A stretch of 64,000 nt of DNA. Origin: an uncultured Haliea sp. (lineage in GTDB: Bacteria; Pseudomonadota; Gammaproteobacteria; Pseudomonadales; Halieaceae). The position numbers were made by a program, and so were the translations under genes. Below are positions 1-64,000 of the stretch, in pieces. How positions within the stretch are numbered: position 1 is the stretch's first letter; each line of letters starts with the position of its first letter. The notes beneath the pieces are model-generated. The model made no database searches and was not told where the DNA came from. It saw only the letters and a list, made by a program, of their open reading frames with translations. The stretch lies in assembly GCA_913061145.1 (NCBI GenBank), contig CAJXUQ010000004.1:124001-188000 (forward strand), in the 5' to 3' direction.

Positions 1-2
1 GC

Positions 3-392
3 GGTGTATTCGACCCTTTTCTGACCCTTGCACACTGCCCCACCATTGCCATCGGCGACGGGGGCAACGAAATCGGCATGGGCAATATTGCCGAGGCCAT
101 CGCCGGTCTCGATATTCGCGTGGCCGTTACGCCCTGCGACGAATTGCTGGTGGCGGACGTCTCCAACTGGGGCGCCTACGGGCTGCTGGCCTTTCTGGGA
201 CTCTGGGCAGAGCGCGACCTGCTGTCAGAATTCTCAGCCCTGGAGACGCTGCGCTACCTGTCAGAGCGCGGCAGCGTAGACGGCGTGACGCGAGCGAACA
301 CGCTCACTGAAGACGGGCTGCCCCCCTCCGAAGGCGAGGCGGTGATTCGTGAGCTGCGCACGCTAACAGGGTTCCTTGAGGCGGCGGCATGA
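3..392 (+). CDS. D-glutamate cyclase-like protein (DUF4392), 3' part
   Basis: The C-terminal 129 residues of a gene whose start lies left of the window; the frame is open from the first bases to a TGA at 390-392. The visible part carries the glycine-rich motif GDGGNEIGMGN followed by CDELLVADVSNWGAYG, which I recognise as the hallmark of the DUF4392 / D-glutamate cyclase C-terminal family. The characterised mitochondrial member turns D-glutamate into 5-oxo-D-proline. The next two genes on the same strand also handle D-amino acids, which supports a role in D-glutamate or related D-amino acid turnover. Family assignment is fairly secure; the exact substrate here is inferred from the family. Confidence 0.75.
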   Translation, partial: GVFDPFLTLAHCPTIAIGDGGNEIGMGNIAEAIAGLDIRVAVTPCDELLVADVSNWGAYGLLAFLGLWAERDLLSEFSALETLRYLSERGSVDGVTRANTLTEDGLPPSEGEAVIRELRTLTGFLEAAA

Positions 393-426
393 AGGTATTT
401 TTCTTTAACCCGGCTAAGGTACGACT

Positions 427-1284
427 ATGAGTATCGTGTATCTGAATGGCACTTATCTGCCCATGAGCGAAGCCCGTATTTCTCCCATGGACAGGGGCTT
501 TCTCTTCGGCGACGGTATCTACGAGGTGGTGCCCTCCTACGCTGGAAAGCTGGTGGGTTTTGGCCCGCACATGCAGCGCATGCAGCAGGGCCTTGACGCC
601 ATCGAGTTGAAAGTCTCGCTGGACGAGGCGGAATGGCGGACCATTGCCGATGAGCTCGTGCAACGCAATGGCGGTGGCAACCTCGGCCTCTACTTCCATA
701 TCAGCCGCGGTGCAGACCTGCGGCGCAATCACGCCTACCCGGAGGACATCACAGCGACTCGCTACGCCTTCGCTTTCGACATTGCCCCACCCCCAGCACC
801 GGACAAGGCGGCGGCACGCTGCTTTCACGTCTCCACGGCGGAAGATCTGCGCTGGCGACGCTGTAACATCAAATCCACCGCCCTGCTGGGCAACGTCATG
901 CATTACCAGCATGGACACAGCCGGGGCCACGGTGAGACGCTGCTCTACAATCAGGCGGGTGAGCTGACAGAAGCTGCCGCCTGCAACGTCTTCATTGTCG
1001 CCAACGGTGCCGTGGCAACACCACCGCTGGATCACCAGAAATTGCCCGGCATTACCCGCCTCATGCTGCTCGACATGCTGCGTCGACACAGCAGCATCCC
1101 GGTTGCCGAGCGGGTAATCACCATGGATGAGGTGCGTAGCGCGGACGAAGTCTGGCTCACCAGTTCGAGCAAGGAGGTGGCACCGGTGCTGTCCATCGAC
1201 AACCAGCCCGTCGGCGACGGACAGGTGGGTGATGTCTGGCTGGCTGCCCAAACCCTGTTTGCCCGGCATCGGTACGACTACTGA
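427..1284 (+). CDS. dat: D-amino acid transaminase (fold type IV PLP enzyme)
   Basis: A 285-residue aminotransferase class IV protein of normal length for the D-alanine/branched-chain family. The N-terminal block MDRGFLFGDGIYEVV is typical of D-amino acid transaminases, and the PLP lysine is K149 in the segment CNIKSTALLGN. D-specific members interconvert D-alanine and 2-oxoglutarate with pyruvate and D-glutamate in the cytosol. The start ATG is 34 bases after the previous gene, and its TGA stop shares one base with the ATG of the alanine racemase gene, so the two are probably translationally coupled. The racemase neighbour is the main reason for preferring a D-amino acid enzyme over IlvE or aminodeoxychorismate lyase. 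Confidence 0.85.
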   Translation: MSIVYLNGTYLPMSEARISPMDRGFLFGDGIYEVVPSYAGKLVGFGPHMQRMQQGLDAIELKVSLDEAEWRTIADELVQRNGGGNLGLYFHISRGADLRRNHAYPEDITATRYAFAFDIAPPPAPDKAAARCFHVSTAEDLRWRRCNIKSTALLGNVMHYQHGHSRGHGETLLYNQAGELTEAAACNVFIVANGAVATPPLDHQKLPGITRLMLLDMLRRHSSIPVAERVITMDEVRSADEVWLTSSSKEVAPVLSIDNQPVGDGQVGDVWLAAQTLFARHRYDY

Positions 1285-2369
1285 TGGCCAGACCCTGCGA
1301 GGCACGGCTGGACCTGTCAGCGCTGCGCCACAACCTTGCCCTCGCACGCCGGCTGGCACCACGTTCCCGGGTGATGGCGGTGGTGAAGGCAAATGCATAT
1401 GGGCACGGTGCCACCACCATGGCCAGGGCACTGGAGCCGCTGGTTGACGCGCTGGCGGTCGCCTGCATCGAAGAGGCACTGGAGCTGCGCGATGCGGGCA
1501 TTCGCGCGCCCGTCCTGCTATTACAGGGCGCCTTTCATCCCGATGAGGTGCCTCTCGCCGCGCAACACAAGCTGTGGCTGACCATAGAGAACGCCACACA
1601 GCTGGTCTGGCTGGAGCGGGCGACACTGCCGGCGCCGCTGCACTGCTGGCTCAAAGTGGATACCGGCATGCACCGTCTGGGCGTGGCGCCGGAGCGGGTC
1701 GCCGAATTTCATCAGCGACTGCTGGCCTGCGGCAAGCTTGCGGGGCCACCGGTACTGACCACGCACTTCGCCTGTGCCGACCAGTTGGATCACCCCGCAA
1801 CCCTGCAGCAAATCGCACGCTTCGAGCAGCTGACGCAGGCACTCCCGGGAGAGCGCAGCGCCGCAAACTCGCCGGCGACCCTGGCCTGGCCCGACAGCCA
1901 CTACGACTGGATCCGGCCCGGCTTCATGCTTTGGGGCAACTCACCCTTCGCTGCCCCCCACACCGCGGCGGATACGCTGCGTCCGGTCATGACCCTGGTC
2001 TCGCGGGTCACCTCGCTCCGCGACATCGCGCCTGGCGAGGCGGTAGGTTACGGTGCCACCTGGCAGGCGACACGGACCTCACGTATAGCCACCGTGACTG
2101 TCGGCTATGGGGATGGCTACCCGCGCGGCGCAGGCAACGGCACGCCGGTACTGGTCAACGGCCAACGCGCGCCCCTGGCGGGCCGCGTCTCCATGGATAT
2201 GATCAGCGTAGACGTGACCGACCTGCCGGGCGTCGCCCTGGGCGACCCCGTGGTTCTGTGGGGCGCCGGCCTGCCGGTTGCCGAAGTGGCCGAGAAAGCA
2301 CACACGATAGGCTATGAACTGCTGACCCGTATGCCAGCGCGCGTGCCGCGCCGGGTGGTGATCGGGTAG
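1284..2369 (+). CDS. alr: Alanine racemase
   Basis: A 361-residue fold type III PLP racemase that interconverts L- and D-alanine for peptidoglycan synthesis. The PLP lysine is K35 in MAVVKANAYGHG, and the second catalytic residue is probably Y275 in VGYGDGYPR. The C-terminal beta domain with AGRVSMDMISVDVTD is also present, so the protein is complete. Its ATG overlaps the transaminase stop by one base. The last codons are followed by a short spacer before an independent small gene. Whether this is the housekeeping or a catabolic racemase cannot be told from this window alone. Confidence 0.95.
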   Translation: MARPCEARLDLSALRHNLALARRLAPRSRVMAVVKANAYGHGATTMARALEPLVDALAVACIEEALELRDAGIRAPVLLLQGAFHPDEVPLAAQHKLWLTIENATQLVWLERATLPAPLHCWLKVDTGMHRLGVAPERVAEFHQRLLACGKLAGPPVLTTHFACADQLDHPATLQQIARFEQLTQALPGERSAANSPATLAWPDSHYDWIRPGFMLWGNSPFAAPHTAADTLRPVMTLVSRVTSLRDIAPGEAVGYGATWQATRTSRIATVTVGYGDGYPRGAGNGTPVLVNGQRAPLAGRVSMDMISVDVTDLPGVALGDPVVLWGAGLPVAEVAEKAHTIGYELLTRMPARVPRRVVIG

Positions 2370-2433
2370 CCCGGAGCATCTGCGCGCCAGCTGTGGTACA
2401 CTGTTCGACCGTCCAGCTTAAAGAGACCCGGTT

Positions 2434-2622
2434 ATGTCTGCCAAGCCCCAACGCGCACCCGCCAAGAAAAAGCAGCCCGCGGCGGTGGAGACCTCCAACT
2501 CCATAGAAGAACAAACGCGCGCTTTCCTGAAGACCGGCGGCAAGATCCAGAACATCCAGTCAGGCATCAGCGGTCAACCGGGCGGGTACGCCGCACGGCC
2601 CTCGGGCGCAGGGCGTAAATAG
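2434..2622 (+). CDS. SutA-like microprotein
   Basis: A 62-residue, strongly basic protein. The first 20 residues are rich in Lys, Pro and Ala and look disordered. Residues from about 23 on (SIEEQTRAFLKTGGKIQNI) resemble the C-terminal region of the Pseudomonas aeruginosa RNA-polymerase-binding regulator SutA, where a similar FLxxGGKxQxI pattern precedes a short proline- and glycine-containing tail ending near a Tyr-x-x-Arg-Pro stretch. The acidic N-terminal half of SutA is absent. It sits alone, 64 bases after alr, with its own AAAGAGA Shine-Dalgarno-like tract. I recognise the resemblance by eye; a role in transcription under slow growth is inference. Confidence 0.6.
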   Translation: MSAKPQRAPAKKKQPAAVETSNSIEEQTRAFLKTGGKIQNIQSGISGQPGGYAARPSGAGRK

Positions 2623-2698
2623 CACCCCCCGGGGAGCGGATCCAGACGCCGCTGAGGCGCGTACAATCTCCATCGGTCTTACCTGAGCGGGAAGCACC

Positions 2699-3298
2699 AT
2701 GGACAACACGCTAGACACCACCGTCGCCGCCAAGGGCGGCATACACCCCCGAAACGTGGCGCTTGCGCATGCCGCGACCGCCGCACTGCTGCTGGCAATA
2801 TTCGCGGCAGCCAATGACTGGTTCCGCAGCTCCGCACTCCCTATTGCCGCAGTACTGGGTGTACTCAGCGGTGCAGCTGCCGGTGCCATCATCTGCACCC
2901 TGGTTCATGAATGGTTCCACTACCTGGGCGCTATCGCCACGCGGGGGCGCTACCGGCGTCCGTCCCGCCTGGCCCTGTTCGCTTTCGAATGGGATTTCAA
3001 GCACAACAGCCCGCGCCAGTTCCTCGTTATGAGCTATGCGGGCACGCTGGGGTCCCTCGCAGCCATTGCCCTGTTCATGCTCAGCATTCCGGCAGAGACA
3101 CCCTGCAGCATTGCACTGTTGGCGGCCAGCGTTGGCAGCCTGGCCTTCGCCGGTGCCATTGAGTGGCCGGTCATTGCCCGGGTGCAGCGCGGCGGGGATC
3201 CGTTAGTCGAGCTCTCGAAAACAACGCCAAGAGTGGTGCTGGCCAGCGCCGGCATCGGCTTCGTCACCCTGCTCATCGTGGCCTACGCACTCACCTGA
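2699..3298 (+). CDS. Small membrane protein with HExxH motif
   Basis: A 199-residue integral membrane protein with about five hydrophobic segments (around residues 20-38, 45-65, 105-125, 135-155 and 178-198). The sequence HEWFH (H70, E71, H74) lies at the end of the second segment, as expected for the zinc site of an intramembrane metalloprotease of the M50 or DUF3267 kind. A second loop carries DFKHNSPRQFLVMSYAG. I cannot identify the canonical third zinc ligand of site-2 proteases (an N-P-x-x-x-x-D-G-like motif), so activity is uncertain. The start is well placed behind a GGGAAG ribosome binding site. No family name is claimed. Confidence 0.65.
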   Translation: MDNTLDTTVAAKGGIHPRNVALAHAATAALLLAIFAAANDWFRSSALPIAAVLGVLSGAAAGAIICTLVHEWFHYLGAIATRGRYRRPSRLALFAFEWDFKHNSPRQFLVMSYAGTLGSLAAIALFMLSIPAETPCSIALLAASVGSLAFAGAIEWPVIARVQRGGDPLVELSKTTPRVVLASAGIGFVTLLIVAYALT

Positions 3299-3377
3299 TC
3301 ACGCCGTTCTCCGTGCGCCAGCAGAGGGCATCCGCTATCATGGAGGCCTCCGAACACGAGCACGGGACATCACTGCC

Positions 3378-4886
3378 TTGTCGCACCCTGTACAACCGCC
3401 TCTCGCCGACGGCAGCCTGCTGGCAGCCGTCGACCTGGGAAGCAACTCCTTTCACCTCATCGTCGCCCGCGTCGAGCATGGCGAAATGCGCCCGGTCGAG
3501 GCACTGGCAGAGAAAGTCCAGTTAGGGGCGGGGCTGGTGGATGGAAGACTGTCCGCGGACGCCATCGCACGTGGCCTCGACTGCCTGGCTCGCTTTGCAC
3601 AAATGCTCGGCAGTGTCGATCCGGAGCGCATCCGCGTGGTAGGCACCAACGCCCTGCGCATGGCTGACAACCGCCGGGAGTTCACCCTGCCCGCCCAGCG
3701 GATTCTCGGGGCGCCGGTCGATGTGGTGTACGGCGGAGAAGAAGCTCGCCTGGTTTACCTGGGGGTGGCCCACACGCTGGCCGACGACGCCCAGTCACGG
3801 CTGGTCATTGATATCGGCGGCGGCAGCACCGAGCTGATCATCGGCCAGCGGTTTGAACCCCAGCGGCTGGAAAGCCTGCAAATGGGTTGTGTCTCCTATT
3901 CGGACAGCTGCTTTCCCGCGGGCAAAGTGAGCCGTAGTCACTACCGCGCCGCGTACGAGCGGGCCCGGCTTGAGGTTTCCCACATCCGCTATCACTTTCA
4001 CTCACGCCACTGGGCAGAATGTGTGGGCTCCTCCGGCACATTGCAGGCCATTGAATCGGTGCTGGTCAGCCAGGGCTGGAGTGAGGGAGGGATTACACGC
4101 AAGGCACTGGCGAAGCTGGAAAAGCGCCTGTTGCAGTTCAAGCACTTCGATGCCATTGAGCTGGAGGGGTTGAGCAGCCAGAGACGCAACGTCATCGCGG
4201 CCGGTGTCGCCATTACCAGCGCCCTGTTCGATGAGCTGGGCATCACGCAGCTGCGAACTTCACGGGGTGCACTTCGCGAAGGTGTGATCTACGACCTGAT
4301 GGGGCGCCTTGGGCACGAAGATGTGCGTGAACGCACCATCAATGCGCTGATGCAACGCTACGGCGTGGACACGGTCATGGGGGAGTTGATGGCCCGTCGA
4401 GCGCGCACCCTGTTCAACGCCAGTCGCGATGGCTGGTCACTGCGCAGAACCGACCGCGACCTCCTGGAACGGACGGCATTGACGCACGAGATCGGCATGG
4501 CCATCTCACACAAACACTACCAGCGCCATACCGCCTACCTGCTGCAAAATGCCGACCTGCCCGGGTTCTCCCAGGAAGAGCAGGAGCAGATGGCGCTTCT
4601 CGCCGCCACACAGCGTGGCAAACTGGACCATCCGCTCTGGGCTGGCGTGGCCGAGAGCGATCGCCCCCGTCTGCTGCGCCTGGTCACCTTGTTCCGGCTG
4701 GCGCTGCTGTTCAAGTACGTCGAACAGCTGGAGGCCCTGCCCGACTTTGCCGTGCATGCGCACGAGGACAGTATCAGCCTGGAGTTTCCGCCGGCGTGGC
4801 TACAGCGCCACCCGCTTACGGCGCGGGAACTCGAGCAGGAGGTGACGTTGCTCGGCAAGGAAGGCCTGCACCTCGCTATCCACTGA
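3378..4886 (+). CDS. ppx: Exopolyphosphatase / guanosine pentaphosphate phosphatase (Ppx/GppA)
   Basis: A 502-residue member of the ASKHA-fold Ppx/GppA family, normal length for proteobacterial Ppx. Nucleotide/phosphate-binding signatures are AAVDLGSNSFHLIVAR near the N-terminus, VGTNALRMADN around residue 93, and VIDIGGGSTELIIG around residue 145. The C-terminal half holds an HD-like helical domain. The enzyme removes terminal phosphate from polyphosphate and/or converts pppGpp to ppGpp. The only in-frame start that keeps the N-terminal motif at the usual distance is a TTG, with a weak upstream binding site; an upstream ATG at 3340 is out of frame. Ppx versus GppA cannot be decided by eye. 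Confidence 0.9.
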   Translation: MSHPVQPPLADGSLLAAVDLGSNSFHLIVARVEHGEMRPVEALAEKVQLGAGLVDGRLSADAIARGLDCLARFAQMLGSVDPERIRVVGTNALRMADNRREFTLPAQRILGAPVDVVYGGEEARLVYLGVAHTLADDAQSRLVIDIGGGSTELIIGQRFEPQRLESLQMGCVSYSDSCFPAGKVSRSHYRAAYERARLEVSHIRYHFHSRHWAECVGSSGTLQAIESVLVSQGWSEGGITRKALAKLEKRLLQFKHFDAIELEGLSSQRRNVIAAGVAITSALFDELGITQLRTSRGALREGVIYDLMGRLGHEDVRERTINALMQRYGVDTVMGELMARRARTLFNASRDGWSLRRTDRDLLERTALTHEIGMAISHKHYQRHTAYLLQNADLPGFSQEEQEQMALLAATQRGKLDHPLWAGVAESDRPRLLRLVTLFRLALLFKYVEQLEALPDFAVHAHEDSISLEFPPAWLQRHPLTARELEQEVTLLGKEGLHLAIH

Positions 4887-4892
4887 CGTAGA

Positions 4893-4906
4893 CGGCCTCG
4901 TGGCCG
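4893..4906. terminator. Short GC-rich hairpin between convergent genes
   Basis: A perfect 5-bp stem, CGGCC and GGCCG around a TCGT loop, lies in the 21 bases between the convergent stops of ppx and the hydrolase gene. It lacks a T-tract on either side, so it is only a possible weak terminator for both. Confidence 0.3.
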
Positions 4907-4907
4907 C

Positions 4908-5897
4908 TCACGGCGACAGTTGGGCGTCCTGACTGACGATATCAGCGAGGTAGTCGAGGAGGATCTCGTTTACCGCATCCGAGGCCTCCAGCTGGACCAT
5001 GTGTCCAGCACCCGGAATCATGCGCACCGCACGCAGCTGTGGAAAGATGGCCCGCATCTGGCCGATCGGGTCTTCACCGTGAAAGCCCTCGAGATCGACA
5101 TCGTGCTCGCTGCCCAGGAAGTAGGCAGGCACCGCACTTTGCACCCCTTCAAACGGCTTGCGCTGCGCCCACTTGAGGTCAAACGCACGGTACCAGTTGA
5201 GTCCCCCGGTAAAGCCAGTACGACTGTATTCGGCGACGAAGAACTCCAGCTCGAGCTCCGACAACCACGGCCAGGGCAGCGGTGGCGGCTCCTCCATGGC
5301 ATCAATATAGGACGTGCCCGGCGGGTGACGGAACATGTCAAAGTAATTGCAGGCCCCGCTCAGCGTATGGAACACCTTGTGTAAAAACCGCCGGGGCTGC
5401 GCCGCCAGTTCCCGATCTGCGCGCGGCGGTTCACGGAAATACTCGATATGCAGGAAGTGCTGTTCGCCCATGCGCCGGTATTCCGTGAGCGGCGGCTCAT
5501 CCGGGTTGTGCGGCGCGGCCGGGTTCTCCAGGCCAATCACGGCAATCACCCGCTCCGGGTGACGCAGGGCAAGGTCGTAGACGGCAAAGGCCCCGAAATC
5601 CAGCCCAGCGAACACGGCCCGAGGCTCGCCGATATGCTCCAGCAGGCCGACCAGGTCCGCCGTGATGTGATCGATATCATAGGCCTGCAGCGGCAGCGGC
5701 GCCTCGGTCTGCCCCATACCGCGCATATCCGGCGCAATTACCCGATAACCGGCCTGCGCCAGTGCACTGATCTGGCGATGCCAGCTGAACCAGAGGTGGG
5801 GAAAACCGTGGCAGAGCACCACCGGCACGCCGGCTCCCTGCTCCACATAGTGCATGCGGATGCCGTTGATGGTGGCATGGTGGTGTGTCCATTTCAT
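4908..5897 (-). CDS. Epoxide hydrolase-like alpha/beta hydrolase
   Basis: A 329-residue alpha/beta-hydrolase. The oxyanion region HGFPHLWFSWHRQ, the nucleophile elbow GLDFG (nucleophile D100, where most relatives have GHDWG), and the C-terminal acid/base elements GSEHDVD and GAGHMVQLE are all visible. An aspartate nucleophile together with a lid segment FTGGLNWYRAF containing a tyrosine matches soluble epoxide hydrolases better than haloalkane dehalogenases. The reaction would be addition of water to an epoxide through an alkyl-enzyme ester. It stands alone, convergent with ppx and divergent from the DUF2254 gene. The natural substrate is unknown. Confidence 0.8.
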   Translation of the reverse strand: MKWTHHHATINGIRMHYVEQGAGVPVVLCHGFPHLWFSWHRQISALAQAGYRVIAPDMRGMGQTEAPLPLQAYDIDHITADLVGLLEHIGEPRAVFAGLDFGAFAVYDLALRHPERVIAVIGLENPAAPHNPDEPPLTEYRRMGEQHFLHIEYFREPPRADRELAAQPRRFLHKVFHTLSGACNYFDMFRHPPGTSYIDAMEEPPPLPWPWLSELELEFFVAEYSRTGFTGGLNWYRAFDLKWAQRKPFEGVQSAVPAYFLGSEHDVDLEGFHGEDPIGQMRAIFPQLRAVRMIPGAGHMVQLEASDAVNEILLDYLADIVSQDAQLSP

Positions 5898-6114
5898 GGC
5901 AGAGAGGCCCTCCCGGTCGCTGATGCCCGCCAGCAGCCGATTGTCTGTCAGTATTATCCGTCGCTTCGTGTTGCAAACCGGGAACCGGGCCCTGCAGTAT
6001 GGCGAAAAGCAGATCCTGACCCTCTATGCAGTGTACTCTCCATCAAGGAGTGCTGTGAATCGTGTCGACAACGGCGATCACAGGGGACGGATAACACACA
6101 TGGGGGTGGGGCAC

Positions 6115-7377
6115 ATGCGGTTGACAAAGCGTTGGCAATGGCTGCAGCGCAAGGTTTCGCGTAAGCTGTGGCTGATCGCCCTGCTCTACACGGTCGCCGG
6201 CTTTATTTCAGTGTTGCTGGGCATCTGGCTGACGCCGGTAATCCCTCCCGGCATGTCCGATCTGGTGACAGCGGATGCGGTCGGCAGAATCCTGAACATT
6301 CTCGCATCCAGCATGCTTGCGGTCGCCACATTTTCGCTGGCCACCCTGGTGACCGCCCATGGCTCCGTGACGGTAAGCACGTCGCCGCGTGCGACCGCGC
6401 TGGTGATGGACAACGAAGTCTCCAGGCACGCCCTGAGCGTGTTCATCGGCACCTTTCTGTTCAGCCTTGTCGGGCTTGTGGCGCTGAATGCCGGCGTATA
6501 CGGAGAGCGCGGACACGTGGTCCTATTTCTGACCACCGTGCTGATCATCATGTTGATTGTCATTGCGCTGATACGCTGGATCGAGCACCTCTCCGAGCTG
6601 GCCAAGGTGACGGAAACCGTCGAGCGGGTGGAGGACGTCGCCACCCGGGCGCTGGTGGGGCGGGCGCGCTTTCCCGGAATCGGCGCACGCCCCTGTGAGT
6701 CAGTGCAACAACGTATCCCGGTCGGTGCAGGCAGGGTTCTGGCGAACAGAGTAGGCTACGTGGAGCACATCGATATGGCAGCGCTGCTGCAGTGCAGTGC
6801 GGAGCACGGGCTGGAGATCTTCGTCTTGGTGGAACCCGGCACCCTGACCAACCTGCAGACACCGCTGGCCTGCGTGGCGGGGGGCGACTGCCCGGAGACA
6901 GTGCTCGAGAACATCCAGGCAGCGTTTTCCCTCGGCCGCGCACGCACCTTCGACTATGACCCCCGCTTCGGCCTGATTGTGCTGGGGGAAATCGCCTCAC
7001 GCGCACTCTCACCGGGGGTGAACGACGCCGGCACCGCCATCGATGTGATCGGGCGTGCCACACGCGCACTGTCAATCTGGGCCACGACGGAGGCGGAAAC
7101 GGACGCCGAGGGCGAAGCGCCGAAGGCACAGGTCTGGTTCCAGACACTTGCAGTGCACGATCTGCTGGACGATGTATTCACGCCGATTGCCCGCGACGGG
7201 GCGGGCAATATCGCGGTGCAAATCAGGCTGCAAAAAGCCTTCGCCGCTCTTTCACAACTCGACCACCGGGCGCTGCAGCAGGCGGCCCGCGACCACTCAC
7301 AGCTTGCCTGGGAGCGCGCTCGCGATGCGCTGCCCATGGATTTCGAGCGCGCTGCACTGCTCCCTCTGGTGTTATAG
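6115..7377 (+). CDS. DUF2254 membrane protein
   Basis: A 420-residue predicted inner membrane protein. Four hydrophobic segments (roughly residues 17-40, 60-80, 105-125 and 132-150) are followed by a soluble C-terminal domain, with motifs such as DPRFGLIVLGEIASRALSPGVNDAGTA typical of the DUF2254 family. Members are widespread in proteobacteria and have no established function. The start MRLTKRW at 6115 is chosen because a GGGGTGGGG-like binding site lies just upstream; an ATG 15 bases earlier is a possible alternative. It is separated from the hydrolase gene by about 217 bases in which I saw no convincing operator. Confidence 0.8.
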   Translation: MRLTKRWQWLQRKVSRKLWLIALLYTVAGFISVLLGIWLTPVIPPGMSDLVTADAVGRILNILASSMLAVATFSLATLVTAHGSVTVSTSPRATALVMDNEVSRHALSVFIGTFLFSLVGLVALNAGVYGERGHVVLFLTTVLIIMLIVIALIRWIEHLSELAKVTETVERVEDVATRALVGRARFPGIGARPCESVQQRIPVGAGRVLANRVGYVEHIDMAALLQCSAEHGLEIFVLVEPGTLTNLQTPLACVAGGDCPETVLENIQAAFSLGRARTFDYDPRFGLIVLGEIASRALSPGVNDAGTAIDVIGRATRALSIWATTEAETDAEGEAPKAQVWFQTLAVHDLLDDVFTPIARDGAGNIAVQIRLQKAFAALSQLDHRALQQAARDHSQLAWERARDALPMDFERAALLPLVL

Positions 7378-7403
7378 CGCCGCGACTGAAGCAGCGTTTC
7401 CGG

Positions 7404-8237
7404 TTACAGGTTGACCCAGCTGTTCAGTGCCCGCAAGCGGAACTGCTCGCCCTCGTGGCTGAGCACGACGGAGTCGGGCAACACCTCATCCACCCGCACG
7501 CCGCGGCCGACCGACTGCCCGGCCGACGCCTGCTGACCGTTGATGGTCACACTGGAGCCGCCTTCCGCGCGGTAATCATGTTGCAGGTACATCAGGGTGG
7601 GTACCGCGTCCTTGCGCTGCTGGGAAAGCTCGGCAAGAAAAGGCGCAGGGTGCTCGGCAAGTCGCACATCCTCCAGCGCCTGCTCCGCGGCGGCCGCCAG
7701 GGCGGCGATATCCACACTGTTCTCGGCTCTGGGCTGCGGGTCTTCGGCGCCTGCAACACTGTCCTCCGCGGCGGGTGCTGGTTGCACCTCGGGCACTTCG
7801 GTTGCGGGCTGGGCGGCACCGGCATACAGGGCGGCCACATCCGGGCTGGCCTCGCGTTCTTCGGGCATTGCCGATGCGGTCGCAGGCGCAGCCGTCTCCA
7901 CCGGGGTAGGCATGACCGGCGCTATCGCCTCAACAGCCACTGGGGGTGCTGTTGCCTCAGCCGTGGGTGCGACCTCTGTCGATGCGCTGGGCGGCGGCAA
8001 CAGCGGCGTCGCAGGCTGCACCGGAAACTGCACGGCGGGCCCGGCAAACCGTGTGACATATCCGCCGAGCAGTATGCCGACCACCAGAACCCCTCCTGCG
8101 GCCGGCAGGAACCAGGCCCAGCGCTGTCGGTGCTGCTGCGGTTCAGCCTCGAAATGTATGCTGTCTACACCGGGCACCGGCGCGGCATTCTGCTGCTCGC
8201 GACGCGCCCGGTTGAGCGCTTCCAGAATCAGCGACAC
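7404..8237 (-). CDS. gspB: GspB-like type II secretion assembly protein
   Basis: A 277-residue protein with a short cytoplasmic N-terminus (MSLILEALNRARREQ, typical of GspB/PulB), one membrane helix around residues 40-60, a long Ala/Pro/Glu-rich periplasmic linker, and a C-terminal beta-rich domain ending in RLRALNSWVNL. GspB works with the ATPase GspA to place the secretin GspD of the type II secretion system through the peptidoglycan. The gspA gene lies directly upstream on the same strand, 31 bases away, which supports the pairing. No other gsp genes lie in the window. Confidence 0.85.
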   Translation of the reverse strand: MSLILEALNRARREQQNAAPVPGVDSIHFEAEPQQHRQRWAWFLPAAGGVLVVGILLGGYVTRFAGPAVQFPVQPATPLLPPPSASTEVAPTAEATAPPVAVEAIAPVMPTPVETAAPATASAMPEEREASPDVAALYAGAAQPATEVPEVQPAPAAEDSVAGAEDPQPRAENSVDIAALAAAAEQALEDVRLAEHPAPFLAELSQQRKDAVPTLMYLQHDYRAEGGSSVTINGQQASAGQSVGRGVRVDEVLPDSVVLSHEGEQFRLRALNSWVNL

Positions 8238-8268
8238 GCTAGGCGCTCCTGTACTGTCGGGGTAAGAA

Positions 8269-9933
8269 TCATTGCGCCTCAGCCCCCGCTGTCAATCGCT
8301 GCAACGCCGCCGCCGCGGTCAGATCGCGCCCCGCGGCGATGTTCAGCCGCAGCAGGGTCTGTTCGCCAACCACCCCATCCGCACTGAGCTGCTGGCTGGC
8401 CTGAAACAGGCGCACGCGCTCCGCCAGCAGCGGAGAGTAATCCTCCAGAGCCAGCGGCTCGGCCTGCCCGTCCAATTCGGCAAAAAGTCCCGCGATATCT
8501 GCGACGACCGGCCCCGAGTCCGAGCGTCCTACGGGCCCCGAGAAGCCCTCAGGCGGGCGCCAGAGCAGTCGGTAGCCGCCGCGCCAGCGCTCTGCCAACT
8601 GCACAAACGGCACACGCATCAGGCCCTTGTCGGACCACAGCAGGGCATTGCCCGATGACTCACCGAGGAACACGGCAGCGGCCGCAAATCGATCAGCAGT
8701 CACCAGATCCAGCAAGACGGGCCGGTTGAGCGCTATCACCTCCTGCCAGGTATCGGCGCTGTCGCGCAGGCAGCTCAGGGGAAAGCGAATGCTGTTGTCA
8801 CACAGCACGTCGAGTGGTGGCGCCGGACCCGGCGCCTGCAACTGCCACAGGGTTTGCAGCGCTTCCGCCGGCGACAGCTCCCAGGCAGGCGCCTCGGTCT
8901 GCACCGGTGCGGCCACTGCCTGTGTTGGCGGTGGTGCTGCCAGAGCCGGCTGTGTGGCGGCTGCCGCAACCGGAAGCGTGGCTGCCGGTGCTGAGGCCGC
9001 CGATGGCGCCGGCGCTGCGAGCCGACTCACTCCCGCCAGCCACCACACGCCGACCAGCAGCACCAGTGCCGCCGCAGCCAGCGGCCACAGCTGCAGCCAG
9101 CGGCGTGCACCAGTGACCGGCTCACCCAGCACCTCCTCAATGGCCTGGGCCAGCACCTGCCGATCCGCCACCGTGCGATTGCGGCCGTAGGTACCCAGCA
9201 GTACGCGGTCGCACACCACGTTGATCAACCGGGGTATCCCGCGGGTCGCGCGGTGAATACCGCGCACCACCTCGGGCGGAAACAACTCGCGCCCGGCAGG
9301 AAGCCCGGCGACCTGAAGCCGGTGGCGGATATAGGCCGCCGTCTCAGCCTGATTGAGGGGCGCAAGGGTATATCGCGCTGTGATGCGCTGATTCAGCTGA
9401 CGCAGCTCCGGACGCTGCAGCAGTTGCGCCAGCTCAGGCTGGCCTATCAGCACAATCTGCAAGAGTTTTTCGCTGTGTGTTTCCAGGTTGGTGAGCAGGC
9501 GGATCTGCTCCAGCACCTCAAAATCCAGGTGCTGGGCCTCATCGATCAACAGCACCGTCTTGCGTCCCTGGGCATGGTTCCGCAGCAGAAAGGCGTGCAG
9601 GCTGTCGGTCAACGCCTTCAACGACAGCTGGTTGGCGTCATACTCGATGCCGAGTTCATCGCAGACGGTGGCGAGTAGCTCCTGCGCATTCAAGGCCGGG
9701 TTCAACACGATGGCGATATCAGTGTCGGGGGGCAGCTGCTCCAGCAGGCAGCGGTTGATCGTGGTCTTGCCGGTGCCCACCTCCCCGGTGAGCAGTATGA
9801 AGCCACCGCCGCTGCCCACGCCGTAAAGCAGATGCGCCAGCGCATCGCGGTGACGCGGACTCATAAACAGATAGCGTGGGTTTACCGCAATGGAGAACGG
9901 CGTTTCACTGAGGCCGAAATACTGAAGGTACAT
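8269..9933 (-). CDS. gspA: GspA/ExeA-type AAA ATPase with peptidoglycan-binding domain
   Basis: A 554-residue ExeA-family protein. Residues 50-58 form the Walker A motif GEVGTGKTT, the Walker B is TVLLIDEAQHLD around residue 130, and the typical opening MYLQYFGLSETPFSI is present. A single membrane helix lies near residues 283-303, followed by a Pro/Ala-rich linker, a C39-peptidase-like segment, and a C-terminal peptidoglycan-binding domain with SQQLSADGVVGEQTLLRLN. It uses ATP binding on the cytoplasmic side to help GspB assemble the type II secretin across the cell wall. It is followed by gspB on the same strand and is likely co-transcribed with it. Confidence 0.9.
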   Translation of the reverse strand: MYLQYFGLSETPFSIAVNPRYLFMSPRHRDALAHLLYGVGSGGGFILLTGEVGTGKTTINRCLLEQLPPDTDIAIVLNPALNAQELLATVCDELGIEYDANQLSLKALTDSLHAFLLRNHAQGRKTVLLIDEAQHLDFEVLEQIRLLTNLETHSEKLLQIVLIGQPELAQLLQRPELRQLNQRITARYTLAPLNQAETAAYIRHRLQVAGLPAGRELFPPEVVRGIHRATRGIPRLINVVCDRVLLGTYGRNRTVADRQVLAQAIEEVLGEPVTGARRWLQLWPLAAAALVLLVGVWWLAGVSRLAAPAPSAASAPAATLPVAAAATQPALAAPPPTQAVAAPVQTEAPAWELSPAEALQTLWQLQAPGPAPPLDVLCDNSIRFPLSCLRDSADTWQEVIALNRPVLLDLVTADRFAAAAVFLGESSGNALLWSDKGLMRVPFVQLAERWRGGYRLLWRPPEGFSGPVGRSDSGPVVADIAGLFAELDGQAEPLALEDYSPLLAERVRLFQASQQLSADGVVGEQTLLRLNIAAGRDLTAAAALQRLTAGAEAQ

Positions 9934-10018
9934 AATTGCCTGCGCTGCCCCGGGACCTGGGCACTGTCATCCTGTGGACACCTCCGGCAGCGTCAGCGAC
10001 GCCCCGTGGGGACGTGGA

Positions 10019-10342
10019 TCAGGGACAGAGCCAGGCGGTGTAATCGCCCGTTCCCTCGTGGATGGATTCACGCACGACCGCGTTGCCGCCCATACTGAGC
10101 GCGCGCTCACGCGCCAGATTGTCGAGTTCAACACGAATCTTGTTTTCACCGCGCTCAATGCCGGCCACTTTCCAGGCGACGTTGGTGGTGATGTTGCCCA
10201 GGCGCTTGCACTGCGCAACCTCGGACGCCTCCACCAGCGGCAGGGCACGCGCTTCATCCGGGATCTTGACCCAGGTGCAGCCCGCGACCAGTGCCGTCAG
10301 CGCACCCAGCGCCACCGCGCGAAAAAGACTCTGCCGTTTCAT
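10019..10342 (-). CDS. DUF4156 lipoprotein
   Basis: A 107-residue small lipoprotein starting MKRQSLFRAVALG, with a lipobox TALVAGC giving Cys near residue 22. The mature part (CKRLGNITTNVAW, then MGGNAVVRES and an ending with a Cys) matches DUF4156 envelope proteins. The start MKRQSLF is preferred to a start seven codons upstream because it gives a standard signal peptide. No function is established for the family. Location would be periplasmic face of a membrane. It sits between gspA and an SMP-30-like gene on the same strand but with gaps, so operon membership is unclear. Confidence 0.8.
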   Translation of the reverse strand: MKRQSLFRAVALGALTALVAGCTWVKIPDEARALPLVEASEVAQCKRLGNITTNVAWKVAGIERGENKIRVELDNLARERALSMGGNAVVRESIHEGTGDYTAWLCP

Positions 10343-10425
10343 GTCCCATCCTCTGCTGTACACCGCGGCAGGTTAGCACAGGGCTGCCGCCGCCGGTACC
10401 ACCACGCACGCGCTGCGGGGCCGGT

Positions 10426-11265
10426 TCACGGCCAACCCGCCCCTGGAACACTGACACGCATGCTGGCTACCTGCCCTCCGATCTGCTCGGGATCCCCGAA
10501 CACCTCCAGAGACGCCGCGGTGAGACAAAACAATGTGCGGCGGTCATCACCGCCCAGCATGCAGGCAATCGCAAACCGTTCGCCCGTGTCCACACGCTGC
10601 AGCAACTCACCGCCGGGGCGGATGTGCAAAAACTCATGGGTCATCGGCGAGGCAACCCAGACACAGCCCTCAGCATCCATACACAGGCCATCACAGACCC
10701 GCCCCTCCGTCAGAGCCGCATAAACCCGCCGGTTGGAAAGATTGCCAGCGTCGTCCAGATCGAAAGCCAGCAGGTCGGACGACGCACTCTGACCCACGAC
10801 CAGGGTGCTGCCGTCCGGCGTAATCGCCATACCGTTGGGACAGGCAAGATCGTCAGCGACCACCGCCACCCTGCCTCGAACGTCAACCCGAAGCAGCACA
10901 GTGGAGCGCATGGCCTCACCCTCACTGAAGTCAAAACCCAGGTTGCCCACAAAGGCGTTGCCGAATTGGTCCACCACCATGTCGTTCGCGGGGCCGCCGC
11001 ACCAGGGCGACAGGTCGGCGAGGGTCTCCAGCCTACTCCCGGTCCAACGCAACAGCCGGTGATCGCGCATGGAAACCACCAGCAGACTCCCGTCGGGCAA
11101 CCAGCCCAGCCCGGAAGGGTCGCCTTCCAGCCTGAGCACGGTCTCCTGCGTACCGCAGGGGCGTACACGCTTCACCGCGCTGTCCCGCATATCGGAGAAC
11201 CACAACCAGCCATCGCGCCAGCGCGGCCCTTCACCAAACCTGAGTGCCCTGCTCACGATCTCCAT
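10426..11265 (-). CDS. SMP-30/gluconolactonase family protein
   Basis: A 279-residue six-bladed beta-propeller of the SMP-30/gluconolaconase/LRE family. Recognisable elements are FGEGPRWRDGWLWFSD at the N-terminus (with the metal-ligand Glu), GGPANDMVVDQFGNAFVGN around residue 95, and DLACPNGMAITPDG around residue 140, which supplies the conserved Asn metal ligand. Members hydrolyse sugar lactones or related esters using a divalent metal. The start at 11265 follows a strong GGGGAGGGAG ribosome binding site. It is divergent from an SDR gene, so the two may act on the same catabolic substrate, but that is inference. Confidence 0.85.
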   Translation of the reverse strand: MEIVSRALRFGEGPRWRDGWLWFSDMRDSAVKRVRPCGTQETVLRLEGDPSGLGWLPDGSLLVVSMRDHRLLRWTGSRLETLADLSPWCGGPANDMVVDQFGNAFVGNLGFDFSEGEAMRSTVLLRVDVRGRVAVVADDLACPNGMAITPDGSTLVVGQSASSDLLAFDLDDAGNLSNRRVYAALTEGRVCDGLCMDAEGCVWVASPMTHEFLHIRPGGELLQRVDTGERFAIACMLGGDDRRTLFCLTAASLEVFGDPEQIGGQVASMRVSVPGAGWP

Positions 11266-11438
11266 CTGCTCCCTCCCCGGTGATTTTCTTCGTTTACCCG
11301 TCCAGCATCGGCGGGTCGGCGCCGGGCGCGACTCGCGATGCGTCGAACCGGGCCTGCGGGGCGACGTGCCGACCGCAAAATTGCCTGTCGCCAGGCTTCG
11401 ATAGTATATTCCTGCGACTCGCAGCAGAGGAAGTTGAC

Positions 11439-12212
11439 ATGCACACACCTGAAGTGGTCATCATCACCGGCGCCGGCGGCGGTATTGGCGAGGGCCTGGC
11501 TCGCGTCTTCGCCCGCAATGGCTGGACGGTAGTCGTCGCCGAAATCGACCGCGACAGAGGCCAGGCTGTCGCCGACGCGCTACCCGCCCTGGGCGGCAAG
11601 GGGCTCTTCATCGAAACCGATATACGCGATCTGGCCAGCGTACGCGCGATGGTCAATCAGGCGCTGGACGCTTTCGGTCGCGTGGATGTACTGGTCAACA
11701 ACGCCTACCCCACCGGCAGCGCGGGCACCACGGTGAGCGGCATCAGCGATGAGCGCCTGCAGGGTTCAATGATGGCGGGGTTTCATGCCGTCGCGGCCGC
11801 GATGCAGGCGGTGTATCCGGTGATGGCAGCGCAGCGCTGGGGACGTGTCATCAACATGTGCTCGCTCAACGGTGTCAATGCCCACGCCGGTACGGTTGAC
11901 TACAACTGCGCCAAGGAAGCGGTTCGCACCCTGACCCGCACCGCCGCCGTCGAATGGGGGAAGGACGGCATCACCTGCAACGCGGTGTGCCCGGGCGCAG
12001 CGACCCCGGCGTTCCGTGCGCGCATGGCGGAGATGCCGGAAATGATGGCCGGCATCCAGAAGATGATCCCCATGGGCTACAGCGGAGACCCGGAGGAAGA
12101 CATTGCGCCGGTGGTGCTGTTCCTCGCCAGCGAAGGGTCGCGTTACCTCACCGGCAACACCCTCTACGTGGACGGTGGCGGGCATATCAACGGCGTGCCC
12201 TGGAAACCCTGA
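11439..12212 (+). CDS. Short-chain dehydrogenase/reductase
   Basis: A 257-residue classical SDR. The cofactor motif TGAGGGIGEG is near the N-terminus, with an acidic residue (VVAEID) after the second strand that favours NAD. The NNAY motif replaces the usual NNAG. The catalytic Ser lies in NMCSLNG and the Tyr/Lys pair in YNCAK. The C-terminal YVDGGGHINGV block is typical. The start at 11439 has AGAGGAAG upstream. It is divergent from the SMP-30-like gene. The substrate is not predictable from sequence. Confidence 0.85.
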   Translation: MHTPEVVIITGAGGGIGEGLARVFARNGWTVVVAEIDRDRGQAVADALPALGGKGLFIETDIRDLASVRAMVNQALDAFGRVDVLVNNAYPTGSAGTTVSGISDERLQGSMMAGFHAVAAAMQAVYPVMAAQRWGRVINMCSLNGVNAHAGTVDYNCAKEAVRTLTRTAAVEWGKDGITCNAVCPGAATPAFRARMAEMPEMMAGIQKMIPMGYSGDPEEDIAPVVLFLASEGSRYLTGNTLYVDGGGHINGVPWKP

Positions 12213-12227
12213 CGCGGCGCGCCGCCG

Positions 12228-13103
12228 CTACAGAATCACCGTGCGTTGACCATTCAGCTGCACGCGCTCCTCGCAGTGCAGTCGCACGGCGTGGGAAAGG
12301 GCGATGGCCTCGGTGTCGTGACCGAGATGAATCATCTGCTCAACCGACACCTGGTGGTCAATCGCCTTGACCTCCTGGGCAATGATCGGCCCTTCATCGA
12401 GGTCACGGGTGACGTAGTGAGCCGTGGCGCCGATGACCTTTACTCCGCGGTCATAGGCCTGGTGATAAGGCCGGGCGCCCTTGAAACCGGGCAGGAATGA
12501 ATGGTGGATGTTGATCGCGCGGCCCGCGAGCTCGGCACACAGCGCATCGGAAAGAATCTGCATGTAGCGCGCCAGCACCAGCAGGTCCGCCCCCTCCTCG
12601 CGGAACACCTGGAGCAGCTTCGCTTCCTGCTCAGCCTTATATTCCGGGGTCACCGGCAGGTAGTGGTAGGGCAGGCCGTACCACTCGACCAGTTCACGGC
12701 AGTCCTCGTGGTTGCTCACCACACCCACCAGGGTCGCGGGTAACGCACCTGCGCGCCACTTCGTGAGCAGGGCCACCAGGCAGTGGTCGTAACGGGACAC
12801 GGCAAGCAGCACACGTGGCAGGTCGTCGGCGGGGCGCAACCGGTACTGCATACCCATATCGTCCGCCAGCAGCGCAAAGCGGCGGCAGAACTCGGTATAG
12901 GGCACCGTCATGGCGCGGTCGTCGAAGACGCAACGCAAATGGAAAGTGTTGCTGACCGGGTCGCTGAAATTGGAAATCTCCGTGATGAAGGCACCGGCCT
13001 CAAGAAACAGCTGGGAGTAGCGAGCCACAACGCCCAGCCGGTCTGGACACTGGAACGACAGGATATAGGCGCGCGGCGCGGCGCCCGGTGTTGAATCAGT
13101 CAC
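12228..13103 (-). CDS. purU: Formyltetrahydrofolate deformylase
   Basis: A 291-residue PurU. An N-terminal ACT domain (about residues 10-90, SFQCPDRLGVVARYS) is followed by a formyltransferase fold with the signature NIHHSFLPGFKGARPY and the DEGPIIAQ segment that carries the catalytic Asp. The enzyme hydrolyses 10-formyltetrahydrofolate to formate and tetrahydrofolate, supplying formate for purine synthesis and balancing one-carbon pools; ACT domains usually sense glycine and methionine. The start is a GTG with GAGGAC upstream. It sits near threonine/glycine degradation genes (tdh-kbl), which feed glycine into one-carbon metabolism. Confidence 0.95.
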   Translation of the reverse strand: MTDSTPGAAPRAYILSFQCPDRLGVVARYSQLFLEAGAFITEISNFSDPVSNTFHLRCVFDDRAMTVPYTEFCRRFALLADDMGMQYRLRPADDLPRVLLAVSRYDHCLVALLTKWRAGALPATLVGVVSNHEDCRELVEWYGLPYHYLPVTPEYKAEQEAKLLQVFREEGADLLVLARYMQILSDALCAELAGRAINIHHSFLPGFKGARPYHQAYDRGVKVIGATAHYVTRDLDEGPIIAQEVKAIDHQVSVEQMIHLGHDTEAIALSHAVRLHCEERVQLNGQRTVIL

Positions 13104-13147
13104 GGAAGTCCTCGTTGTCTATCGAATGTACGCTCTGGACCCGACAG

Positions 13148-13990
13148 TCAGAAATTGAAACCGTTGCCAGACACCACCGGCACATTGGTCCACAGATCAT
13201 TGGGGTCACGATACCAGCCCGCCGCCGCGAGCGCACCGCCATCGAGATTTATCGTCGTGCCCGTCACCCAGGCAGACAGTTCGGAGGCGAGGAACAATGC
13301 ACAGCCTGCGGCATCCTGTGGCCTGCCGAAGCGCTCCAGCGGTATCCAGCGCCGGATGTGCGCCTGATGCTCAGGCGCGATCAGTTCGGATGGACGCACC
13401 TGGTCGGTCTCAGTGGTTTCAGGTGCAATAGCGTTGACGCGAATTCCGTCCGGTCCCAGCTCCAGCGCCAGGCTGCGGGTGAACCCGGTAATCGCGTGTT
13501 TAAAGGCACAATAGGTGGTTACCATGGGGATGCCGCGAAAGGCCTCAATGGACGAGATACTGATGATGCTGCCGCCCCGTCCACGCGACTGCAATAGCGG
13601 TATGGCAGCACGCGTCACGGTGAAGATATGCTTCAGGTTAACAGCATAAAGCCGCTCGAGATCCTCGTCGGTACAGGCCGCGAAGGGCTTGATGAGACCG
13701 AGGAAGTCGCCAACGTTATTGACCAGCACATCGAGCCCGCCGAAACGCGCCTGCACCTCGGCCATCAGGGCGTCGACTGCCGCGCGGTCGCAGACGTCGG
13801 TATTGGAGACCAGTGCATCGGTTGCGCTGGCGGCCAGGGCCTCCCGCAAATCGGCACAGCGCTCGGCATTGATCTCCGCCACCACCAGTCGCGCGCCGCG
13901 CGTCGCAAACGCCTCAACGATGGCGCGACCAATGCCAGCACCGCCGCCGGTAACCAGTACGATCTTGCCTGTGAAATCGAGATCCTGCAT
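13148..13990 (-). CDS. Short-chain dehydrogenase/reductase
   Basis: A 280-residue classical SDR with TGGGAGIGRA at the N-terminus, NNVG in place of NNAG, catalytic Ser in ISISSIEAF and Tyr/Lys in YCAFK. The C-terminus has the usual GTTINLDGG block plus an extra tail of about 24 residues. The start at 13990 is preferred to earlier in-frame starts because AGGAG lies directly upstream and it gives the standard N-terminus. It precedes purU by 44 bases on the same strand, so the two may be co-transcribed. Substrate unknown. Confidence 0.85.
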   Translation of the reverse strand: MQDLDFTGKIVLVTGGGAGIGRAIVEAFATRGARLVVAEINAERCADLREALAASATDALVSNTDVCDRAAVDALMAEVQARFGGLDVLVNNVGDFLGLIKPFAACTDEDLERLYAVNLKHIFTVTRAAIPLLQSRGRGGSIISISSIEAFRGIPMVTTYCAFKHAITGFTRSLALELGPDGIRVNAIAPETTETDQVRPSELIAPEHQAHIRRWIPLERFGRPQDAAGCALFLASELSAWVTGTTINLDGGALAAAGWYRDPNDLWTNVPVVSGNGFNF

Positions 13991-14106
13991 GGCCCACTCC
14001 TGTTCGTCTGTGTTGGTATTCTTACACCCGATATAACAGAAGCCTCCGCGCAATGCATGCCGACGCACTGCCCCACCCCCGACCATCCCAACCGGGTTTA
14101 TGTAGT

Positions 14107-14160
14107 TAGGCCGGGCCGCGTAGGCCGGGCCGCGTAGGCCGGGCCGCGCAGGCCGGGCCG
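14107..14160. repeat. Tandem 14-bp GC-rich repeat
   Basis: Nearly four head-to-tail copies of the unit TAGGCCGGGCCGCG: copies at 14107-14120, 14121-14134 and 14135-14148 are identical, and the fourth (14149-14160) is truncated and begins CAGG. Each unit is internally self-complementary (GGCCGGGCC). The array abuts the stop codon of the XRE-cupin regulator gene. Confidence 0.9.
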
Positions 14161-14733
14161 CTACTTGTAGGTCACGACCAGGTAGCCGCGCAGGGGCTCA
14201 TCGCCCAGTGACCGGATGCTGTGCTCCACATCCGCGCGGTAGTGGGCCGAATCACCGCTGTCCAGGCGACACTCGGTGGTTCCCGCCACAACCCGCGCCG
14301 CGCCCGCCGAAAGTGTCAGCAACTCCCGCGTGCCGCTGAAGTGTGCCGAACTGTCCAGACTGGCACCCGGCTGCAGCTGCAGTTCATAGAACTCCACGTG
14401 CTTTTCCATGTGCAGGGGCGACAGTGTGCGAATCTGGCACTCGCTGTCGGCGCGAAACAGGCTGGAGGGGTCGTTGGCGCGCACCACTTCAATCAAACCG
14501 CTGGCCAGGGGATCATCCACCAGTTCGCCTATACTCAGACCAAAGGCCTGTGCAATGCGGAAGGTCACTGCCAGCGTCGGGTTGGCCTGCCCGCGCTCGA
14601 TCTGGCTCAACATGGAGCGGCTGACCCCGGAGGCGGCGGCCAACTGCTCGAGGGTGAATCCGTGCGCCTGGCGAAGCTCCGTCACGCGTTCGCAAAGCAC
14701 CTTGCTGGCCGGATCGAGAGAGGATTTCGACAT
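14161..14733 (-). CDS. XRE-family regulator with cupin domain
   Basis: A 190-residue regulator. Residues about 12-70 form an XRE helix-turn-helix (TLEQLAAASGVSRSMLSQIE), and residues about 110-185 form a cupin barrel (LQLQPGASLDSSAHFSG). Proteins of this architecture usually bind a small amino acid or polyamine-type ligand through the cupin and control the adjacent catabolic operon. It is divergent from tdh-kbl, with inverted repeats in the 89-base gap, so it probably regulates threonine degradation and itself. That assignment is inference from arrangement. Its stop codon abuts the 14-bp tandem repeat. Confidence 0.85.
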   Translation of the reverse strand: MSKSSLDPASKVLCERVTELRQAHGFTLEQLAAASGVSRSMLSQIERGQANPTLAVTFRIAQAFGLSIGELVDDPLASGLIEVVRANDPSSLFRADSECQIRTLSPLHMEKHVEFYELQLQPGASLDSSAHFSGTRELLTLSAGAARVVAGTTECRLDSGDSAHYRADVEHSIRSLGDEPLRGYLVVTYK

Positions 14734-14746
14734 ACGATTTCCAGTT

Positions 14747-14809
14747 TAGTAGAGAATATTCTTGTATCGAGGATTCCAGATCTCTACTATACCGGATAAT
14801 TTCCATTAT
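14747..14809. promoter_or_regulatory. Inverted repeats between XRE-cupin regulator and tdh
   Basis: The divergent gap holds a perfect 9-bp inverted repeat, TAGTAGAGA (14747-14755) and TCTCTACTA (14781-14789), an internal 10-bp palindrome AGAATATTCT (14753-14762), and a second small inverted repeat ATAAT/ATTAT (14796-14809) close to tdh. This is the natural place for the regulator to bind; which repeat is the operator is unknown. Confidence 0.6.
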
Positions 14810-14822
14810 GGTGTAGATGCCC

Positions 14823-15851
14823 ATGAAAGCACTGGTCAAGAAAGAAGCCCGTCCCGGCCTCTGGCTGGAAGAGGTTCCCGAGCCCGCGTTCGGCATCAAC
14901 GATGTGCTGATCAAGGTTAAACGCACTGCCATCTGCGGCACCGACATGCACATTTACCACTGGGACGCCTGGGCCCAGAAGACGGTGCCGGTGCCAATGA
15001 TCGTCGGCCATGAATTCGTGGGCGAGATTGTTGCTGTCGGCTCGAATGTCGTCGATTTCCGCCCCGGCCAGATCGTCTCTGGCGAGGGCCATGTGGTCTG
15101 CGGTCGCTGCCGCAACTGCATGGCGGGCAGACGCCACCTGTGTGCAAAGACCAGCGGCATCGGCGTCGACCGCTCCGGCGCGTTTGCCGAGTACATGGCG
15201 CTCCCCATGTCCAACGTGTGGGAGCATTCCGCCGGTATTGATCTCGATGTAGCCGCCCTCTTCGACCCTTTCGGCAATGCGGCACACACCGCGCTGCAGT
15301 TCGACCTGCTCGGCGAAGACGTACTCATTACCGGTGCCGGACCCATCGGCGCCATGGCGGCAGCCGTCTGCAAACACGCCGGCGCGCGCCACGTGGTGAT
15401 CACCGATGTCATCGACAAGCGCCTGCAGCTGGCGGCAACCCTGGGCGCCACCCGCACGGTGAACGTGAGCCGGGAGAGCATTGCCGAGGTCCAGAAGTCA
15501 CTGGGCATGGACGAGGGGTTCGATGTGGGCCTGGAAATGTCCGGCAACCCCCAGGCCTTCCGCGACCTGCTGGCCAACATGTGCCACGGCGGCAAGGTGG
15601 CCATGCTCGGCATCCCCAGTGAAAACACCGCCATCGACTGGAACACGGTGATTTTCAACATGCTCACCCTGAAGGGGATTTACGGTCGCGAGATGTACGA
15701 AACCTGGTACAAGATGTCGGTGATGATCGAGTCCGGGCTGGATATCTCTCCGGTTATCACCCACCGCATGAGCTTCCGCGACTTTCAACAGGGCTTTGAT
15801 GTCATGAGCTCGGGCGAAGCGAGCAAAGTCGTATTGAACTGGGAGGACTGA
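14823..15851 (+). CDS. tdh: L-threonine 3-dehydrogenase
   Basis: A 342-residue zinc-dependent medium-chain dehydrogenase that oxidises L-threonine to 2-amino-3-oxobutanoate with NAD. It matches Escherichia coli Tdh closely in order: [14 protein letters not shown] with catalytic Cys38, GHEFVGEIV, the structural-zinc Cys cluster [15 protein letters not shown], and the Rossmann motif [12 protein letters not shown]. The second ATG (MKALVKK) at 14823 aligns with the E. coli start; an ATG two codons earlier is possible, and neither has a strong binding site. The kbl gene follows after six bases, forming the classical two-step threonine-to-glycine pathway. Confidence 0.95.
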
Positions 15852-15857
15852 ACCACC

Positions 15858-17039
15858 ATGTACAGCGCATTTCGCGAACACCTGGCCGGGCAGCTGGCGG
15901 AGATTGATGCCGCCGGCCTGACCAAGCACGAGCGACTCATCACCACACCCCAGGGTGCCCATGTCGGCGTGGCGCAAAGGGAGCTGCTGAACCTCTGCGC
16001 CAACAACTACCTGGGGCTGGCACAGCACCCGGCGGTGAACGCGGCTGCAGCGGAGGGCCTGCGGGACTGGGGCTATGGCATGGCCTCAGTGCGCTTTATC
16101 TGTGGCACCCAAACCCTGCACAAGCAGCTGGAGCAGCGGCTGTCGACATTTCTCGGCATGGACGACACCATACTCTATCCCTCCTGCTTCGACGCCAATG
16201 GCGGGCTCTTCGAAACACTGCTGGGCGAGGAGGACGCGGTCATCTCCGACGAACTCAACCACGCCAGCATTATCGACGGCATCCGCCTGTGCAAGGCCAG
16301 GCGCTTCCGTTACCGCAACAACGACATGGCGGACCTGGAAGCGCAGTTGCAGGCCGCGGATGCGGCGGGCGCACGCTTCAAGCTGATCACCACCGACGGG
16401 GTGTTCTCCATGGACGGCTATATTGCGCGTCTCGACGAGGTGTGCGACCTGGCGGATCGGTACGGTGCCCTGGTGCATTTCGACGACTGCCACGCCACCG
16501 GCTTCCTGGGTGCTACCGGCAAGGGCACACACGAGTACCGCGGTTGCATGGACCGGGTGGATATCATCACGGGAACCCTGGGCAAGGCGCTGGGCGGCGC
16601 CAGCGGCGGCTATACGGCGGCACGCCAGGAAGTGGTCGACCTGCTGCGACAGCGCTCGCGCCCCTACCTGTTCTCCAACACCGTGGCGCCGCCGGTGGTG
16701 GCCGGCGCGATCAAGGCACTGGAGCTGGTGGAGTCCGAGCCGACCCTGCGTACCCGGCTGGCCGACAACACCACACGCTTCCGCGAGGGCTTGCAGGCAC
16801 TGGGCTTTGAGCTGCTGCCCGGGGAACACCCGATTGTGCCCGTGATGCTGCACGATGCTGGCGCCGCAGCGCGGTTTGCCGAGGCGATGCTCACCCGGGG
16901 CGTGTACGTGGTGGCTTTCTCGTTTCCCGTGGTACCGAAAGGCAGGGCGCGCATCCGCACCCAGATGTCCGCAGCATTGAGCACTGGGGATATCGACGCG
17001 GCGCTGCACGCATTTGCAGAGACAAAAGCAAGCCTCTGA
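15858..17039 (+). CDS. kbl: 2-amino-3-ketobutyrate CoA ligase (glycine C-acetyltransferase)
   Basis: A 393-residue alpha-oxoamine synthase-family PLP enzyme, close to the 397 residues of the E. coli enzyme. The PLP lysine is K243 in [13 protein letters not shown]. It cleaves 2-amino-3-ketobutyrate with CoA to glycine and acetyl-CoA, completing the route begun by Tdh. It lies six bases downstream of tdh on the same strand and is surely co-transcribed. It ends 25 bases before the convergent padR-like gene. Confidence 0.95.
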
Positions 17040-17064
17040 GAGGAGGCATGCCCCAGGCTGCAGG

Positions 17065-17604
17065 CTACCCGATATCCCCCAACATCGCCTGTGCCTCATC
17101 ACACCAGGCGAGAAAGTGCTCGCCCTGGCGGATACCCGCCAGCAGCGCCAGATAAACGCCCTTGCGCCGCACGGGCAGTGCGTCCGGATCCGCGTAGTGA
17201 CGCCGGCGGATTTTTTCATAAAGATACAGCCGCTGCATCATCTGCTCCCGCCGCTGCCCGATCTCGACCGCCAGATGCGCGGCGTTGGCCTCTGACAGGT
17301 TGTACAGTTTGACGTACAGATCATCCTTGCCCTCCTGCACCCGCGAGTTGCCCAGCACCCACTCCGCCATGGCATCGCGGCCGGCCTGGGTCAGCGCATA
17401 GACGATCTTGTCCGGCTTGCCGGCCTGGGCGACGGTCTCGCACTGCAGCCAGCCGCGGTCTGCCAGTTTGTGCAGCTCCTGGTAGATCTGCTGGTGACTG
17501 GCGCGCCAGAAAAGGCCCAGTGAAATATCAAAGGCCTTGGCGAGCTCGTAGCCCGACATGTCATCTTCCAGGAGAGCAGTCATGATTGCGTGAGAGAGAG
17601 CCAT
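17065..17604 (-). CDS. PadR-family transcriptional regulator
   Basis: A 179-residue PadR-like regulator. The winged helix occupies about residues 3-80 (MSGYELAKAFDISLGLFWRASHQQIYQELHKL, shown here only as a whole family block), followed by a helical dimerisation domain rich in Gln and Arg (residues 95-175). PadR proteins repress neighbouring genes until an effector such as a phenolic compound binds. It is divergent from a nitronate monooxygenase gene, and two matching palindromes lie between them, so it probably controls that gene. Effector unknown. Confidence 0.85.
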   Translation of the reverse strand: MALSHAIMTALLEDDMSGYELAKAFDISLGLFWRASHQQIYQELHKLADRGWLQCETVAQAGKPDKIVYALTQAGRDAMAEWVLGNSRVQEGKDDLYVKLYNLSEANAAHLAVEIGQRREQMMQRLYLYEKIRRRHYADPDALPVRRKGVYLALLAGIRQGEHFLAWCDEAQAMLGDIG

Positions 17605-17672
17605 GGCTGCGACTGTTAACCTTGTGTGACGGTCTGACCGGAGTTCGTCAGCTTACTCCTGGTGCGCGCTCC

Positions 17673-17715
17673 ATGCAAAAGGTTGCATATTGACCAAATA
17701 TGCAATAAATTGCAT
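17673..17715. promoter_or_regulatory. Twin palindromes, likely PadR operator
   Basis: Two copies of the palindrome ATGCAAnnnnTTGCAT lie at 17673-17688 and 17700-17715, 27 bases apart. Between them the inner half-sites also form a longer perfect inverted repeat, TTGCATATT (17683-17691) and AATATGCAA (17697-17705). The site is 30 bases upstream of the nitronate monooxygenase start and 68 bases upstream of padR. PadR proteins bind AT-containing palindromes of this kind. Confidence 0.7.
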
Positions 17716-17745
17716 AAATTCATCGGTCAACCGGAGCCCCTTCCC

Positions 17746-18711
17746 ATGGCACTACCCGCAATTCTAAAGGATAAACTGCGCTTGCCGGCCGTTGCCGCGC
17801 CCATGTTCATCGTCTCCAACCCGGACCTGGTCATCGCCCAGTGCAAGGCGGGAATTGTCGGCTCTTTCCCCGCACTGAATGCGCGGCCTGCCGAGCAGCT
17901 GGACGTCTGGCTGGAGAAAATCACCCGCGAACTGGCGGCCTGGGACGCCGAACACCCGGACACCCCGGCGGCACCCTTTGCCGTCAACCAGATCGTGCAC
18001 GGCTCCAACGACCGCCTGCAGCACGACCTCGAGATGTGCGTAAAGTACAAGGTACCCATCGTGATCACCTCGCTGGGAGCAAAGGAGATGGTCAATGAGG
18101 CGGTGCACAGCTACGGCGGCATTGTCCTGCACGACATCATCAACAACCGCTTCGCGCGCAAGGCAATCGAGAAAGGCGCGGACGGCCTTATCGCGGTGGC
18201 CGCCGGCGCCGGCGGTCACGCAGGCCCTCTGTCACCGATTGCGCTGATTCAGGAAATTCGCGAGTGGTTCGATGGCCCGCTGCTGTTGTCCGGCTCCATC
18301 GCCACCGGCGATGCCATACTCGCCGCACAGGCAATGGGCGCCGACCTCGGCTACATCGGCTCGGCGTTTATCGCCACACAGGAAGCCAACGCCGAACAGG
18401 CCTACAAGCAGGCCGTCGTCGACCACGGCGCGGCGGACATCGTCTACAGCAACCTGTTCACCGGTGTACATGGCAACTACCTGCGTCCCTCCATCGAAGC
18501 CGCCGGGCTGGACCCGGACAACCTGCCCGAGAGCGATCCTTCGGCGATGAACTTTGGCTCGGGCGGCAACAGCGATGCCAAGGCCTGGAAGGATATCTGG
18601 GGTTGCGGCCAGGGCATCGGGGCGGTCAAAGAGATCCTGCCTGCAGGCGAGCTTGTCGCCCGCCTGCAGCGGGAGTACGCGGCTGCCCGGGAGCGCCTGC
18701 TGGGCAGCTAG
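17746..18711 (+). CDS. Nitronate monooxygenase
   Basis: A 321-residue FMN-dependent TIM-barrel enzyme of the nitronate monooxygenase (2-nitropropane dioxygenase) family. The N-terminal LPAVAAPMF block, the catalytic-type His158 in AAGAGGHAG, and the phosphate-binding segment GADLGYIGSAFIAT are visible. It would oxidise alkyl nitronates such as propionate 3-nitronate; some family members are quinone reductases instead. The ATG at 17746 with CCGGAG upstream is preferred over longer frames. Its TAG stop overlaps the stop of the convergent DUF1214 gene. Control by the divergent PadR is inferred. Confidence 0.85.
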   Translation: MALPAILKDKLRLPAVAAPMFIVSNPDLVIAQCKAGIVGSFPALNARPAEQLDVWLEKITRELAAWDAEHPDTPAAPFAVNQIVHGSNDRLQHDLEMCVKYKVPIVITSLGAKEMVNEAVHSYGGIVLHDIINNRFARKAIEKGADGLIAVAAGAGGHAGPLSPIALIQEIREWFDGPLLLSGSIATGDAILAAQAMGADLGYIGSAFIATQEANAEQAYKQAVVDHGAADIVYSNLFTGVHGNYLRPSIEAAGLDPDNLPESDPSAMNFGSGGNSDAKAWKDIWGCGQGIGAVKEILPAGELVARLQREYAAARERLLGS

Positions 18712-19835
18712 CGCCGGCGGCCGGGCAGTGTTCCCAACTCGCTGAACTTGACCACGCGAGCGTGCACCGGCGGGTGCTCGCTGGCGCCGATCCAGCGCCA
18801 GCACAGGGTCCCGCTCTGATGGCCCGCAGTTTCCACCCAGTTTGCCTGCGGTGGCTGCTCGTGGGCCACCACGATCACCACACCACCGTCGTCTTCATAG
18901 GTCGCGGTGTGCTTGTTGAAGTGGATCTGGTGGTAGCGGAAATCCAGTGATTCCATCCACCAGTTCTGCAGTACGAAGTTCCAGGTCTGGCAGGTGGGTA
19001 CGACTGGCGCCTCAATCAACAGTGCTTCGTCCGGCGCCAGGGCCCAGGCGCTGTGGAAGTAATAAATGTTCGGGTCGCCGCCAATGGCCTGGCAAAATGC
19101 CTGATCCGCCGGCGCCACCTGATTCAGCGTGGGCAGGAAACTCGCAGCCCAGCCTTCAAACAGCCCCGTCGTACTGCGTATGAACTGCACCGCGCCCTGC
19201 AGCGCGCGATCCAGCTTCTCCGGCGACAGGGGGTCAGGACGTTCGTGCTCCGCGCCCAGGCGCTCTATGCGGATCTCGGCGCGGGTCTCGTTGCGGCGAT
19301 CCTGAAAGGTCTGGCGCACATTCAGCGAATTGGTCTCCGGCCCCATCGGCAGCCAGTTGCCGGGCTGTTGCCGCTGGCTGACAATAATCTCCAGCGTGCC
19401 GTCCGGGTTGATTTCCATGTCCCGCGAATCCAGCCAGCCGTCGGTCTTCATGCCGCCGCCACTGCTGTAGCGATTGATCACCGTGCCAAAACCCAGGTAG
19501 TTCACAGTGCCGCGCGTACCCGTGATGCGATAGTCATACTGCGGATCAATGGTCGCCGTCTGGTAGTGATTGTCGGGATTGTCCGCACCCAGTTTGATGG
19601 TTTCGTGGGCCGGGCAGCGCAGCTCTGGAAACCGCGGGTCACCCGCCTCCAGAAAACTCTCCAGCCCGGCGCGCAACATGCGCGAAAGGTAGCGGTAGCC
19701 CTCGGCCCGGGTAAACGCATCCTGGGGCGCTTTCTCGGCGTCGACCAGCGCGCCCGCGGCTTTCAGCGCATCGCAGAAATCGCTCCAAGTGCTGCCGTCC
19801 ATGACGCGCTGTTCAGCGTTTACAGATTCATTCAT
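18708..19835 (-). CDS. DUF1214 domain protein
   Basis: A 375-residue protein of the DUF1214 type: a central block with QQPGNWLPMGPETNSLNVRQ matches the conserved core of that family, and a tail with HPPVHARVVKF closes the protein. No signal peptide is evident. The function of the family is not established. It is translationally coupled to the sulfotransferase gene by a 4-base ATGA overlap, so the two likely work together, perhaps on a lipid or steroid-like compound, but this is inference. Confidence 0.7.
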   Translation of the reverse strand: MNESVNAEQRVMDGSTWSDFCDALKAAGALVDAEKAPQDAFTRAEGYRYLSRMLRAGLESFLEAGDPRFPELRCPAHETIKLGADNPDNHYQTATIDPQYDYRITGTRGTVNYLGFGTVINRYSSGGGMKTDGWLDSRDMEINPDGTLEIIVSQRQQPGNWLPMGPETNSLNVRQTFQDRRNETRAEIRIERLGAEHERPDPLSPEKLDRALQGAVQFIRSTTGLFEGWAASFLPTLNQVAPADQAFCQAIGGDPNIYYFHSAWALAPDEALLIEAPVVPTCQTWNFVLQNWWMESLDFRYHQIHFNKHTATYEDDGGVVIVVAHEQPPQANWVETAGHQSGTLCWRWIGASEHPPVHARVVKFSELGTLPGRRR

Positions 19836-21001
19836 ACCGTTACCTCTTCATCCAGTCTCAGGTGATAGCGCCGCATATAGTCGGCAAAGAGCGCGGCCAC
19901 TTCATCGCGACTGATGGCGTAGTCCTCCAGCCGGTAGCGGTGCACGCCGTGCTTGCCACGCGGGTGGGCATCCAGCCACGCCTGCATGCGCGCACGCGCT
20001 GTCTCATCCAGCGGCATGTCGCGCAACGCATACAGCTGTTCGATGAGCTGCCAGGGGTTGGCGACAAAATCATCGTGGTAAACATCGAGAAACTGGCCCG
20101 GGTGAGTCGGCTCCAGCGCTGCACGATCGGCCTCGAAGGTGCGCGTGTAGGCGGTGAGCATGGTCATCCAGTCACGCCCGATTTCTGCCCGGTCAATGAC
20201 ATCGCTGCTGCTGCGCCGCAGCACCTCGCTGAAGCTGCAACCGGAGCCAACGAACGCCAACGGTGCACGGTGCGTCTGCACGATGATCGCGTCGGGATAG
20301 ACGCGCAGTATCTCGCGCAGGCCAAGCTGGTGAAACGGTGCTTTGAGCACCCACTGCCCGGGGTGGCGGGACTGCAGCAGCTGCAGCTGCCGACGGTGGT
20401 AGTCATAGCTGTCGGAGCGACACAGGTTGGTATACAGCCAGTTGGCATAGCTCGGCACGTGAAACAGCGCCGAGTATTCCACCGACATGAAATTGCGATT
20501 GAGCAGCATATAGCACTCGTCCGGCTCTTCTGCGTCAATCAGGTGTGTCTGTTTGAAACCCGGCAGGAAGGTCTCGGTGAGCGCCACCCCTTCGGCACGC
20601 GCGGCAATGCGCGGGTCGCTGGTGTACGTTGCGGTTTCCGGCGGCGGCACGGGCTGCTGGGCTTCCCAGAGACGCAGGGTGCGATTGCGCGGATCCTGGT
20701 TCAGCAGATGGTGTAATGCGGTGGTGCCAGTGCGCGGCAGGCCCAGAATGAACACCGGCCGCAGCACGGTTTCCTCCGCCACCTGCGGATGGCGCGCCAG
20801 ATAATCTTCTATCTCCAGACGGCGGGAGAGCCCTTCCAGAATGGTCATTTCGGCGCGCAATCTGCCGAAGTCGTTCAGACGGGCCTCGCTGTGCAGCGCT
20901 TCCAGCAAGCGCTCCAACGCCTCGTAAAACGCCGGGTCGCCAAAATCCTCCAGCCCGGTATCCAGCATCGCCTGCTGGCGTAGTGCTTCCAGTTCCAGCA
21001 C
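19832..21001 (-). CDS. Sulfotransferase family protein
   Basis: A 389-residue sulfotransferase. The PAPS 5'-phosphosulfate loop is FILGLPRTGTTALHHLL (about residues 84-100), and a later segment around VQTHRAPLAFVGSG supplies the 3'-phosphate-binding region. These enzymes move a sulfuryl group from PAPS to an alcohol or amine. The start is a GTG with AAGGA upstream. Its stop overlaps the ATG of the DUF1214 gene. No PAPS-synthesis genes lie in the window. Acceptor substrate is unknown; bacterial members of this clade often appear in lipid or xenobiotic gene clusters. Confidence 0.85.
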   Translation of the reverse strand: MLELEALRQQAMLDTGLEDFGDPAFYEALERLLEALHSEARLNDFGRLRAEMTILEGLSRRLEIEDYLARHPQVAEETVLRPVFILGLPRTGTTALHHLLNQDPRNRTLRLWEAQQPVPPPETATYTSDPRIAARAEGVALTETFLPGFKQTHLIDAEEPDECYMLLNRNFMSVEYSALFHVPSYANWLYTNLCRSDSYDYHRRQLQLLQSRHPGQWVLKAPFHQLGLREILRVYPDAIIVQTHRAPLAFVGSGCSFSEVLRRSSSDVIDRAEIGRDWMTMLTAYTRTFEADRAALEPTHPGQFLDVYHDDFVANPWQLIEQLYALRDMPLDETARARMQAWLDAHPRGKHGVHRYRLEDYAISRDEVAALFADYMRRYHLRLDEEVTV

Positions 21002-21140
21002 AGGAACATCCTTTCCATCGTTATTATTATGGCGTTACTGCCTGCGCCCACTCTACAAAGCCGTGAGCCGGCAGGCATCCCCGAGGCTGCGACTGCCGGC
21101 TGCTGGTATAACAAGCGAGACCAGCGCCCGCACTGGGGCC

Positions 21141-23603
21141 TCAGATGGGAGAGCCCGGCGGGGCCTCGAGGGTACGCAAACCTTCGATGGCGCCCGGCGT
21201 GTCCAACAGCTGCGCGATCTGCAGTAACGCAAAACGGTAGTGCGCCCGCCACGCGGGAGGGACCACCGACACACGCTGCTCCAGCCAGCCGCGCAGGGCC
21301 AGCAGGGCATCCAGGCTCTCCGCACGCACCTGCGGCTCAATCTCGCCGCTGCCCACAAGACGCAGCAAGCGCTGCAGTGTCTCCATATTCACCACCCGCT
21401 GCAGTGCGCCTGCGTTGCCCTGCTCGGTGTCCGCATACCAGCTGCGTTTAAGCAGGGCGTCCAGCAGCTCCGCATAACCCGGCTGGGCGGCAGAGCGCGC
21501 CTGGTTGTTGTTCATGCGCACGGCCCGGGTCGGGTTCAGCAACAGGTCCAGCGTCAGGCCCGCTGCCGTTGCCGCCGCCGCGAGGGGATCAAACACGTAG
21601 CCGGTGTCACGCGGGAACAGTTCACGACTGTCGCTGTAGCCCGGCGGACGCGGCGGTATCTGCGCCAACAGGGCGGGAGGCAGGGCCAGCGCCTCCGGGG
21701 CCAGCGTCGCAAGCAACGCCTCCAGCGCAGCGCGCTGTTGCGCGGGCAGCACCGCAGCCACAGGCACCTGTCCGTCACCGCGCAGGGCATAGGTAAACAC
21801 CTGCCCACCCAGGAGGGTGGCGGCCGCCTGCAGTTGGTAGCGGTGCAACAGGTACATGGGCACCAGCACATCCTCCAGCTGAGCCAGGGGGCGCCCCAAC
21901 CGCACCGTGCGCTCGGAAAAGCGTGCCAACACCGTCGCACGCAGGGTCATCAGCCGATTCAGCTCGGCCACCGGGTCACTGCCGTTATCCCAGAGGCTGC
22001 CCAACGGGTGCGCCGGGCCCGCCGTGACGGCAAAGGCATCACCACGGGCATGTGCGTCCGCCACGTAGTGCAGCCCGGCAGCGTAGGTATCCCGGATAAT
22101 CTGCTCACGTGCGTCGTTCGCGTCTACCGCTGCGGGGAAATGCTGGTAACCGTAGATGATGGCGCGTTTATCCCACTCGCCGATCCCCGTTGCATAAGCT
22201 GCAGAGAGGTTCGGCTCGCCAGACGCTGTGAGCGTCACATACGGATGCGGGTAGTCCATCACCGATGCCCGGTTGTCTGCACTGGCGGCAAAATTGTGCT
22301 CCAGTCCGAGGGTGTGGCCCACTTCGTGAGCGGCCAGCTGGCGTATACGCGCCAGCGCGAACTCCAGCATGTCTGCAGGTACATGACCGTCTTCCCCGTA
22401 AGGCGCCAGTAAACCCTCGGCCAGCAGGTAGTCCTGACGCACCCGCAGTGAGCCCAGCGTCACATGTCCCTTGATGATTTCCTGGGTGCGCGGGTCGCGC
22501 ACGCTGGACCCGTAAGACCAGCCGCGGGTTGAGCGGTGTACCCACTGAATAACGTTGTAGCGCACATCCATCGGGTCTGCGCCCTCTGGTAGCAGCTTGA
22601 CCTGAAAGGCATTGTCGTACCCTGCCGCCGTAAACGCCTCGTTCCACCAGGATGCACCCTCCATCAGGGCACTGCGCACCGGCTCCGGCGCGCCGCGGTC
22701 CAGGTAATAGATTATGGGTTCCACGGCTTCGCTGCGCTCTGCCTCGGGGTCCTTCTTCTGCAGCCGGTGCCGCCAGGCGTAGGGCTGACGCACGGGTTCA
22801 CCGATGGGAACAGCGTAGTCAGCAAGTTGCTGATCGTAGTCCGGGTCGATAAACCCGGAGCGCGGGTCATAAGGCAGCGGCTCGTATCCCGGCTCGGGAA
22901 GGCGCACAAAGGAGTGATGCTGGTGCACAGTCAACAACCGCGGGTCCGGGGTTACCGTGGCCAGCTGCTCGCCGGCAGGCTCGCCGGCCAGCGTCACCAG
23001 CGCATCCACCTCGGTATTGTCTGGAAACGTGCGGGTACGCGGCAGGTAGACCGCCGAACGCGCCGGGTCTGTGCGGTATTCGCCCTCATCCCGGTCGCGC
23101 AGGCGGCGCGCGACGCCATGCACATCGCTGAGGAAGTAATCTGTGCCGTCGACAAGCACGCGCCCGGCACTGCCTGCCACAATCGGGAAACTGGCCAGCG
23201 CAGAGCGGGCGAAGGCCTCATCAACCGCGCGGCGCTCGTCCGCATTGTTGCTACGGGCGGTGTAGAGCGGGTTATCGGCCATCAACAGCACCTTGTCCCC
23301 TACCCGGGTGAAGCGCGCCAGACGGGTGCTGCCCAGCTGACCGCGATCCAGGCCGAGATCATTGGAGCCAACCCCGCTGGACAAACTGCTGACGTAAATG
23401 AAGGGCTGTTCGAACTCGCCAATCTCGAGGTACAGGCGTCCCCGCTCCTCATCCCAGTACAGGCTCTGGAAGCCCTCCATGTACTGCATGCCAGCGGTGT
23501 GCTCACTGATCGCTGGCAGCCCGGGGCCAGCCTCCTCGCGCGCACCTTCACCGCAGGCCGCCAGCAGGACCATGGCGAGTAGCCAACACAGACGTCTGAA
23601 CAT
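21141..23603 (-). CDS. Zinc-dependent metalloprotease lipoprotein (DUF5117/DUF4953 type)
   Basis: An 820-residue secreted protein. The N-terminus MFRRLCWLLAMVLLAACG is a lipoprotein signal with the lipobox Cys at position 17. The zinc motif HEVGHTLGLEH (H426, H430, H436) is of the metzincin HExxHxxGxxH type and lies in the region typical of DUF4953. The N-terminal half contains the DUF5117-like segment with YVSSLSSGVGSNDLGLDRGQ. It is probably an outer-membrane- or periplasm-anchored protease. It is upstream of the sulfotransferase pair on the same strand with a 139-base gap, so a link is unclear. Confidence 0.85.
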   Translation of the reverse strand: MFRRLCWLLAMVLLAACGEGAREEAGPGLPAISEHTAGMQYMEGFQSLYWDEERGRLYLEIGEFEQPFIYVSSLSSGVGSNDLGLDRGQLGSTRLARFTRVGDKVLLMADNPLYTARSNNADERRAVDEAFARSALASFPIVAGSAGRVLVDGTDYFLSDVHGVARRLRDRDEGEYRTDPARSAVYLPRTRTFPDNTEVDALVTLAGEPAGEQLATVTPDPRLLTVHQHHSFVRLPEPGYEPLPYDPRSGFIDPDYDQQLADYAVPIGEPVRQPYAWRHRLQKKDPEAERSEAVEPIIYYLDRGAPEPVRSALMEGASWWNEAFTAAGYDNAFQVKLLPEGADPMDVRYNVIQWVHRSTRGWSYGSSVRDPRTQEIIKGHVTLGSLRVRQDYLLAEGLLAPYGEDGHVPADMLEFALARIRQLAAHEVGHTLGLEHNFAASADNRASVMDYPHPYVTLTASGEPNLSAAYATGIGEWDKRAIIYGYQHFPAAVDANDAREQIIRDTYAAGLHYVADAHARGDAFAVTAGPAHPLGSLWDNGSDPVAELNRLMTLRATVLARFSERTVRLGRPLAQLEDVLVPMYLLHRYQLQAAATLLGGQVFTYALRGDGQVPVAAVLPAQQRAALEALLATLAPEALALPPALLAQIPPRPPGYSDSRELFPRDTGYVFDPLAAAATAAGLTLDLLLNPTRAVRMNNNQARSAAQPGYAELLDALLKRSWYADTEQGNAGALQRVVNMETLQRLLRLVGSGEIEPQVRAESLDALLALRGWLEQRVSVVPPAWRAHYRFALLQIAQLLDTPGAIEGLRTLEAPPGSPI

Positions 23604-23633
23604 GGTTCCTCCCGTTGGGCGTGGTGGGCCCGG

Positions 23634-24689
23634 TTACTGTGCCCGCCGGGCGCGCACAGCGGCGGCCAGCTCGACCAACAGATCTTCTGTATGGGGCCAG
23701 TCGATGCAAGGGTCGGTAATGCTCTGGCCGTAAACCAGCGGCTCCCCCGCCACCACGTCCTGGCGGCCCGCCACGAGGTTGCTTTCGATCATCAGTCCGA
23801 AAATGGCACGATTGCCCCGCGCCACCTGCGCGCCGATATCACGAATCACGTCCACCTGCCGCGCGGGGATCTTGCGACTGTTGGCGTGGCTTGCATCTAC
23901 CATGATGCGGGTTGGCAGGCCGGCCTTGCGCAGCATGGCAGCGGCATCATCCACGGAGAACATGTCGTAATTCGGGTGCTTACCCCCGCGCAGGATAACG
24001 TGGCAATCCTCGTTGCCGGCAGTCTGGAAAATCGCCGAGTGCCCCTGCTTGGTCACCGAGAGGAAGTGGTGCGGCTGGGAGGCGGATTTGATCGCGTCTA
24101 TCGCCACCTGGATGTCGCCATCCGTGGCATTTTTGAACCCGACCGGGCAGGACAGTCCCGACGCCAGTTCGCGGTGCGTTTGACTTTCGGTGGTACGCGC
24201 ACCAATGGCACCCCACGCCACCAGGTCCGCCACATACTGCGGGCTGATAAGGTCCAGGTACTCGGTGCCCGAGGGCAGACCCATGGCGGCCAGATCTGCC
24301 AGCAACTTGCGAGCAAGGTGCAGGCCCTTGTTGATCTGAAAGGTGTTGTTCAGGTCCGGGTCGTTGATCAACCCCTTCCAGCCTACCGTTGTGCGCGGCT
24401 TCTCAAAGTACACCCGCATCACCACCTGCAGGTCAGCCTGCAGTACCTCGGCGACACGCTTCAGGCGCGCCGCGTAATCACGCGCCGCGTCCGGGTCGTG
24501 AATGGAACAGGGGCCCACCACGACCAGCAGGCGGTCATCTTCTTCGACGAGAATGTTGTGGATCGCCTGCCGCGCGGCGGTCACGGTCTGGGCCGCCGTG
24601 TCACTCACCGCGATGTCGCTGATCAGCTGCTGCGGTGCGATAAGTTCATTGGTGCGCCGAATGCGCAAATCATCAGTATTGGTTGTCAT
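23634..24689 (-). CDS. 3-deoxy-7-phosphoheptulonate synthase (DAHP synthase, class I)
   Basis: A 351-residue AroF/G/H-type DAHP synthase, the same length as E. coli AroG. Typical segments are VVVGPCSIHDPDAA, YFEKPRTTVGWKGLINDP, SGLSCPVGFKN and VILRGGKHPNYD. It joins phosphoenolpyruvate and erythrose 4-phosphate as the first step of aromatic amino acid synthesis in the cytosol. Isozyme type and the inhibiting amino acid cannot be told by eye. A TATAGT hexamer upstream suggests its own promoter, so it is probably not part of the neighbouring mocA operon. Confidence 0.95.
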   Translation of the reverse strand: MTTNTDDLRIRRTNELIAPQQLISDIAVSDTAAQTVTAARQAIHNILVEEDDRLLVVVGPCSIHDPDAARDYAARLKRVAEVLQADLQVVMRVYFEKPRTTVGWKGLINDPDLNNTFQINKGLHLARKLLADLAAMGLPSGTEYLDLISPQYVADLVAWGAIGARTTESQTHRELASGLSCPVGFKNATDGDIQVAIDAIKSASQPHHFLSVTKQGHSAIFQTAGNEDCHVILRGGKHPNYDMFSVDDAAAMLRKAGLPTRIMVDASHANSRKIPARQVDVIRDIGAQVARGNRAIFGLMIESNLVAGRQDVVAGEPLVYGQSITDPCIDWPHTEDLLVELAAAVRARRAQ

Positions 24690-24719
24690 GGATGTCCCGG
24701 TGGCAAATGCAAAGCCGGG

Positions 24720-24725
24720 TACTAT
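24720..24725 (-). promoter_or_regulatory. Possible -10 box for the DAHP synthase gene
   Basis: On the minus strand a TATAGT hexamer lies about 31 bases upstream of the DAHP synthase ATG. The -35 region (CTGCAA at a spacing of 18) is weak, so this is a tentative promoter. Confidence 0.35.
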
Positions 24726-24726
24726 A

Positions 24727-24744
24727 GCACCGGCGAACCGGCGC
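24727..24744 (-). terminator. GC-rich hairpin after mocA-like gene
   Basis: On the minus strand GCGCCGG and CCGGTGC pair as a 7-bp stem with one G-U wobble around a TTCG loop, just after the mocA-like stop. No T-tract follows, so it may be a weak terminator or simply a leader hairpin, since it overlaps the putative promoter spacer of the DAHP synthase gene. Confidence 0.35.
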
Positions 24745-24751
24745 TTGCAGC

Positions 24752-25333
24752 TTATGCAGGGCCCGTAGACCAGCCGCCGAGATCGTCCGGATAGTCAATG
24801 TCGCGCAGGATACCCGCATCAGTCACTGCGAGCCTGTCGCACAAGCCTCCCGCCTCCTGAACCAGCGCCCGCGCACCGGCGTCGCCGGTCGACTGCCGCA
24901 ACCGGGGAAACCAGTCACGGCCGAAACCGACCGGGTGCCCGGGACGCCCGCGGAATTCCGGCACGACAATACGCTCAGGGGTCAGCGCGGCGGCTGCCTG
25001 ACAAAATGTGTCCACCCGAATCCCGGGCATGTCTGCCAGCGCAACAAGCACGCCTGCCCAGGACGGCAGCTGTGCCACGCCTTCTGCAAGTGTGTGGCCC
25101 ATACCGCCTGCAGCCTGCGTGCAGACGAGCACCTCACCTGACTCCAGCCCGGACTCCTCCGCGAGGCTTGCCTCCCCGGGGCGAAGGCAGACGCGCAGCG
25201 GCAAACCTGTCCGGCGCACCGTGTCGACCACGACGGTCAGCAACCGGGGGCCGTGCGGCAGCCGGGCACGGCGCTTGTCGCTGCCAAAACGCCGACTTTC
25301 CCCGGCGGCCAGCAGCAAGACCCCGACAGTCAC
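24752..25333 (-). CDS. mocA: Molybdenum cofactor cytidylyltransferase-like protein
   Basis: A 193-residue nucleotidyltransferase of the MobA-like NTP_transf_3 family. The N-terminal signature LLLAAGESRRFGSDKRR binds the nucleotide, and the later LVALADMPGI and GRPGHPVGFGRDW blocks match MocA. MocA joins CTP to molybdopterin to make the cytosine dinucleotide cofactor used by xanthine-dehydrogenase-type enzymes. Its GTG start overlaps the XdhC stop by four bases, which fits a cofactor-maturation operon. A molybdenum hydroxylase lies about 13 kb away in this window. Confidence 0.8.
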   Translation of the reverse strand: MTVGVLLLAAGESRRFGSDKRRARLPHGPRLLTVVVDTVRRTGLPLRVCLRPGEASLAEESGLESGEVLVCTQAAGGMGHTLAEGVAQLPSWAGVLVALADMPGIRVDTFCQAAAALTPERIVVPEFRGRPGHPVGFGRDWFPRLRQSTGDAGARALVQEAGGLCDRLAVTDAGILRDIDYPDDLGGWSTGPA

Positions 25334-26295
25334 GCGACGACGCTCTGGCGGCGCAGGCTGACCAGCTCAGCCATGATAGACACCGCGATTTCCAACGGTG
25401 TCTTGCTGCCGATATCCAGCCCGACAGGGGCATGCAAGCGCGCCAGTTGCGCAGCGTCCAGACCCAGCTGCCGCAGCCGTTGCAAACGCTTCTCGGTGGT
25501 TTTCCGCGATCCCAGGGCACCCACGTACCAGGCCTCGGTAGTGAGGGCTTCCATCAGCGCCATGTCATCAATGCGCGGATCGTGCGTCAGGGTAATAACG
25601 ATGCTGTGGCGGTCACTGGCGTATGCGCGTACGGCGTCGTCCGGCATCCCACCCAGCAGCGAGACAGCCGGGCCCTGCCACTGCGCACGCAATCCCTCAC
25701 GCGGATCGACGACCAGCACATCGTAATCCATCGCCAGTGCCAGCTCGGCGAGGGACTGGCTGAGTTGCCCCGCACCCACCAGCAGCATGCGCATTTGCGG
25801 ACCAAAGGTCTGGCACAATTCGCCGGGCTGCAATTGCAGTGGCACGTGGGACACCACGGAGCACCACTGCGTGCTGCCAGCGGGAATGGCGACGCTCCGC
25901 TGCAAGCACTGCCGCGCCGCGATCGCCTCCAGGGCTGCAGCCAGCCAGGGCAGGTCCCGGGCCGGTTCGAGCCGCTGCAGCAACACCTGCAACAAGCCTC
26001 CACAGGGCAAACCCAGGCGCTCATTCTGTTCCGCCGTGACGCCATAGGGCACCAGCTCGGCACCTGCCACCGGCAGCGCTTCGGAGCGCAGGCGCTCCAA
26101 CAGATCCTCTTCAATGCAGCCGCCAGACAGCGACCCCAATTGATCGCCGCGGGCATTGCACACCAGGAGCGCCCCCGGCGGTCGCGGCGCAGAGCCCTGC
26201 ACCGAGGCCACCGTGCATAACCACACCGGGATCTCCGGCATCTCCTGCAGCCAGGCGAAGGCCGCCTGCAGAACGGCCTGGTTGGCACTCTGCAT
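25330..26295 (-). CDS. xdhC: XdhC/CoxI family molybdoenzyme maturation factor
   Basis: A 321-residue XdhC-like protein with the N-terminal XdhC/CoxI domain (SAPRPPGALLVCNARGD, then LGSLSGGCIEEDL, whose Cys is conserved) and a C-terminal Rossmann-like domain (LLVGAGQLSQSLAELA). XdhC binds molybdenum cofactor, aids its sulfuration and delivers it to xanthine-dehydrogenase-type apoenzymes. It overlaps mocA by four bases and begins three bases after the DUF501 gene stop, so all three are likely one transcript. Confidence 0.9.
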   Translation of the reverse strand: MQSANQAVLQAAFAWLQEMPEIPVWLCTVASVQGSAPRPPGALLVCNARGDQLGSLSGGCIEEDLLERLRSEALPVAGAELVPYGVTAEQNERLGLPCGGLLQVLLQRLEPARDLPWLAAALEAIAARQCLQRSVAIPAGSTQWCSVVSHVPLQLQPGELCQTFGPQMRMLLVGAGQLSQSLAELALAMDYDVLVVDPREGLRAQWQGPAVSLLGGMPDDAVRAYASDRHSIVITLTHDPRIDDMALMEALTTEAWYVGALGSRKTTEKRLQRLRQLGLDAAQLARLHAPVGLDIGSKTPLEIAVSIMAELVSLRRQSVVA

Positions 26296-26298
26296 GCG

Positions 26299-26811
26299 CT
26301 AGGTCTCCCCCGAGGCGAGGGCCCCGGCCGCCCAATGCGCGTCCAGCAGGCCACCGATGGTATTGGGCACCACCAGATGGGCCGCATACCAGGTGTGCAG
26401 GCAGCGTATGCGCTGGAAATCGGCGATACCGCCGATCCCGCGCTGGCGCAGCACCTCGACAAACCCCAGGCGCTGCAGGGATGCCCGCTCCTCAGCACTC
26501 AGGTAGGCATCGCGGAGTCGGATGTGGGCGGCGTGGTCAGCGGCCATACCCTCCTGCAGCGCGCTATCACCATCGACCTGCTGCTGCAGGCGCGCAATCA
26601 GTCCGCTCGCCTCTTCCCGGTCGATGCGGTAGTTCAGTGCCGGATCCACCAGCCAGAACAGGGTAGGAAACGGCGTGCTCTCGACCAGGGACGCCACGCG
26701 AATCACCTGCGGCTGGCCCTGCGTATCCGCCACGGCGACCTCCCGCAGCCCGCGGGGCTTTCTACCCAGTAGCTCCGCTACCAGCGCTTCCTGTTTTGCT
26801 GACACTGTCAT
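26299..26811 (-). CDS. DUF501 domain protein
   Basis: A 170-residue protein of the DUF501 family: LLGRKPRGLREVAVAD near the start, LFWLVDPALNYRIDREE in the middle and IGGIADFQRIRCLHTWYA with Cys and His near the end are conserved features. Function is unknown. It is the first gene of a tightly spaced set with xdhC and mocA. It is divergent from the cobalamin riboswitch and btuB. Confidence 0.8.
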   Translation of the reverse strand: MTVSAKQEALVAELLGRKPRGLREVAVADTQGQPQVIRVASLVESTPFPTLFWLVDPALNYRIDREEASGLIARLQQQVDGDSALQEGMAADHAAHIRLRDAYLSAEERASLQRLGFVEVLRQRGIGGIADFQRIRCLHTWYAAHLVVPNTIGGLLDAHWAAGALASGET

Positions 26812-26900
26812 GAACGCTCTCTTTTCGCCTCTGGCTCGTCATTCTACGCGATGCGCGCCCGGGGAACGACGCCTGCATCATGTCGACATAATCTGGACAA

Positions 26901-26929
26901 TTGACAGTCCACGCCGCGCGCTCTACAGT
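26901..26929 (+). promoter_or_regulatory. Sigma70-type promoter of the btu operon
   Basis: A perfect -35 TTGACA (26901-26906) and a -10 TACAGT (26924-26929) are separated by 17 bases. Transcription would begin about ten bases before the cobalamin aptamer. Confidence 0.75.
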
Positions 26930-26940
26930 GCGCGACGTAC

Positions 26941-27070
26941 CAGGTGCCTGCCGCCGGTGTCACTCGACACGGCTGGGCAGGTTAAATGGGAAGTGAGGTA
27001 AGGCACCGCGCCGATCCCTCCGCTGCCCCCGCAACGGTAAACAGAGCACTCTGTGAGCCCGATACCTGCC
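26941..27070 (+). ncRNA. Cobalamin riboswitch
   Basis: The leader of btuB carries the hallmark elements of the cobalamin aptamer: TTAAATGGGAA, GCACC, the core CTGCCCCCGCAACGGTAA and a B12-box-like AGCCCGATACCTGCC. The closing stem P1 can form between CAGGT (26941-26945) and ACCTG (27064-27068), and P2 between CCTGCC and GGCAGG. It binds adenosyl- or related cobalamin and reduces expression of the salvage operon. About 120 bases of expression platform follow, including GGAGGG at 27092 and CCCTCC at 27146, which could pair; whether control is at translation or termination is not clear. Confidence 0.92.
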
Positions 27071-27189
27071 TGTTACGAGCAACGATGGAGCGGAGGGCTT
27101 CATTGAAGGTTGCATGATGCCTCTCCCGCATTGCGTTCCCTGATTCCCTCCCTCAATCGCCACCTGTGTCACGGCATTGAGGACTACCT

Positions 27190-29049
27190 ATGAAAGCAGT
27201 AAAACTCGCCGGCGCCGTTGCGTTGGCTACCACTCTGCCCGCCCTGGGCAATACCACCAATCCGGCCCTGGAAGAGATTGTCATCAGCTCTTCGCGCGTC
27301 GCCATGCCCCTGCGCGAAGTCGCCACTTCGGTATCGGTCATCAGCGCCGAGGATATTCAACGCCTCGGCTTTGCCAGCCTGCAGGACATCCTGCGCACGG
27401 CACCATCCGTGGCGGTGACCAACAACGGGGGTGCCGGTAAAGTGTCCTCGCTGCGGATACGCGGTGAGGAGGCGTATCGCACCCTGCTGTTGATTGACGG
27501 GATCAATGTGTCCGACACCACCGCACCGCAGTTCGGCCCGCGCCTGGAGCATCTGCTGAGCAGCGGTGTGCAGCGCGTGGAAATCCTGCGCGGCCCCCAG
27601 GGGCTGATGTACGGCGCCGATGCCGGTGGCGTCATCGACATCAGCACCCGCGCCACGCAACCCGGTGCGGGTGGGCAGCTCGCCGCTGAAGCCGGGCGCT
27701 ATGGCACCTCGCAATACAGCGCGGAGTTCCACGCCGGCAACGAGCAACTCGATGGCAACCTGTCAATCGCTGACTACAGCACCGACGGCTTCAATTCACG
27801 CACGACCGACACAGATCCGGCAGACGACGACGGCTACGACAACCGCACCCTGCATACCCGGGCGGGCTGGAATGTCAGCGACCAACTGCGTCTGGAACTG
27901 GTCGGCCGCGATGTCGACAGTGACAATGCGTACGACAACTGCTTTACCGTGGATACCTTCGCACCCAGTAATCGCTGTGCAGACAGCTACCAGCAGCAGG
28001 CGCTGCGCGCCGCTGCCAGCTTCCGCGGCGAACAGTTCCAGCATGAGCTCGCCTACAATCGCAGCGAAACGGAGCGGCAGCTGTTTACCGCTGGCCTGCC
28101 CGGTTTTGGCACCGAGGGCGATCTGACCCGTGTGACCTATCTCGGCAGTTACGCATCCGGAGACAGCCTGCAACTGGTGTACGGCGTCGACCACGAGACG
28201 CAGTCACTGAACGATGGCACTTTCGACACCGAGCGCGACCAGACCGGCTATTACCTGGAGTACCAGGGCCGCGTCGCCGACCAGCTGTTCTTTACCGCCG
28301 GTGCACGGTACGACGACAATGAAGACTTCGGCAGTCACGACTCCTATCGCGTCAGTGCCGCCTACCTGCTGCCGGCCCTGAATGCCGGTGAAGTGAAGCT
28401 CAAAGCCGCCTGGAGCACCGGATTTCGCGCGCCCAGCCTGTACGAAATCGCCTATAACAAGAGCTTTTTTGCCAGCCCGCCCGCCACAGGCAGCGTGCTG
28501 CAGGAAGAACGCAGCGAGGGCTATGACCTCGGTGTCGGCTGGTACGATAACAGCGGGCTGGTACTGGAGGCGGTGTATTTCAGACAACAGGTGGAGGACG
28601 AAATCTACTTCGACCTGGAGAGCTTCTCGGGCTATCTCCAGGACAGCGACAACAGCGATTCCAGCGGCGTTGAGCTGATGGCTGACGTCCCGCTGCCCAT
28701 GGGGCTGAGCCTGCAGGGTAACTACACGTACAACGACACCGAAACCGCGGCCGGTGGCCAACGGGTGTATCGCCCCCGACATCTCGCCAATCTGGGATTG
28801 CAATGGCATTCGCTCGGGGAGCAGCTGTTACTCAGCCTGAATCTGCGCGCATCCCGTGATGCCCAGGAGTTCGACGGCTCGAAGCTCGACGACTACGACG
28901 TGGTCGATATGAACGTGCGCTACCGTTTCACGCCGCGCCTCGAAGTGTATGGCCGGGTGGAAAACCTGCTGGATGCGAGCTATGAGGAAATCCCCAGCTA
29001 TCGCAGCAGCGAACGCGCCGCCTACACGGGCTTGCGCTACAGTTTCTAG
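27190..29049 (+). CDS. btuB: TonB-dependent vitamin B12 receptor
   Basis: A 619-residue outer membrane receptor. A short signal peptide (MKAVKLAGAVALATTLPALG) precedes a TonB box-like EEIVISSSR, then the plug domain (LRTAPSVAVTNNGG, VEILRGPQGLMYG) and a 22-strand-type barrel ending in YTGLRYSF with C-terminal Phe. It imports corrinoids across the outer membrane with energy from TonB. Assignment to BtuB rests on the cobalamin riboswitch just upstream and the downstream cobO and btuCDF-type genes. TTGAGGA is the ribosome binding site. Confidence 0.92.
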   Translation: MKAVKLAGAVALATTLPALGNTTNPALEEIVISSSRVAMPLREVATSVSVISAEDIQRLGFASLQDILRTAPSVAVTNNGGAGKVSSLRIRGEEAYRTLLLIDGINVSDTTAPQFGPRLEHLLSSGVQRVEILRGPQGLMYGADAGGVIDISTRATQPGAGGQLAAEAGRYGTSQYSAEFHAGNEQLDGNLSIADYSTDGFNSRTTDTDPADDDGYDNRTLHTRAGWNVSDQLRLELVGRDVDSDNAYDNCFTVDTFAPSNRCADSYQQQALRAAASFRGEQFQHELAYNRSETERQLFTAGLPGFGTEGDLTRVTYLGSYASGDSLQLVYGVDHETQSLNDGTFDTERDQTGYYLEYQGRVADQLFFTAGARYDDNEDFGSHDSYRVSAAYLLPALNAGEVKLKAAWSTGFRAPSLYEIAYNKSFFASPPATGSVLQEERSEGYDLGVGWYDNSGLVLEAVYFRQQVEDEIYFDLESFSGYLQDSDNSDSSGVELMADVPLPMGLSLQGNYTYNDTETAAGGQRVYRPRHLANLGLQWHSLGEQLLLSLNLRASRDAQEFDGSKLDDYDVVDMNVRYRFTPRLEVYGRVENLLDASYEEIPSYRSSERAAYTGLRYSF

Positions 29050-29059
29050 GAGCACCACC

Positions 29060-29668
29060 ATGACAGATGACCGCAAGAACGAACGACACAAGAAGGCCAT
29101 GCAGAAGCAGAAGGCGAATGTTGATGCCAGCATCAATGCTGCCAGCACCGAACGTGGCGTAGGCATACTGCTCACCGGCAATGGCAAGGGCAAATCCAGT
29201 TCCGCCTTCGGCATGGTCATGCGCGCCCTCGGCTACGGCTACAAAGTCGGCGTTGTGCAGTTTATCAAGGGCGAGCAGCTCTCCGGCGAGGAGATCTACC
29301 TGCGGGAGCACTGTCCGCAGGTAGACTTCTATCAGATGGGCACGGGGTTCACCTGGGACACCCAGGATCGCAGCGCAGATATCGCGGCCGCCAAGCGCAC
29401 ATGGGAGCAGGCCGCAGCGATGCTGGCCAACCCTGCCTACCACCTTGTCGTACTGGACGAACTCACCTACATGCTGGCCTTTGACTACCTGCCCGAAGAG
29501 ACGGTGCTCGCGGCCCTTGCCGGCAGGCCGGCCGAACAGAGCGTGGTGGTCACGGGCCGGGGTGGCGGCAAGGCGCTACAGGACATCATGGACACCGTGT
29601 CCGAGGTCAAGGAAATCAAACACGCCTATAATGCCGGCATCAAGGCCCGGCTCGGCGTTGATTACTAA
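29060..29668 (+). CDS. cobO: Cob(I)alamin adenosyltransferase
   Basis: A 202-residue CobA/CobO/BtuR-type adenosyltransferase. The modified P-loop GNGKGKSSSA is at residues 40-49, and later blocks VVQFIKGEQLSGEE, LDELTYMLAFDYLP and VVVTGRGGGKALQ fit the family. It transfers the adenosyl group of ATP to reduced corrinoids in the cytosol. The ATG at 29060 follows AGGAG. It lies 10 bases after btuB within the transport operon, so uptake and activation are coordinated. Confidence 0.95.
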   Translation: MTDDRKNERHKKAMQKQKANVDASINAASTERGVGILLTGNGKGKSSSAFGMVMRALGYGYKVGVVQFIKGEQLSGEEIYLREHCPQVDFYQMGTGFTWDTQDRSADIAAAKRTWEQAAAMLANPAYHLVVLDELTYMLAFDYLPEETVLAALAGRPAEQSVVVTGRGGGKALQDIMDTVSEVKEIKHAYNAGIKARLGVDY

Positions 29669-30695
29669 CGTCATCGATCGACGGCGTCGGGCGCAGCGGC
29701 TGCTGTTGCTCCTCGCTGTCACATTGCCTCTGGCCATGTTGCTGGCACTCGGCACGGGCGCCGTACACATTGCGCCCTCGGATACGCTGGCGGTCCTGCT
29801 CGGAGGCGACCGCGGCCAGGCCACTCTGATCGTGCAGCAGATTCGCCTGCCGCGGGTCCTGCTGGCCGGCATTATCGGTGCCACTCTGGCCATGAGCGGC
29901 GCGGCCATGCAGGGGCTGTTTCGCAACCCCCTCGCGGACCCATCGCTGATTGGCGTCACCGCTGGCGCATCACTGGGCGCCTCTGTGCTGATTGTGGCCG
30001 GGGGCAGCAGCCTGTCCGGCCTTGCCGGCCTGAGCCTGGTATCACTGGGCGCCTTCGCCGGTGGTGTCCTGGCGGTGTTGCTCGTCTATCGACTGGCCAG
30101 TTCGGAGAACGGCACCTCTGTCGCCACCATGTTGCTGGCCGGTATCGCTATTACCGCGCTGGCCGGCGCTGCCGGCAGTCTGCTGGAGTTTTTCACCGAC
30201 AACGAGCGCCTGCGCCAGATCAGCCTGTGGAAAATGGGCGGGCTGGACGGTGCCAACCTGCCGCGCCTGTTGCTGGCCTCGGTAGTCGCCGGGGCCGTGC
30301 TGTTGGCGCTACCGCAATACGCCCTGCCGCTCAACACGCTTTTGCTGGGTGAGTCGGAAGCGCGCCATCTGGGTATACCGGTCAACCGCACCAAGTTGGC
30401 ACTGATCGCCTGGGTGGCTGTGGGCGTGGGGACATCGGTCGCGCTGGTGGGCACCATCGCGTTTGTCGGCCTGGTGGTGCCGCATATCGTGCGCCTGCTG
30501 ATCGGGCCCGATCACCGCACCCTGCTTCCCGCCAGCGCACTCGCCGGGGCCATCCTGCTGGTCTGCGCCGATGCACTGTCGCGTATCGTGCTGGCACCCA
30601 CAGAGCTGCCGGTGGGCATCATCACCGCGCTGATCGGCGTGCCGTTCTTCATCTCCCTGCTACGTCAGCGCCACCAGTACGGGATGCAGACATGA
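29658..30695 (+). CDS. btuC: Corrinoid ABC transporter permease (FecCD family)
   Basis: A 345-residue inner membrane permease with about ten membrane segments and typical FecCD/BtuC motifs: GAAMQGLFRNPLADPSLIGV, LLGESEARHLGI, and GLVVPHIVRLLIGPDHR. The probable start is a TTG at 29658 that overlaps the end of cobO by 11 bases; the first ATG (29742) would cut the first membrane helix. With BtuD and BtuF it would move corrinoids from periplasm to cytosol. The stop overlaps the btuD start. Confidence 0.9.
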   Translation: MITNVIDRRRRAQRLLLLLAVTLPLAMLLALGTGAVHIAPSDTLAVLLGGDRGQATLIVQQIRLPRVLLAGIIGATLAMSGAAMQGLFRNPLADPSLIGVTAGASLGASVLIVAGGSSLSGLAGLSLVSLGAFAGGVLAVLLVYRLASSENGTSVATMLLAGIAITALAGAAGSLLEFFTDNERLRQISLWKMGGLDGANLPRLLLASVVAGAVLLALPQYALPLNTLLLGESEARHLGIPVNRTKLALIAWVAVGVGTSVALVGTIAFVGLVVPHIVRLLIGPDHRTLLPASALAGAILLVCADALSRIVLAPTELPVGIITALIGVPFFISLLRQRHQYGMQT

Positions 30696-31471
30696 GCCTG
30701 CTAGCGTTGCAGAGCGTGGATGCCGCGCCCTGGGGTGACCCCGTACTCACGGACATCAGCCTGAGTCTTGCGCCGGGAGAAGTGATGGGCCTGATCGGCA
30801 CCAATGGCGCCGGCAAGTCCAGCCTGCTGCGGCTGCTCGCGGGGGACTTTGCCGCCACCAGCGGCAGCGTGCTGTTTGCCGGTCGCGCGCTGGAGAGCTG
30901 GCCGCGGCAGCAACTGGCTCAACAGCGCGCGTTTCTGCCCCAGCTCTCACTGCTGAATTTTCCCTACACCGTCGAAGAAGTGGTGCTGCTGGGACGCACG
31001 CCACACAGCACCGGGTTACGCGTCGACCAGGACATTGTGCGCCAGGTGCTGCGGGCCACGGATACACTCTCCCTGCGCAACCGGTTGTATACGCAGCTTT
31101 CCGGTGGCGAGCGGCAGCGTGTGCAACTGGCCAGGGTACTGGCGCAGCTGTGGCACCCCGACGACATGCGCGGCACCCTGCTGTTGCTGGATGAGCCGAC
31201 CGCGGCACTGGACCTGGCGCACCAACAGCAGCTCGCCGCAACCATCGCCGGTATCGCGGTGCGCGGCTGTGCGGTGATACTGGTGGTGCATGATGTCAAC
31301 CTGGCCGCCAGCGTGAGCCATCGCCTGCTGGTGCTGGACCGCGGGCAGGCGGTGGCCAGCGGGAGCCCGGAAACGGTGCTTACCCCGGCCTTGTTTCGCG
31401 AGTTGTTTCATGCCGAAGTGCTGGTACAGCCACACCCAAACGGGCGCCAACCCCTGGTGATCGGCCTGTGA
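30692..31471 (+). CDS. btuD: Corrinoid ABC transporter ATP-binding protein
   Basis: A 259-residue ABC ATPase. Walker A is GTNGAGKSS (residues 36-44), the signature motif LSGGERQRV begins at residue 136, and Walker B is LLLLDEPTAALD with D167. It resembles FecE/HmuV/BtuD-type import ATPases. The ATG overlaps the btuC stop by four bases and its TGA overlaps the btuF ATG by one base, so the three transporter genes are translationally coupled. The B12 role comes from the operon context. Confidence 0.92.
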   Translation: MSLLALQSVDAAPWGDPVLTDISLSLAPGEVMGLIGTNGAGKSSLLRLLAGDFAATSGSVLFAGRALESWPRQQLAQQRAFLPQLSLLNFPYTVEEVVLLGRTPHSTGLRVDQDIVRQVLRATDTLSLRNRLYTQLSGGERQRVQLARVLAQLWHPDDMRGTLLLLDEPTAALDLAHQQQLAATIAGIAVRGCAVILVVHDVNLAASVSHRLLVLDRGQAVASGSPETVLTPALFRELFHAEVLVQPHPNGRQPLVIGL

Positions 31472-32346
31472 TGCGCAGCCTCACCCTGTGCTGGCTGCTC
31501 GCCCTGTACGCCGCCGCGAGTGCGGGCCAACCGGTAACGGTGGTCGATTTCGCCGGGCGCACCGTGACTCTGTCGCAACCTGCGCAGCGTATCGTAGCCC
31601 TGGCACCACACATCGTGGAGAACCTGTACAGCGCCGGTGCGGGTGACCGCCTGGTCGGCGTTGTCAGCCACAGCGATTTTCCTGAAACGGCGCGCGCACT
31701 GCCTGTTGTGGGCTCCTTCAATGCATTCAGCCTGGAGCAGATTGTCGCCAGCCAACCGGACCTCATCCTGATGTGGGGCTCGGGAAACGGCGCCGGCGCA
31801 CTGGAGAAACTGGAGCGTTTGGGCGTTCCGGTGTATGTCAGTGAATTGCGCTCGCTCGAGGATATCGCTGCCAGTATCCGCCGCCTGGGACAGTTGGCGG
31901 GCACTCAGGCGGTCAGTGAAGCCGAAGCACAGCGCGTAGAAACCGGATTCGCGGACCTCGCTGGCGCTTACACCTCAGCCGAACCGCTTTCCGTGTTTTA
32001 CCAGATCTGGCACCGGCCTCTGCAGACAGTCAACGGAGACCACATGATCAGCCAGATCATCACGCTCTGCGGCGGCAGCAATATTTTTGCGGATGCCGCC
32101 ACATTGGCACCGCGCGTCAATCTGGAATCGGTGCTGGCGCGCAACCCTCGCGTGATTGTCGCCGGCGGCATGGCCACTGCGCACCCGGAGTGGTTGCAGC
32201 ACTGGGAAGCCTACCCGGGTCTCCGGGCGCTCGAGGGCGGCCTGGTGTCGGTCAACCCGGACCTGATCCAGCGCCCCACTGCACGCGCTCTGGAGGGCGC
32301 GCAGGAACTCTGCGGCAAACTGGCCTGGGTGCGTGCACAGCCCTAG
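31471..32346 (+). CDS. btuF: Corrinoid-binding periplasmic protein
   Basis: A 291-residue cluster A-III/BtuF-like substrate-binding protein with a signal peptide (MRSLTLCWLLALYAAASAG). The segments TVTLSQPAQRIVALAPHIVENLYSAG (a family block), GSFNAFSLEQIVASQPDLIL and HMISQIITLCGGSNIF are typical of BtuF/FecB proteins. It would deliver corrinoid to BtuCD. The ATG at 31471 is preferred to a GTG one codon earlier. It is the last gene of the riboswitch-controlled operon. Confidence 0.88.
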   Translation: MRSLTLCWLLALYAAASAGQPVTVVDFAGRTVTLSQPAQRIVALAPHIVENLYSAGAGDRLVGVVSHSDFPETARALPVVGSFNAFSLEQIVASQPDLILMWGSGNGAGALEKLERLGVPVYVSELRSLEDIAASIRRLGQLAGTQAVSEAEAQRVETGFADLAGAYTSAEPLSVFYQIWHRPLQTVNGDHMISQIITLCGGSNIFADAATLAPRVNLESVLARNPRVIVAGGMATAHPEWLQHWEAYPGLRALEGGLVSVNPDLIQRPTARALEGAQELCGKLAWVRAQP

Positions 32347-32359
32347 GCTGGCGGTCTCT

Positions 32360-33043
32360 TCACTGATCTCTGTCCGACTGGGCGCCCTCTTCCAGGCCTT
32401 TGAGAAACTCACCCATTTTTCGGCCGGCCTCCTCGGGTGACAGGTCTTCCAGATCCTCGAACTGGCCGCCCATGGCTTCCATGCGCGCCTCCATCTCACG
32501 GGAAGCGCGCTCGCTGCCCAGGCTGGTGAAGATGAACAGCACGGCCAGCACACCGAAGACAATCTGTGCGGTTTTCCGCTGTCGCCCATGCACGGCGACG
32601 CTGGCCTCCACCAGCAACCAGGCCGCCCAGGCGATCGTCACGATACTGCCGATGTAGGGGATAATCCCCAGCAGGGCGCTGACGGGGTACAGTGCGGCAA
32701 GCGCAGCCTGGCAGCGAAATGCCGCTTCGTAATCTTCCGTGGACCCCATCAGCTTCCAAATGACGTACAGCACGGCTGCGCCAATGAACGCCCCCAGAAC
32801 AGCCATCAGCGGGCCAAAAATCAGGGCACCGAACACACCCACCAGCAGGCCACCCGCAGAGCCGAACAGCGCAAACAGCGCGGCAATGACACCTGCGACG
32901 GCACCCATGACCGCGACAAACACCACGGGATCGCCAAACCCGCCTGCCCTGGGCATCGACTGAAAATAACTGACCGGCTGGGTGATTATCGCCCGAACCT
33001 GCTCTATGATCTGCTGGATATCGAAACTGCTTTTCTCGTTCAT
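32360..33043 (-). CDS. Yip1 family membrane protein
   Basis: A 227-residue membrane protein with the Yip1-type N-terminus (QQIIEQVRAIITQPVSYFQSMPRAGG) and about five membrane helices between residues 35 and 175, followed by a charged cytoplasmic tail rich in Glu, Met and Arg (about residues 178-227). Bacterial Yip1 proteins have no established role. It is convergent with btuF and divergent from the secreted gluzincin-like gene. The tail with LEDLSPEEAGRKMGEFLKG looks like an amphipathic helix. Confidence 0.75.
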   Translation of the reverse strand: MNEKSSFDIQQIIEQVRAIITQPVSYFQSMPRAGGFGDPVVFVAVMGAVAGVIAALFALFGSAGGLLVGVFGALIFGPLMAVLGAFIGAAVLYVIWKLMGSTEDYEAAFRCQAALAALYPVSALLGIIPYIGSIVTIAWAAWLLVEASVAVHGRQRKTAQIVFGVLAVLFIFTSLGSERASREMEARMEAMGGQFEDLEDLSPEEAGRKMGEFLKGLEEGAQSDRDQ

Positions 33044-33182
33044 GACGCCCCCTGTCGGTTATTGCCTTATTGTTGAGACCGCAGGGAAATAGTACGTCCG
33101 GCCTGGCACAATTGCCACCGGTATGGCTTTTGCCAGCGCCACTGGTATCCTCAGCGCCTCTCCTCACCGATGTCAGGTTGCC

Positions 33183-34421
33183 ATGTCTGCTTTGACGAAA
33201 ACCCTCCTTACCGCCCTGCTCTGGCTGCCGCTCGCCGCCACACGCGTGCAGGCGGCCGATTATGGCATTCTCTACCAGGCTAAAATTGCACCGGACAGCG
33301 ACGTTGCCCGGGTGGAAATACGCCTGAGCGGCGAGCGGCTACCGAGCCAGCTGACCCTGACACTGGACCCGGAGCGTCACCGCTCGCTGCGGGCAGCGCA
33401 TGGTTTGACCGTAGAGGGCAACACGGCCGTATGGAAACCGCGCGAGCCGGAAGACAGCCTGCACTATGAGTTTGTGATTGACGAACAGAAAGCCAGTGGC
33501 AGCTATGATTCGCTGCTGACAGATGACTGGGCGATTCTGCGCAGTGACAAACTGGTCCCGCCCATCGCCGCGCGCGCGCCCAAGGGCCTGGAGGGCAAAG
33601 CCGAATTGCAGTTTATGCTGCCGGAAGAATGGTCGGTTGCCGCCCCCTACCCTACTCGTGAAGATTCCTCCTCGCGCTACCTGATCACCGACCCCGGGCG
33701 GATATTTCCCCGCCCCAAAGGCTGGCTGATCGTTGGAGACATCACCAGCCGGCAGGACATCATCGCCGGCACGGATGTGCGTGTCGCCGCACCTGCTGGC
33801 CAGGGAGACCGACTGCAGGACACGCTCGCGTTCATTGCCTGGAACCTGCCCGAAGTCAAACGGGTGCTGCCCGACTTTCCCGAGCACCTGCTGATCGTAA
33901 CCGCTGGCAAGCCGATGTGGCGCGGCGGACTGTCCGGCACACGCTCCCTGTTTATGCACGCAGATCGCCCGTTGATCAGCGGCAACCGCACCAGTAGCCT
34001 GATTCATGAGCTTATCCACGTCGGGACGGGCATCAGCGGAGGAGAGCGCGCAGACTGGATCGTTGAAGGGCTGGCAGAGTACTATGCGGCCGCCATCCTG
34101 GTGCGCACCGGGGGTATCAGTGACTGGCGCTATGCACAGGTCATCGAGTGGAAAACGGCGTGGGCGGAAGCGGCTGACACTCTGTTCACACGACGCTCCT
34201 CCGGGCCGGTCACTGCGCGCGCCGCCGTGTTCATGCACCGGCTGGATCAGGCACTTGGCCAGGCGACCGATGGCCAGGCGGGCATTGACGATGTCACCCG
34301 TGCCCTGGCGCGTGAGCGGGGCCGCGTTTCGCTGACGCAACTCAAGGACATTGTCGCCGGGTTGGCCGGTGAGGCGGTTGATGTCGACGCGCTGATCAAA
34401 ACCCTCGAAGAGGCCGACTGA
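33183..34421 (+). CDS. Secreted gluzincin-like metallopeptidase
   Basis: A 412-residue protein with a signal peptide (MSALTKTLLTALLWLPLAATRVQA). The zinc motif HELIH (H275, E276, H279) is followed 16 residues later by E295 in DWIVEGLAEYY, the arrangement of M1/M61-type gluzincins. The N-terminal half is a beta-rich domain like that of M61 glycyl aminopeptidases. It probably cleaves peptides in the periplasm; the exact family is uncertain. The start at 33183 gives a normal signal peptide, whereas the longer frame would not. A lytic transglycosylase gene follows 117 bases downstream. Confidence 0.75.
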   Translation: MSALTKTLLTALLWLPLAATRVQAADYGILYQAKIAPDSDVARVEIRLSGERLPSQLTLTLDPERHRSLRAAHGLTVEGNTAVWKPREPEDSLHYEFVIDEQKASGSYDSLLTDDWAILRSDKLVPPIAARAPKGLEGKAELQFMLPEEWSVAAPYPTREDSSSRYLITDPGRIFPRPKGWLIVGDITSRQDIIAGTDVRVAAPAGQGDRLQDTLAFIAWNLPEVKRVLPDFPEHLLIVTAGKPMWRGGLSGTRSLFMHADRPLISGNRTSSLIHELIHVGTGISGGERADWIVEGLAEYYAAAILVRTGGISDWRYAQVIEWKTAWAEAADTLFTRRSSGPVTARAAVFMHRLDQALGQATDGQAGIDDVTRALARERGRVSLTQLKDIVAGLAGEAVDVDALIKTLEEAD

Positions 34422-34538
34422 GGCCGGCGTCGGGCGTGACTTTTTGCCGAAGATATTTGCTGCCCACCGTCTGTCGCGGAGCATCTGCTGTGCGTATCAT
34501 CCGTCCTGGTTTTCCTTGCATACCGGTCGCTGCACCCC

Positions 34539-36389
34539 ATGCGTCAACACTCTGCTCTCCTCGACCTGCGCGGCGCACTCTGTGCCGCGCTGCTGCTGGC
34601 CTGTGCGCTGCCCACGGCGGCCACCGACATAGAGCTGCCCCTCGAGCTGGATCTTGCCATTGTTGAAGAGGCACTGGCCGCACAGTTGTTCAACGGTGCT
34701 GACCGCAAGGCTGAGCTGTTCCACGATTCCAAGTCCTGCAATGCGCTGACACTCTCCGACCCCAGGGTGGAGGGCACCGAGCAGGGCCAGCTACGCCTGA
34801 CCAGCCGCATTGATGCGCGGGTCGGACTGCTGCTGGGTGGGCGCTGCCGCCTGCCCGTCGCCTGGAGTGGGCTGATTGAAACCTTTGAGGATGTCCGCGT
34901 TACACCTGGCAGCGACCGGGTATCTTTTCGGGTCACGGATTCCAACATGCTCAGCAGTGAGGATGGCAGCCGGAAACTGCCGGGGATGCTCTGGGACTGG
35001 ATCAAGGATCAGGTACACCCGCGGCTCGGCGCCATCACACTGGACTTCGGCCCCGCACTCACGGAGTTGCGCTCACTGATTCATGATGCCTTGCCGGCGA
35101 AGTTGGAGGAGCGCAGCGCGGTCGCCAGTTCGCTGCAATTGCGCGGGGCGCACGCTAGGCCGGGCGCCCTCACCGTGGTGATGTCGATGCGCGCGCCCAG
35201 CGTCGTGGTCGCCGACCTGCCCGCAGGAGATCCGGCACCCCTGACCGACGCTGAGCTGGCGGCCTGGGACGCTGCCTGGCAGGCCTGGGATGCCTTCGCC
35301 ACCTGGCTGATCAAAGACCTTGCAGCACCGGCAGACCCGGAACTGCGCGCGGAATTGCTCGCCTTGCTGATGGAGGCACGCTACGAACTGCGCCATGCCC
35401 TGGCCACTGACCCCGCCGGACGCGACCCGGTGCGTGGACTCTTCCTCTCCACCTGGACACGCCTCGCACCCCTGCTACGAGAGAACGCCCTTGCTGTGCC
35501 GGGTGGCCGCAGCCTGGAGCTTGCTGCATTTATCAGTGCCGGCAACGCGCTGCAGGCACTGGATGACATGGCGCCGCAACTCGGCTTTACGCTCGACAGC
35601 CAGACCCTGCGCCGCCTGGCCCGCCTGCTGGCCCCCAGCGTCAGTGACGATGAGTTGGCTTACAGCACAGCGGTTGATCCCGAACTGCGGGAGCTGCTGG
35701 GCTTGCCGCCTGAACTGGACATTGAAAGCCCGGAGGAGACCGCCGCGTCCGGCCCTTTTGCCTGGCTGATACCGAATGTGCACGCCAGCACGGTGAGCAA
35801 GAGTCTGGTGCAACTATTAACCGGCTGGGTACCGGCAACCGCTGACCTCGACCGCTACCTGCTGGCCATGGAGCAACTGCTGGACGAGAGCATTGCGGCC
35901 GAACGCGCCCGCGGCACTGTGCCCGCCGAGTTTTTCCCGCTGTACCAGGATCTGGTGCGTGCAACTGCATGGCAGGAATCCTGCTGGCGCCAGTTCGTTG
36001 CGGAGAACGGCACGGTAGTGCCAATTCGCTCCTCTGCGGGCTCGGTGGGCCTGATGCAGATCAACCAGCACGTCTGGCGCAACATCTACGACCTCGAGGC
36101 GCTGCAGAACAATGTTGGCTACAACGCCCGTGCAGGCAGTGAGATTCTCTCGCACTACCTGGTGGACTACGCGATCAAGCGCGGTGAGCACACGGTGAAT
36201 GGCAACGTGGACGACCTGGCCCGGGCCACCTATGGGGTTTACAACGGCGGGCCACGCCACCTTACCCGCTACCGCCAGGGCAACCGGAGCGCCTACCTGC
36301 GCAGCGTGGACGCCGGCTTCTGGGAGAAATACCAGGCGCTACGCACGACGGGAGCCAGTGCCGTCAAACAGTGCTACGGCGCTGCCTGA
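34539..36389 (+). CDS. Lytic transglycosylase SLT-domain protein
   Basis: A 616-residue exported protein (signal peptide MRQHSALLDLRGALCAALLL, cut near ALPTAA). The C-terminal 150 residues form a lysozyme-like SLT domain: catalytic E480 in ATAWQESCWRQF, then SSAGSVGLMQINQHVW and ATYGVYNGGPRH. The long N-terminal part (about 450 residues) matches no domain that I recognise. It would cleave peptidoglycan to 1,6-anhydro products. It overlaps the convergent PhzF gene by 16 bases at the 3' ends. Confidence 0.85.
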   Translation: MRQHSALLDLRGALCAALLLACALPTAATDIELPLELDLAIVEEALAAQLFNGADRKAELFHDSKSCNALTLSDPRVEGTEQGQLRLTSRIDARVGLLLGGRCRLPVAWSGLIETFEDVRVTPGSDRVSFRVTDSNMLSSEDGSRKLPGMLWDWIKDQVHPRLGAITLDFGPALTELRSLIHDALPAKLEERSAVASSLQLRGAHARPGALTVVMSMRAPSVVVADLPAGDPAPLTDAELAAWDAAWQAWDAFATWLIKDLAAPADPELRAELLALLMEARYELRHALATDPAGRDPVRGLFLSTWTRLAPLLRENALAVPGGRSLELAAFISAGNALQALDDMAPQLGFTLDSQTLRRLARLLAPSVSDDELAYSTAVDPELRELLGLPPELDIESPEETAASGPFAWLIPNVHASTVSKSLVQLLTGWVPATADLDRYLLAMEQLLDESIAAERARGTVPAEFFPLYQDLVRATAWQESCWRQFVAENGTVVPIRSSAGSVGLMQINQHVWRNIYDLEALQNNVGYNARAGSEILSHYLVDYAIKRGEHTVNGNVDDLARATYGVYNGGPRHLTRYRQGNRSAYLRSVDAGFWEKYQALRTTGASAVKQCYGAA

Positions 36390-37177
36390 AGCCGCACACC
36401 ATGCAGTTCACCCACCAGGAACAGCACCGCACTGCCGGTAAACTGCACGCGGCTTCCCTGCAGCTCGATGCCCAGCTCGCCGCCACGGGATGACACCTGA
36501 CGGGCCGACAAACGCTCCTTCCCGAGGCGCCCCGCCCAGTAAGGGGCGAGCCGGCAATGGGCGGAACCGGTGACCGGATCCTCCGGCACACCCAGTCTGG
36601 GCGCAAAGAAACGGCTGACAAAATCGTGCCGCTGGCCGGGCGCGGTCACGATGACACCCTGCGCAGGCTGCTCGCTGAGCAGCGTAAAGTTGGGCCGCAA
36701 GCCACGGACGTCCGCTTCACTGGCATACACGGCAAGCAGATAGTCCCCACCGCGGTGCACCTCTACCGGCGCGCTGCCAAGTGCCGCCACCAAACCCGAG
36801 GGCGTGGGGCAGGACACGACGGGCACTGCCGGTAGGTCCATCAGGTAACGCTCTCCCTGACGACGCACCTGCAACTCACCGCTGCGGGTGAAAAACCGCG
36901 CGCAGGCCTGATCGTAGCCCAGTTGTGTGTAGAGCACGTGCGCGGCGGCGAGGGTGGCATGCCCGCACAGGTCGACTTCCGCAGCCGGTGTGAACCAGCG
37001 CAGTGCGTAGCCCTCCCCGCCGGGAACAAAAAACGCAGTCTCCGCGAGGTTGTTCTCCTCCGCGATCGCCTGCAGCACACTGTCATCCGGCCACGCCTCG
37101 AGCGGCACCACGGCGGCGGGATTTCCCTCGAATACCCGCTCGGCAAACGCATCCACCTGATACTGGCGCAGGGTCAT
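36374..37177 (-). CDS. PhzF family isomerase-like protein
   Basis: A 267-residue PhzF/YddE-type protein. The N-terminus [26 protein letters not shown], a family block, contains the conserved active-site region; [12 protein letters not shown] carries the catalytic Glu; [14 protein letters not shown] and [13 protein letters not shown] are the two glycine/histidine motifs. PhzF converts dihydro-3-hydroxyanthranilate in phenazine synthesis, but most relatives, including this solitary one, have unknown substrates. Its start overlaps the sstT stop by four bases. Confidence 0.85.
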
Positions 37178-38391
37178 GCTGCGGTACTCCTGGACACCGG
37201 CGCAAAGAGTCGCGACTGGTCCGCCGCGTAGGTATACACCACGTCCGTACTTGAATTCAGCGCGGTTTCCGCGGAATCCTGTATCACACTGATCACGAAG
37301 CCAACCGCCACCACCTGCATAGCCACATCAAGGGGGATGCCGAACAGCGAGCACGCCAGCGGGACCAGCAACAAGCTCCCCGAGGGCACGCCGCTGGCGC
37401 CACAGGCGGACAGCGCTGCAATCATGCACAGCAGTAACGCCCCCCCCAGAGACACCTCGATATTCAGCGTGTTGGCTGCGGCGAGCGTGAGCACAGTGAT
37501 CGTGATGGCGGCTCCCGCCATATTGACCGTGGCACCGATCGGTATGGTCACAGTGTACAACTCCTCGCTGATGCCCAGCTTCTTCGCCAGATTCAGGTTA
37601 ACCGGAATGTTCGCCGCCGAACTGCGGGTGAAGAATGCCGTGATTCCAGACTCCTCGAGACATTTGAAGACAATCGGATAAGGGTTGCGTTGCAGGACGA
37701 GAAACACGAGCAGCGGGTTGACCAACAGTGCCATGACCAGCATACAGCACACCAGCAGCAGGGCGAGGCCGGCGTAGCCGGCCAGGGCCTGCAGGCCGGT
37801 GCTGGCGACCGTTGCGCACACCAGGCCGAAAATACCCAGCGGTGCGAGGCGAATGATATGGCGCACGATATCAGCAACGCCGGTGGCCAGGGTCTGCAGG
37901 TGCTCGCGAAAACTGGCACTGGCACGCCGGAAGCTTATACCCAGCAGAATCGCCCAGGTCAGGCACCCGAGAAAGTTTCCGGTGAGCAGCGCGTTGACCG
38001 GGTTGTCGATCAGCTTGAACAGGACATCGCTCAGCACCGCAGTGACAGCGACCGGCGGACTGCCACTGGCTGCAGCAGACAGCGCGATATGCTGGGGAAA
38101 GGCAAAACTCATGCCGACGGCCACCACCGCTGCGCTGACGGTCCCCACGAGGTACAGCAGCAGGGTGAAGGCCGACTTGCGCCCGTCGCTGCCGCTTTCA
38201 TGTCGATTGGCAATGGCCGACATAACCAGCAACATGACCAGCAGGGGCGCGACCGCCTTGAGCATCCCCACGAAGAGGTCGCCCAGGAGACCGAGCGGCG
38301 CGGCAACTCCCGGGGCCGCTGCGCCCAGCACCGAACCCAGCGCGACACCGATCAGAATCTGGGGCACCAGGCCAAGGGACATCAATCGCAT
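37174..38391 (-). CDS. sstT: Serine/threonine:sodium symporter
   Basis: A 405-residue dicarboxylate/amino acid:cation symporter (DAACS) protein close to SstT. It has about eight membrane helices plus re-entrant loops; [16 protein letters not shown] at the start, [21 protein letters not shown] and [16 protein letters not shown] in the C-terminal half are conserved substrate- and sodium-binding parts. It imports serine and threonine. The ATG at 38391 is behind GGGGAG; a TTG seven codons earlier is rejected. Threonine import would feed the tdh-kbl pathway in this window. Confidence 0.9.
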
Positions 38392-38436
38392 GCGGCGGCT
38401 CCCCGGTAGCAAACAGACACACCGCGGGATGATGGC

Positions 38437-40683
38437 CTATACATTAAAATGCCTGCCCAACGGCAGCTCCCGTATACGTTGGCCACACGCGGCAAAAACG
38501 GCATTGGCAATGCTCGGTGCGACGGGTGGCGTAGGCGGCTCGCCCACACCGCTGGGCGGCGCCTCGCTGGGCAGGATGTAGGTCCTGATAAGCGGCGGCA
38601 CCTGCAGCATTCGGGCAACGGGATAGTCATGAAAGTTGGACTGCTGTGCCTCGCCTCCTCCGAAGGTGATTTCGCCATTCAAGGCCAGACTCAGGCCAAA
38701 AATCATGCCGCCTTCCATCTGTGCATGGACACGATCGGGGTTGACGATGCGGCCCGCATCCAGTGCACCGTGCATTTCCAGCACGCGAAGTCGGCCGTCG
38801 CGCACCTCCACCTTGCTTGCCACGGCCATATTACTGAGGAAACTGTTCGCCACCGAGAACCCCCAGCCCTGACCCGCAGGCAAGGGTGTTTTCCAGGGTA
38901 TACGGTCCGCGAGTGCGCGAATCACCGCCGCAAGGCGCGCGGTATCGTAGGGGTAGTCCTCGAGTGACCGGCCGTAATTACTGTAAGAGAAGCCTTCCCC
39001 GCTGAAGTCGAGCAGTCGGTCGTCACCGATGAGCGCCAGCCAGAATTCGATCGGATCGCGCCTCGCTGCGTGGGCCAACTCGTCGACAAAGCAGCCGACG
39101 CCGAAGGCATAGGGAATGTTATAGACGGAACGCAGCCAACCTATGCGCACGTGAGCGGGCGCCGGATGACTTTCAATCTGCAGATTGGGCACAGCGAAGG
39201 GGACACTGGCGAAGGTTTGTGACAGTCCGCCCTCGCTGTTCATGCTGACCGTTGTATCAAAGGTGGCGCCGATGGGTGGTGAGGCTTCCCGCGCAAGCCA
39301 CGCGGTAACGCGACCTCCGACATCCAGCGCGCCCCGAAAATGCTGCGCGCTGCAGGCGTGGAAGTAATCGTGGCGGATGTCGTCCTCGCGACTCCAGACC
39401 ACCTGTACCGGGCGCCCGGCATGTGCGGCCAGGCGAGCCGCCTCCACGGCAAAATCCGGCTTGGACTTGCGACCAAAACCGCCGCCGAGCAGGGTCACGT
39501 GAACAACGACGGCGTCGACGTCCAGGCCGAGGGCATCTGCGACGGCCTGCCGGGTTGCCTGGGGTGTCTGCGTGCAGGCCCAGACCTCACAGCCGTTGTC
39601 GCTGAAACGTGCTGTAGCCACCGGGGGCTCCATGGGGGCATGCGCGAGGTAAGGGGTGCGATAGGTCGCGGTCACTACCTGCTGCGCCGAAGCCAACGCG
39701 GCCTCAACATCGCCGCGCCGACGACGCACCTCGCCCGGGCCGCCTTCCACACGGGCCACCAGCTCGTCGAGATAGGCCGCTGAGTCATGCTCGCTGTGCT
39801 CGCTTCTCGTCCAGTCAATCTGCAGTGCGCCACGACCACGCAGCGCGCTCCAGGTGTTGCTTGCCAGCACCGCGACGCCTTCAATGGGGTTGAAACCGGG
39901 CGGGCCCTCCACTGCCCTCAGTTCCACGATTTCGCTCACACCGGCCACCGTGCGCGCAGCGTCGGCATCCAGTGCCTTTATTCTCCCCTGGAGCCAGGGG
40001 CTGCGCTCAATGCTCGCGTACAGCATTTCGGGCAGATGCACGTCAATGCCATAAGTGGCTTTGCCTACAGTCATGTCCTGCAGGTCGACAATGGGCAGGC
40101 CGTGGCCCACATAGCGAAAGTCGGACTCCGGTTTCATGCGCAGCGTAGACGGCTCGGGCATGGGCAGCGTTGCGGCGCGCGCAGCGAGCTCGCCAAAACC
40201 CAGCGTTCGGCCGTCCGGGCCAACGACCGAGTGGTTACGCGCTGCGCACTGTGCCGCCGGCACGCCCCAGGCATCTGCCGCCGCGCGCTCCAGCAGAGTG
40301 CGCGCGGCCGCACCCATCTGCCGCATAACCGGGTAAAAATCGCGCACCGAGCGAGAGCCGTCAGTGTTCTGGCTCCCGTAAGCAGGGTTCGCCTGCGCCT
40401 GAATCACGCGCACGCGCTGCCAGTCGGCCTCCATCTCGTCCGCGACGATCTGCGGCAGGCTGGTGCGAATACCCGTGCCCATTTCCGAGCGGTGCGCAAC
40501 GATTTCCACCGTCCCGTCCTCCCGGATACTGACGAAGACGTTCAACGCGGCACCGCTGGACTGCTCCAGAACACCGGCCAGCGCGGCGCGGCCTGGCAGC
40601 GCCGCCCCCAGTACCAGACCGCCGGCAGCAACGCCGGTCAGCTGCAGGAAACGTCGGCGGGATACGCGAGTCAGTACAGTCAT
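38437..40683 (-). CDS. Molybdenum hydroxylase large subunit (IorB-like), Tat-exported
   Basis: A 748-residue molybdopterin-binding subunit of the xanthine dehydrogenase/isoquinoline 1-oxidoreductase beta type. A Tat signal RRRFLQLTGVAAGG opens the protein, showing export as a folded enzyme. Blocks such as EMGTGIRTSLPQIVADE, HVTLLGGGFGRKSKPDF and GVGEPPTPPVAPSIANAV with the active-site Glu near the C-terminus are visible. With the 2Fe-2S partner it would hydroxylate an aldehyde or N-heterocycle in the periplasm, passing electrons to cytochrome c. No FAD subunit gene is present. Confidence 0.88.
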   Translation of the reverse strand: MTVLTRVSRRRFLQLTGVAAGGLVLGAALPGRAALAGVLEQSSGAALNVFVSIREDGTVEIVAHRSEMGTGIRTSLPQIVADEMEADWQRVRVIQAQANPAYGSQNTDGSRSVRDFYPVMRQMGAAARTLLERAAADAWGVPAAQCAARNHSVVGPDGRTLGFGELAARAATLPMPEPSTLRMKPESDFRYVGHGLPIVDLQDMTVGKATYGIDVHLPEMLYASIERSPWLQGRIKALDADAARTVAGVSEIVELRAVEGPPGFNPIEGVAVLASNTWSALRGRGALQIDWTRSEHSEHDSAAYLDELVARVEGGPGEVRRRRGDVEAALASAQQVVTATYRTPYLAHAPMEPPVATARFSDNGCEVWACTQTPQATRQAVADALGLDVDAVVVHVTLLGGGFGRKSKPDFAVEAARLAAHAGRPVQVVWSREDDIRHDYFHACSAQHFRGALDVGGRVTAWLAREASPPIGATFDTTVSMNSEGGLSQTFASVPFAVPNLQIESHPAPAHVRIGWLRSVYNIPYAFGVGCFVDELAHAARRDPIEFWLALIGDDRLLDFSGEGFSYSNYGRSLEDYPYDTARLAAVIRALADRIPWKTPLPAGQGWGFSVANSFLSNMAVASKVEVRDGRLRVLEMHGALDAGRIVNPDRVHAQMEGGMIFGLSLALNGEITFGGGEAQQSNFHDYPVARMLQVPPLIRTYILPSEAPPSGVGEPPTPPVAPSIANAVFAACGQRIRELPLGRHFNV

Positions 40684-40685
40684 GG

Positions 40686-41159
40686 TCAATCCCCCGCCTG
40701 GTCGGCGAGGGGAACCTTGCCCTGCGCGCTTTTTATCGCGGCATGAATACGCGGGTAGGTGCCACAGCGGCAGAGGTTGCCGGACATGCCGCTGCGGATC
40801 TCATCGTCCGATGCCGTCGGACTCGCCGTCAACAGCGCACTGGCAGCCATCAGCTGGCCGGGCTGACAATACCCACACTGCGGTACATTGTGCTCCCGCC
40901 AGGCTTGCTGCAGTGGATGCGTACCATCGGCGGACAGCCCTTCAATGGTGGTCACCGCCGCCGCGCCGGCCTCCGCCACGGTTACCTGGCAGCTGCGCCG
41001 GGCCTTGCCGTCAAGATGCACGGTACAGGCCCCGCACAGGCCCTTGCCACAGCCGTACTTGGTACCGCGCAGCTGCAGCAGGTCGCGCAGCGCCCAGAGC
41101 AGAGGCATCTCCGGGTCACAATCCAGCTCCCGCAGCGTTCCGTTGACCGTAAGCTTCAT
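40686..41159 (-). CDS. Molybdenum hydroxylase 2Fe-2S subunit (IorA-like)
   Basis: A 157-residue small subunit with two [2Fe-2S] clusters: an N-terminal plant-ferredoxin-type motif ([18 protein letters not shown] with a later Cys in RRSC) and a C-terminal four-helix domain with CGYCQPGQ and CRCGTY. It carries electrons from the molybdenum site of the large subunit encoded two bases downstream. No signal peptide is seen; it is probably co-exported with the Tat-bearing large subunit. Confidence 0.92.
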
Positions 41160-41314
41160 CTGCTGCCTCCTTCCGAACCGAAACCGCTACTGTATACACT
41201 TCAGTTTGCAGGGCAAGTTGACCCAGGTCACCGATGCCCGCGGGGCTTGCCAAGCATCCTGCGTCTGCTAACCTCCTGCCCAACAAAAATTCGACAGCGA
41301 GTGAGCATGCCACG

Positions 41315-42592
41315 ATGAAACCAGCAACCATTGCACTGCACGCAGGCTACGATGGCGATCCAGCCACAAACGCGGCAACCACGCCCATCTACCAGACAAC
41401 CTCCTACACCTTCAACGACACGCAGCACGGGGCTGACCTGTTCGACCTCAAGGTCCCCGGCAACATCTACAGCCGGATCATGAACCCCACCAACGCCGTG
41501 CTGGAAGCGCGGGTGGCGGCGCTCGAAGGTGGCATCGGCGCACTGGCGGTGGCCTCCGGGATGGCCGCCATTCGCTATGGCATTGAGGCCATCGCCGAAG
41601 TCGGCAGCAACATCGTCAGCACGTCCCAGCTGTACGGTGGCACCTACAACCTGTTTGCGCACACGTTTCCCCGCCAGGGCATCGAAACGCGCTTTGCCAA
41701 AGCCGATGACTTCGACACGGTCGCCGCACTGATTGACGAAAACACCAAGGCCCTGTTCTGCGAGTCCATCGGCAACCCGGCCGGCAATGTTGTGGATATC
41801 GCGCGCTGGGCGGAAATCGCCCACGCTGCGGGCGCGCCCCTGATCGTCGATAACACCGTGGCCACGCCGGCGCTGTGCCGCCCCTTTGAACATGGCGCGG
41901 ACATCGTCGTGCACTCGCTGACCAAGTACATTGGCGGCCACGGCACAACCATCGGCGGCGCCATTGTCGACTCGGGCAAGTTCGACTGGGCCGCACATCC
42001 TGAGCGCTTCGCGATCATGAACACACCGGACCCCTCCTACCACGGTGTGGTGTATACGGAAGCCATGGGGCCCGCCGCGTTTATCGGCCGTTGCCGCGTT
42101 GTGCCGCTGCGCAACACCGGCGCAGCGCTGTCACCCAACAGCGCTTTCCTGCTGATGCAGGGTCTGGAAACACTGGACCTGCGCATGCAGCGTCACTGCC
42201 ACAATGCGAAAAAGGTCGCCAAATACCTGCGCAAGCACCCGCAGGTGAGCTGGGTCAATTACGCGGGCTTGAAGGACAGCCCCTACCGTGAAACCTGCAA
42301 GAAAATCTGCGGCGGCAAGGCCTCAGGCATCCTGAGTTTCGGTATCAAAGGCGGCAAGGACGCCGGTGCACGCTTCATAGATGCGCTGCAGTTGATTCTG
42401 CGCCTGGTGAACATCGGCGATGCAAAATCACTGGCCTGCCATCCCGCGAGCACGACCCACCGCCAGCTGAACCCCGCTGAGCTTGCCTCTGCCGGTGTCA
42501 GTGAGGATATGGTGCGGATCTCGGTCGGTATCGAGCACGTGGACGACATCATCGCCGACATCGAGCAGGCCCTGGCAGCCAGCCAGGGCTAA
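41315..42592 (+). CDS. metY: O-acetylhomoserine sulfhydrylase
   Basis: A 425-residue Cys/Met-metabolism PLP enzyme. The PLP lysine is K204 in VHSLTKYIGGHG, and the N-terminus TIALHAGYDGDPATNAATTP and the block CESIGNPAGNVVDI fit MetY. It replaces the acetyl group of O-acetylhomoserine with sulfide to give homocysteine. Start at 41315 is favoured by alignment of the N-terminal motif, although only a weak GTGAG binding site is seen. It is divergent from the molybdenum hydroxylase and convergent with fadE. Confidence 0.92.
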   Translation: MKPATIALHAGYDGDPATNAATTPIYQTTSYTFNDTQHGADLFDLKVPGNIYSRIMNPTNAVLEARVAALEGGIGALAVASGMAAIRYGIEAIAEVGSNIVSTSQLYGGTYNLFAHTFPRQGIETRFAKADDFDTVAALIDENTKALFCESIGNPAGNVVDIARWAEIAHAAGAPLIVDNTVATPALCRPFEHGADIVVHSLTKYIGGHGTTIGGAIVDSGKFDWAAHPERFAIMNTPDPSYHGVVYTEAMGPAAFIGRCRVVPLRNTGAALSPNSAFLLMQGLETLDLRMQRHCHNAKKVAKYLRKHPQVSWVNYAGLKDSPYRETCKKICGGKASGILSFGIKGGKDAGARFIDALQLILRLVNIGDAKSLACHPASTTHRQLNPAELASAGVSEDMVRISVGIEHVDDIIADIEQALAASQG

Positions 42593-42630
42593 GCCTCCGT
42601 CGACACCCTCCCCGCGGGACGCGTCCGCTC

Positions 42631-42664
42631 ATGGCGATAGCCCCGCGCCGCGGGGCTGCGCCAT
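42631..42664. terminator. Hairpin between convergent metY and fadE
   Basis: Outer arms ATGGCG and CGCCAT flank an inner 8-bp perfect stem AGCCCCGC/GCGGGGCT with a 3-base loop, in the 94-base gap. No clear T-tract follows on either side, but it is the only strong structure between the two convergent genes. Confidence 0.5.
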
Positions 42665-42686
42665 CCCCTGGACGGTCATTCGATCT

Positions 42687-45092
42687 TCACAGCAAGGCCT
42701 CGAAATGGTCAGTGAGCACGCAGTCCCGGCGGCGCGCGTCATACTCACGCACCCGCTCAACATCCTCCGCCGGGATCAGTTGCTTGCTCACGGCATCCTG
42801 CAGGGCCTCGTCCAGCGTTGCGGCGTCCAGTTCACCCTTGCTCCAGGCTTTCTGCAGCGCAACGAAGGGCTTCTCCACGGCCAACAGCATCTGGTAGGTG
42901 CTTTCCACCCGCCCCACCGCATCCTCGGGATCAACACTCAGGTGGACCCGCTCGGCAAGCATGCTGCGCACCGGGTTGGGCGCCATCACCAGGTCACCCA
43001 GGTTGCGTATGCTGTTGTCGTCTGGCGCCGGGTAGATGCGGCCCAGGGGCAGACACAGGGCACGCAGCGCAAGTCCCAGAGCGCGAGGCTGGAAGTTTGC
43101 GCAGTAGGCAACCAGCGCTTCCTGGGCGAGGTGCAGCGCGCGTTGCAGCGCATAGGCCGCGTGCGCATCAGCCTCCTCGCTGCGCGGCTGGGTGGCATGG
43201 AACTTCAACAGGCTGCTGGCGATAAGCAACTGGCTGTGCACATCACCCAGTCGGGCGGACAGCAATTCGCGGCGTTTGAGGTCGCCACCGAGCACGCCCA
43301 GTGCCACATCGGCGCAGATGGCCAGGGCGGCACTCAGATGATTGATGCGCTGGTACCAGCGCTTGCTGAAGTCATCGGCCCCGGCAGGCACCGCGCTGAA
43401 GTACGCGCCGCTCAGGCCCAGCGTGACGAGGCGGGCAAAATTACTCCCCGCGTGACCAAGGTGCCCCATCAGCAACGGTTCAAACTCGCGCAGGCCTTCG
43501 TGGATCTCCTCCGCTTCAAGGGTCTGCATCTCATCAAACAGATAAGGATGGCAGCGCATCGCACCCTGACCAAAGATCATCAGGGACCGGGTCAGGATAT
43601 TGGCGCCCTCTACCGTTATCGCAACGGGCAGCGCGTGGTAGCCCGCGGCCAGGAAGTTGCGCGGCCCCAACTGGATGCCGCGACCGCCCACAACATCCAT
43701 ACCGTGGTTGACCAGCGTGCGCATCAACTCGGTTGCGTGGTATTTCGCCATGGCGGTCATGACCGAAGGCGTGCCATCTTCCAGGGAGCGCGTGACCAGT
43801 TCCCGCATTGCCTCCAGCGTGTAGGCTCCCGCCGCTATTTCAGCCGTGGCCTCCTGTACGCCCTCGAACTTGCCCACTTCCATGTTGAACTGCCTGCGTA
43901 TACGTGCGTAGGCGCCAACCATGAGGTAACACATCGCACCGCTCGCGGTGGACAGCGCTGGCAGGGACACGCCCCGTCCGGCGCCGAGGCACTCAATGAG
44001 CATGCGCCAGCCCTTGCCGGCCATTGCGGGCCCACCGATAATCCAGTCGACGGGAATGAACACGTCCTCGCCCATGATGGGGCCGTTCATGAACGGCGCG
44101 CCCGGGTTGTGCCGGCGGCCGATTTCAACACCGGGGTGATTCGCCGGCAACAGGGCACAGGTGATGCCATAATCTGACTTGTCCGGGTCACCCAGCAGGC
44201 CCTCCGGATCCTGCAGTTTGAAGGCCAGCCCCACCACAGTCGCCACCGGCGCCAGGGTAATCCAGCGCTTGTGAAAATTGAGGCGCAGGCCGATCACCTC
44301 CTGGCCTTCGAACTCGCCCTTGCAGACCACACCGACATCCGGGATCGCGCCGGCGTCCGAACCCACCTCCGGACCGGTCAGCCCGAAGCAGGGCAGTTCG
44401 CTACCGTCTGCAAGGCCGGGCAGCCAGCGCTGCTTCTGCGCTTCGGTACCGTACTTGACCAGCAGCTCGCCCGGCCCAAGCGAATTCGGCACCATAGCCG
44501 TGACAGCGGCGGTGATGGAACGGCTGGCGATCTTCGCCATGATGCGGCTCTGGGCATAGGGACTGAAATCACGCCCACCGAATTCCTCGGGAATGATCAA
44601 TCCAAAGAACCCCTTGTCACGCAGATACTCCCAGACGTCCGGGGAGAGATCCTGCCGCTGGTGAACATCCCACTCCGAAATCATCCCGCACAGGGTTTCA
44701 ACTTCGTTGTCCAGAAACGCCTGCTCGCTCTCGGTCAGCGCCGGCGGCTGCAGGGCGCTGAAGGCCTGCCAGTCGGGCTGCCCGCTGAACAGCGCCTTGT
44801 CCCAGCCGGTGGTGCCCGCCTCCAGAGCCTCACGTTCGGTGCTGCTCATCGGCGGCATGGCCTTGCGCAGCAGCCGGTATACCGGGGCAACCAGGTACTC
44901 CCTGCGCCAGGATGCAACATTCAGCAGCAGGAGCACGGCCAGCGTGGGCAGGAAAACCAGCCACATCCCGCCCTCGCCCAGCGACAGGACGAAAGCCCCA
45001 AGGCCGACCAGCAGCGAGCCCGCGGCCAGCGAGGGACGCAACAGCAACACGGTCAACAGGAGCAGGATAAACAGGACAATCGACAGCAACAT
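42687..45092 (-). CDS. fadE: Acyl-CoA dehydrogenase FadE
   Basis: An 801-residue FadE-type acyl-CoA dehydrogenase, close to the 814 of E. coli. The N-terminus is hydrophobic (MLLSIVLFILLLLTVLLL) and has a second hydrophobic stretch, as in FadE. Typical flavoprotein segments include GLTGPEVGSDAGAIPD and GGRGIQLGPRNFLAAGY. It performs the first, FAD-dependent step of fatty acid beta-oxidation. The ATG at 45092 has GAGGTG upstream and is preferred to longer frames. It is divergent from sodB. No FadR-like operator was recognised. Confidence 0.93.
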   Translation of the reverse strand: MLLSIVLFILLLLTVLLLRPSLAAGSLLVGLGAFVLSLGEGGMWLVFLPTLAVLLLLNVASWRREYLVAPVYRLLRKAMPPMSSTEREALEAGTTGWDKALFSGQPDWQAFSALQPPALTESEQAFLDNEVETLCGMISEWDVHQRQDLSPDVWEYLRDKGFFGLIIPEEFGGRDFSPYAQSRIMAKIASRSITAAVTAMVPNSLGPGELLVKYGTEAQKQRWLPGLADGSELPCFGLTGPEVGSDAGAIPDVGVVCKGEFEGQEVIGLRLNFHKRWITLAPVATVVGLAFKLQDPEGLLGDPDKSDYGITCALLPANHPGVEIGRRHNPGAPFMNGPIMGEDVFIPVDWIIGGPAMAGKGWRMLIECLGAGRGVSLPALSTASGAMCYLMVGAYARIRRQFNMEVGKFEGVQEATAEIAAGAYTLEAMRELVTRSLEDGTPSVMTAMAKYHATELMRTLVNHGMDVVGGRGIQLGPRNFLAAGYHALPVAITVEGANILTRSLMIFGQGAMRCHPYLFDEMQTLEAEEIHEGLREFEPLLMGHLGHAGSNFARLVTLGLSGAYFSAVPAGADDFSKRWYQRINHLSAALAICADVALGVLGGDLKRRELLSARLGDVHSQLLIASSLLKFHATQPRSEEADAHAAYALQRALHLAQEALVAYCANFQPRALGLALRALCLPLGRIYPAPDDNSIRNLGDLVMAPNPVRSMLAERVHLSVDPEDAVGRVESTYQMLLAVEKPFVALQKAWSKGELDAATLDEALQDAVSKQLIPAEDVERVREYDARRRDCVLTDHFEALL

Positions 45093-45246
45093 GGCAGGAC
45101 ACCTCATGCAAGCGCACCGGGCCGGTGCGAGAAGTTCAGGCCCTCGACCTACCATAATGCATTCGGGCAACCACGCACAATGACCGCGCCTGCGCCGTGG
45201 CGACGCGCTGCTCGCCGCAAACTGGCCAGCAGCAGGGCAAAAACGC

Positions 45247-45252
45247 TATAAT
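45247..45252 (+). promoter_or_regulatory. Possible -10 box of the sodB promoter
   Basis: A perfect TATAAT lies 121 bases before the sodB ATG, with only a weak -35 (TGGCCA, spacing 18). If used, the mRNA has an unusually long leader of about 115 bases. Confidence 0.45.
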
Positions 45253-45373
45253 CGCGCACCTCGCTGGACCTCCTCCAATAACAGCGGCGGCGTTTCAGTG
45301 ATGCGCCGACGACACAAAACACCGTCTGGACGATGGACAACCCACGACTTCTGAACATTCCGGAGGCAACAAC

Positions 45374-45955
45374 ATGGCTTTTGAACTTCCCGCTTTGCCC
45401 TACGCACGCGACGCTCTCGCACCCCATATCTCAGCCGAGACGCTCGATTACCACTATGGCAAACACCACAACACCTATGTCGAAAAGCTCAATGGCATGG
45501 TTCCCGGCACTGAGTTTGAAGGCAAGTCGCTGGAGGAAGTGATCCGGACCAGTTCCGGCGGCATTTTCAATAACGCTGCTCAAGTCTGGAACCACAGTTT
45601 TTACTGGGAGTGCCTGAGCCCGAATGGCGGCGGTGAAGCCACAGGCGCGGTCGCGTCTGCAATCAACGCCGCTTTCGGCTCCTTTGCCGAGTTCAAGAAG
45701 GCCTTCACCGATGCCGCCGTCGGCAATTTCGGCTCCGGCTGGACCTGGCTGGTGAAAAACAGCGATGGCACCGTCGCAATTGTCAACACGAGCAACGCCG
45801 AAACACCGCTCACCGACAGCAGCGTGACACCGCTGCTCACTGTTGACGTGTGGGAGCACGCCTACTACATCGATTACCGCAACGCGCGCCCGAAGTACCT
45901 GGACGCCTTCTGGGCCCTGGTTAACTGGGACTTCGTGAACAAGAACTTTGCCTGA
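45374..45955 (+). CDS. sodB: Iron superoxide dismutase
   Basis: A 193-residue Fe/Mn superoxide dismutase, the same length as E. coli SodB. Metal-ligand regions are HHNTYVEKLN at the N-terminus, NHSFYWECLSPNGGG in the middle and VDVWEHAYYIDYRN near the end. The residues around FNNAAQVWNHSFYW favour iron over manganese. It destroys superoxide in the cytosol. AGGCAACA precedes the ATG weakly; a strong terminator follows the stop. Confidence 0.95.
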   Translation: MAFELPALPYARDALAPHISAETLDYHYGKHHNTYVEKLNGMVPGTEFEGKSLEEVIRTSSGGIFNNAAQVWNHSFYWECLSPNGGGEATGAVASAINAAFGSFAEFKKAFTDAAVGNFGSGWTWLVKNSDGTVAIVNTSNAETPLTDSSVTPLLTVDVWEHAYYIDYRNARPKYLDAFWALVNWDFVNKNFA

Positions 45956-45961
45956 CCCCGG

Positions 45962-45986
45962 GGCCGCCGGTCAGCGACCGGCGGCC
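45962..45986 (+). terminator. Rho-independent terminator of sodB
   Basis: A perfect 10-bp stem GGCCGCCGGT / ACCGGCGGCC with a 5-base loop starts 7 bases after the sodB stop and is followed by TCTT. It also sits at the end of the convergent lrp-like gene, so it may serve both. Confidence 0.8.
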
Positions 45987-45988
45987 TC

Positions 45989-46447
45989 TTACCCCAGCGG
46001 CAACGCCGTGGTCGCCTTGATTTCCTCCATGACAAAACTTGCCGAGACGTCAAACAGGTCGGCAGCGATCAGGCGCTGGTACAACCTGTCGTAGCCGGGC
46101 ATATCCGCAACCACCGCTTTCAACAGGTAATCGAGCTGCCCGCCCAGCCGGTAAACCTCCAGCACGCCCTCCACTTCCTGCACAATCTGTCGGAACTGCT
46201 CCACCCAGGCCGCATTGTGCTGGTTGGTGCGAATGGTGATAAATACCGTGAGCCCAAGGCCGATACTGGCCGGATCGAGCAGCGTGACGCGCTGCCGTAT
46301 CACACCTGCCTCCTCAAGCTTCTGCAACCGGCGCCAACATGCCGACTTGGACAGCGCCACACGCTCGGCGAGGTCACCGACCGACAGCGATGCATCCCCC
46401 TGCAGCAGTCGCAGCAGCTGTTTATCCTGGTTATCGAGAACAACCAT
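45989..46447 (-). CDS. Lrp/AsnC-family transcriptional regulator
   Basis: A 152-residue Lrp/AsnC regulator. An N-terminal helix-turn-helix (DLAERVALSKSACWRRLQKL) is followed by the RAM ligand-binding domain with VYRLGGQLDYLLKAVVADM. The ATG at 46447 is the true start because the longer frame would use TTG. Members sense amino acids such as leucine or lysine. It is divergent from a class V aminotransferase-fold gene, with repeated ACAAT-type sites in between, and so probably regulates it. Confidence 0.9.
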   Translation of the reverse strand: MVVLDNQDKQLLRLLQGDASLSVGDLAERVALSKSACWRRLQKLEEAGVIRQRVTLLDPASIGLGLTVFITIRTNQHNAAWVEQFRQIVQEVEGVLEVYRLGGQLDYLLKAVVADMPGYDRLYQRLIAADLFDVSASFVMEEIKATTALPLG

Positions 46448-46465
46448 GGCCAACTCCAATACAGA

Positions 46466-46560
46466 ACAATATTGTCGAATTATGCCTTATTTCCGGAACA
46501 ATGTTTCTTGATACCGGTTATTTTACGGACATTTTCGGACAATGTACCGGCGCATCGCGC
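46466..46560. promoter_or_regulatory. Repeated ACAAT sites, likely Lrp-family operator
   Basis: The divergent gap holds a perfect palindrome ACAATATTGT (46466-46475) and two related sites GGAACAATGTTTC (around 46495) and GGACAATGTACC (around 46547), spaced at roughly 30 and 50 bases. This fits cooperative binding of an Lrp-type octamer between the two genes. Their palindromic match declines from left to right. Confidence 0.55.
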
Positions 46561-46612
46561 GTACACTGGTGGCCTTGATCGGGACCATCCACCCCCTGCG
46601 AGGAGCAACCCC

Positions 46613-48295
46613 ATGTCGTCTCTCATCGACCGCATACGCGACGCCGTCATCGGCAGACAGTGCAGCATTGCCACACCTTTCGGTGAAAAGCCTCTGGTGT
46701 ATGCCGACTATACCGCCTCGGGCCGCAGCCTGACCTTCATTGAAGATTACATCCGCAACGATGTATTGCCCTTCTACGCCAACACGCATACGGAAACCGC
46801 ATTCACAGGCGCGCGCACCACGGCACTGCGGGAGGCGGCGCGCAGCACGATTCGCGACGCGGTCAACGCAGGCGCTGAGGACAGTGTGATTTTTTGTGGG
46901 TCCGGCGCCACCGCTGCCATCAACAAGATTATCGACATCATGAACCTGCGGCTGCCGGCTGACCTCGCCGACCGTTACGCGCTTGCGCAGGGTATCCCAC
47001 AGGAAGACCGGCCGGTGGTGTTCATTGGCCCCTATGAGCACCACTCCAACGAACTGCCCTGGCGCGAGAGCCTGTGCACCGTCGAGGTGATTCCGCTCGA
47101 CGCCGCAGGGGGCATCGACCAGGCCCACCTCGCCGCAGCCCTGCAGAAATACGGCACACGCAGACGCAAGATTGGCAGCTTTTCTGCAGCCTCCAACGTC
47201 ACCGGCATCAAGAGCGATGTCACCGGCATTACTCGCCTGCTGAAGGAGCACGGCGCACTCGCCTTCTGGGACTACGCCGCTGCCGGACCCTACGTGGCCA
47301 TCGACATGAACGGCGCAGACCCGCTGGATGCCATTTTCCTGTCGCCCCACAAATTCGTCGGCGGGCCGGGCACACCGGGCATACTGGTTGCCAAACGCGC
47401 GCTGTTCCAGAACCGCGTGCCGGCTACTGTGGGTGGCGGCACCGTGAGCTGGGTCAACGCCACGGCGCACGTCTACACAGGGGACACCGAGCGCCGTGAG
47501 GAAGGCGGCACGCCGGCCATCGTCGAGTCCATCCGCGCCGGCCTCGTGTTTTCCCTGCAGCAGGCCGTCGGGACGGATACCATTGCCGCCCGCGAGGCGG
47601 ACCTCGCTGCCCGCGCACTGGCACGCTTTAGCCGCTGCGCAAACATTGAAGTGCTCGGTCCGACATCCGCCGCACGCCTGCCCATTTTCTCCCTGCGATT
47701 TCGTCACGGCGAACACGATTTGCACCACGGCTTCGTGGTGGCACTGCTCAACGACCTGTTCGGTATCCAGGTGCGCGGTGGCTGCTCCTGCGCCGGGCCA
47801 TACGCCCATAGCCTGCTGAGCATCGACAGCGAACGCAGCCAGCGGTTCGAGACCGCAATCCGCGATGGCGACAGCCTGATGCGACCGGGCTGGGTGCGCG
47901 TCAACTTCAATTACTTTATTGACGAAGCCGAGCTCGAATACCTGCTGCGCGCCTTCGAACTGGTGGCGGAGCACGGATGGCGTATGCTGCCCCAGTACGC
48001 GTGGCACGCGAGCCACGGGGTCTGGCGCCACCACCGCGCGCAGCAGCAGACGCCGCCGCCCTTCACTGGTCTCAGCTGGCTGAACACGCAACCGCGGCCG
48101 CCCGAAACAGCCGCCAGGCCACTGGATACCCACTTGCAGCAGGCAGAACGCCTACTGCAGGAACCACTCGCCAATCCAACAGCTGCGCCGCTGATCTTGA
48201 GCGACAGCAACGAAGCACTGCGCTGGTTCGTGTTACCGCAGGAAATTCAACCCGGCGAGCGGCGCAGCCGGTGGAACACTGCCAGCGAAGCCTGA
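46613..48295 (+). CDS. Class V aminotransferase-fold protein with long C-terminal tail
   Basis: A 560-residue PLP enzyme of the aminotransferase class V/cysteine desulfurase fold. The PLP lysine is K247 in LSPHKFVGGPG; GSGATAAINKIID and GPYEHHSNELPWRE are the cofactor-binding and substrate-side blocks. A Cys-containing loop RGGCSCAGPYAHS lies near residue 390, but it differs from the cysteine desulfurase active-site loop. About 120 residues after the fold (TPPPFTGLSWLN onward) form a Pro-rich tail of unknown role. The start follows GAGGAG. The divergent Lrp-like regulator suggests an amino acid substrate. Confidence 0.8.
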   Translation: MSSLIDRIRDAVIGRQCSIATPFGEKPLVYADYTASGRSLTFIEDYIRNDVLPFYANTHTETAFTGARTTALREAARSTIRDAVNAGAEDSVIFCGSGATAAINKIIDIMNLRLPADLADRYALAQGIPQEDRPVVFIGPYEHHSNELPWRESLCTVEVIPLDAAGGIDQAHLAAALQKYGTRRRKIGSFSAASNVTGIKSDVTGITRLLKEHGALAFWDYAAAGPYVAIDMNGADPLDAIFLSPHKFVGGPGTPGILVAKRALFQNRVPATVGGGTVSWVNATAHVYTGDTERREEGGTPAIVESIRAGLVFSLQQAVGTDTIAAREADLAARALARFSRCANIEVLGPTSAARLPIFSLRFRHGEHDLHHGFVVALLNDLFGIQVRGGCSCAGPYAHSLLSIDSERSQRFETAIRDGDSLMRPGWVRVNFNYFIDEAELEYLLRAFELVAEHGWRMLPQYAWHASHGVWRHHRAQQQTPPPFTGLSWLNTQPRPPETAARPLDTHLQQAERLLQEPLANPTAAPLILSDSNEALRWFVLPQEIQPGERRSRWNTASEA

Positions 48296-48461
48296 TTGGC
48301 GGGAATCGCCACACTGCGGGCACAAGCCTCGCGAATGTGTGAAAAATTTACAATCGCATTGCGTCAACGCCGTGACAAACCGTCTGATTAGAGGGTTGCT
48401 TACCCGAGCTGCTGGCATGCAGGTGCCAGAACCCGGTATTCGCGAAGCACAGGTGCATGCC

Positions 48462-49628
48462 ATGCCAATAACAATGAAAAGCACACTACTCCCGGTGCTG
48501 GTCATCGCTGCCGCCCTCGCGGGCTACGCAGCGCTGCACGCCGCCGCGCCGGAGCCCGAACAGGACACAACACCGGTGCGTCCGATCAGCGTTTTCACCG
48601 CTACGGTGCGTGCCGAGCAGACGCAGCTGAGTGTCCGGACACAGGGTGAAGTGCGGGCTGCAACCGAACTCGACCTGGTGACACAGGTAGGCGGGCGGAT
48701 TGTCGCGGTATCTCCGGAGTTTACCGAGGGCGGCCGCGTCGCCGCCGGCGAGACTCTGCTGCAGATCGAAGATACCGACTACCGACTCGCGCTGAGCGAG
48801 GCCCGTGCCGCCGTGGCCGAGGCCGAGGTGAGGGTGCAGCAGGCCCTGGCCGATGCCGATGTGGCGCGCAAGCAACTGCGCAACGAACCGAACGCCTCCC
48901 CGCTGGCCCTGAAGCAACCACAGCTCACAGAGGCCCGGGCCATGCTGGAAGCGGCGAGCGCCCGCCTTGAGCAGGCTGAACTCGATCTCCAGCGCACCCG
49001 GGTTCACCTGCCATTCGACGGGCGCCTGCTGAGCACCCTGGTCAATGTCGGCCAGTACGTCACCCCGGGCACACCGCTGGGCCGGGCATTTGCCACCAAC
49101 CGCGTGGAGATCCGGTTGCCACTCAGTGACGATCAGCTCGCAGCCCTCGACCTGCCCATCGGCTACACCGCAGCGCCAGGGCAGGAGCCTCCGGTGATCC
49201 TCAGCGCTATCGTGGCCGGTCGACAGCATCAGTGGCAGGGGCAACTACGGCGACTCGATGCCGCCATCGATCCCGGTTCTCGCATGCTGTACGCCATGGC
49301 CGAAGTCCAGGAACCCTACGGGCGTGGGGCGTCGGCAGAGGGCATGCCGCTGGCCGCCGGGCTGTTCGTAGAGGCGACCATCCCCGGCCGCACACTGGAC
49401 GCCGCCCTGCTGATTCCCCCCGCCGCCCTGCGACCGGGAAACAAAGTGCATGTGCTGGATAGCAGTGGCCTGCTGGCTACCCGGGATGTCGAGGTGCTGT
49501 CGCGCAGCGCCACGCGCGTGGTGATCGGCAATGGTCTGCAACCCGGCGAACAGGTGATTACCTCGGCCATCCGCAACCCGGTGCAGGGCATGGCACTGTC
49601 GGCAATCGCCGAATCGGGGAACGGCTGA
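48462..49628 (+). CDS. RND efflux periplasmic adaptor (HlyD/MFP family)
   Basis: A 388-residue membrane fusion protein. An N-terminal hydrophobic segment (STLLPVLVIAAALAGYAALHA) anchors it; a lipoyl half (VRTQGEVRAATELDLVTQVGGR), a coiled-coil hairpin around residues 100-165, and a beta-barrel/membrane-proximal domain (GTPLGRAFATNRVEIRLPL) follow. It connects an inner membrane RND pump to an outer membrane channel. The ATG at 48462 follows AGGTG; a second ATG four codons later is possible. Its stop is directly followed by the pump gene. No TolC-type gene is in the window. Confidence 0.9.
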   Translation: MPITMKSTLLPVLVIAAALAGYAALHAAAPEPEQDTTPVRPISVFTATVRAEQTQLSVRTQGEVRAATELDLVTQVGGRIVAVSPEFTEGGRVAAGETLLQIEDTDYRLALSEARAAVAEAEVRVQQALADADVARKQLRNEPNASPLALKQPQLTEARAMLEAASARLEQAELDLQRTRVHLPFDGRLLSTLVNVGQYVTPGTPLGRAFATNRVEIRLPLSDDQLAALDLPIGYTAAPGQEPPVILSAIVAGRQHQWQGQLRRLDAAIDPGSRMLYAMAEVQEPYGRGASAEGMPLAAGLFVEATIPGRTLDAALLIPPAALRPGNKVHVLDSSGLLATRDVEVLSRSATRVVIGNGLQPGEQVITSAIRNPVQGMALSAIAESGNG

Positions 49629-52600
49629 ATGCGCGCGTTTATCGGCTGGTGGGTACACAATCCGGTCGCTGCCAACCTGCTGATGGTGGGCATCCTGCTC
49701 GCTGGCGCCCTCGGTTTCGTGAGTATGGAGCGCGAGGCCTTTCCCCGCTTTGAGATCAACCAGGTCGAGATTGAGGTCACCTGGCCGGGGGCAGCCCCGC
49801 AGGAGGTCGAGGAGCAGGTCGTACTGCGTATCGAGGAGTCTCTCGATGACCTCGACAATGTCAAACGCGTCTCCTCTACGGCCTCCGAGGGTCTTGCCAG
49901 GCTGGAGGTCAGCACCTGGCCCGGCGTGGACCTCGAGCAATTCCTGAACGATGTAAAGAATCGTGTGGATGCAGTGACTGCGCTGCCGCGGGACATCGAG
50001 CCCCCGCGGGTGAAACGCAGCGACTTCCGCGAAGAGATGATCCGCGTGGCCGTGCACGGCGAGGTCAGCGAACGTGAGCTCACGCGACTGGCCGAGGACC
50101 TGCGCGACGAGGTGGCCGCACTCCCCTGGATCTCACTGGTCGAGCTGTTCGGCACGCGCCGCGAGGAAGTCACTATCGAGCTGTCCCAGGCCGCCATGTT
50201 GCGCTTCGGCGTCAGTTTCGATGAGGTCGCCAGCGCGATCCGTGGCAGCTCCATCAACCTCTCCTCTGGCCAGGTCAGGACCGCTACGGGTGATGTGCGG
50301 CTGCGCGTGCGCAATCTTGCCGACAACAGCGAGGACTTCAGCCAGATCGTGCTGCGCCAGAATGCAGAGGGCGCCACCGTGCGCATCGGCGATGTCGCCC
50401 GGGTGATTGACGGCTACGAAGAAAATGAAATTCTGGCCACATTGAACGGCGAGCCCGCGGTCCTCATACAGATCCTGTCAACCGACAACATGCAGGTCGT
50501 GAAGGCCAGCGCGGCGGTCAAGGCGTGGATGGAGAAAACGCGCCCCACGCTCCCCGCGGGAATCAGCCTTACCCTCTGGTTTGATACTGCAGACATCTAT
50601 GAAAGCCGCATGGACCTGATAGGCAGTTCGGCCTGGCTGGGGCTGATGCTGGTATTTCTCGTCCTGATCATGTCACTGCGCCCCAAGGTTGCCCTGTGGG
50701 TAACTGCCGGTATTGCAGTCGCCTTTGTGGGCACCTTCGCGGTCCTGCCAGCCAACGATGTCTCGCTCAATGTCATGTCCACGTTCGCCTTCCTGCTGGT
50801 ACTGGGCATTGTGGTGGACGATGCCATTGTCGTGGGCGAGAGCATTCACCAGCATGCCCACGCCGGCGGCGGCATCGACGCGGCGATTGACGGCGCCTAT
50901 GCCGTCGCGCGCCCCGTGGTGTTCGCGGTGCTCACCACCATGATCGCCTTCGCGCCCTGGTTTTTCGTGGACATCGAAGGCGGCAACATGACGCGCCAGT
51001 TCTCCATCGTCATTACCGCGGCGCTGACCATCTCCCTGATCGAGGCATTCTGCATACTGCCGGCCCACCTGCGCCACCTGGAACACCGTGAACACCTCGG
51101 CCCCTGGCGGCTGCGCCAGCGACGCTTCGAAGAGGGTATCGTCGCTTTTGCCAACACCCGCTATCGCCGCCTGCTTGCGCTGGGGACCGACTACCGTTAC
51201 CTGACCGCCAGCCTGTTCACCGCAGCCTTCATCCTCAGCCTTGGCGTGTTCGGTGCCGGCTGGGTCAAGTTCACCTTTTTCCCCGAGGTGCAGAACGAAC
51301 AGGTTCACATCAATGTGGTGATGCCCAGCGGTGCCCCCTACTCCCGCTCACTGGCCGTCCTGGCGCGGCTGCAGGAAGCCGAGAAGCAGCTGATTGCCGA
51401 AGTGGAGTCACAGGCCGCCGCCGAGGGTGGCAGCGGCTCCCTGGTGGAGGGCTGGTATACGCGCTCCCGACGCGACAGTGTCATCGCCATCGTCAGCCTG
51501 TCGCCACCGGAAGAACGGGCGTTGTCTGCCCGCGAGACCGCCGAGCGTTTCCGCGAGTTGGTGGGCGACATCCCGGATGCGGAAGAGATCGAAGTCAGCT
51601 ACACCCTTAACGACCAGGGCGCGGCCATCACCTGGGTGCTGCGGCACCGGGACCTGGACGTCCTGCGCGCTGCGAGCAACGACCTGCAGGCCCAACTGCG
51701 CAGCTATCAGGGCAGTTACTACGTGCGCGACAGCCTGCGGGCCGGGAGTGAGGAAATACACCTGAGCCTGCGTCCGGGCGCCGAGAAACTGGGCATCAGC
51801 CTTGCCGATGTATCGCGCCAGGTACGCCAGGCCTATTATGGCGAGGAAATTCAACGCCTGCCCAGGGAGCACGGTGATGTCCGGGTGATGCTGCGCTACC
51901 CTGCGGAACTGCGCGCACAGCTTGCAAGCCTTGACAGCTTCCGGGTGAGGACCGCGGACGGACGTGAAATCCCCCTGCTCGCCGTGGTAGATGTGGAGGT
52001 CAACAACGCTGTGGACCGGATCCAGCGCCAGGACGGCGAGCGCATGGTGCGCATCTCAGCGGAGGCCGCGCCGGAGCTGGCCAGCGACATGAACAAGGAC
52101 CTCAAGGAGAACTTCCTGCCCGTACTGCAGGAGCGTTATCCGGACCTGGTGATCCTGCGCGGTGGTGAGCAGGAAACCGAACAGGCGTTCTTTGACGAAA
52201 TCATCGCCCTCTACGCAGTAGCGCTCTTCGCCATGTATGCGCTGATCGCCGTGGCCTTCCGCTCCTACGCGCTGCCCCTGCTGATCATGACGGCGATTCC
52301 CTTCGGCTTCATGGGCGCCGTCTACGGACACCTGCTGTTCGCAACCCCCATGGCGCTGTTCTCGTACTTCGGCATCGGCGCCGCGGCGGGTGTGGTGGTG
52401 AATGACAACCTGGTGCTGGTGGACTACATCCGCCGCTTGCGTGAGCGCGGCGCATCCGCGGCTGACGCTGTGCTGGAGGCAGGGGTCGCCCGTTTCCGGC
52501 CCATTCTGCTGACCACAGTGACTACCTTCGTGGGCCTGCTGCCCATCATGGCGGAGCGCTCCACCGACGCACAATTCCTCAAACCCGCAGTCCTGTCGCT

Positions 52601-52760
52601 GGCCTTCGGCGTGCTGTTTGCGCTGTTGGTCACGCTGCTCATGGTGCCCGCGCTTTACCTGATCGGGGAAGACTGTGCAGGGCTCGCCCGACGCCTGCTG
52701 CCCGGGTTGGGCGAGCGACCCCAGGCACCGCAGAACGTCGCCACCCAGCCAGAGCGGTAA
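49629..52760 (+). CDS. RND efflux pump permease
   Basis: A 1043-residue AcrB-type permease with the usual two halves, each of six membrane helices plus a large periplasmic loop. TM4 carries the proton-relay pair in GIVVDDAIVVGE. In TM10 the position of AcrB Lys940 appears to be Asn in GVVVNDNLVLVDY, as in some non-AcrB clades. Opening MRAFIGWWVHNPVAANLLMVG is typical of this subfamily. It starts on the base after the adaptor stop. Substrates are unknown; no local repressor gene is seen. Confidence 0.92.
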   Translation: MRAFIGWWVHNPVAANLLMVGILLAGALGFVSMEREAFPRFEINQVEIEVTWPGAAPQEVEEQVVLRIEESLDDLDNVKRVSSTASEGLARLEVSTWPGVDLEQFLNDVKNRVDAVTALPRDIEPPRVKRSDFREEMIRVAVHGEVSERELTRLAEDLRDEVAALPWISLVELFGTRREEVTIELSQAAMLRFGVSFDEVASAIRGSSINLSSGQVRTATGDVRLRVRNLADNSEDFSQIVLRQNAEGATVRIGDVARVIDGYEENEILATLNGEPAVLIQILSTDNMQVVKASAAVKAWMEKTRPTLPAGISLTLWFDTADIYESRMDLIGSSAWLGLMLVFLVLIMSLRPKVALWVTAGIAVAFVGTFAVLPANDVSLNVMSTFAFLLVLGIVVDDAIVVGESIHQHAHAGGGIDAAIDGAYAVARPVVFAVLTTMIAFAPWFFVDIEGGNMTRQFSIVITAALTISLIEAFCILPAHLRHLEHREHLGPWRLRQRRFEEGIVAFANTRYRRLLALGTDYRYLTASLFTAAFILSLGVFGAGWVKFTFFPEVQNEQVHINVVMPSGAPYSRSLAVLARLQEAEKQLIAEVESQAAAEGGSGSLVEGWYTRSRRDSVIAIVSLSPPEERALSARETAERFRELVGDIPDAEEIEVSYTLNDQGAAITWVLRHRDLDVLRAASNDLQAQLRSYQGSYYVRDSLRAGSEEIHLSLRPGAEKLGISLADVSRQVRQAYYGEEIQRLPREHGDVRVMLRYPAELRAQLASLDSFRVRTADGREIPLLAVVDVEVNNAVDRIQRQDGERMVRISAEAAPELASDMNKDLKENFLPVLQERYPDLVILRGGEQETEQAFFDEIIALYAVALFAMYALIAVAFRSYALPLLIMTAIPFGFMGAVYGHLLFATPMALFSYFGIGAAAGVVVNDNLVLVDYIRRLRERGASAADAVLEAGVARFRPILLTTVTTFVGLLPIMAERSTDAQFLKPAVLSLAFGVLFALLVTLLMVPALYLIGEDCAGLARRLLPGLGERPQAPQNVATQPER

Positions 52761-52953
52761 AAATCCCGGCTTCGTACATTGCTTTGTCACACTATGCCGC
52801 TATGCTGCGCTCCGCCAGCTGGCACAGACTTTGCTGCAATCCGGAGACGGTGGGCCTTTCGGGCCTCCACAGGGTGCTGAAGGGCTGGCAACGCACGGCG
52901 ATGGTGCATCGGCGCACCGCAACAGGGCTTGAGCTTTCAGGGAGATCCGCAGA

Positions 52954-53223
52954 ATGAACAGCGAATTTAACGCAGAAGAACGCTTTCGGCGCACCGTGGG
53001 CGACGTTGTAGTCGCGGAGATGCTGTTTATTCAGGCTACGGTGGAAAGCGCCTCGGTGATCGGCTCCGGACTGCAGGAGCTCGGGCACCACCTGCTCGCC
53101 GCGCCCAGCGATCCCCGCCAGCCCATTGGCTCCATCGCCAGCCTGCTGCAGGCCACTGCCGATCGCGCGCTGGAACCCTACAGCACCCGGTTCGGTTACT
53201 TCCGCCAGCTCCGGGAGCTCTAG
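52954..53223 (+). CDS. Hypothetical 89-residue protein
   Basis: I do not recognise this protein. It is 89 residues, mostly helical in composition, with charged ends (MNSEFNAEERFRRTVGD and FGYFRQLREL) and no signal peptide or membrane segment. A GGGAGA binding site precedes the ATG. The TAG stop coincides with the first bases of the 167-bp palindromic element, so the original 3' end could have been altered by its insertion. The upstream gap of 193 bases after the RND pump holds no other gene that I can support. Confidence 0.55.
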   Translation: MNSEFNAEERFRRTVGDVVVAEMLFIQATVESASVIGSGLQELGHHLLAAPSDPRQPIGSIASLLQATADRALEPYSTRFGYFRQLREL

Positions 53224-53386
53224 CAGCCTGTCGGACTTAGGGCATCGTCGCGAGGCGTGTGGGAATCGAGGACAGAATGTCGATCGTTTGAGGCGAATAG
53301 TGGTGACTATTTAACGAAAACGAGCGGGATTCTGGACCGATTCCCATCAGCCGCAGCAGATGAGCCTAGGTCCGACAGGCTGCTAG
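53220..53386. repeat. 167-bp near-perfect palindromic element, MITE- or REP-like
   Basis: The ends are inverted copies: CTAGCAGCCTGTCGGAC at the left and GTCCGACAGGCTGCTAG at the right, one mismatch over 22 bases. Pairing continues inward with blocks such as GGGAATCG and CGTTT to a central hairpin AATAGT, loop GGTG, ACTATT at 53296-53311, the exact midpoint. No transposase is encoded. It lies between the 89-residue gene and the DUF1244 gene. Confidence 0.85.
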
Positions 53387-53393
53387 GCAGGCT

Positions 53394-53681
53394 TCAGTCG
53401 CGGCGAACGGCCTGCAGCGCTGCCAGTTGCTCCGGCGTCGCCTCGGTCTGGTAGCGCGACTTCCACTCGTCATAGGGCATGCCGTAGATACGCGCCCGCG
53501 CCTCGTCGCGGCTGAGGGCCACACCCTCCTCTGCCGCCGCTTCGGCATACCAGTTGGCGAGGCAATTGCGGCAGAACCCGGCAAGGTTCATCAAATCGAT
53601 GTTCTGCACATCCTTGCGCTGATCCAGATGGGATAGCAGGCGACGAAAAGCCGCCGCCTCGATAGCGTGTTCCTGTGACAT
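53394..53681 (-). CDS. DUF1244 domain protein
   Basis: A 95-residue soluble protein of the DUF1244 family, recognised by GFCRNCLANWYAEAA with two cysteines and by IYGMPYDEWKSRYQ. Such proteins are small, helical and conserved in proteobacteria with no proven function. It ends eight bases from the palindromic element and lies 23 bases downstream of a LuxR-type regulator on the same strand, so the two may be co-transcribed. Confidence 0.85.
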   Translation of the reverse strand: MSQEHAIEAAAFRRLLSHLDQRKDVQNIDLMNLAGFCRNCLANWYAEAAAEEGVALSRDEARARIYGMPYDEWKSRYQTEATPEQLAALQAVRRD

Positions 53682-53704
53682 AAAAAAGTAGCCTCCAGAA
53701 TGAC

Positions 53705-54835
53705 CTAGTCGCCCATTGGGGCGACACTGCTCAGAATCAGTTGTACCAGACGCGTCTGCCGGGTGACACCCGTCTTCGAAAAGATGGCGCTGAGATGGGA
53801 TTTCCCGGTGTTGCGGGAAATGTGCAGGCGCACGCAGGCTTCGTCCAGCGTTGCGCCCCCCGCCAGTAGCAGGCTCAGGGTGGCCTCGGCACGGGTCAGC
53901 CCGAACAGGGTCATCAACACATCCACCGGTGCTTCGCGCTGATATTCCGGATCCGACACAAAAACGGCCACGGACGGATTGCGGCTGCCATCCGGTGCTG
54001 CCACCAACGGCAGTGGCCGCATCAGCAGGCCGGGGCCCGGACTGCTGCCACTGTCCAGCCGGAGGGCCTTGACCAGGCCTGGCTCCCCACGCAGGTGCGC
54101 CTGCATGACATCATCCAGGCACTCCCGGAATGCCTGCTGGTCGCTACGATGCACCAGGCGCAGCTGCCCCTCGTGCTGCGTCAGCCAGCGGCCTTCAGCC
54201 AGCAGGCGCTCGCCGGCGCTGTTGCTGTGTCGAATCCGCGCCCGCCGGTCCAGAATGAACGCACCCAGCGCCATGCGGTCCACCGCTGCCGCGAACAGCG
54301 TACGCTCGCTCTCCACCCGCGCGATGCGCGCGTGCAGACGGATCGTCTGCTGAATATGGGGCAACAGGCAGCGGGCGAGCTCGCGCTCCGGTGCCGCGAA
54401 ATTGGTCCGTCCTGCGACCCGGGCAAAGCGCAGGCGTGCGGTATTGCCGAGTTCATCACCCAGATCTGCACCCATAATATGCCTGATACCGGTGGGCTCC
54501 ACGTATTGCCGGAAATAGGCTGACTGGTAGTACTCGCCGGGGGGCATAAAGGCATCCACGGTGAAGACCTCACCCGGCGGCAGGTTCACGAAGGGGTCCA
54601 GGGCAAAGTAGCTCTCGTTATAGGCGTTCACCGCGTCCGGGGAGAGCACCACGGAATTGATGACCAGCCCGCTATCCCCCTCGCGCGGTGCGCGCAGGAT
54701 CAGCGTGACGTAGTCGGCATCCAGCGCCTCCCCCAGCAGGCGCAGAAACGCCTGCCAGGGAGGGTCTGCTAGCGGGCCTCGCGAAAGCGCCAGCAGCAGC
54801 TCATTCATGGGGGCCGAAATCAGATATTCGCGCAT
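53705..54835 (-). CDS. LuxR-type transcriptional regulator
   Basis: A 376-residue regulator whose C-terminal 65 residues form a LuxR/FixJ helix-turn-helix (FGLTRAEATLSLLLAGG, then HISRNTGKSHLSAIFSKTG). The N-terminal 300 residues resemble a GAF/PAS-like sensing module but no named domain is certain. There is no receiver domain aspartate pattern, so it is not a two-component response regulator. The start at 54835 lacks a strong binding site; ATG 10 codons later is an alternative. Possible targets are the adjacent oxidoreductase, MFS and SDR genes. Confidence 0.8.
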   Translation of the reverse strand: MREYLISAPMNELLLALSRGPLADPPWQAFLRLLGEALDADYVTLILRAPREGDSGLVINSVVLSPDAVNAYNESYFALDPFVNLPPGEVFTVDAFMPPGEYYQSAYFRQYVEPTGIRHIMGADLGDELGNTARLRFARVAGRTNFAAPERELARCLLPHIQQTIRLHARIARVESERTLFAAAVDRMALGAFILDRRARIRHSNSAGERLLAEGRWLTQHEGQLRLVHRSDQQAFRECLDDVMQAHLRGEPGLVKALRLDSGSSPGPGLLMRPLPLVAAPDGSRNPSVAVFVSDPEYQREAPVDVLMTLFGLTRAEATLSLLLAGGATLDEACVRLHISRNTGKSHLSAIFSKTGVTRQTRLVQLILSSVAPMGD

Positions 54836-54905
54836 GGTGGGTTCCAGCCGGGTCTGCGCGCATTGTCCCGCCCGCGAGCGAGGCGGTCAAACAGCCCCCA
54901 AAACC

Positions 54906-55928
54906 TCAAGCTCGCAATCTGGCAATGGCGGCGGCGGCCTGTGTATCCTGGGCAGTGTCCTGCGGCATCGGGAAAGTGATGCTGTCGGCAAGCCCGGCAT
55001 AGCGTGCGCGCAGCACCTCCGCGATTTCCGCGTAAGAACCCCGTGGCACGAAGGCACTGAGCATCTCGTCGGTGACGACGGCGGGGAGATCCTGCCAGCG
55101 CCCCTCCCGGGTCAGTGCCTGCAGTTCGGCACCGCGCGCCTGCCAGCCAAACAGCTCGAGGCTCGGCCAGTAGGCCGGGGTTGAATACAGGAACCCCAGC
55201 AAACGGCGCTGTTGTTCCCACTGCTGCGCCACCGCCTGCTCATCGACGCCGGTGGCCACCAGCGGCCCCAGAATCAGCCGCAGCGCTGCGGGATCACGTC
55301 CGGCGCGCTCCAGACCGTCGCGCAGGCGGGGCAAGCACACTGTCCGGAGGTACTCAGGGGGCGTATTCGTGGGGTGGGTGATCATACCATCCGCGATCCT
55401 GCCCACCATGCGCGTCATGGCGGGCCCCACCGCGCCACAAAGCAGTGGGATGTCCGGATGCGCGATAGGGCCTGGATTGAAGAAGGGCTGCAAGCGGGTA
55501 AACCGGTAATGCTCACCCTCGAAGCGCAGGGGTGTACCGTGCTGGAAACTGTCGAAGATAGCGCGCAATGACTGCACATACTCGCGCAACTGTGGCACGG
55601 GTGAATCCCAACGCGCCGAATACCGCTGTTCGATGTTCTGCTTAATTTGGGTGCCGAGACCCAGCTCGAAGCGTCCACCAGAGAGTTGCTGCAAATCCCA
55701 GGCGGCCACCGCGACGGTCATCGGGCTGCGCGGAAACGCCACCAGCACCGAGGTGCCCACACGCAGACGTCGCGTCGCCTGCAGCGCCAGCGCTGCCAGC
55801 AACAGACCGTCGTGGATGGCATCGGGGACATGCAACCCATCAAACCCCATGGCCTCAGCCCGGGCCGCATGCGCGGCAATGCCACAGGGGCCCATGGATT
55901 CCGGTGTCGTTGCATAAACCTTGAACAC
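54906..55928 (-). CDS. Luciferase-like (LLM class) oxidoreductase
   Basis: A 340-residue TIM-barrel protein of the bacterial luciferase/F420-dependent superfamily, with EAMGFDGLHVPDAIHDG at the N-terminus and GGRFELGLGTQIKQNIEQRY and CGAVGPAMTRMVGRIADG as conserved flavin-binding parts. It resembles a subgroup usually described as F420-dependent, but FMN is just as possible in this lineage. Substrate unknown. It is followed by the LuxR-type regulator and preceded by the MFS gene on the same strand. Confidence 0.82.
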   Translation of the reverse strand: MFKVYATTPESMGPCGIAAHAARAEAMGFDGLHVPDAIHDGLLLAALALQATRRLRVGTSVLVAFPRSPMTVAVAAWDLQQLSGGRFELGLGTQIKQNIEQRYSARWDSPVPQLREYVQSLRAIFDSFQHGTPLRFEGEHYRFTRLQPFFNPGPIAHPDIPLLCGAVGPAMTRMVGRIADGMITHPTNTPPEYLRTVCLPRLRDGLERAGRDPAALRLILGPLVATGVDEQAVAQQWEQQRRLLGFLYSTPAYWPSLELFGWQARGAELQALTREGRWQDLPAVVTDEMLSAFVPRGSYAEIAEVLRARYAGLADSITFPMPQDTAQDTQAAAAIARLRA

Positions 55929-55938
55929 GGTGCTGCGC

Positions 55939-57153
55939 TCAGGCGCTGTGATCGCCAGCCGCAGGCAGGCGAATCAGGGGCAGCAGCGCGAGTCCGATGA
56001 GCAGAGCGCCGATAAACCCGACAAATGCACCTGCATAGCTGCCACTGGTGTCGTAGATCAGCCCCGCCAGAGGCGGGCCCACCAGCGTCAATGGCATGAT
56101 CACCGGGTTCATGAGGCCCATGACGCGCCCGTAATTGGCCGCCCCGAACAACACCGCCAGCAGCGAACCCCAGACCGGCAGCATCCCGCCGGCGGCGAGG
56201 CCAAGACTGACGCTGCCTGCCAGTAGCAACGTGTAGGTGTCACCCAACAGGTAGCAGGCCACGCCCACCATCACCAGCATCATGGATGCACCCAGTGCCA
56301 CGCGCAGGTCGAGACGGTCGGCGATGGTGCCGAAGCCAAGCTTGCCCACAATGCCCGCCAGGGCGATGGCGGACACCAGAAATGCCGCCCGCTCGGCCGG
56401 AGAGCCCACACCCAACGCGAACGGTACCAGATTTGCCAGCACCGCCGAATACACGCCGAACAGCAGGCCCATCGCCATCGCCACCAGCCAGAAATTCCGC
56501 TCGCGCAGCAGCGCTGCCGTGGACAAAGGCGGCGGCGCAAATGCGGGGCCGGAGGGCGGCGCATCACCGTCGGGGTGCAGGCCACGATCGCCGGGACGGT
56601 TGGCCACCATCCACACCGCTGGCAGGGTCACCAGCAGCGTGCCCACGCCGAGGATACGCAGCGCGTTGCGCCACTCGTAGGTATCGATCAGCCACTGCAC
56701 CAACGGCGGGAATACGAAACCACCGACCGAGGTGCCGACTGCGGCAACACCCAGGGCCATGCCGCGACGACGCGTAAACCAGCGCGCCAGCAGGGTTGAG
56801 GTCGTCAACGGGCCGAGCAGGTTGATGCCCAGCACCATCAGCCCGGCATAGACCAGCGGCACCTGCCAGCTGGCGGTGGTGAAGGATAACAACAGATAGC
56901 CCGACGCAAGACCCAGCGCACCGATGAACATCATCCCGCGCAGTGATCCGCGGTCGATCATACCGCCCAGAAACGGCGAGATCAGACCACCGGCCAGCGT
57001 CATCCCCGTCATACCCAGCATCATGGTCATCCGGCTGGCCTGGAAAGCCTCGCCCACGGGCACCGCAACCACACTGTAGGAATACATGATGCTGCCGTTG
57101 CTGACCATGAGCACCAGGAACGCAACGCCGACCAACCACCAACCGTAAAACAC
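55939..57153 (-). CDS. MFS transporter
   Basis: A 404-residue major facilitator with 12 predicted membrane helices. GGMIDRGSLRGMMFIGALG, the A-type motif after TM2, and RPGDRGLHPDG at the central loop are visible; it resembles oxalate/formate antiporter and monocarboxylate-like members. The GTG at 57153 is chosen as the start because AGGGAG lies nine bases upstream and just after the SDR stop; an ATG inside the SDR gene would lack a binding site. It probably exports or imports an organic acid used by the neighbouring enzymes. Confidence 0.82.
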   Translation of the reverse strand: MFYGWWLVGVAFLVLMVSNGSIMYSYSVVAVPVGEAFQASRMTMMLGMTGMTLAGGLISPFLGGMIDRGSLRGMMFIGALGLASGYLLLSFTTASWQVPLVYAGLMVLGINLLGPLTTSTLLARWFTRRRGMALGVAAVGTSVGGFVFPPLVQWLIDTYEWRNALRILGVGTLLVTLPAVWMVANRPGDRGLHPDGDAPPSGPAFAPPPLSTAALLRERNFWLVAMAMGLLFGVYSAVLANLVPFALGVGSPAERAAFLVSAIALAGIVGKLGFGTIADRLDLRVALGASMMLVMVGVACYLLGDTYTLLLAGSVSLGLAAGGMLPVWGSLLAVLFGAANYGRVMGLMNPVIMPLTLVGPPLAGLIYDTSGSYAGAFVGFIGALLIGLALLPLIRLPAAGDHSA

Positions 57154-57169
57154 CAGCCCGTTCTCCCTG

Positions 57170-57961
57170 TCAGATCGGCATGAACTCACCGCCATTGACA
57201 TCCAGCGCAGCTCCCGTCACCACGCGCGCGTAGTCAGAGCCGAGGAATACCGCGGCTTTGGCGCAGTCGCCGTCGTCGGGGATATGGCCCAGCGGAATGC
57301 TGCGCGTGACCTCGGCGATCAACTCGTCCTTGCTGCGACCCGACGCCTGGGACTGCCAGTCGAAGTACCCCTCGACAGCGGGCCCCCACATCCAGCCCAT
57401 GTGGCAGCTGTTGACGCGGATATTGTCGCCCCCCAGTTCCAGCGCCAGGTGCTTGGTGGCCGCGCGCAGGGCGGACTTGGAGGCACCGTAGCCACCCTGG
57501 GTCGCCAGCGGCTTGTGCTCGACCATAGTGGCAATCATGACAATCGCACCACCCCCCGCCGCACGCAGGGCGGGAATGCAGGCCTGTGTCAGCTGCATGG
57601 TGCCAAAGAAATTGACCTCCATACTGCGGCGCCAGCCATTCAGGTCGGCCTCCGCAATGGGTTCGAAACTGCCGGGATCGTAGGCGCTGTTGAACAGCAC
57701 ATCGATGCGACCAAACTCCGCCACCGTTGCCTCGGCGAGCGCCTGGCACTGTGCATTGTCGGCGATGTCGGTGACCACCTTGAGCACCCGGGTACCCAGG
57801 CCCAGCGCCTGGATTTCCGCCTCTGCGGTATCCAGCTTGGCGGGCGTGCGGGCCGCGAGTACCACCGCGCTGGCACCCTCCTTTGCGGCCAACGTAGACA
57901 ATTCCTGACCCAGTCCGGGGCCAATACCTGAGACGATGACAACCTTATCCTGCAGCAGCAT
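57170..57961 (-). CDS. Short-chain dehydrogenase/reductase
   Basis: A 263-residue SDR with a variant cofactor motif SGIGPGLGQ, NSAY in place of NNAG, catalytic Ser/Tyr/Lys implied by MIATMVEH and YGASKSAL, and a usual C-terminal GAALDVNGGEF. The Ser is replaced by Thr in the position usually occupied (IATM), which is uncommon. It is followed closely by the MFS gene, which appears to start from a binding site in the short gap. Substrate unknown. Confidence 0.82.
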   Translation of the reverse strand: MLLQDKVVIVSGIGPGLGQELSTLAAKEGASAVVLAARTPAKLDTAEAEIQALGLGTRVLKVVTDIADNAQCQALAEATVAEFGRIDVLFNSAYDPGSFEPIAEADLNGWRRSMEVNFFGTMQLTQACIPALRAAGGGAIVMIATMVEHKPLATQGGYGASKSALRAATKHLALELGGDNIRVNSCHMGWMWGPAVEGYFDWQSQASGRSKDELIAEVTRSIPLGHIPDDGDCAKAAVFLGSDYARVVTGAALDVNGGEFMPI

Positions 57962-58113
57962 GGACCTGTTCCTCTGTTGTTATGTGGGAAGTGCTTGTTC
58001 AGCAACTGGGTCATTCTGGGCAGGCAGCGAAGCCAGAGCAAACGAAACCGGTGAGAGACTGCCGGGCAGTGCAGCAGTTCGAACCGGCTTCCACTGCCAC
58101 GCGGACAGCGGGA

Positions 58114-61100
58114 TCAGCCGTATTGCAGCGCCACCTGTTCCTGGCCCACACAGTCGCGCAGCTGTTGCAGGAGCTCGTCGCTGGGCGTGACCGACCAGCG
58201 CTCACCCAGTCGAATGCGCGCGCGACCAGCGGGCTGTTCATACCACACCGAGACCGGACAGCGCCCTCCCCCGGCTGCGGCAAGCGCCTGCGCCAGCCGG
58301 TCTGCCAGGGCGTCATCGAGGGCCGCCTGGCTGACCTCGATGGTCAGCTCCGCTGCGTGGGACTCGCGCACCGCCTGCAGGCTGTGTACGTCCTTGGCCC
58401 GCACCGACAGACCGCCAGAATAGTCATCGTGTGCCACGTTGCCCTCGACAATCACGATCTGGTCTTTAACCAGCAGCTCGCGTTTTTCGCTGAGGGTTTC
58501 CGGGTAGACCGTCACCTCGATGCGCGCGCTGCGATCGTCCAGCTGCAGAATCGCCATGGTGTCGCCGCGCTTGGTCTTCATGGTGCGGCTGGCGACGATG
58601 AGTCCGGCCAGCATCTGGCTGCCCTGCTTGTCGGCGCGCAAATCCGCGATCAGCGTTGGTGCGAAGCGTCGCACCTCCTCCGCGTACTCATCGATGGGAT
58701 GACCTGTGACGTACAGCCCCAACGTGTCCTTTTCCCCAGTGAGTCGCTCACGCACCGACCAGGGCCGCACGGCGTGGAACGCGGCATAGACATCGCCCGC
58801 TGTGCGGGTCGTATCGGACACGACCTCGCCAAACAGGTCCGCGATACCACACTCGCGATTGCTGGCACTCTGCTCGGCGGTTTTCAGTGCATCGTCCAAC
58901 GCCGCGAGCAACACCCAGCGGTCTGTGCCGAGCCGGTCAAAGGCACCGGCACGGATCAGGGCCTCGATCGCCCGCCGGTTGACTTTGCGCGGGTCGGTGC
59001 GCGCGCAGAAGTCGAACAGGTCGCGAAAGGGGCCGCCCTCCTCGCGCGCGCGCAGCAGGTTCTCCACCGGACCCTCACCGAGCCCCTTGATCGCACCGAG
59101 CCCGTAGATAATCTCGTTGCTGCTGTCCACCGTGAACATGTACTGGCCCTCGTTCACATCGGGCAGCCGGAGCGCCAGTTGCATGGCCCGGCATTCCTCG
59201 ACAAACACCACGATCTTGTCCGTGTTCTGCAGTTCCGAGCTCATGACCGCCGCCATGAAGTGAGCGGGGTAATGGGTTTTCAACCAGGCGGTCTGGTAGG
59301 ACACCAGGGCGTAGGCCGCGGAGTGCGACTTGTTGAAGCCGTAGCCGGCAAATTTCTCCACCAGATCAAAAATACGAATGGCCAGCTCGCCGTCAATGCC
59401 CTTGCTGCGCGCCCCCTCCTCAAACACGGCACGCTGCTTGGCCATTTCTTCCGGCTTCTTCTTGCCCATGGCGCGGCGCAGCAGATCGGCTTCACCGAGA
59501 CTGTAGCCCGCGAGCTCCTGGGCAATCTGCATGACCTGTTCCTGGTACAGGATGATGCCGTAGGTGGGCTCCAGGATGGGCTTGAGTAACAAATGCTGGT
59601 ATTCAGGGTCCGGGTAGGAGATTGTCTCCCGCCCGTGTTTACGGTTGATGAAGTTGTCCACCATGCCCGATTGCAATGGCCCGGGGCGGAACAGCGCGAC
59701 CAGGGCGATGATGTCCTCGAAACAGTCCGGCTTCAGGCGCTTGATCAGGTCTTTCATGCCGCGCGATTCCAGCTGGAATACCGCCGTGGTCTCCGCCGCC
59801 TGCAGCAGCCTGAAGCTCGCGGCATCGTCCAGGGGAATTGCACTGATGTCCAGCGGCTCCTCACCCTGCTGCGCCCGCACGGCGTTGATCATGCGCACCG
59901 CCCAGTCGATGATGGTCAGGGTGCGCAGGCCAAGGAAGTCGAATTTGACCAGGCCGGCATCTTCCACATCGCCCTTGTCGTACTGGGTGACCAGACCTCC
60001 CCCGGCTTCATCGCAGTACAGCGGGGAAAAGTCGGTCAGGCGGGAGGGGGCAATCACCACGCCGCCGGCATGCTTGCCCACGTTGCGCGTGATGCCCTCC
60101 AGCTGTACCGCCATATCCCAGATTTCCAGCGCCTGATTGTCCTCGGCGAGAAAGTCGCGCAGCACCTCCTCCTGCTCCAGCGCCTTTTCCAGCGTCATGC
60201 CGACTTCGAAAGGAATCATCTTCGACAGCTTGTCGCCGAGGCTGTAGGGCTTGTTCTGCACCCGCGCCACATCGCGCACCACGGCCTTGGCCGCCATGGT
60301 GCCGAAGGTAATGATCTGCGACACGGCTTCACGGCCGTAGGTGTCAGCCACGTAGTCGATAACCCGGTCGCGCCGGTCCATACAGAAATCGACATCGAAG
60401 TCGGGCATCGACACCCGCTCGGGATTGAGGAAGCGCTCGAACAGCAGGTCGTACTGCAACGGATCGAGGTCGGTAATTTCCAATGCGTAGGCCACCAGTG
60501 AGCCGGCACCGGAACCCCGCCCCGGACCGACGGGGATTTCATGCTGCTTGGCCCAGCGGATGAAATCCATAACGATCAGGAAATAGCCGGGGAAACCCAT
60601 CTGGATGATGGTATCCAGCTCGAAGTCGAGGCGCGCCCGGTAGCTTGCCTGGTGTTCGGGGAAATCGGGGCTGGCGGTGTCAAAGAGGCGCGCCAGGCGA
60701 CGATCCAGGCCCTCGTGGGAGAGCTGCCTGAAATAGGCATCCATGGTCAGGCCAGCGGGCACCGGGTAGTCGGGCAGATAGGGCTTGCCCAGCTCCAGTA
60801 CCAGGTTACAGCGCCGCGCGATCTCCACGGAATTCTGCAGTGCTTCTGGCAGGTCGGAGAACAGCGCCGCCATTTCTTCGGGCGAACGCAGGTACTGCTG
60901 GTCGGTGTAGGCCCGCACCCGCCGCGGGTCGTCGAGGGTACGCCCCTCGCGGATGGACACCCGCGCCTCGTGCGCCTCGAACTCGCTGGCATCCAGGAAA
61001 CGTACATCGTTGGTTGCGACCACCGGGCAGGCAAGGCGCCCGGCCAGTTCCACGGCAGCGTGCAGGTGCGTCTCGTCGCCCTCACGCCCTGTGCGATGCA

Positions 61101-61602
61101 CTTCCAGGTAATAGCGACCGGGATACAGCCCCATCCAGTAGGCCGCGCGTGACTCGGCCTGCGCGGCCCGCTCTGCCAGTAGTGCCTGCCCGACATCACC
61201 GGCTGCACCGCAGGAGAGGGCGATGATGCCGTCACTGCGCTCCGCCAGCCAGGCCTTGTGCACATAGGGCTCCCCGAGATACTGACCTTCGGTGTAGGCG
61301 CGCGAGATGAGCACGGTGAGGTTGCGGTAGCCGGTATCGTTCATGGCGAGCAGGCAAAGCGGGTAGGCGCGCTCGGGATCGTCCTCATCGAGCACGCGCA
61401 AATCCACGCCGAAAATCGGTTTGACGCCGGCTGCCAGGGCGGCCTTGTACACCTTGATCAGTGCGTAGAAATTGCTGCAGTCAGTGACCGCTACCGCGGC
61501 CATGCCAAGCGCTGCAACGCGCTCGACCAGCGGCTTGACGCGCACCATGCCGTCTATCAGTGAATACTCGGTATGCAGCCTGAGATGTACAAAATCGGTC
61601 AT
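58114..61602 (-). CDS. dnaE: DNA polymerase III alpha subunit
   Basis: A 1162-residue replicative polymerase catalytic subunit, essentially the same length as E. coli DnaE (1160). The PHP domain opens with FVHLRLHTEYSLIDGMVRVK. The catalytic aspartates are D401 and D403 in MPDFDVDFCMDRRD, the same numbers as in E. coli. The C-terminal OB fold with LAGLIVASRTMKTKRGDTMA is present. It is the last gene of an lpxA-lpxB-rnhB-dnaE run; accA, which often follows in Enterobacteriaceae, is absent here. The 152-base gap to the next gene shows no obvious terminator. Confidence 0.97.
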   Translation of the reverse strand: MTDFVHLRLHTEYSLIDGMVRVKPLVERVAALGMAAVAVTDCSNFYALIKVYKAALAAGVKPIFGVDLRVLDEDDPERAYPLCLLAMNDTGYRNLTVLISRAYTEGQYLGEPYVHKAWLAERSDGIIALSCGAAGDVGQALLAERAAQAESRAAYWMGLYPGRYYLEVHRTGREGDETHLHAAVELAGRLACPVVATNDVRFLDASEFEAHEARVSIREGRTLDDPRRVRAYTDQQYLRSPEEMAALFSDLPEALQNSVEIARRCNLVLELGKPYLPDYPVPAGLTMDAYFRQLSHEGLDRRLARLFDTASPDFPEHQASYRARLDFELDTIIQMGFPGYFLIVMDFIRWAKQHEIPVGPGRGSGAGSLVAYALEITDLDPLQYDLLFERFLNPERVSMPDFDVDFCMDRRDRVIDYVADTYGREAVSQIITFGTMAAKAVVRDVARVQNKPYSLGDKLSKMIPFEVGMTLEKALEQEEVLRDFLAEDNQALEIWDMAVQLEGITRNVGKHAGGVVIAPSRLTDFSPLYCDEAGGGLVTQYDKGDVEDAGLVKFDFLGLRTLTIIDWAVRMINAVRAQQGEEPLDISAIPLDDAASFRLLQAAETTAVFQLESRGMKDLIKRLKPDCFEDIIALVALFRPGPLQSGMVDNFINRKHGRETISYPDPEYQHLLLKPILEPTYGIILYQEQVMQIAQELAGYSLGEADLLRRAMGKKKPEEMAKQRAVFEEGARSKGIDGELAIRIFDLVEKFAGYGFNKSHSAAYALVSYQTAWLKTHYPAHFMAAVMSSELQNTDKIVVFVEECRAMQLALRLPDVNEGQYMFTVDSSNEIIYGLGAIKGLGEGPVENLLRAREEGGPFRDLFDFCARTDPRKVNRRAIEALIRAGAFDRLGTDRWVLLAALDDALKTAEQSASNRECGIADLFGEVVSDTTRTAGDVYAAFHAVRPWSVRERLTGEKDTLGLYVTGHPIDEYAEEVRRFAPTLIADLRADKQGSQMLAGLIVASRTMKTKRGDTMAILQLDDRSARIEVTVYPETLSEKRELLVKDQIVIVEGNVAHDDYSGGLSVRAKDVHSLQAVRESHAAELTIEVSQAALDDALADRLAQALAAAGGGRCPVSVWYEQPAGRARIRLGERWSVTPSDELLQQLRDCVGQEQVALQYG

Positions 61603-61611
61603 AGGGTCAGT

Positions 61612-62220
61612 TTACCCCTGGTGCGTCTCCGGCAACAGTTTTTTGACCGGCGCAAAGCTGCGACGGTGTGCCGGCGTCACCCCGAGACGCTGCAAAGCCT
61701 GCAAATGCTGGGCCGTGGGGTAACCCTTGTGGCTCGCGAATCCGTAGCCGGGATAGCGCTGGTCCAGTTCAACCAGTTCAGCATCCCGCTGTACCTTGGC
61801 CAGAATGGAGGCCGCCGCGATGCAGGCCACCCGGTCGTCCCCACCAATCACCGCATCTGCCCGGTAGGACCAGACCGGCAAGCGGTTGCCATCGACCAGC
61901 ACGCTGACCGGTTGCGGGTCCAGCGCCTCCACCGCGCGACGCATGGCGAGCAGCGACGCCTGCAGCACGTTCAGGGTATCGATCTCAGCCACCGAGGCAC
62001 GCCCCAGCGCCCATGCCACCGAATGATCGCGTATCTGTTGCGCGAGGGCCTCGCGGCGTCGCGGGCTGAGCTTCTTGGAGTCGCGCAGGCCGGGAATCGG
62101 TAGCGCTGGATCCAGGATCACGGCGGCCGCCACGACGTCACCTGCCAGCGGTCCGCGACCGACTTCGTCCACGCCGGCTACGCCGGGCGCATCGACGTCA
62201 ATCGCCAGCAGGTCGTTCAT
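61612..62220 (-). CDS. rnhB: Ribonuclease HII
   Basis: A 202-residue RNase HII. The catalytic acidic residues are D18 and E19 in [13 protein letters not shown], with further Asp in LVDGNRLP and a [10 protein letters not shown]-type block ([14 protein letters not shown]). It removes RNA from RNA-DNA hybrids and single ribonucleotides. Its ATG overlaps the lpxB stop by four bases, and dnaE starts nine bases after its stop. Confidence 0.96.
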
Positions 62221-63371
62221 CGCGCACGGTCGTCCAGCACCGCCTCAATGCCATCGGCGCAGCGCTCGCCGAAGCCCAGCGCCAGTGACTGGTGAATAGC
62301 GGCAAAGGCCTGTCGCTGCTCTGCGGCCACCTTCGCGTTATACAGCAGCGGCTGTACCGCTGCGACCAGCCTGGCGGGGGTCGCATCCTGCTGAATCAGT
62401 TCCGGCACCAGCGCGCGCCCCGCCAGGATATTGGGCAATGCCGCAAAGGGAATGCGCACCAGCCGCGATACCAGCGCCCAGCTCAGGGGCGCCATACGGT
62501 AGGCCACGGCCATGGGTCGCTGCACCAGTAGCGCCTCCAGCGTCGCCGTGCCGGACGCCAGCAGGACGGCATCCGCCGCCGCCATCACCTCCCGCGAGCG
62601 TCCGTGAACCAGCGTTAACGGAAGCCCCCCGGAGGGCTCCAGCAAGCCGCGTATCTGCGCCTCACGCTCAGCGTTGGCGGCGGGCAGAGCAAACTGCAGT
62701 TCCGGGTCTGCTGCGGCGAGACGGCGCGCGACCTCCAGGAACAGGGGCGTCAGCGCCGCCACTTCCCCGCCTCGGCTGCCCGGCAGCAGGGCGAGCAGGC
62801 GGCCCTCCTGCGCAAGCCCCAGGCTGGCACGGGCGTTGTCCCGATCGGTGAATAGCGGTATCTCGTCCGCCAGCGGGTGTCCGACAAAGTCGGCCGCTAT
62901 ACCGTGCTGATGGTAGATCGCCGTTTCGAAGGGGAACAGGCACAACATCCGGTCTACGGCACGACGGATCTTGCGAATACGCCCCTGGCGCCAGGCCCAG
63001 ACCGAGGGGCTGACCAGATGCACGGTCTTGATACCCGCCCGACGCAGCTTCGACTCCAGGCGCAGGCAGAAGTCCGGTGAATCAATGCCAATGAACACAT
63101 CGGGAGGATTGGCGAGAAAATGCCGGTATACGCTGCGCCGGATGCGCAATAGCTCCGGCAGGCGCTTCAGCGGCTCGACAAAGCCCATGACCGACAGGCG
63201 GTCCATGGGAAACAGGCTGTTCAGGCCCTCCGCCTGCATCAGCGGCCCGCCAATTCCCTCCACCTCGAGGTCGCGGTAGCGACGGCGCAGCGCCGACAAC
63301 AGCCGCGAGCCCAGGATATCACCGGAGGCCTCGCCAGCAAGAATGCCAACACGCAGGCGCTTGCCTGGCAC
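62217..63371 (-). CDS. lpxB: Lipid-A-disaccharide synthase
   Basis: A 384-residue glycosyltransferase family 19 enzyme. [19 protein letters not shown] at the start, [16 protein letters not shown] and [16 protein letters not shown] are conserved. It joins lipid X and UDP-2,3-diacylglucosamine to form the lipid A disaccharide on the inner face of the inner membrane. The start is GTG, overlapping the lpxA stop by one base. Confidence 0.96.
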
Positions 63372-64000
63372 TAGCGGACGATGCCGCGCTCCGAGGCGCG
63401 TATGGAGTCGATCATCACCTGCACCTCGGGGGTATCGCGCAACATGGTTTCCAGCCGCTGGATGGCCAGTTCCAGTGTCAACCCCTGCCGGTAGACGATC
63501 TTGAAAGCGCGCCGGAGCTGGCTGATCGCCTCGGAGGAGAATCCGCGCCGGCGCAGCCCCTCGATGTTGATGGTCTTGGCCTCGGCGGGCGCTCCACTCA
63601 CAGTGACGTAAGCGGGCACATCCTTGCCGATGGCGGTACCCATACCACTGAAGCTGTGTGCACCGATCTTGCAGAACTGATGCACCAGGGTATAACCGCT
63701 GAGTATCGCCCAGTCACCCACCTTCACGTGGCCAGCCAGCGCGGTGTTGTTGACCAGAATGGTGTGGTTGCCGATGCAGGAGTCATGACCGATGTGCACG
63801 TAGGCCATGATCAGATTATTGTTGCCGATGGTTGTTTCCGCCCGGTCCTGCACGGTGCCGCGATGGATCGTCACATTTTCGCGGATGATGTTGTTGTCGC
63901 CGATCACCAGATAGGTGGGCTCGTCGCGGTACTTCAGGTCCGGGGTCGCCTCGCCAATCGTCGAGAACTGATAGATGTGGTTACCCGCACCGATGCGCGT
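63371..64000 (-). CDS. lpxA: UDP-N-acetylglucosamine acyltransferase, 3' part
   Basis: About 209 residues of LpxA; the 5' part lies beyond the right edge. The left-handed beta-helix hexapeptide repeats (GNHIYQFSTIG, IIRENVTIHRGT, NTALAGHVKVGDWAI) and the C-terminal helical part are present, and the active-site His-containing block MAYVHIGHDSCIGNH is visible. LpxA puts the first 3-hydroxyacyl chain on UDP-GlcNAc in lipid A synthesis. Its stop overlaps the lpxB start. Confidence 0.95.
   Translation of the reverse strand, partial: TRIGAGNHIYQFSTIGEATPDLKYRDEPTYLVIGDNNIIRENVTIHRGTVQDRAETTIGNNNLIMAYVHIGHDSCIGNHTILVNNTALAGHVKVGDWAILSGYTLVHQFCKIGAHSFSGMGTAIGKDVPAYVTVSGAPAEAKTINIEGLRRRGFSSEAISQLRRAFKIVYRQGLTLELAIQRLETMLRDTPEVQVMIDSIRASERGIVR

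Follow-up and report, generated by a model that had tools for sequence, protein, structure and literature searches.

The window analysed here, a 64,000-nt stretch of DNA from an uncultured Haliea sp., carries between two convergent ORFs a near-complete palindrome of 167 bp that is a MITE, inserted at CTAG with duplication of the CTAG. The best explanation, to which we assign a probability of roughly 0.6, is that this MITE was moved in trans by an IS1182-family transposase and that its interior is a conserved folded device. According to this model, the transposase would act on the non-autonomous element through terminal repeats of ∼20 bp, and insertion at CTAG would duplicate the CTAG. The interior, unlike an IS remnant, would be a device with a long stem bearing compensating changes and with asymmetric internal loops. 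One strand of defined polarity, either RNA or exposed single-stranded DNA, would most likely be the one that folds, and a widespread protein might recognise it through the loops, allowing an element that sits mostly behind gene ends to spread or persist. Short bacterial palindromes have mostly been treated as dead IS ends. The present finding names a likely partner family as well as loops and stems that can be mutated, and the role of such palindromes is now directly testable.

Structure, insertion site and neighbouring genes

The inverted-repeat arms of the element (53220-53241 and 53365-53386) are 22 nt long, 95% complementary with one mismatch and separated by a spacer of 123 nt. The midpoint of the central GAGGCGAATAG...CTATTTAACGA hairpin lies at 53303.5, compared with 53303 for the element as a whole, and no transposase-sized ORF was found inside 53220-53386. 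These features agree in full with the palindrome originally predicted, namely 167 bp with 22-base ends carrying one mismatch, a hairpin at the midpoint and no transposase. The element folds as a single hairpin of -107.4 kcal/mol, and none of 200 dinucleotide shuffles reached this energy (mean -52.3, sd 4.1; z -13.5). Its + strand, which contains GAGGCG...TAACGA, is the better-folding strand. The parts of the element and the two adjoining ORFs are listed in Table 1.

Table 1. Coordinates of the element, its parts and the adjoining ORFs in the window
Feature	Position	Strand	Basis
MITE with both CTAG copies	53220..53386	+	Inverted repeat, fold
Left CTAG of the target duplication, containing the TAG stop of the 89-residue gene	53220..53223		Unoccupied sites of G001 and G003 with one CTAG each
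Right CTAG of the target duplication	53383..53386		Empty-site comparison
Left terminal repeat, CAGCCTGTCGGACTTAGG	53224..53241	+	Inverted-repeat search; similar ends on IS1182 copies L170 and L175
Right terminal repeat	53365..53382	-	Inverted-repeat search
Left side of the conserved internal loop, GTCGCGAGG here; family mostly GTAGCGAG(G)	53247..53255	+	Alignments; outside the search pattern
Right, facing side of the loop, CCGCAGCAG here; family mostly CGCAG(T/C)AG	53351..53359	+	Alignments; outside the search pattern
Central hairpin GAGGCGAATAG...CTATTTAACGA with 2x2 internal loop	53290..53317	+	Alignment; equals the search key, invariance partly by selection
Adjoining 89-residue ORF, stop untouched by the insertion	52954..53223	+	ORF list, empty sites
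Adjoining convergent 95-residue ORF	53394..53681	-	ORF list

The genome of the host (3.5 Mb, 53 contigs, 97.8% complete) contains two full copies that are 99% alike. Both insertion places were found without the element in two congeners, G001 and G003. The empty versions of the window's site read GAGCTCTAGACAGGC in G001 and GAGCTCTAGCGACC in G003, and those of the second copy's site read GGTCGCTAGGCCCGG and GGTCGCTAGAACTT, respectively. Because each empty site has a single CTAG and each filled site has two, the element inserted at CTAG and duplicated it. The copy count and the comparison of sites proposed with the original prediction thus gave two copies, with empty sites in both congeners at both places, and not a single copy present at the same place in all relatives. 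Being short, free of a transposase gene, bounded by terminal inverted repeats, present in multiple copies at sites that are filled or empty, and flanked by a target duplication, the element belongs among the MITEs. This was one of the two classes first suggested; two copies, filled and empty sites and the ends of an IS family all favour it. The other, an over-long REP-type unit, was not upheld for this genome, which gave no Y1/RAYT match, but may apply in other genomes, as 6 of 8 core carriers of the order show some Y1 match. The two empty sites fit duplication of CTAG, and variant ends such as TTAG/CTAG, seen in 4 of 101 elements of the wider family, fit duplication of TA. Ends other than CTAG differ chiefly at the outermost base, which TA duplication fits better than CTAG; the duplicated unit may therefore be either CTAG or TA. 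At the empty sites of G003 (L201 and L155), 8 and 16 bases are missing directly to the right of the CTAG; these two cases are possibly traces of imprecise loss.

The element had also been proposed to supply the stop codon of the 89-residue gene and to have altered that protein on its arrival. The ORF does end in the TAG of the left CTAG, but this TAG is already present in the empty sites of the congeners, and the protein was therefore unchanged by the insertion: the element-free G001 and G003 read GAGCTCTAG, with the same stop at the same codon. Further out lie a 1043-residue ORF upstream (49629-52760), which from its look we take to be an RND-type exporter, and a 376-residue ORF downstream (53705-54835), presumably a LuxR-type regulator on the same grounds.

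Conservation of the fold, strand polarity and genomic placement

The family was collected with the core pattern GAGGCGNATAGNN{2,7}CTATNTAACGA as search key, scanned over genome contigs and viral contigs, which gave at least 116 stretches in the former and 2 in the latter. The 147 core matches in loci were narrowed to 101 distinct elements, for each of which both ends could be reached and no fewer than 12 of the 16 end bases were complementary. Length and end filters reduced these to 70 and removal of near-duplicates to 51, from which 27 were picked by hand for an alignment (A3). The core pattern served to select almost every locus, and part of the invariance seen in the core columns therefore follows from this choice; neither the stems nor the outer loop motifs belonged to the key.

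When the window element's own fold was applied to the 27 aligned elements, 86.8% of the cells were paired, and 53 of the 67 pairs changed on both sides. The number of cells with changes on both sides reached 354, compared with 128 ± 10 in 500 shuffles (none as high) and with 134 and 159 when the partner was slid by one column. The consensus fold gave 402 of 1663 cells, a figure that is partly circular since this fold derives from the same alignment. Asymmetric internal loops were kept across the family, including GTAGCGAG opposite CGCAGTAG, outside the search key; the 2x2 core loop, which is part of the key, was kept as well. The matched changes in both arms suggest a role for the folded strand as such.

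Wobble pairs were counted in the 51 non-redundant elements on strand-neutral pairs, that is, pairs at least 70% Watson-Crick, taken from the folds of both strands. G-U occupied 155 cells and A-C 44, with G-U exceeding A-C in 41 sequences and the reverse in 3, and the sense strand had the better fold in 51 of 51 elements. The terminal repeats alone showed a smaller excess (G-U 51 vs A-C 26). This strand-polar wobble points to one strand acting as RNA or single-stranded DNA, and is an argument against conversion between the arms as well as against a cruciform that is read from either side. Together, compensating changes and polar wobble across distant bacteria constitute evidence for selection on the folded strand, presumably for a function of the fold.

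Arm-to-arm conversion would likewise yield paired changes, and the element might on that account be a plain MITE of IS1182 or of another transposase, with a stem that covaries through conversion or template switching and a fold that does nothing. Copies lacking the hairpin, which occupy three places in G003 and a single one in G017, would agree with this explanation, given that the hairpin is dispensable for a copy to exist. However, conversion should erase mismatched loops, yet the loop outside the search pattern is kept, and it should not raise G-U above A-C. We consider this explanation unlikely, although it fares best among the alternatives.

To analyse placement we used 91 elements with enough flank, of which 3 fell within an ORF and 4 at the edge of a locus and were set apart. 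The flanking ORFs of the 84 scored elements were convergent in 26 cases, divergent in 9 and tandem in 49, the genes being crude ORFs and copies from one genome being left unthinned. The CTAG of many elements overlaps a stop codon. Tandem placements comprised 28 in sense and 21 in antisense, with no orientation bias by transcription, and GC skew, positive in 55 of 104 locus windows (p = 0.63), revealed no replication-strand bias. With ori and ter of G270 located by eye on the basis of 20 samples, 7 of its 12 copies fell on one side. As neither transcription nor GC skew showed an orientation bias, there is no sign that the fold acts in read-through RNA.

These placements bear on a slightly less probable alternative, in which the element is a transcribed structured RNA gene, regulatory or an sRNA, that is mobile by chance. 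The better fold of one strand and the wobble bias would suit such a gene, and MITEs of Coxiella yield sRNAs according to the available text of PMC5896051. Against it, sense and antisense placements are alike, and Rfam 15 gave no match of note: no family was matched among 10 loci, and two hits, to a plant microRNA family and a snoRNA family, stayed below the gathering score (E 0.032 and 0.092).

IS1182 as the candidate partner

The proposal of a MITE moved in trans with a conserved folded interior calls on a transposase that shares the element's ends. Scans of viral contigs for these ends gave 9 loci. One of them, L170, contains a complete IS at ∼4335-5872 that has CTAG on either side and CTAGCAGCCTGTCGGACT as its ends; its transposase was assigned to the IS1182 family (NCBIfam NF033551, E 2.5e-108). 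Another, L166, has one end of a different type, CTAGGAGACTGTCCGAGAATA, ∼0.5 kb beyond IS1182-type ORFs; the opposite end was looked for at this locus and not found. Five other viral-contig loci had no IS1182-type ORF within 2.3 kb inside the end, and at L172 and L173 the contigs stop too close to the end to show one. With the L170 protein as query, matches at E 1e-10 were obtained in 6 of 24 chosen genomes. They included G017, a MITE carrier from the host's family, in which an IS1182 copy with its ORF in two pieces (L175) lies between CTAGCAGTCTGTCGGACTT ends ∼1.6 kb apart, and G059 (Nitrosomonas), whose copy (L176) has one end CTAGGAGTCTGTAGGACTTA. Terminal repeats like those of the element are thus found on IS1182 copies at L170, L175 and L176. 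A transposase with terminal repeats of this kind, the search for which was proposed with the original prediction, exists elsewhere but not in the host, whose genome has no IS1182 match with either the L170 protein or NF033551.

Other carriers gave a similar picture. No match to the single L170 protein was detected in G003 or G008, and none to NF033551 in G270 or G119 despite their 12 and 10 exact cores. At E 1e-3, NF033551 was found in 4 of the 8 core carriers of the host's order (G047, G124, G185 and G321) vs 152 of 293 genomes overall, with no association between IS1182 presence and core carriage over the 293 genomes; one core carrier, G124, is above the NF033551 cut-off. Adjacent inward-facing ends at IS spacing (0.5-5 kb) were absent from the full list of 49 matches in G270 and from the matches listed for G119 and G003. 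Nor was an autonomous copy recognised by inward-facing ends among the matches listed for 3 of the 14 genomes chosen for the end search. The family has further end types, GGGTCTGTTGACA and AAGCTGTTTCATAA, and among the matches listed for the four genomes searched with the former, inward-facing ends likewise revealed no IS. The ORFs around the elements were also grouped in search of a resident transposase; the groups, of 16 loci at most, were defined by clustering alone. Three compared copies in G270 differ by one or two bases, and movement there is therefore recent. Either an IS1182 partner comes and goes, or a different enzyme uses the same ends; judged by the shared ends and target, IS1182 would be the most likely partner.

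The least probable alternative is a REP/REPIN-like element whose single-stranded hairpin would be mobilised by a RAYT (Y1) transposase that recognises the loops. In its favour, the hairpin is polar, many copies occur without any IS copy, and Y1_Tnp is matched to some extent in 6 of the 8 core carriers of the order (seven matches in G270). Against it, the host genome and G124 have none, Y1 occurs in 176 of 293 genomes anyway and does not pick out carriers, the matches of three among the six carriers are weak (E 2.5e-4 to 9.2e-4), the ends match a DDE family, and the CTAG is duplicated, whereas IS200/IS605-type enzymes are not known to duplicate their target.

For movement by IS1182 there is precedent in Methanosarcina acetivorans, where the accessible part of PMC3852290 describes IS1182-family MITEs of 160 bp (14 copies, IR 26, DR 4) and 169 bp (7 copies, IR 25, DR 0) with ISMac2 as partner; these are archaeal, unlike our host, and were likened to the element by description alone. 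Between them, this text and that available of PMC3281130 document IS1182 MITEs and a 4-bp repeat. IS1182 MITEs as such were thus already known, and what is new with respect to Rfam and the papers searched is the widespread covarying family.

Distribution of the family and likeness to known elements

Matches at E 1e-3 were obtained in 8 of 58 genomes searched, comprising the host, G003, G008, G017, G030, G034, G047 and G054. G003, of the same genus, has three full copies as well as three places with short forms of 62-64 bp, and G008 gave 14 matches, the best with 78% identity; matches in the remaining five were weaker. Counting both genera in which they occur, the short forms span 62-65 bp (L191, L193 and G003:C18:24840-24901 in G003, the last known by match coordinates only; L194, ∼1684-1748, in G017). 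The central hairpin is absent from them, but the right loop motif CCGCAGCAG and the two ends are retained.

The core pattern reached much further. Labels of the sequences carrying it include Halomonas, Pseudomonas, Marinobacter, Thiotrichaceae, Nitrosomonas, Methylomonas, Mariprofundaceae, Legionellales and Desulfobulbaceae, as well as single MAGs labelled Nitrospinota, Aminicenantes, Bacteroidetes and Alistipes, where the labels may be wrong. Within the host's order the exact core was present in 8 of 293 genomes, with 12 copies in G270 (100% complete, 2 contigs) and 10 in G119. The end pattern occurred in 12 of 14 chosen genomes, with a maximum of 142 forward and 135 reverse matches in one genome of 2.8 Mb, compared with 0 or 1 for the reversed pattern used as control. 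A Legionellales MAG had 172 matches to its own end type with one mismatch allowed, and a single-query search of E. coli genomes gave no match. Many draft contigs end within the hairpin (L020, L025, L026, L031, L034, L055 and contigs of G336), which the hairpin itself explains; copy numbers in drafts are therefore undercounts.

We tentatively raise a broader possibility. The family could be a structured, selfish nucleic acid present in much of the Proteobacteria and perhaps outside them, in which a single polar hairpin with fixed internal loops travels under different terminal repeats (GGAGCCTGTCGGACTTA, GGAGGCTGTCCGAGAATAG, GGGTCTGTTGACAATTG and AAGCTGTTTCATAACTC). The core, and not the ends, would then be the lasting unit, and its folded form would be read by a common transposase or host protein.

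The family was not described in the open-licence literature that we searched for MITEs, palindromes, CTAG, YPAL, IS1182 and conserved MITE structure, and core and end strings sought there returned chance strings only; the string gaggcgaatag in a P. syringae paper sits in a primer. Several known elements resemble it in outline, as far as the available texts describe them. YPAL/RU-2 of Yersinia is 167-168 bp long, palindromic, mobile and intergenic, with no known transposase in the accessible parts of PMC2229807 and PMC2759123, and its target duplications are 3-26 bp, vs CTAG here. Kinship with YPAL was rejected, as there was no sequence likeness (local score 15 vs a shuffled mean of 16.9) and no profile match. 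QMITE2 of Coxiella burnetii (150-190 bp, TIR 23-29, one long hairpin) likewise has large and short forms and lies mostly in 3' regions, but its direct repeats measure 7-11 nt and vary in sequence from site to site; the comparison is by description only (available text of PMC5896051 and PMC10969869). ERIC and Correia elements are also 100-200-bp repeats with inverted ends, target duplication and hairpin transcripts, and, again compared by description only, their ends are TA, unlike those of the element (PMC2229807, in part).

An unannotated copy lies on a conjugative Pseudomonas plasmid (NZ_CP034782.1, 140983-141149), and such a plasmid is a possible vehicle for the family; the window element itself gave no plasmid match. 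A second subfamily, found via its ends, was observed in G270 next to the common one. In 6 of 12 fetched stretches (L210, L211, L214, L216, L220 and L221) its core reads GAGGTGAATAG...CTATTTACCGA, a variant in which each side of the core loop is altered.
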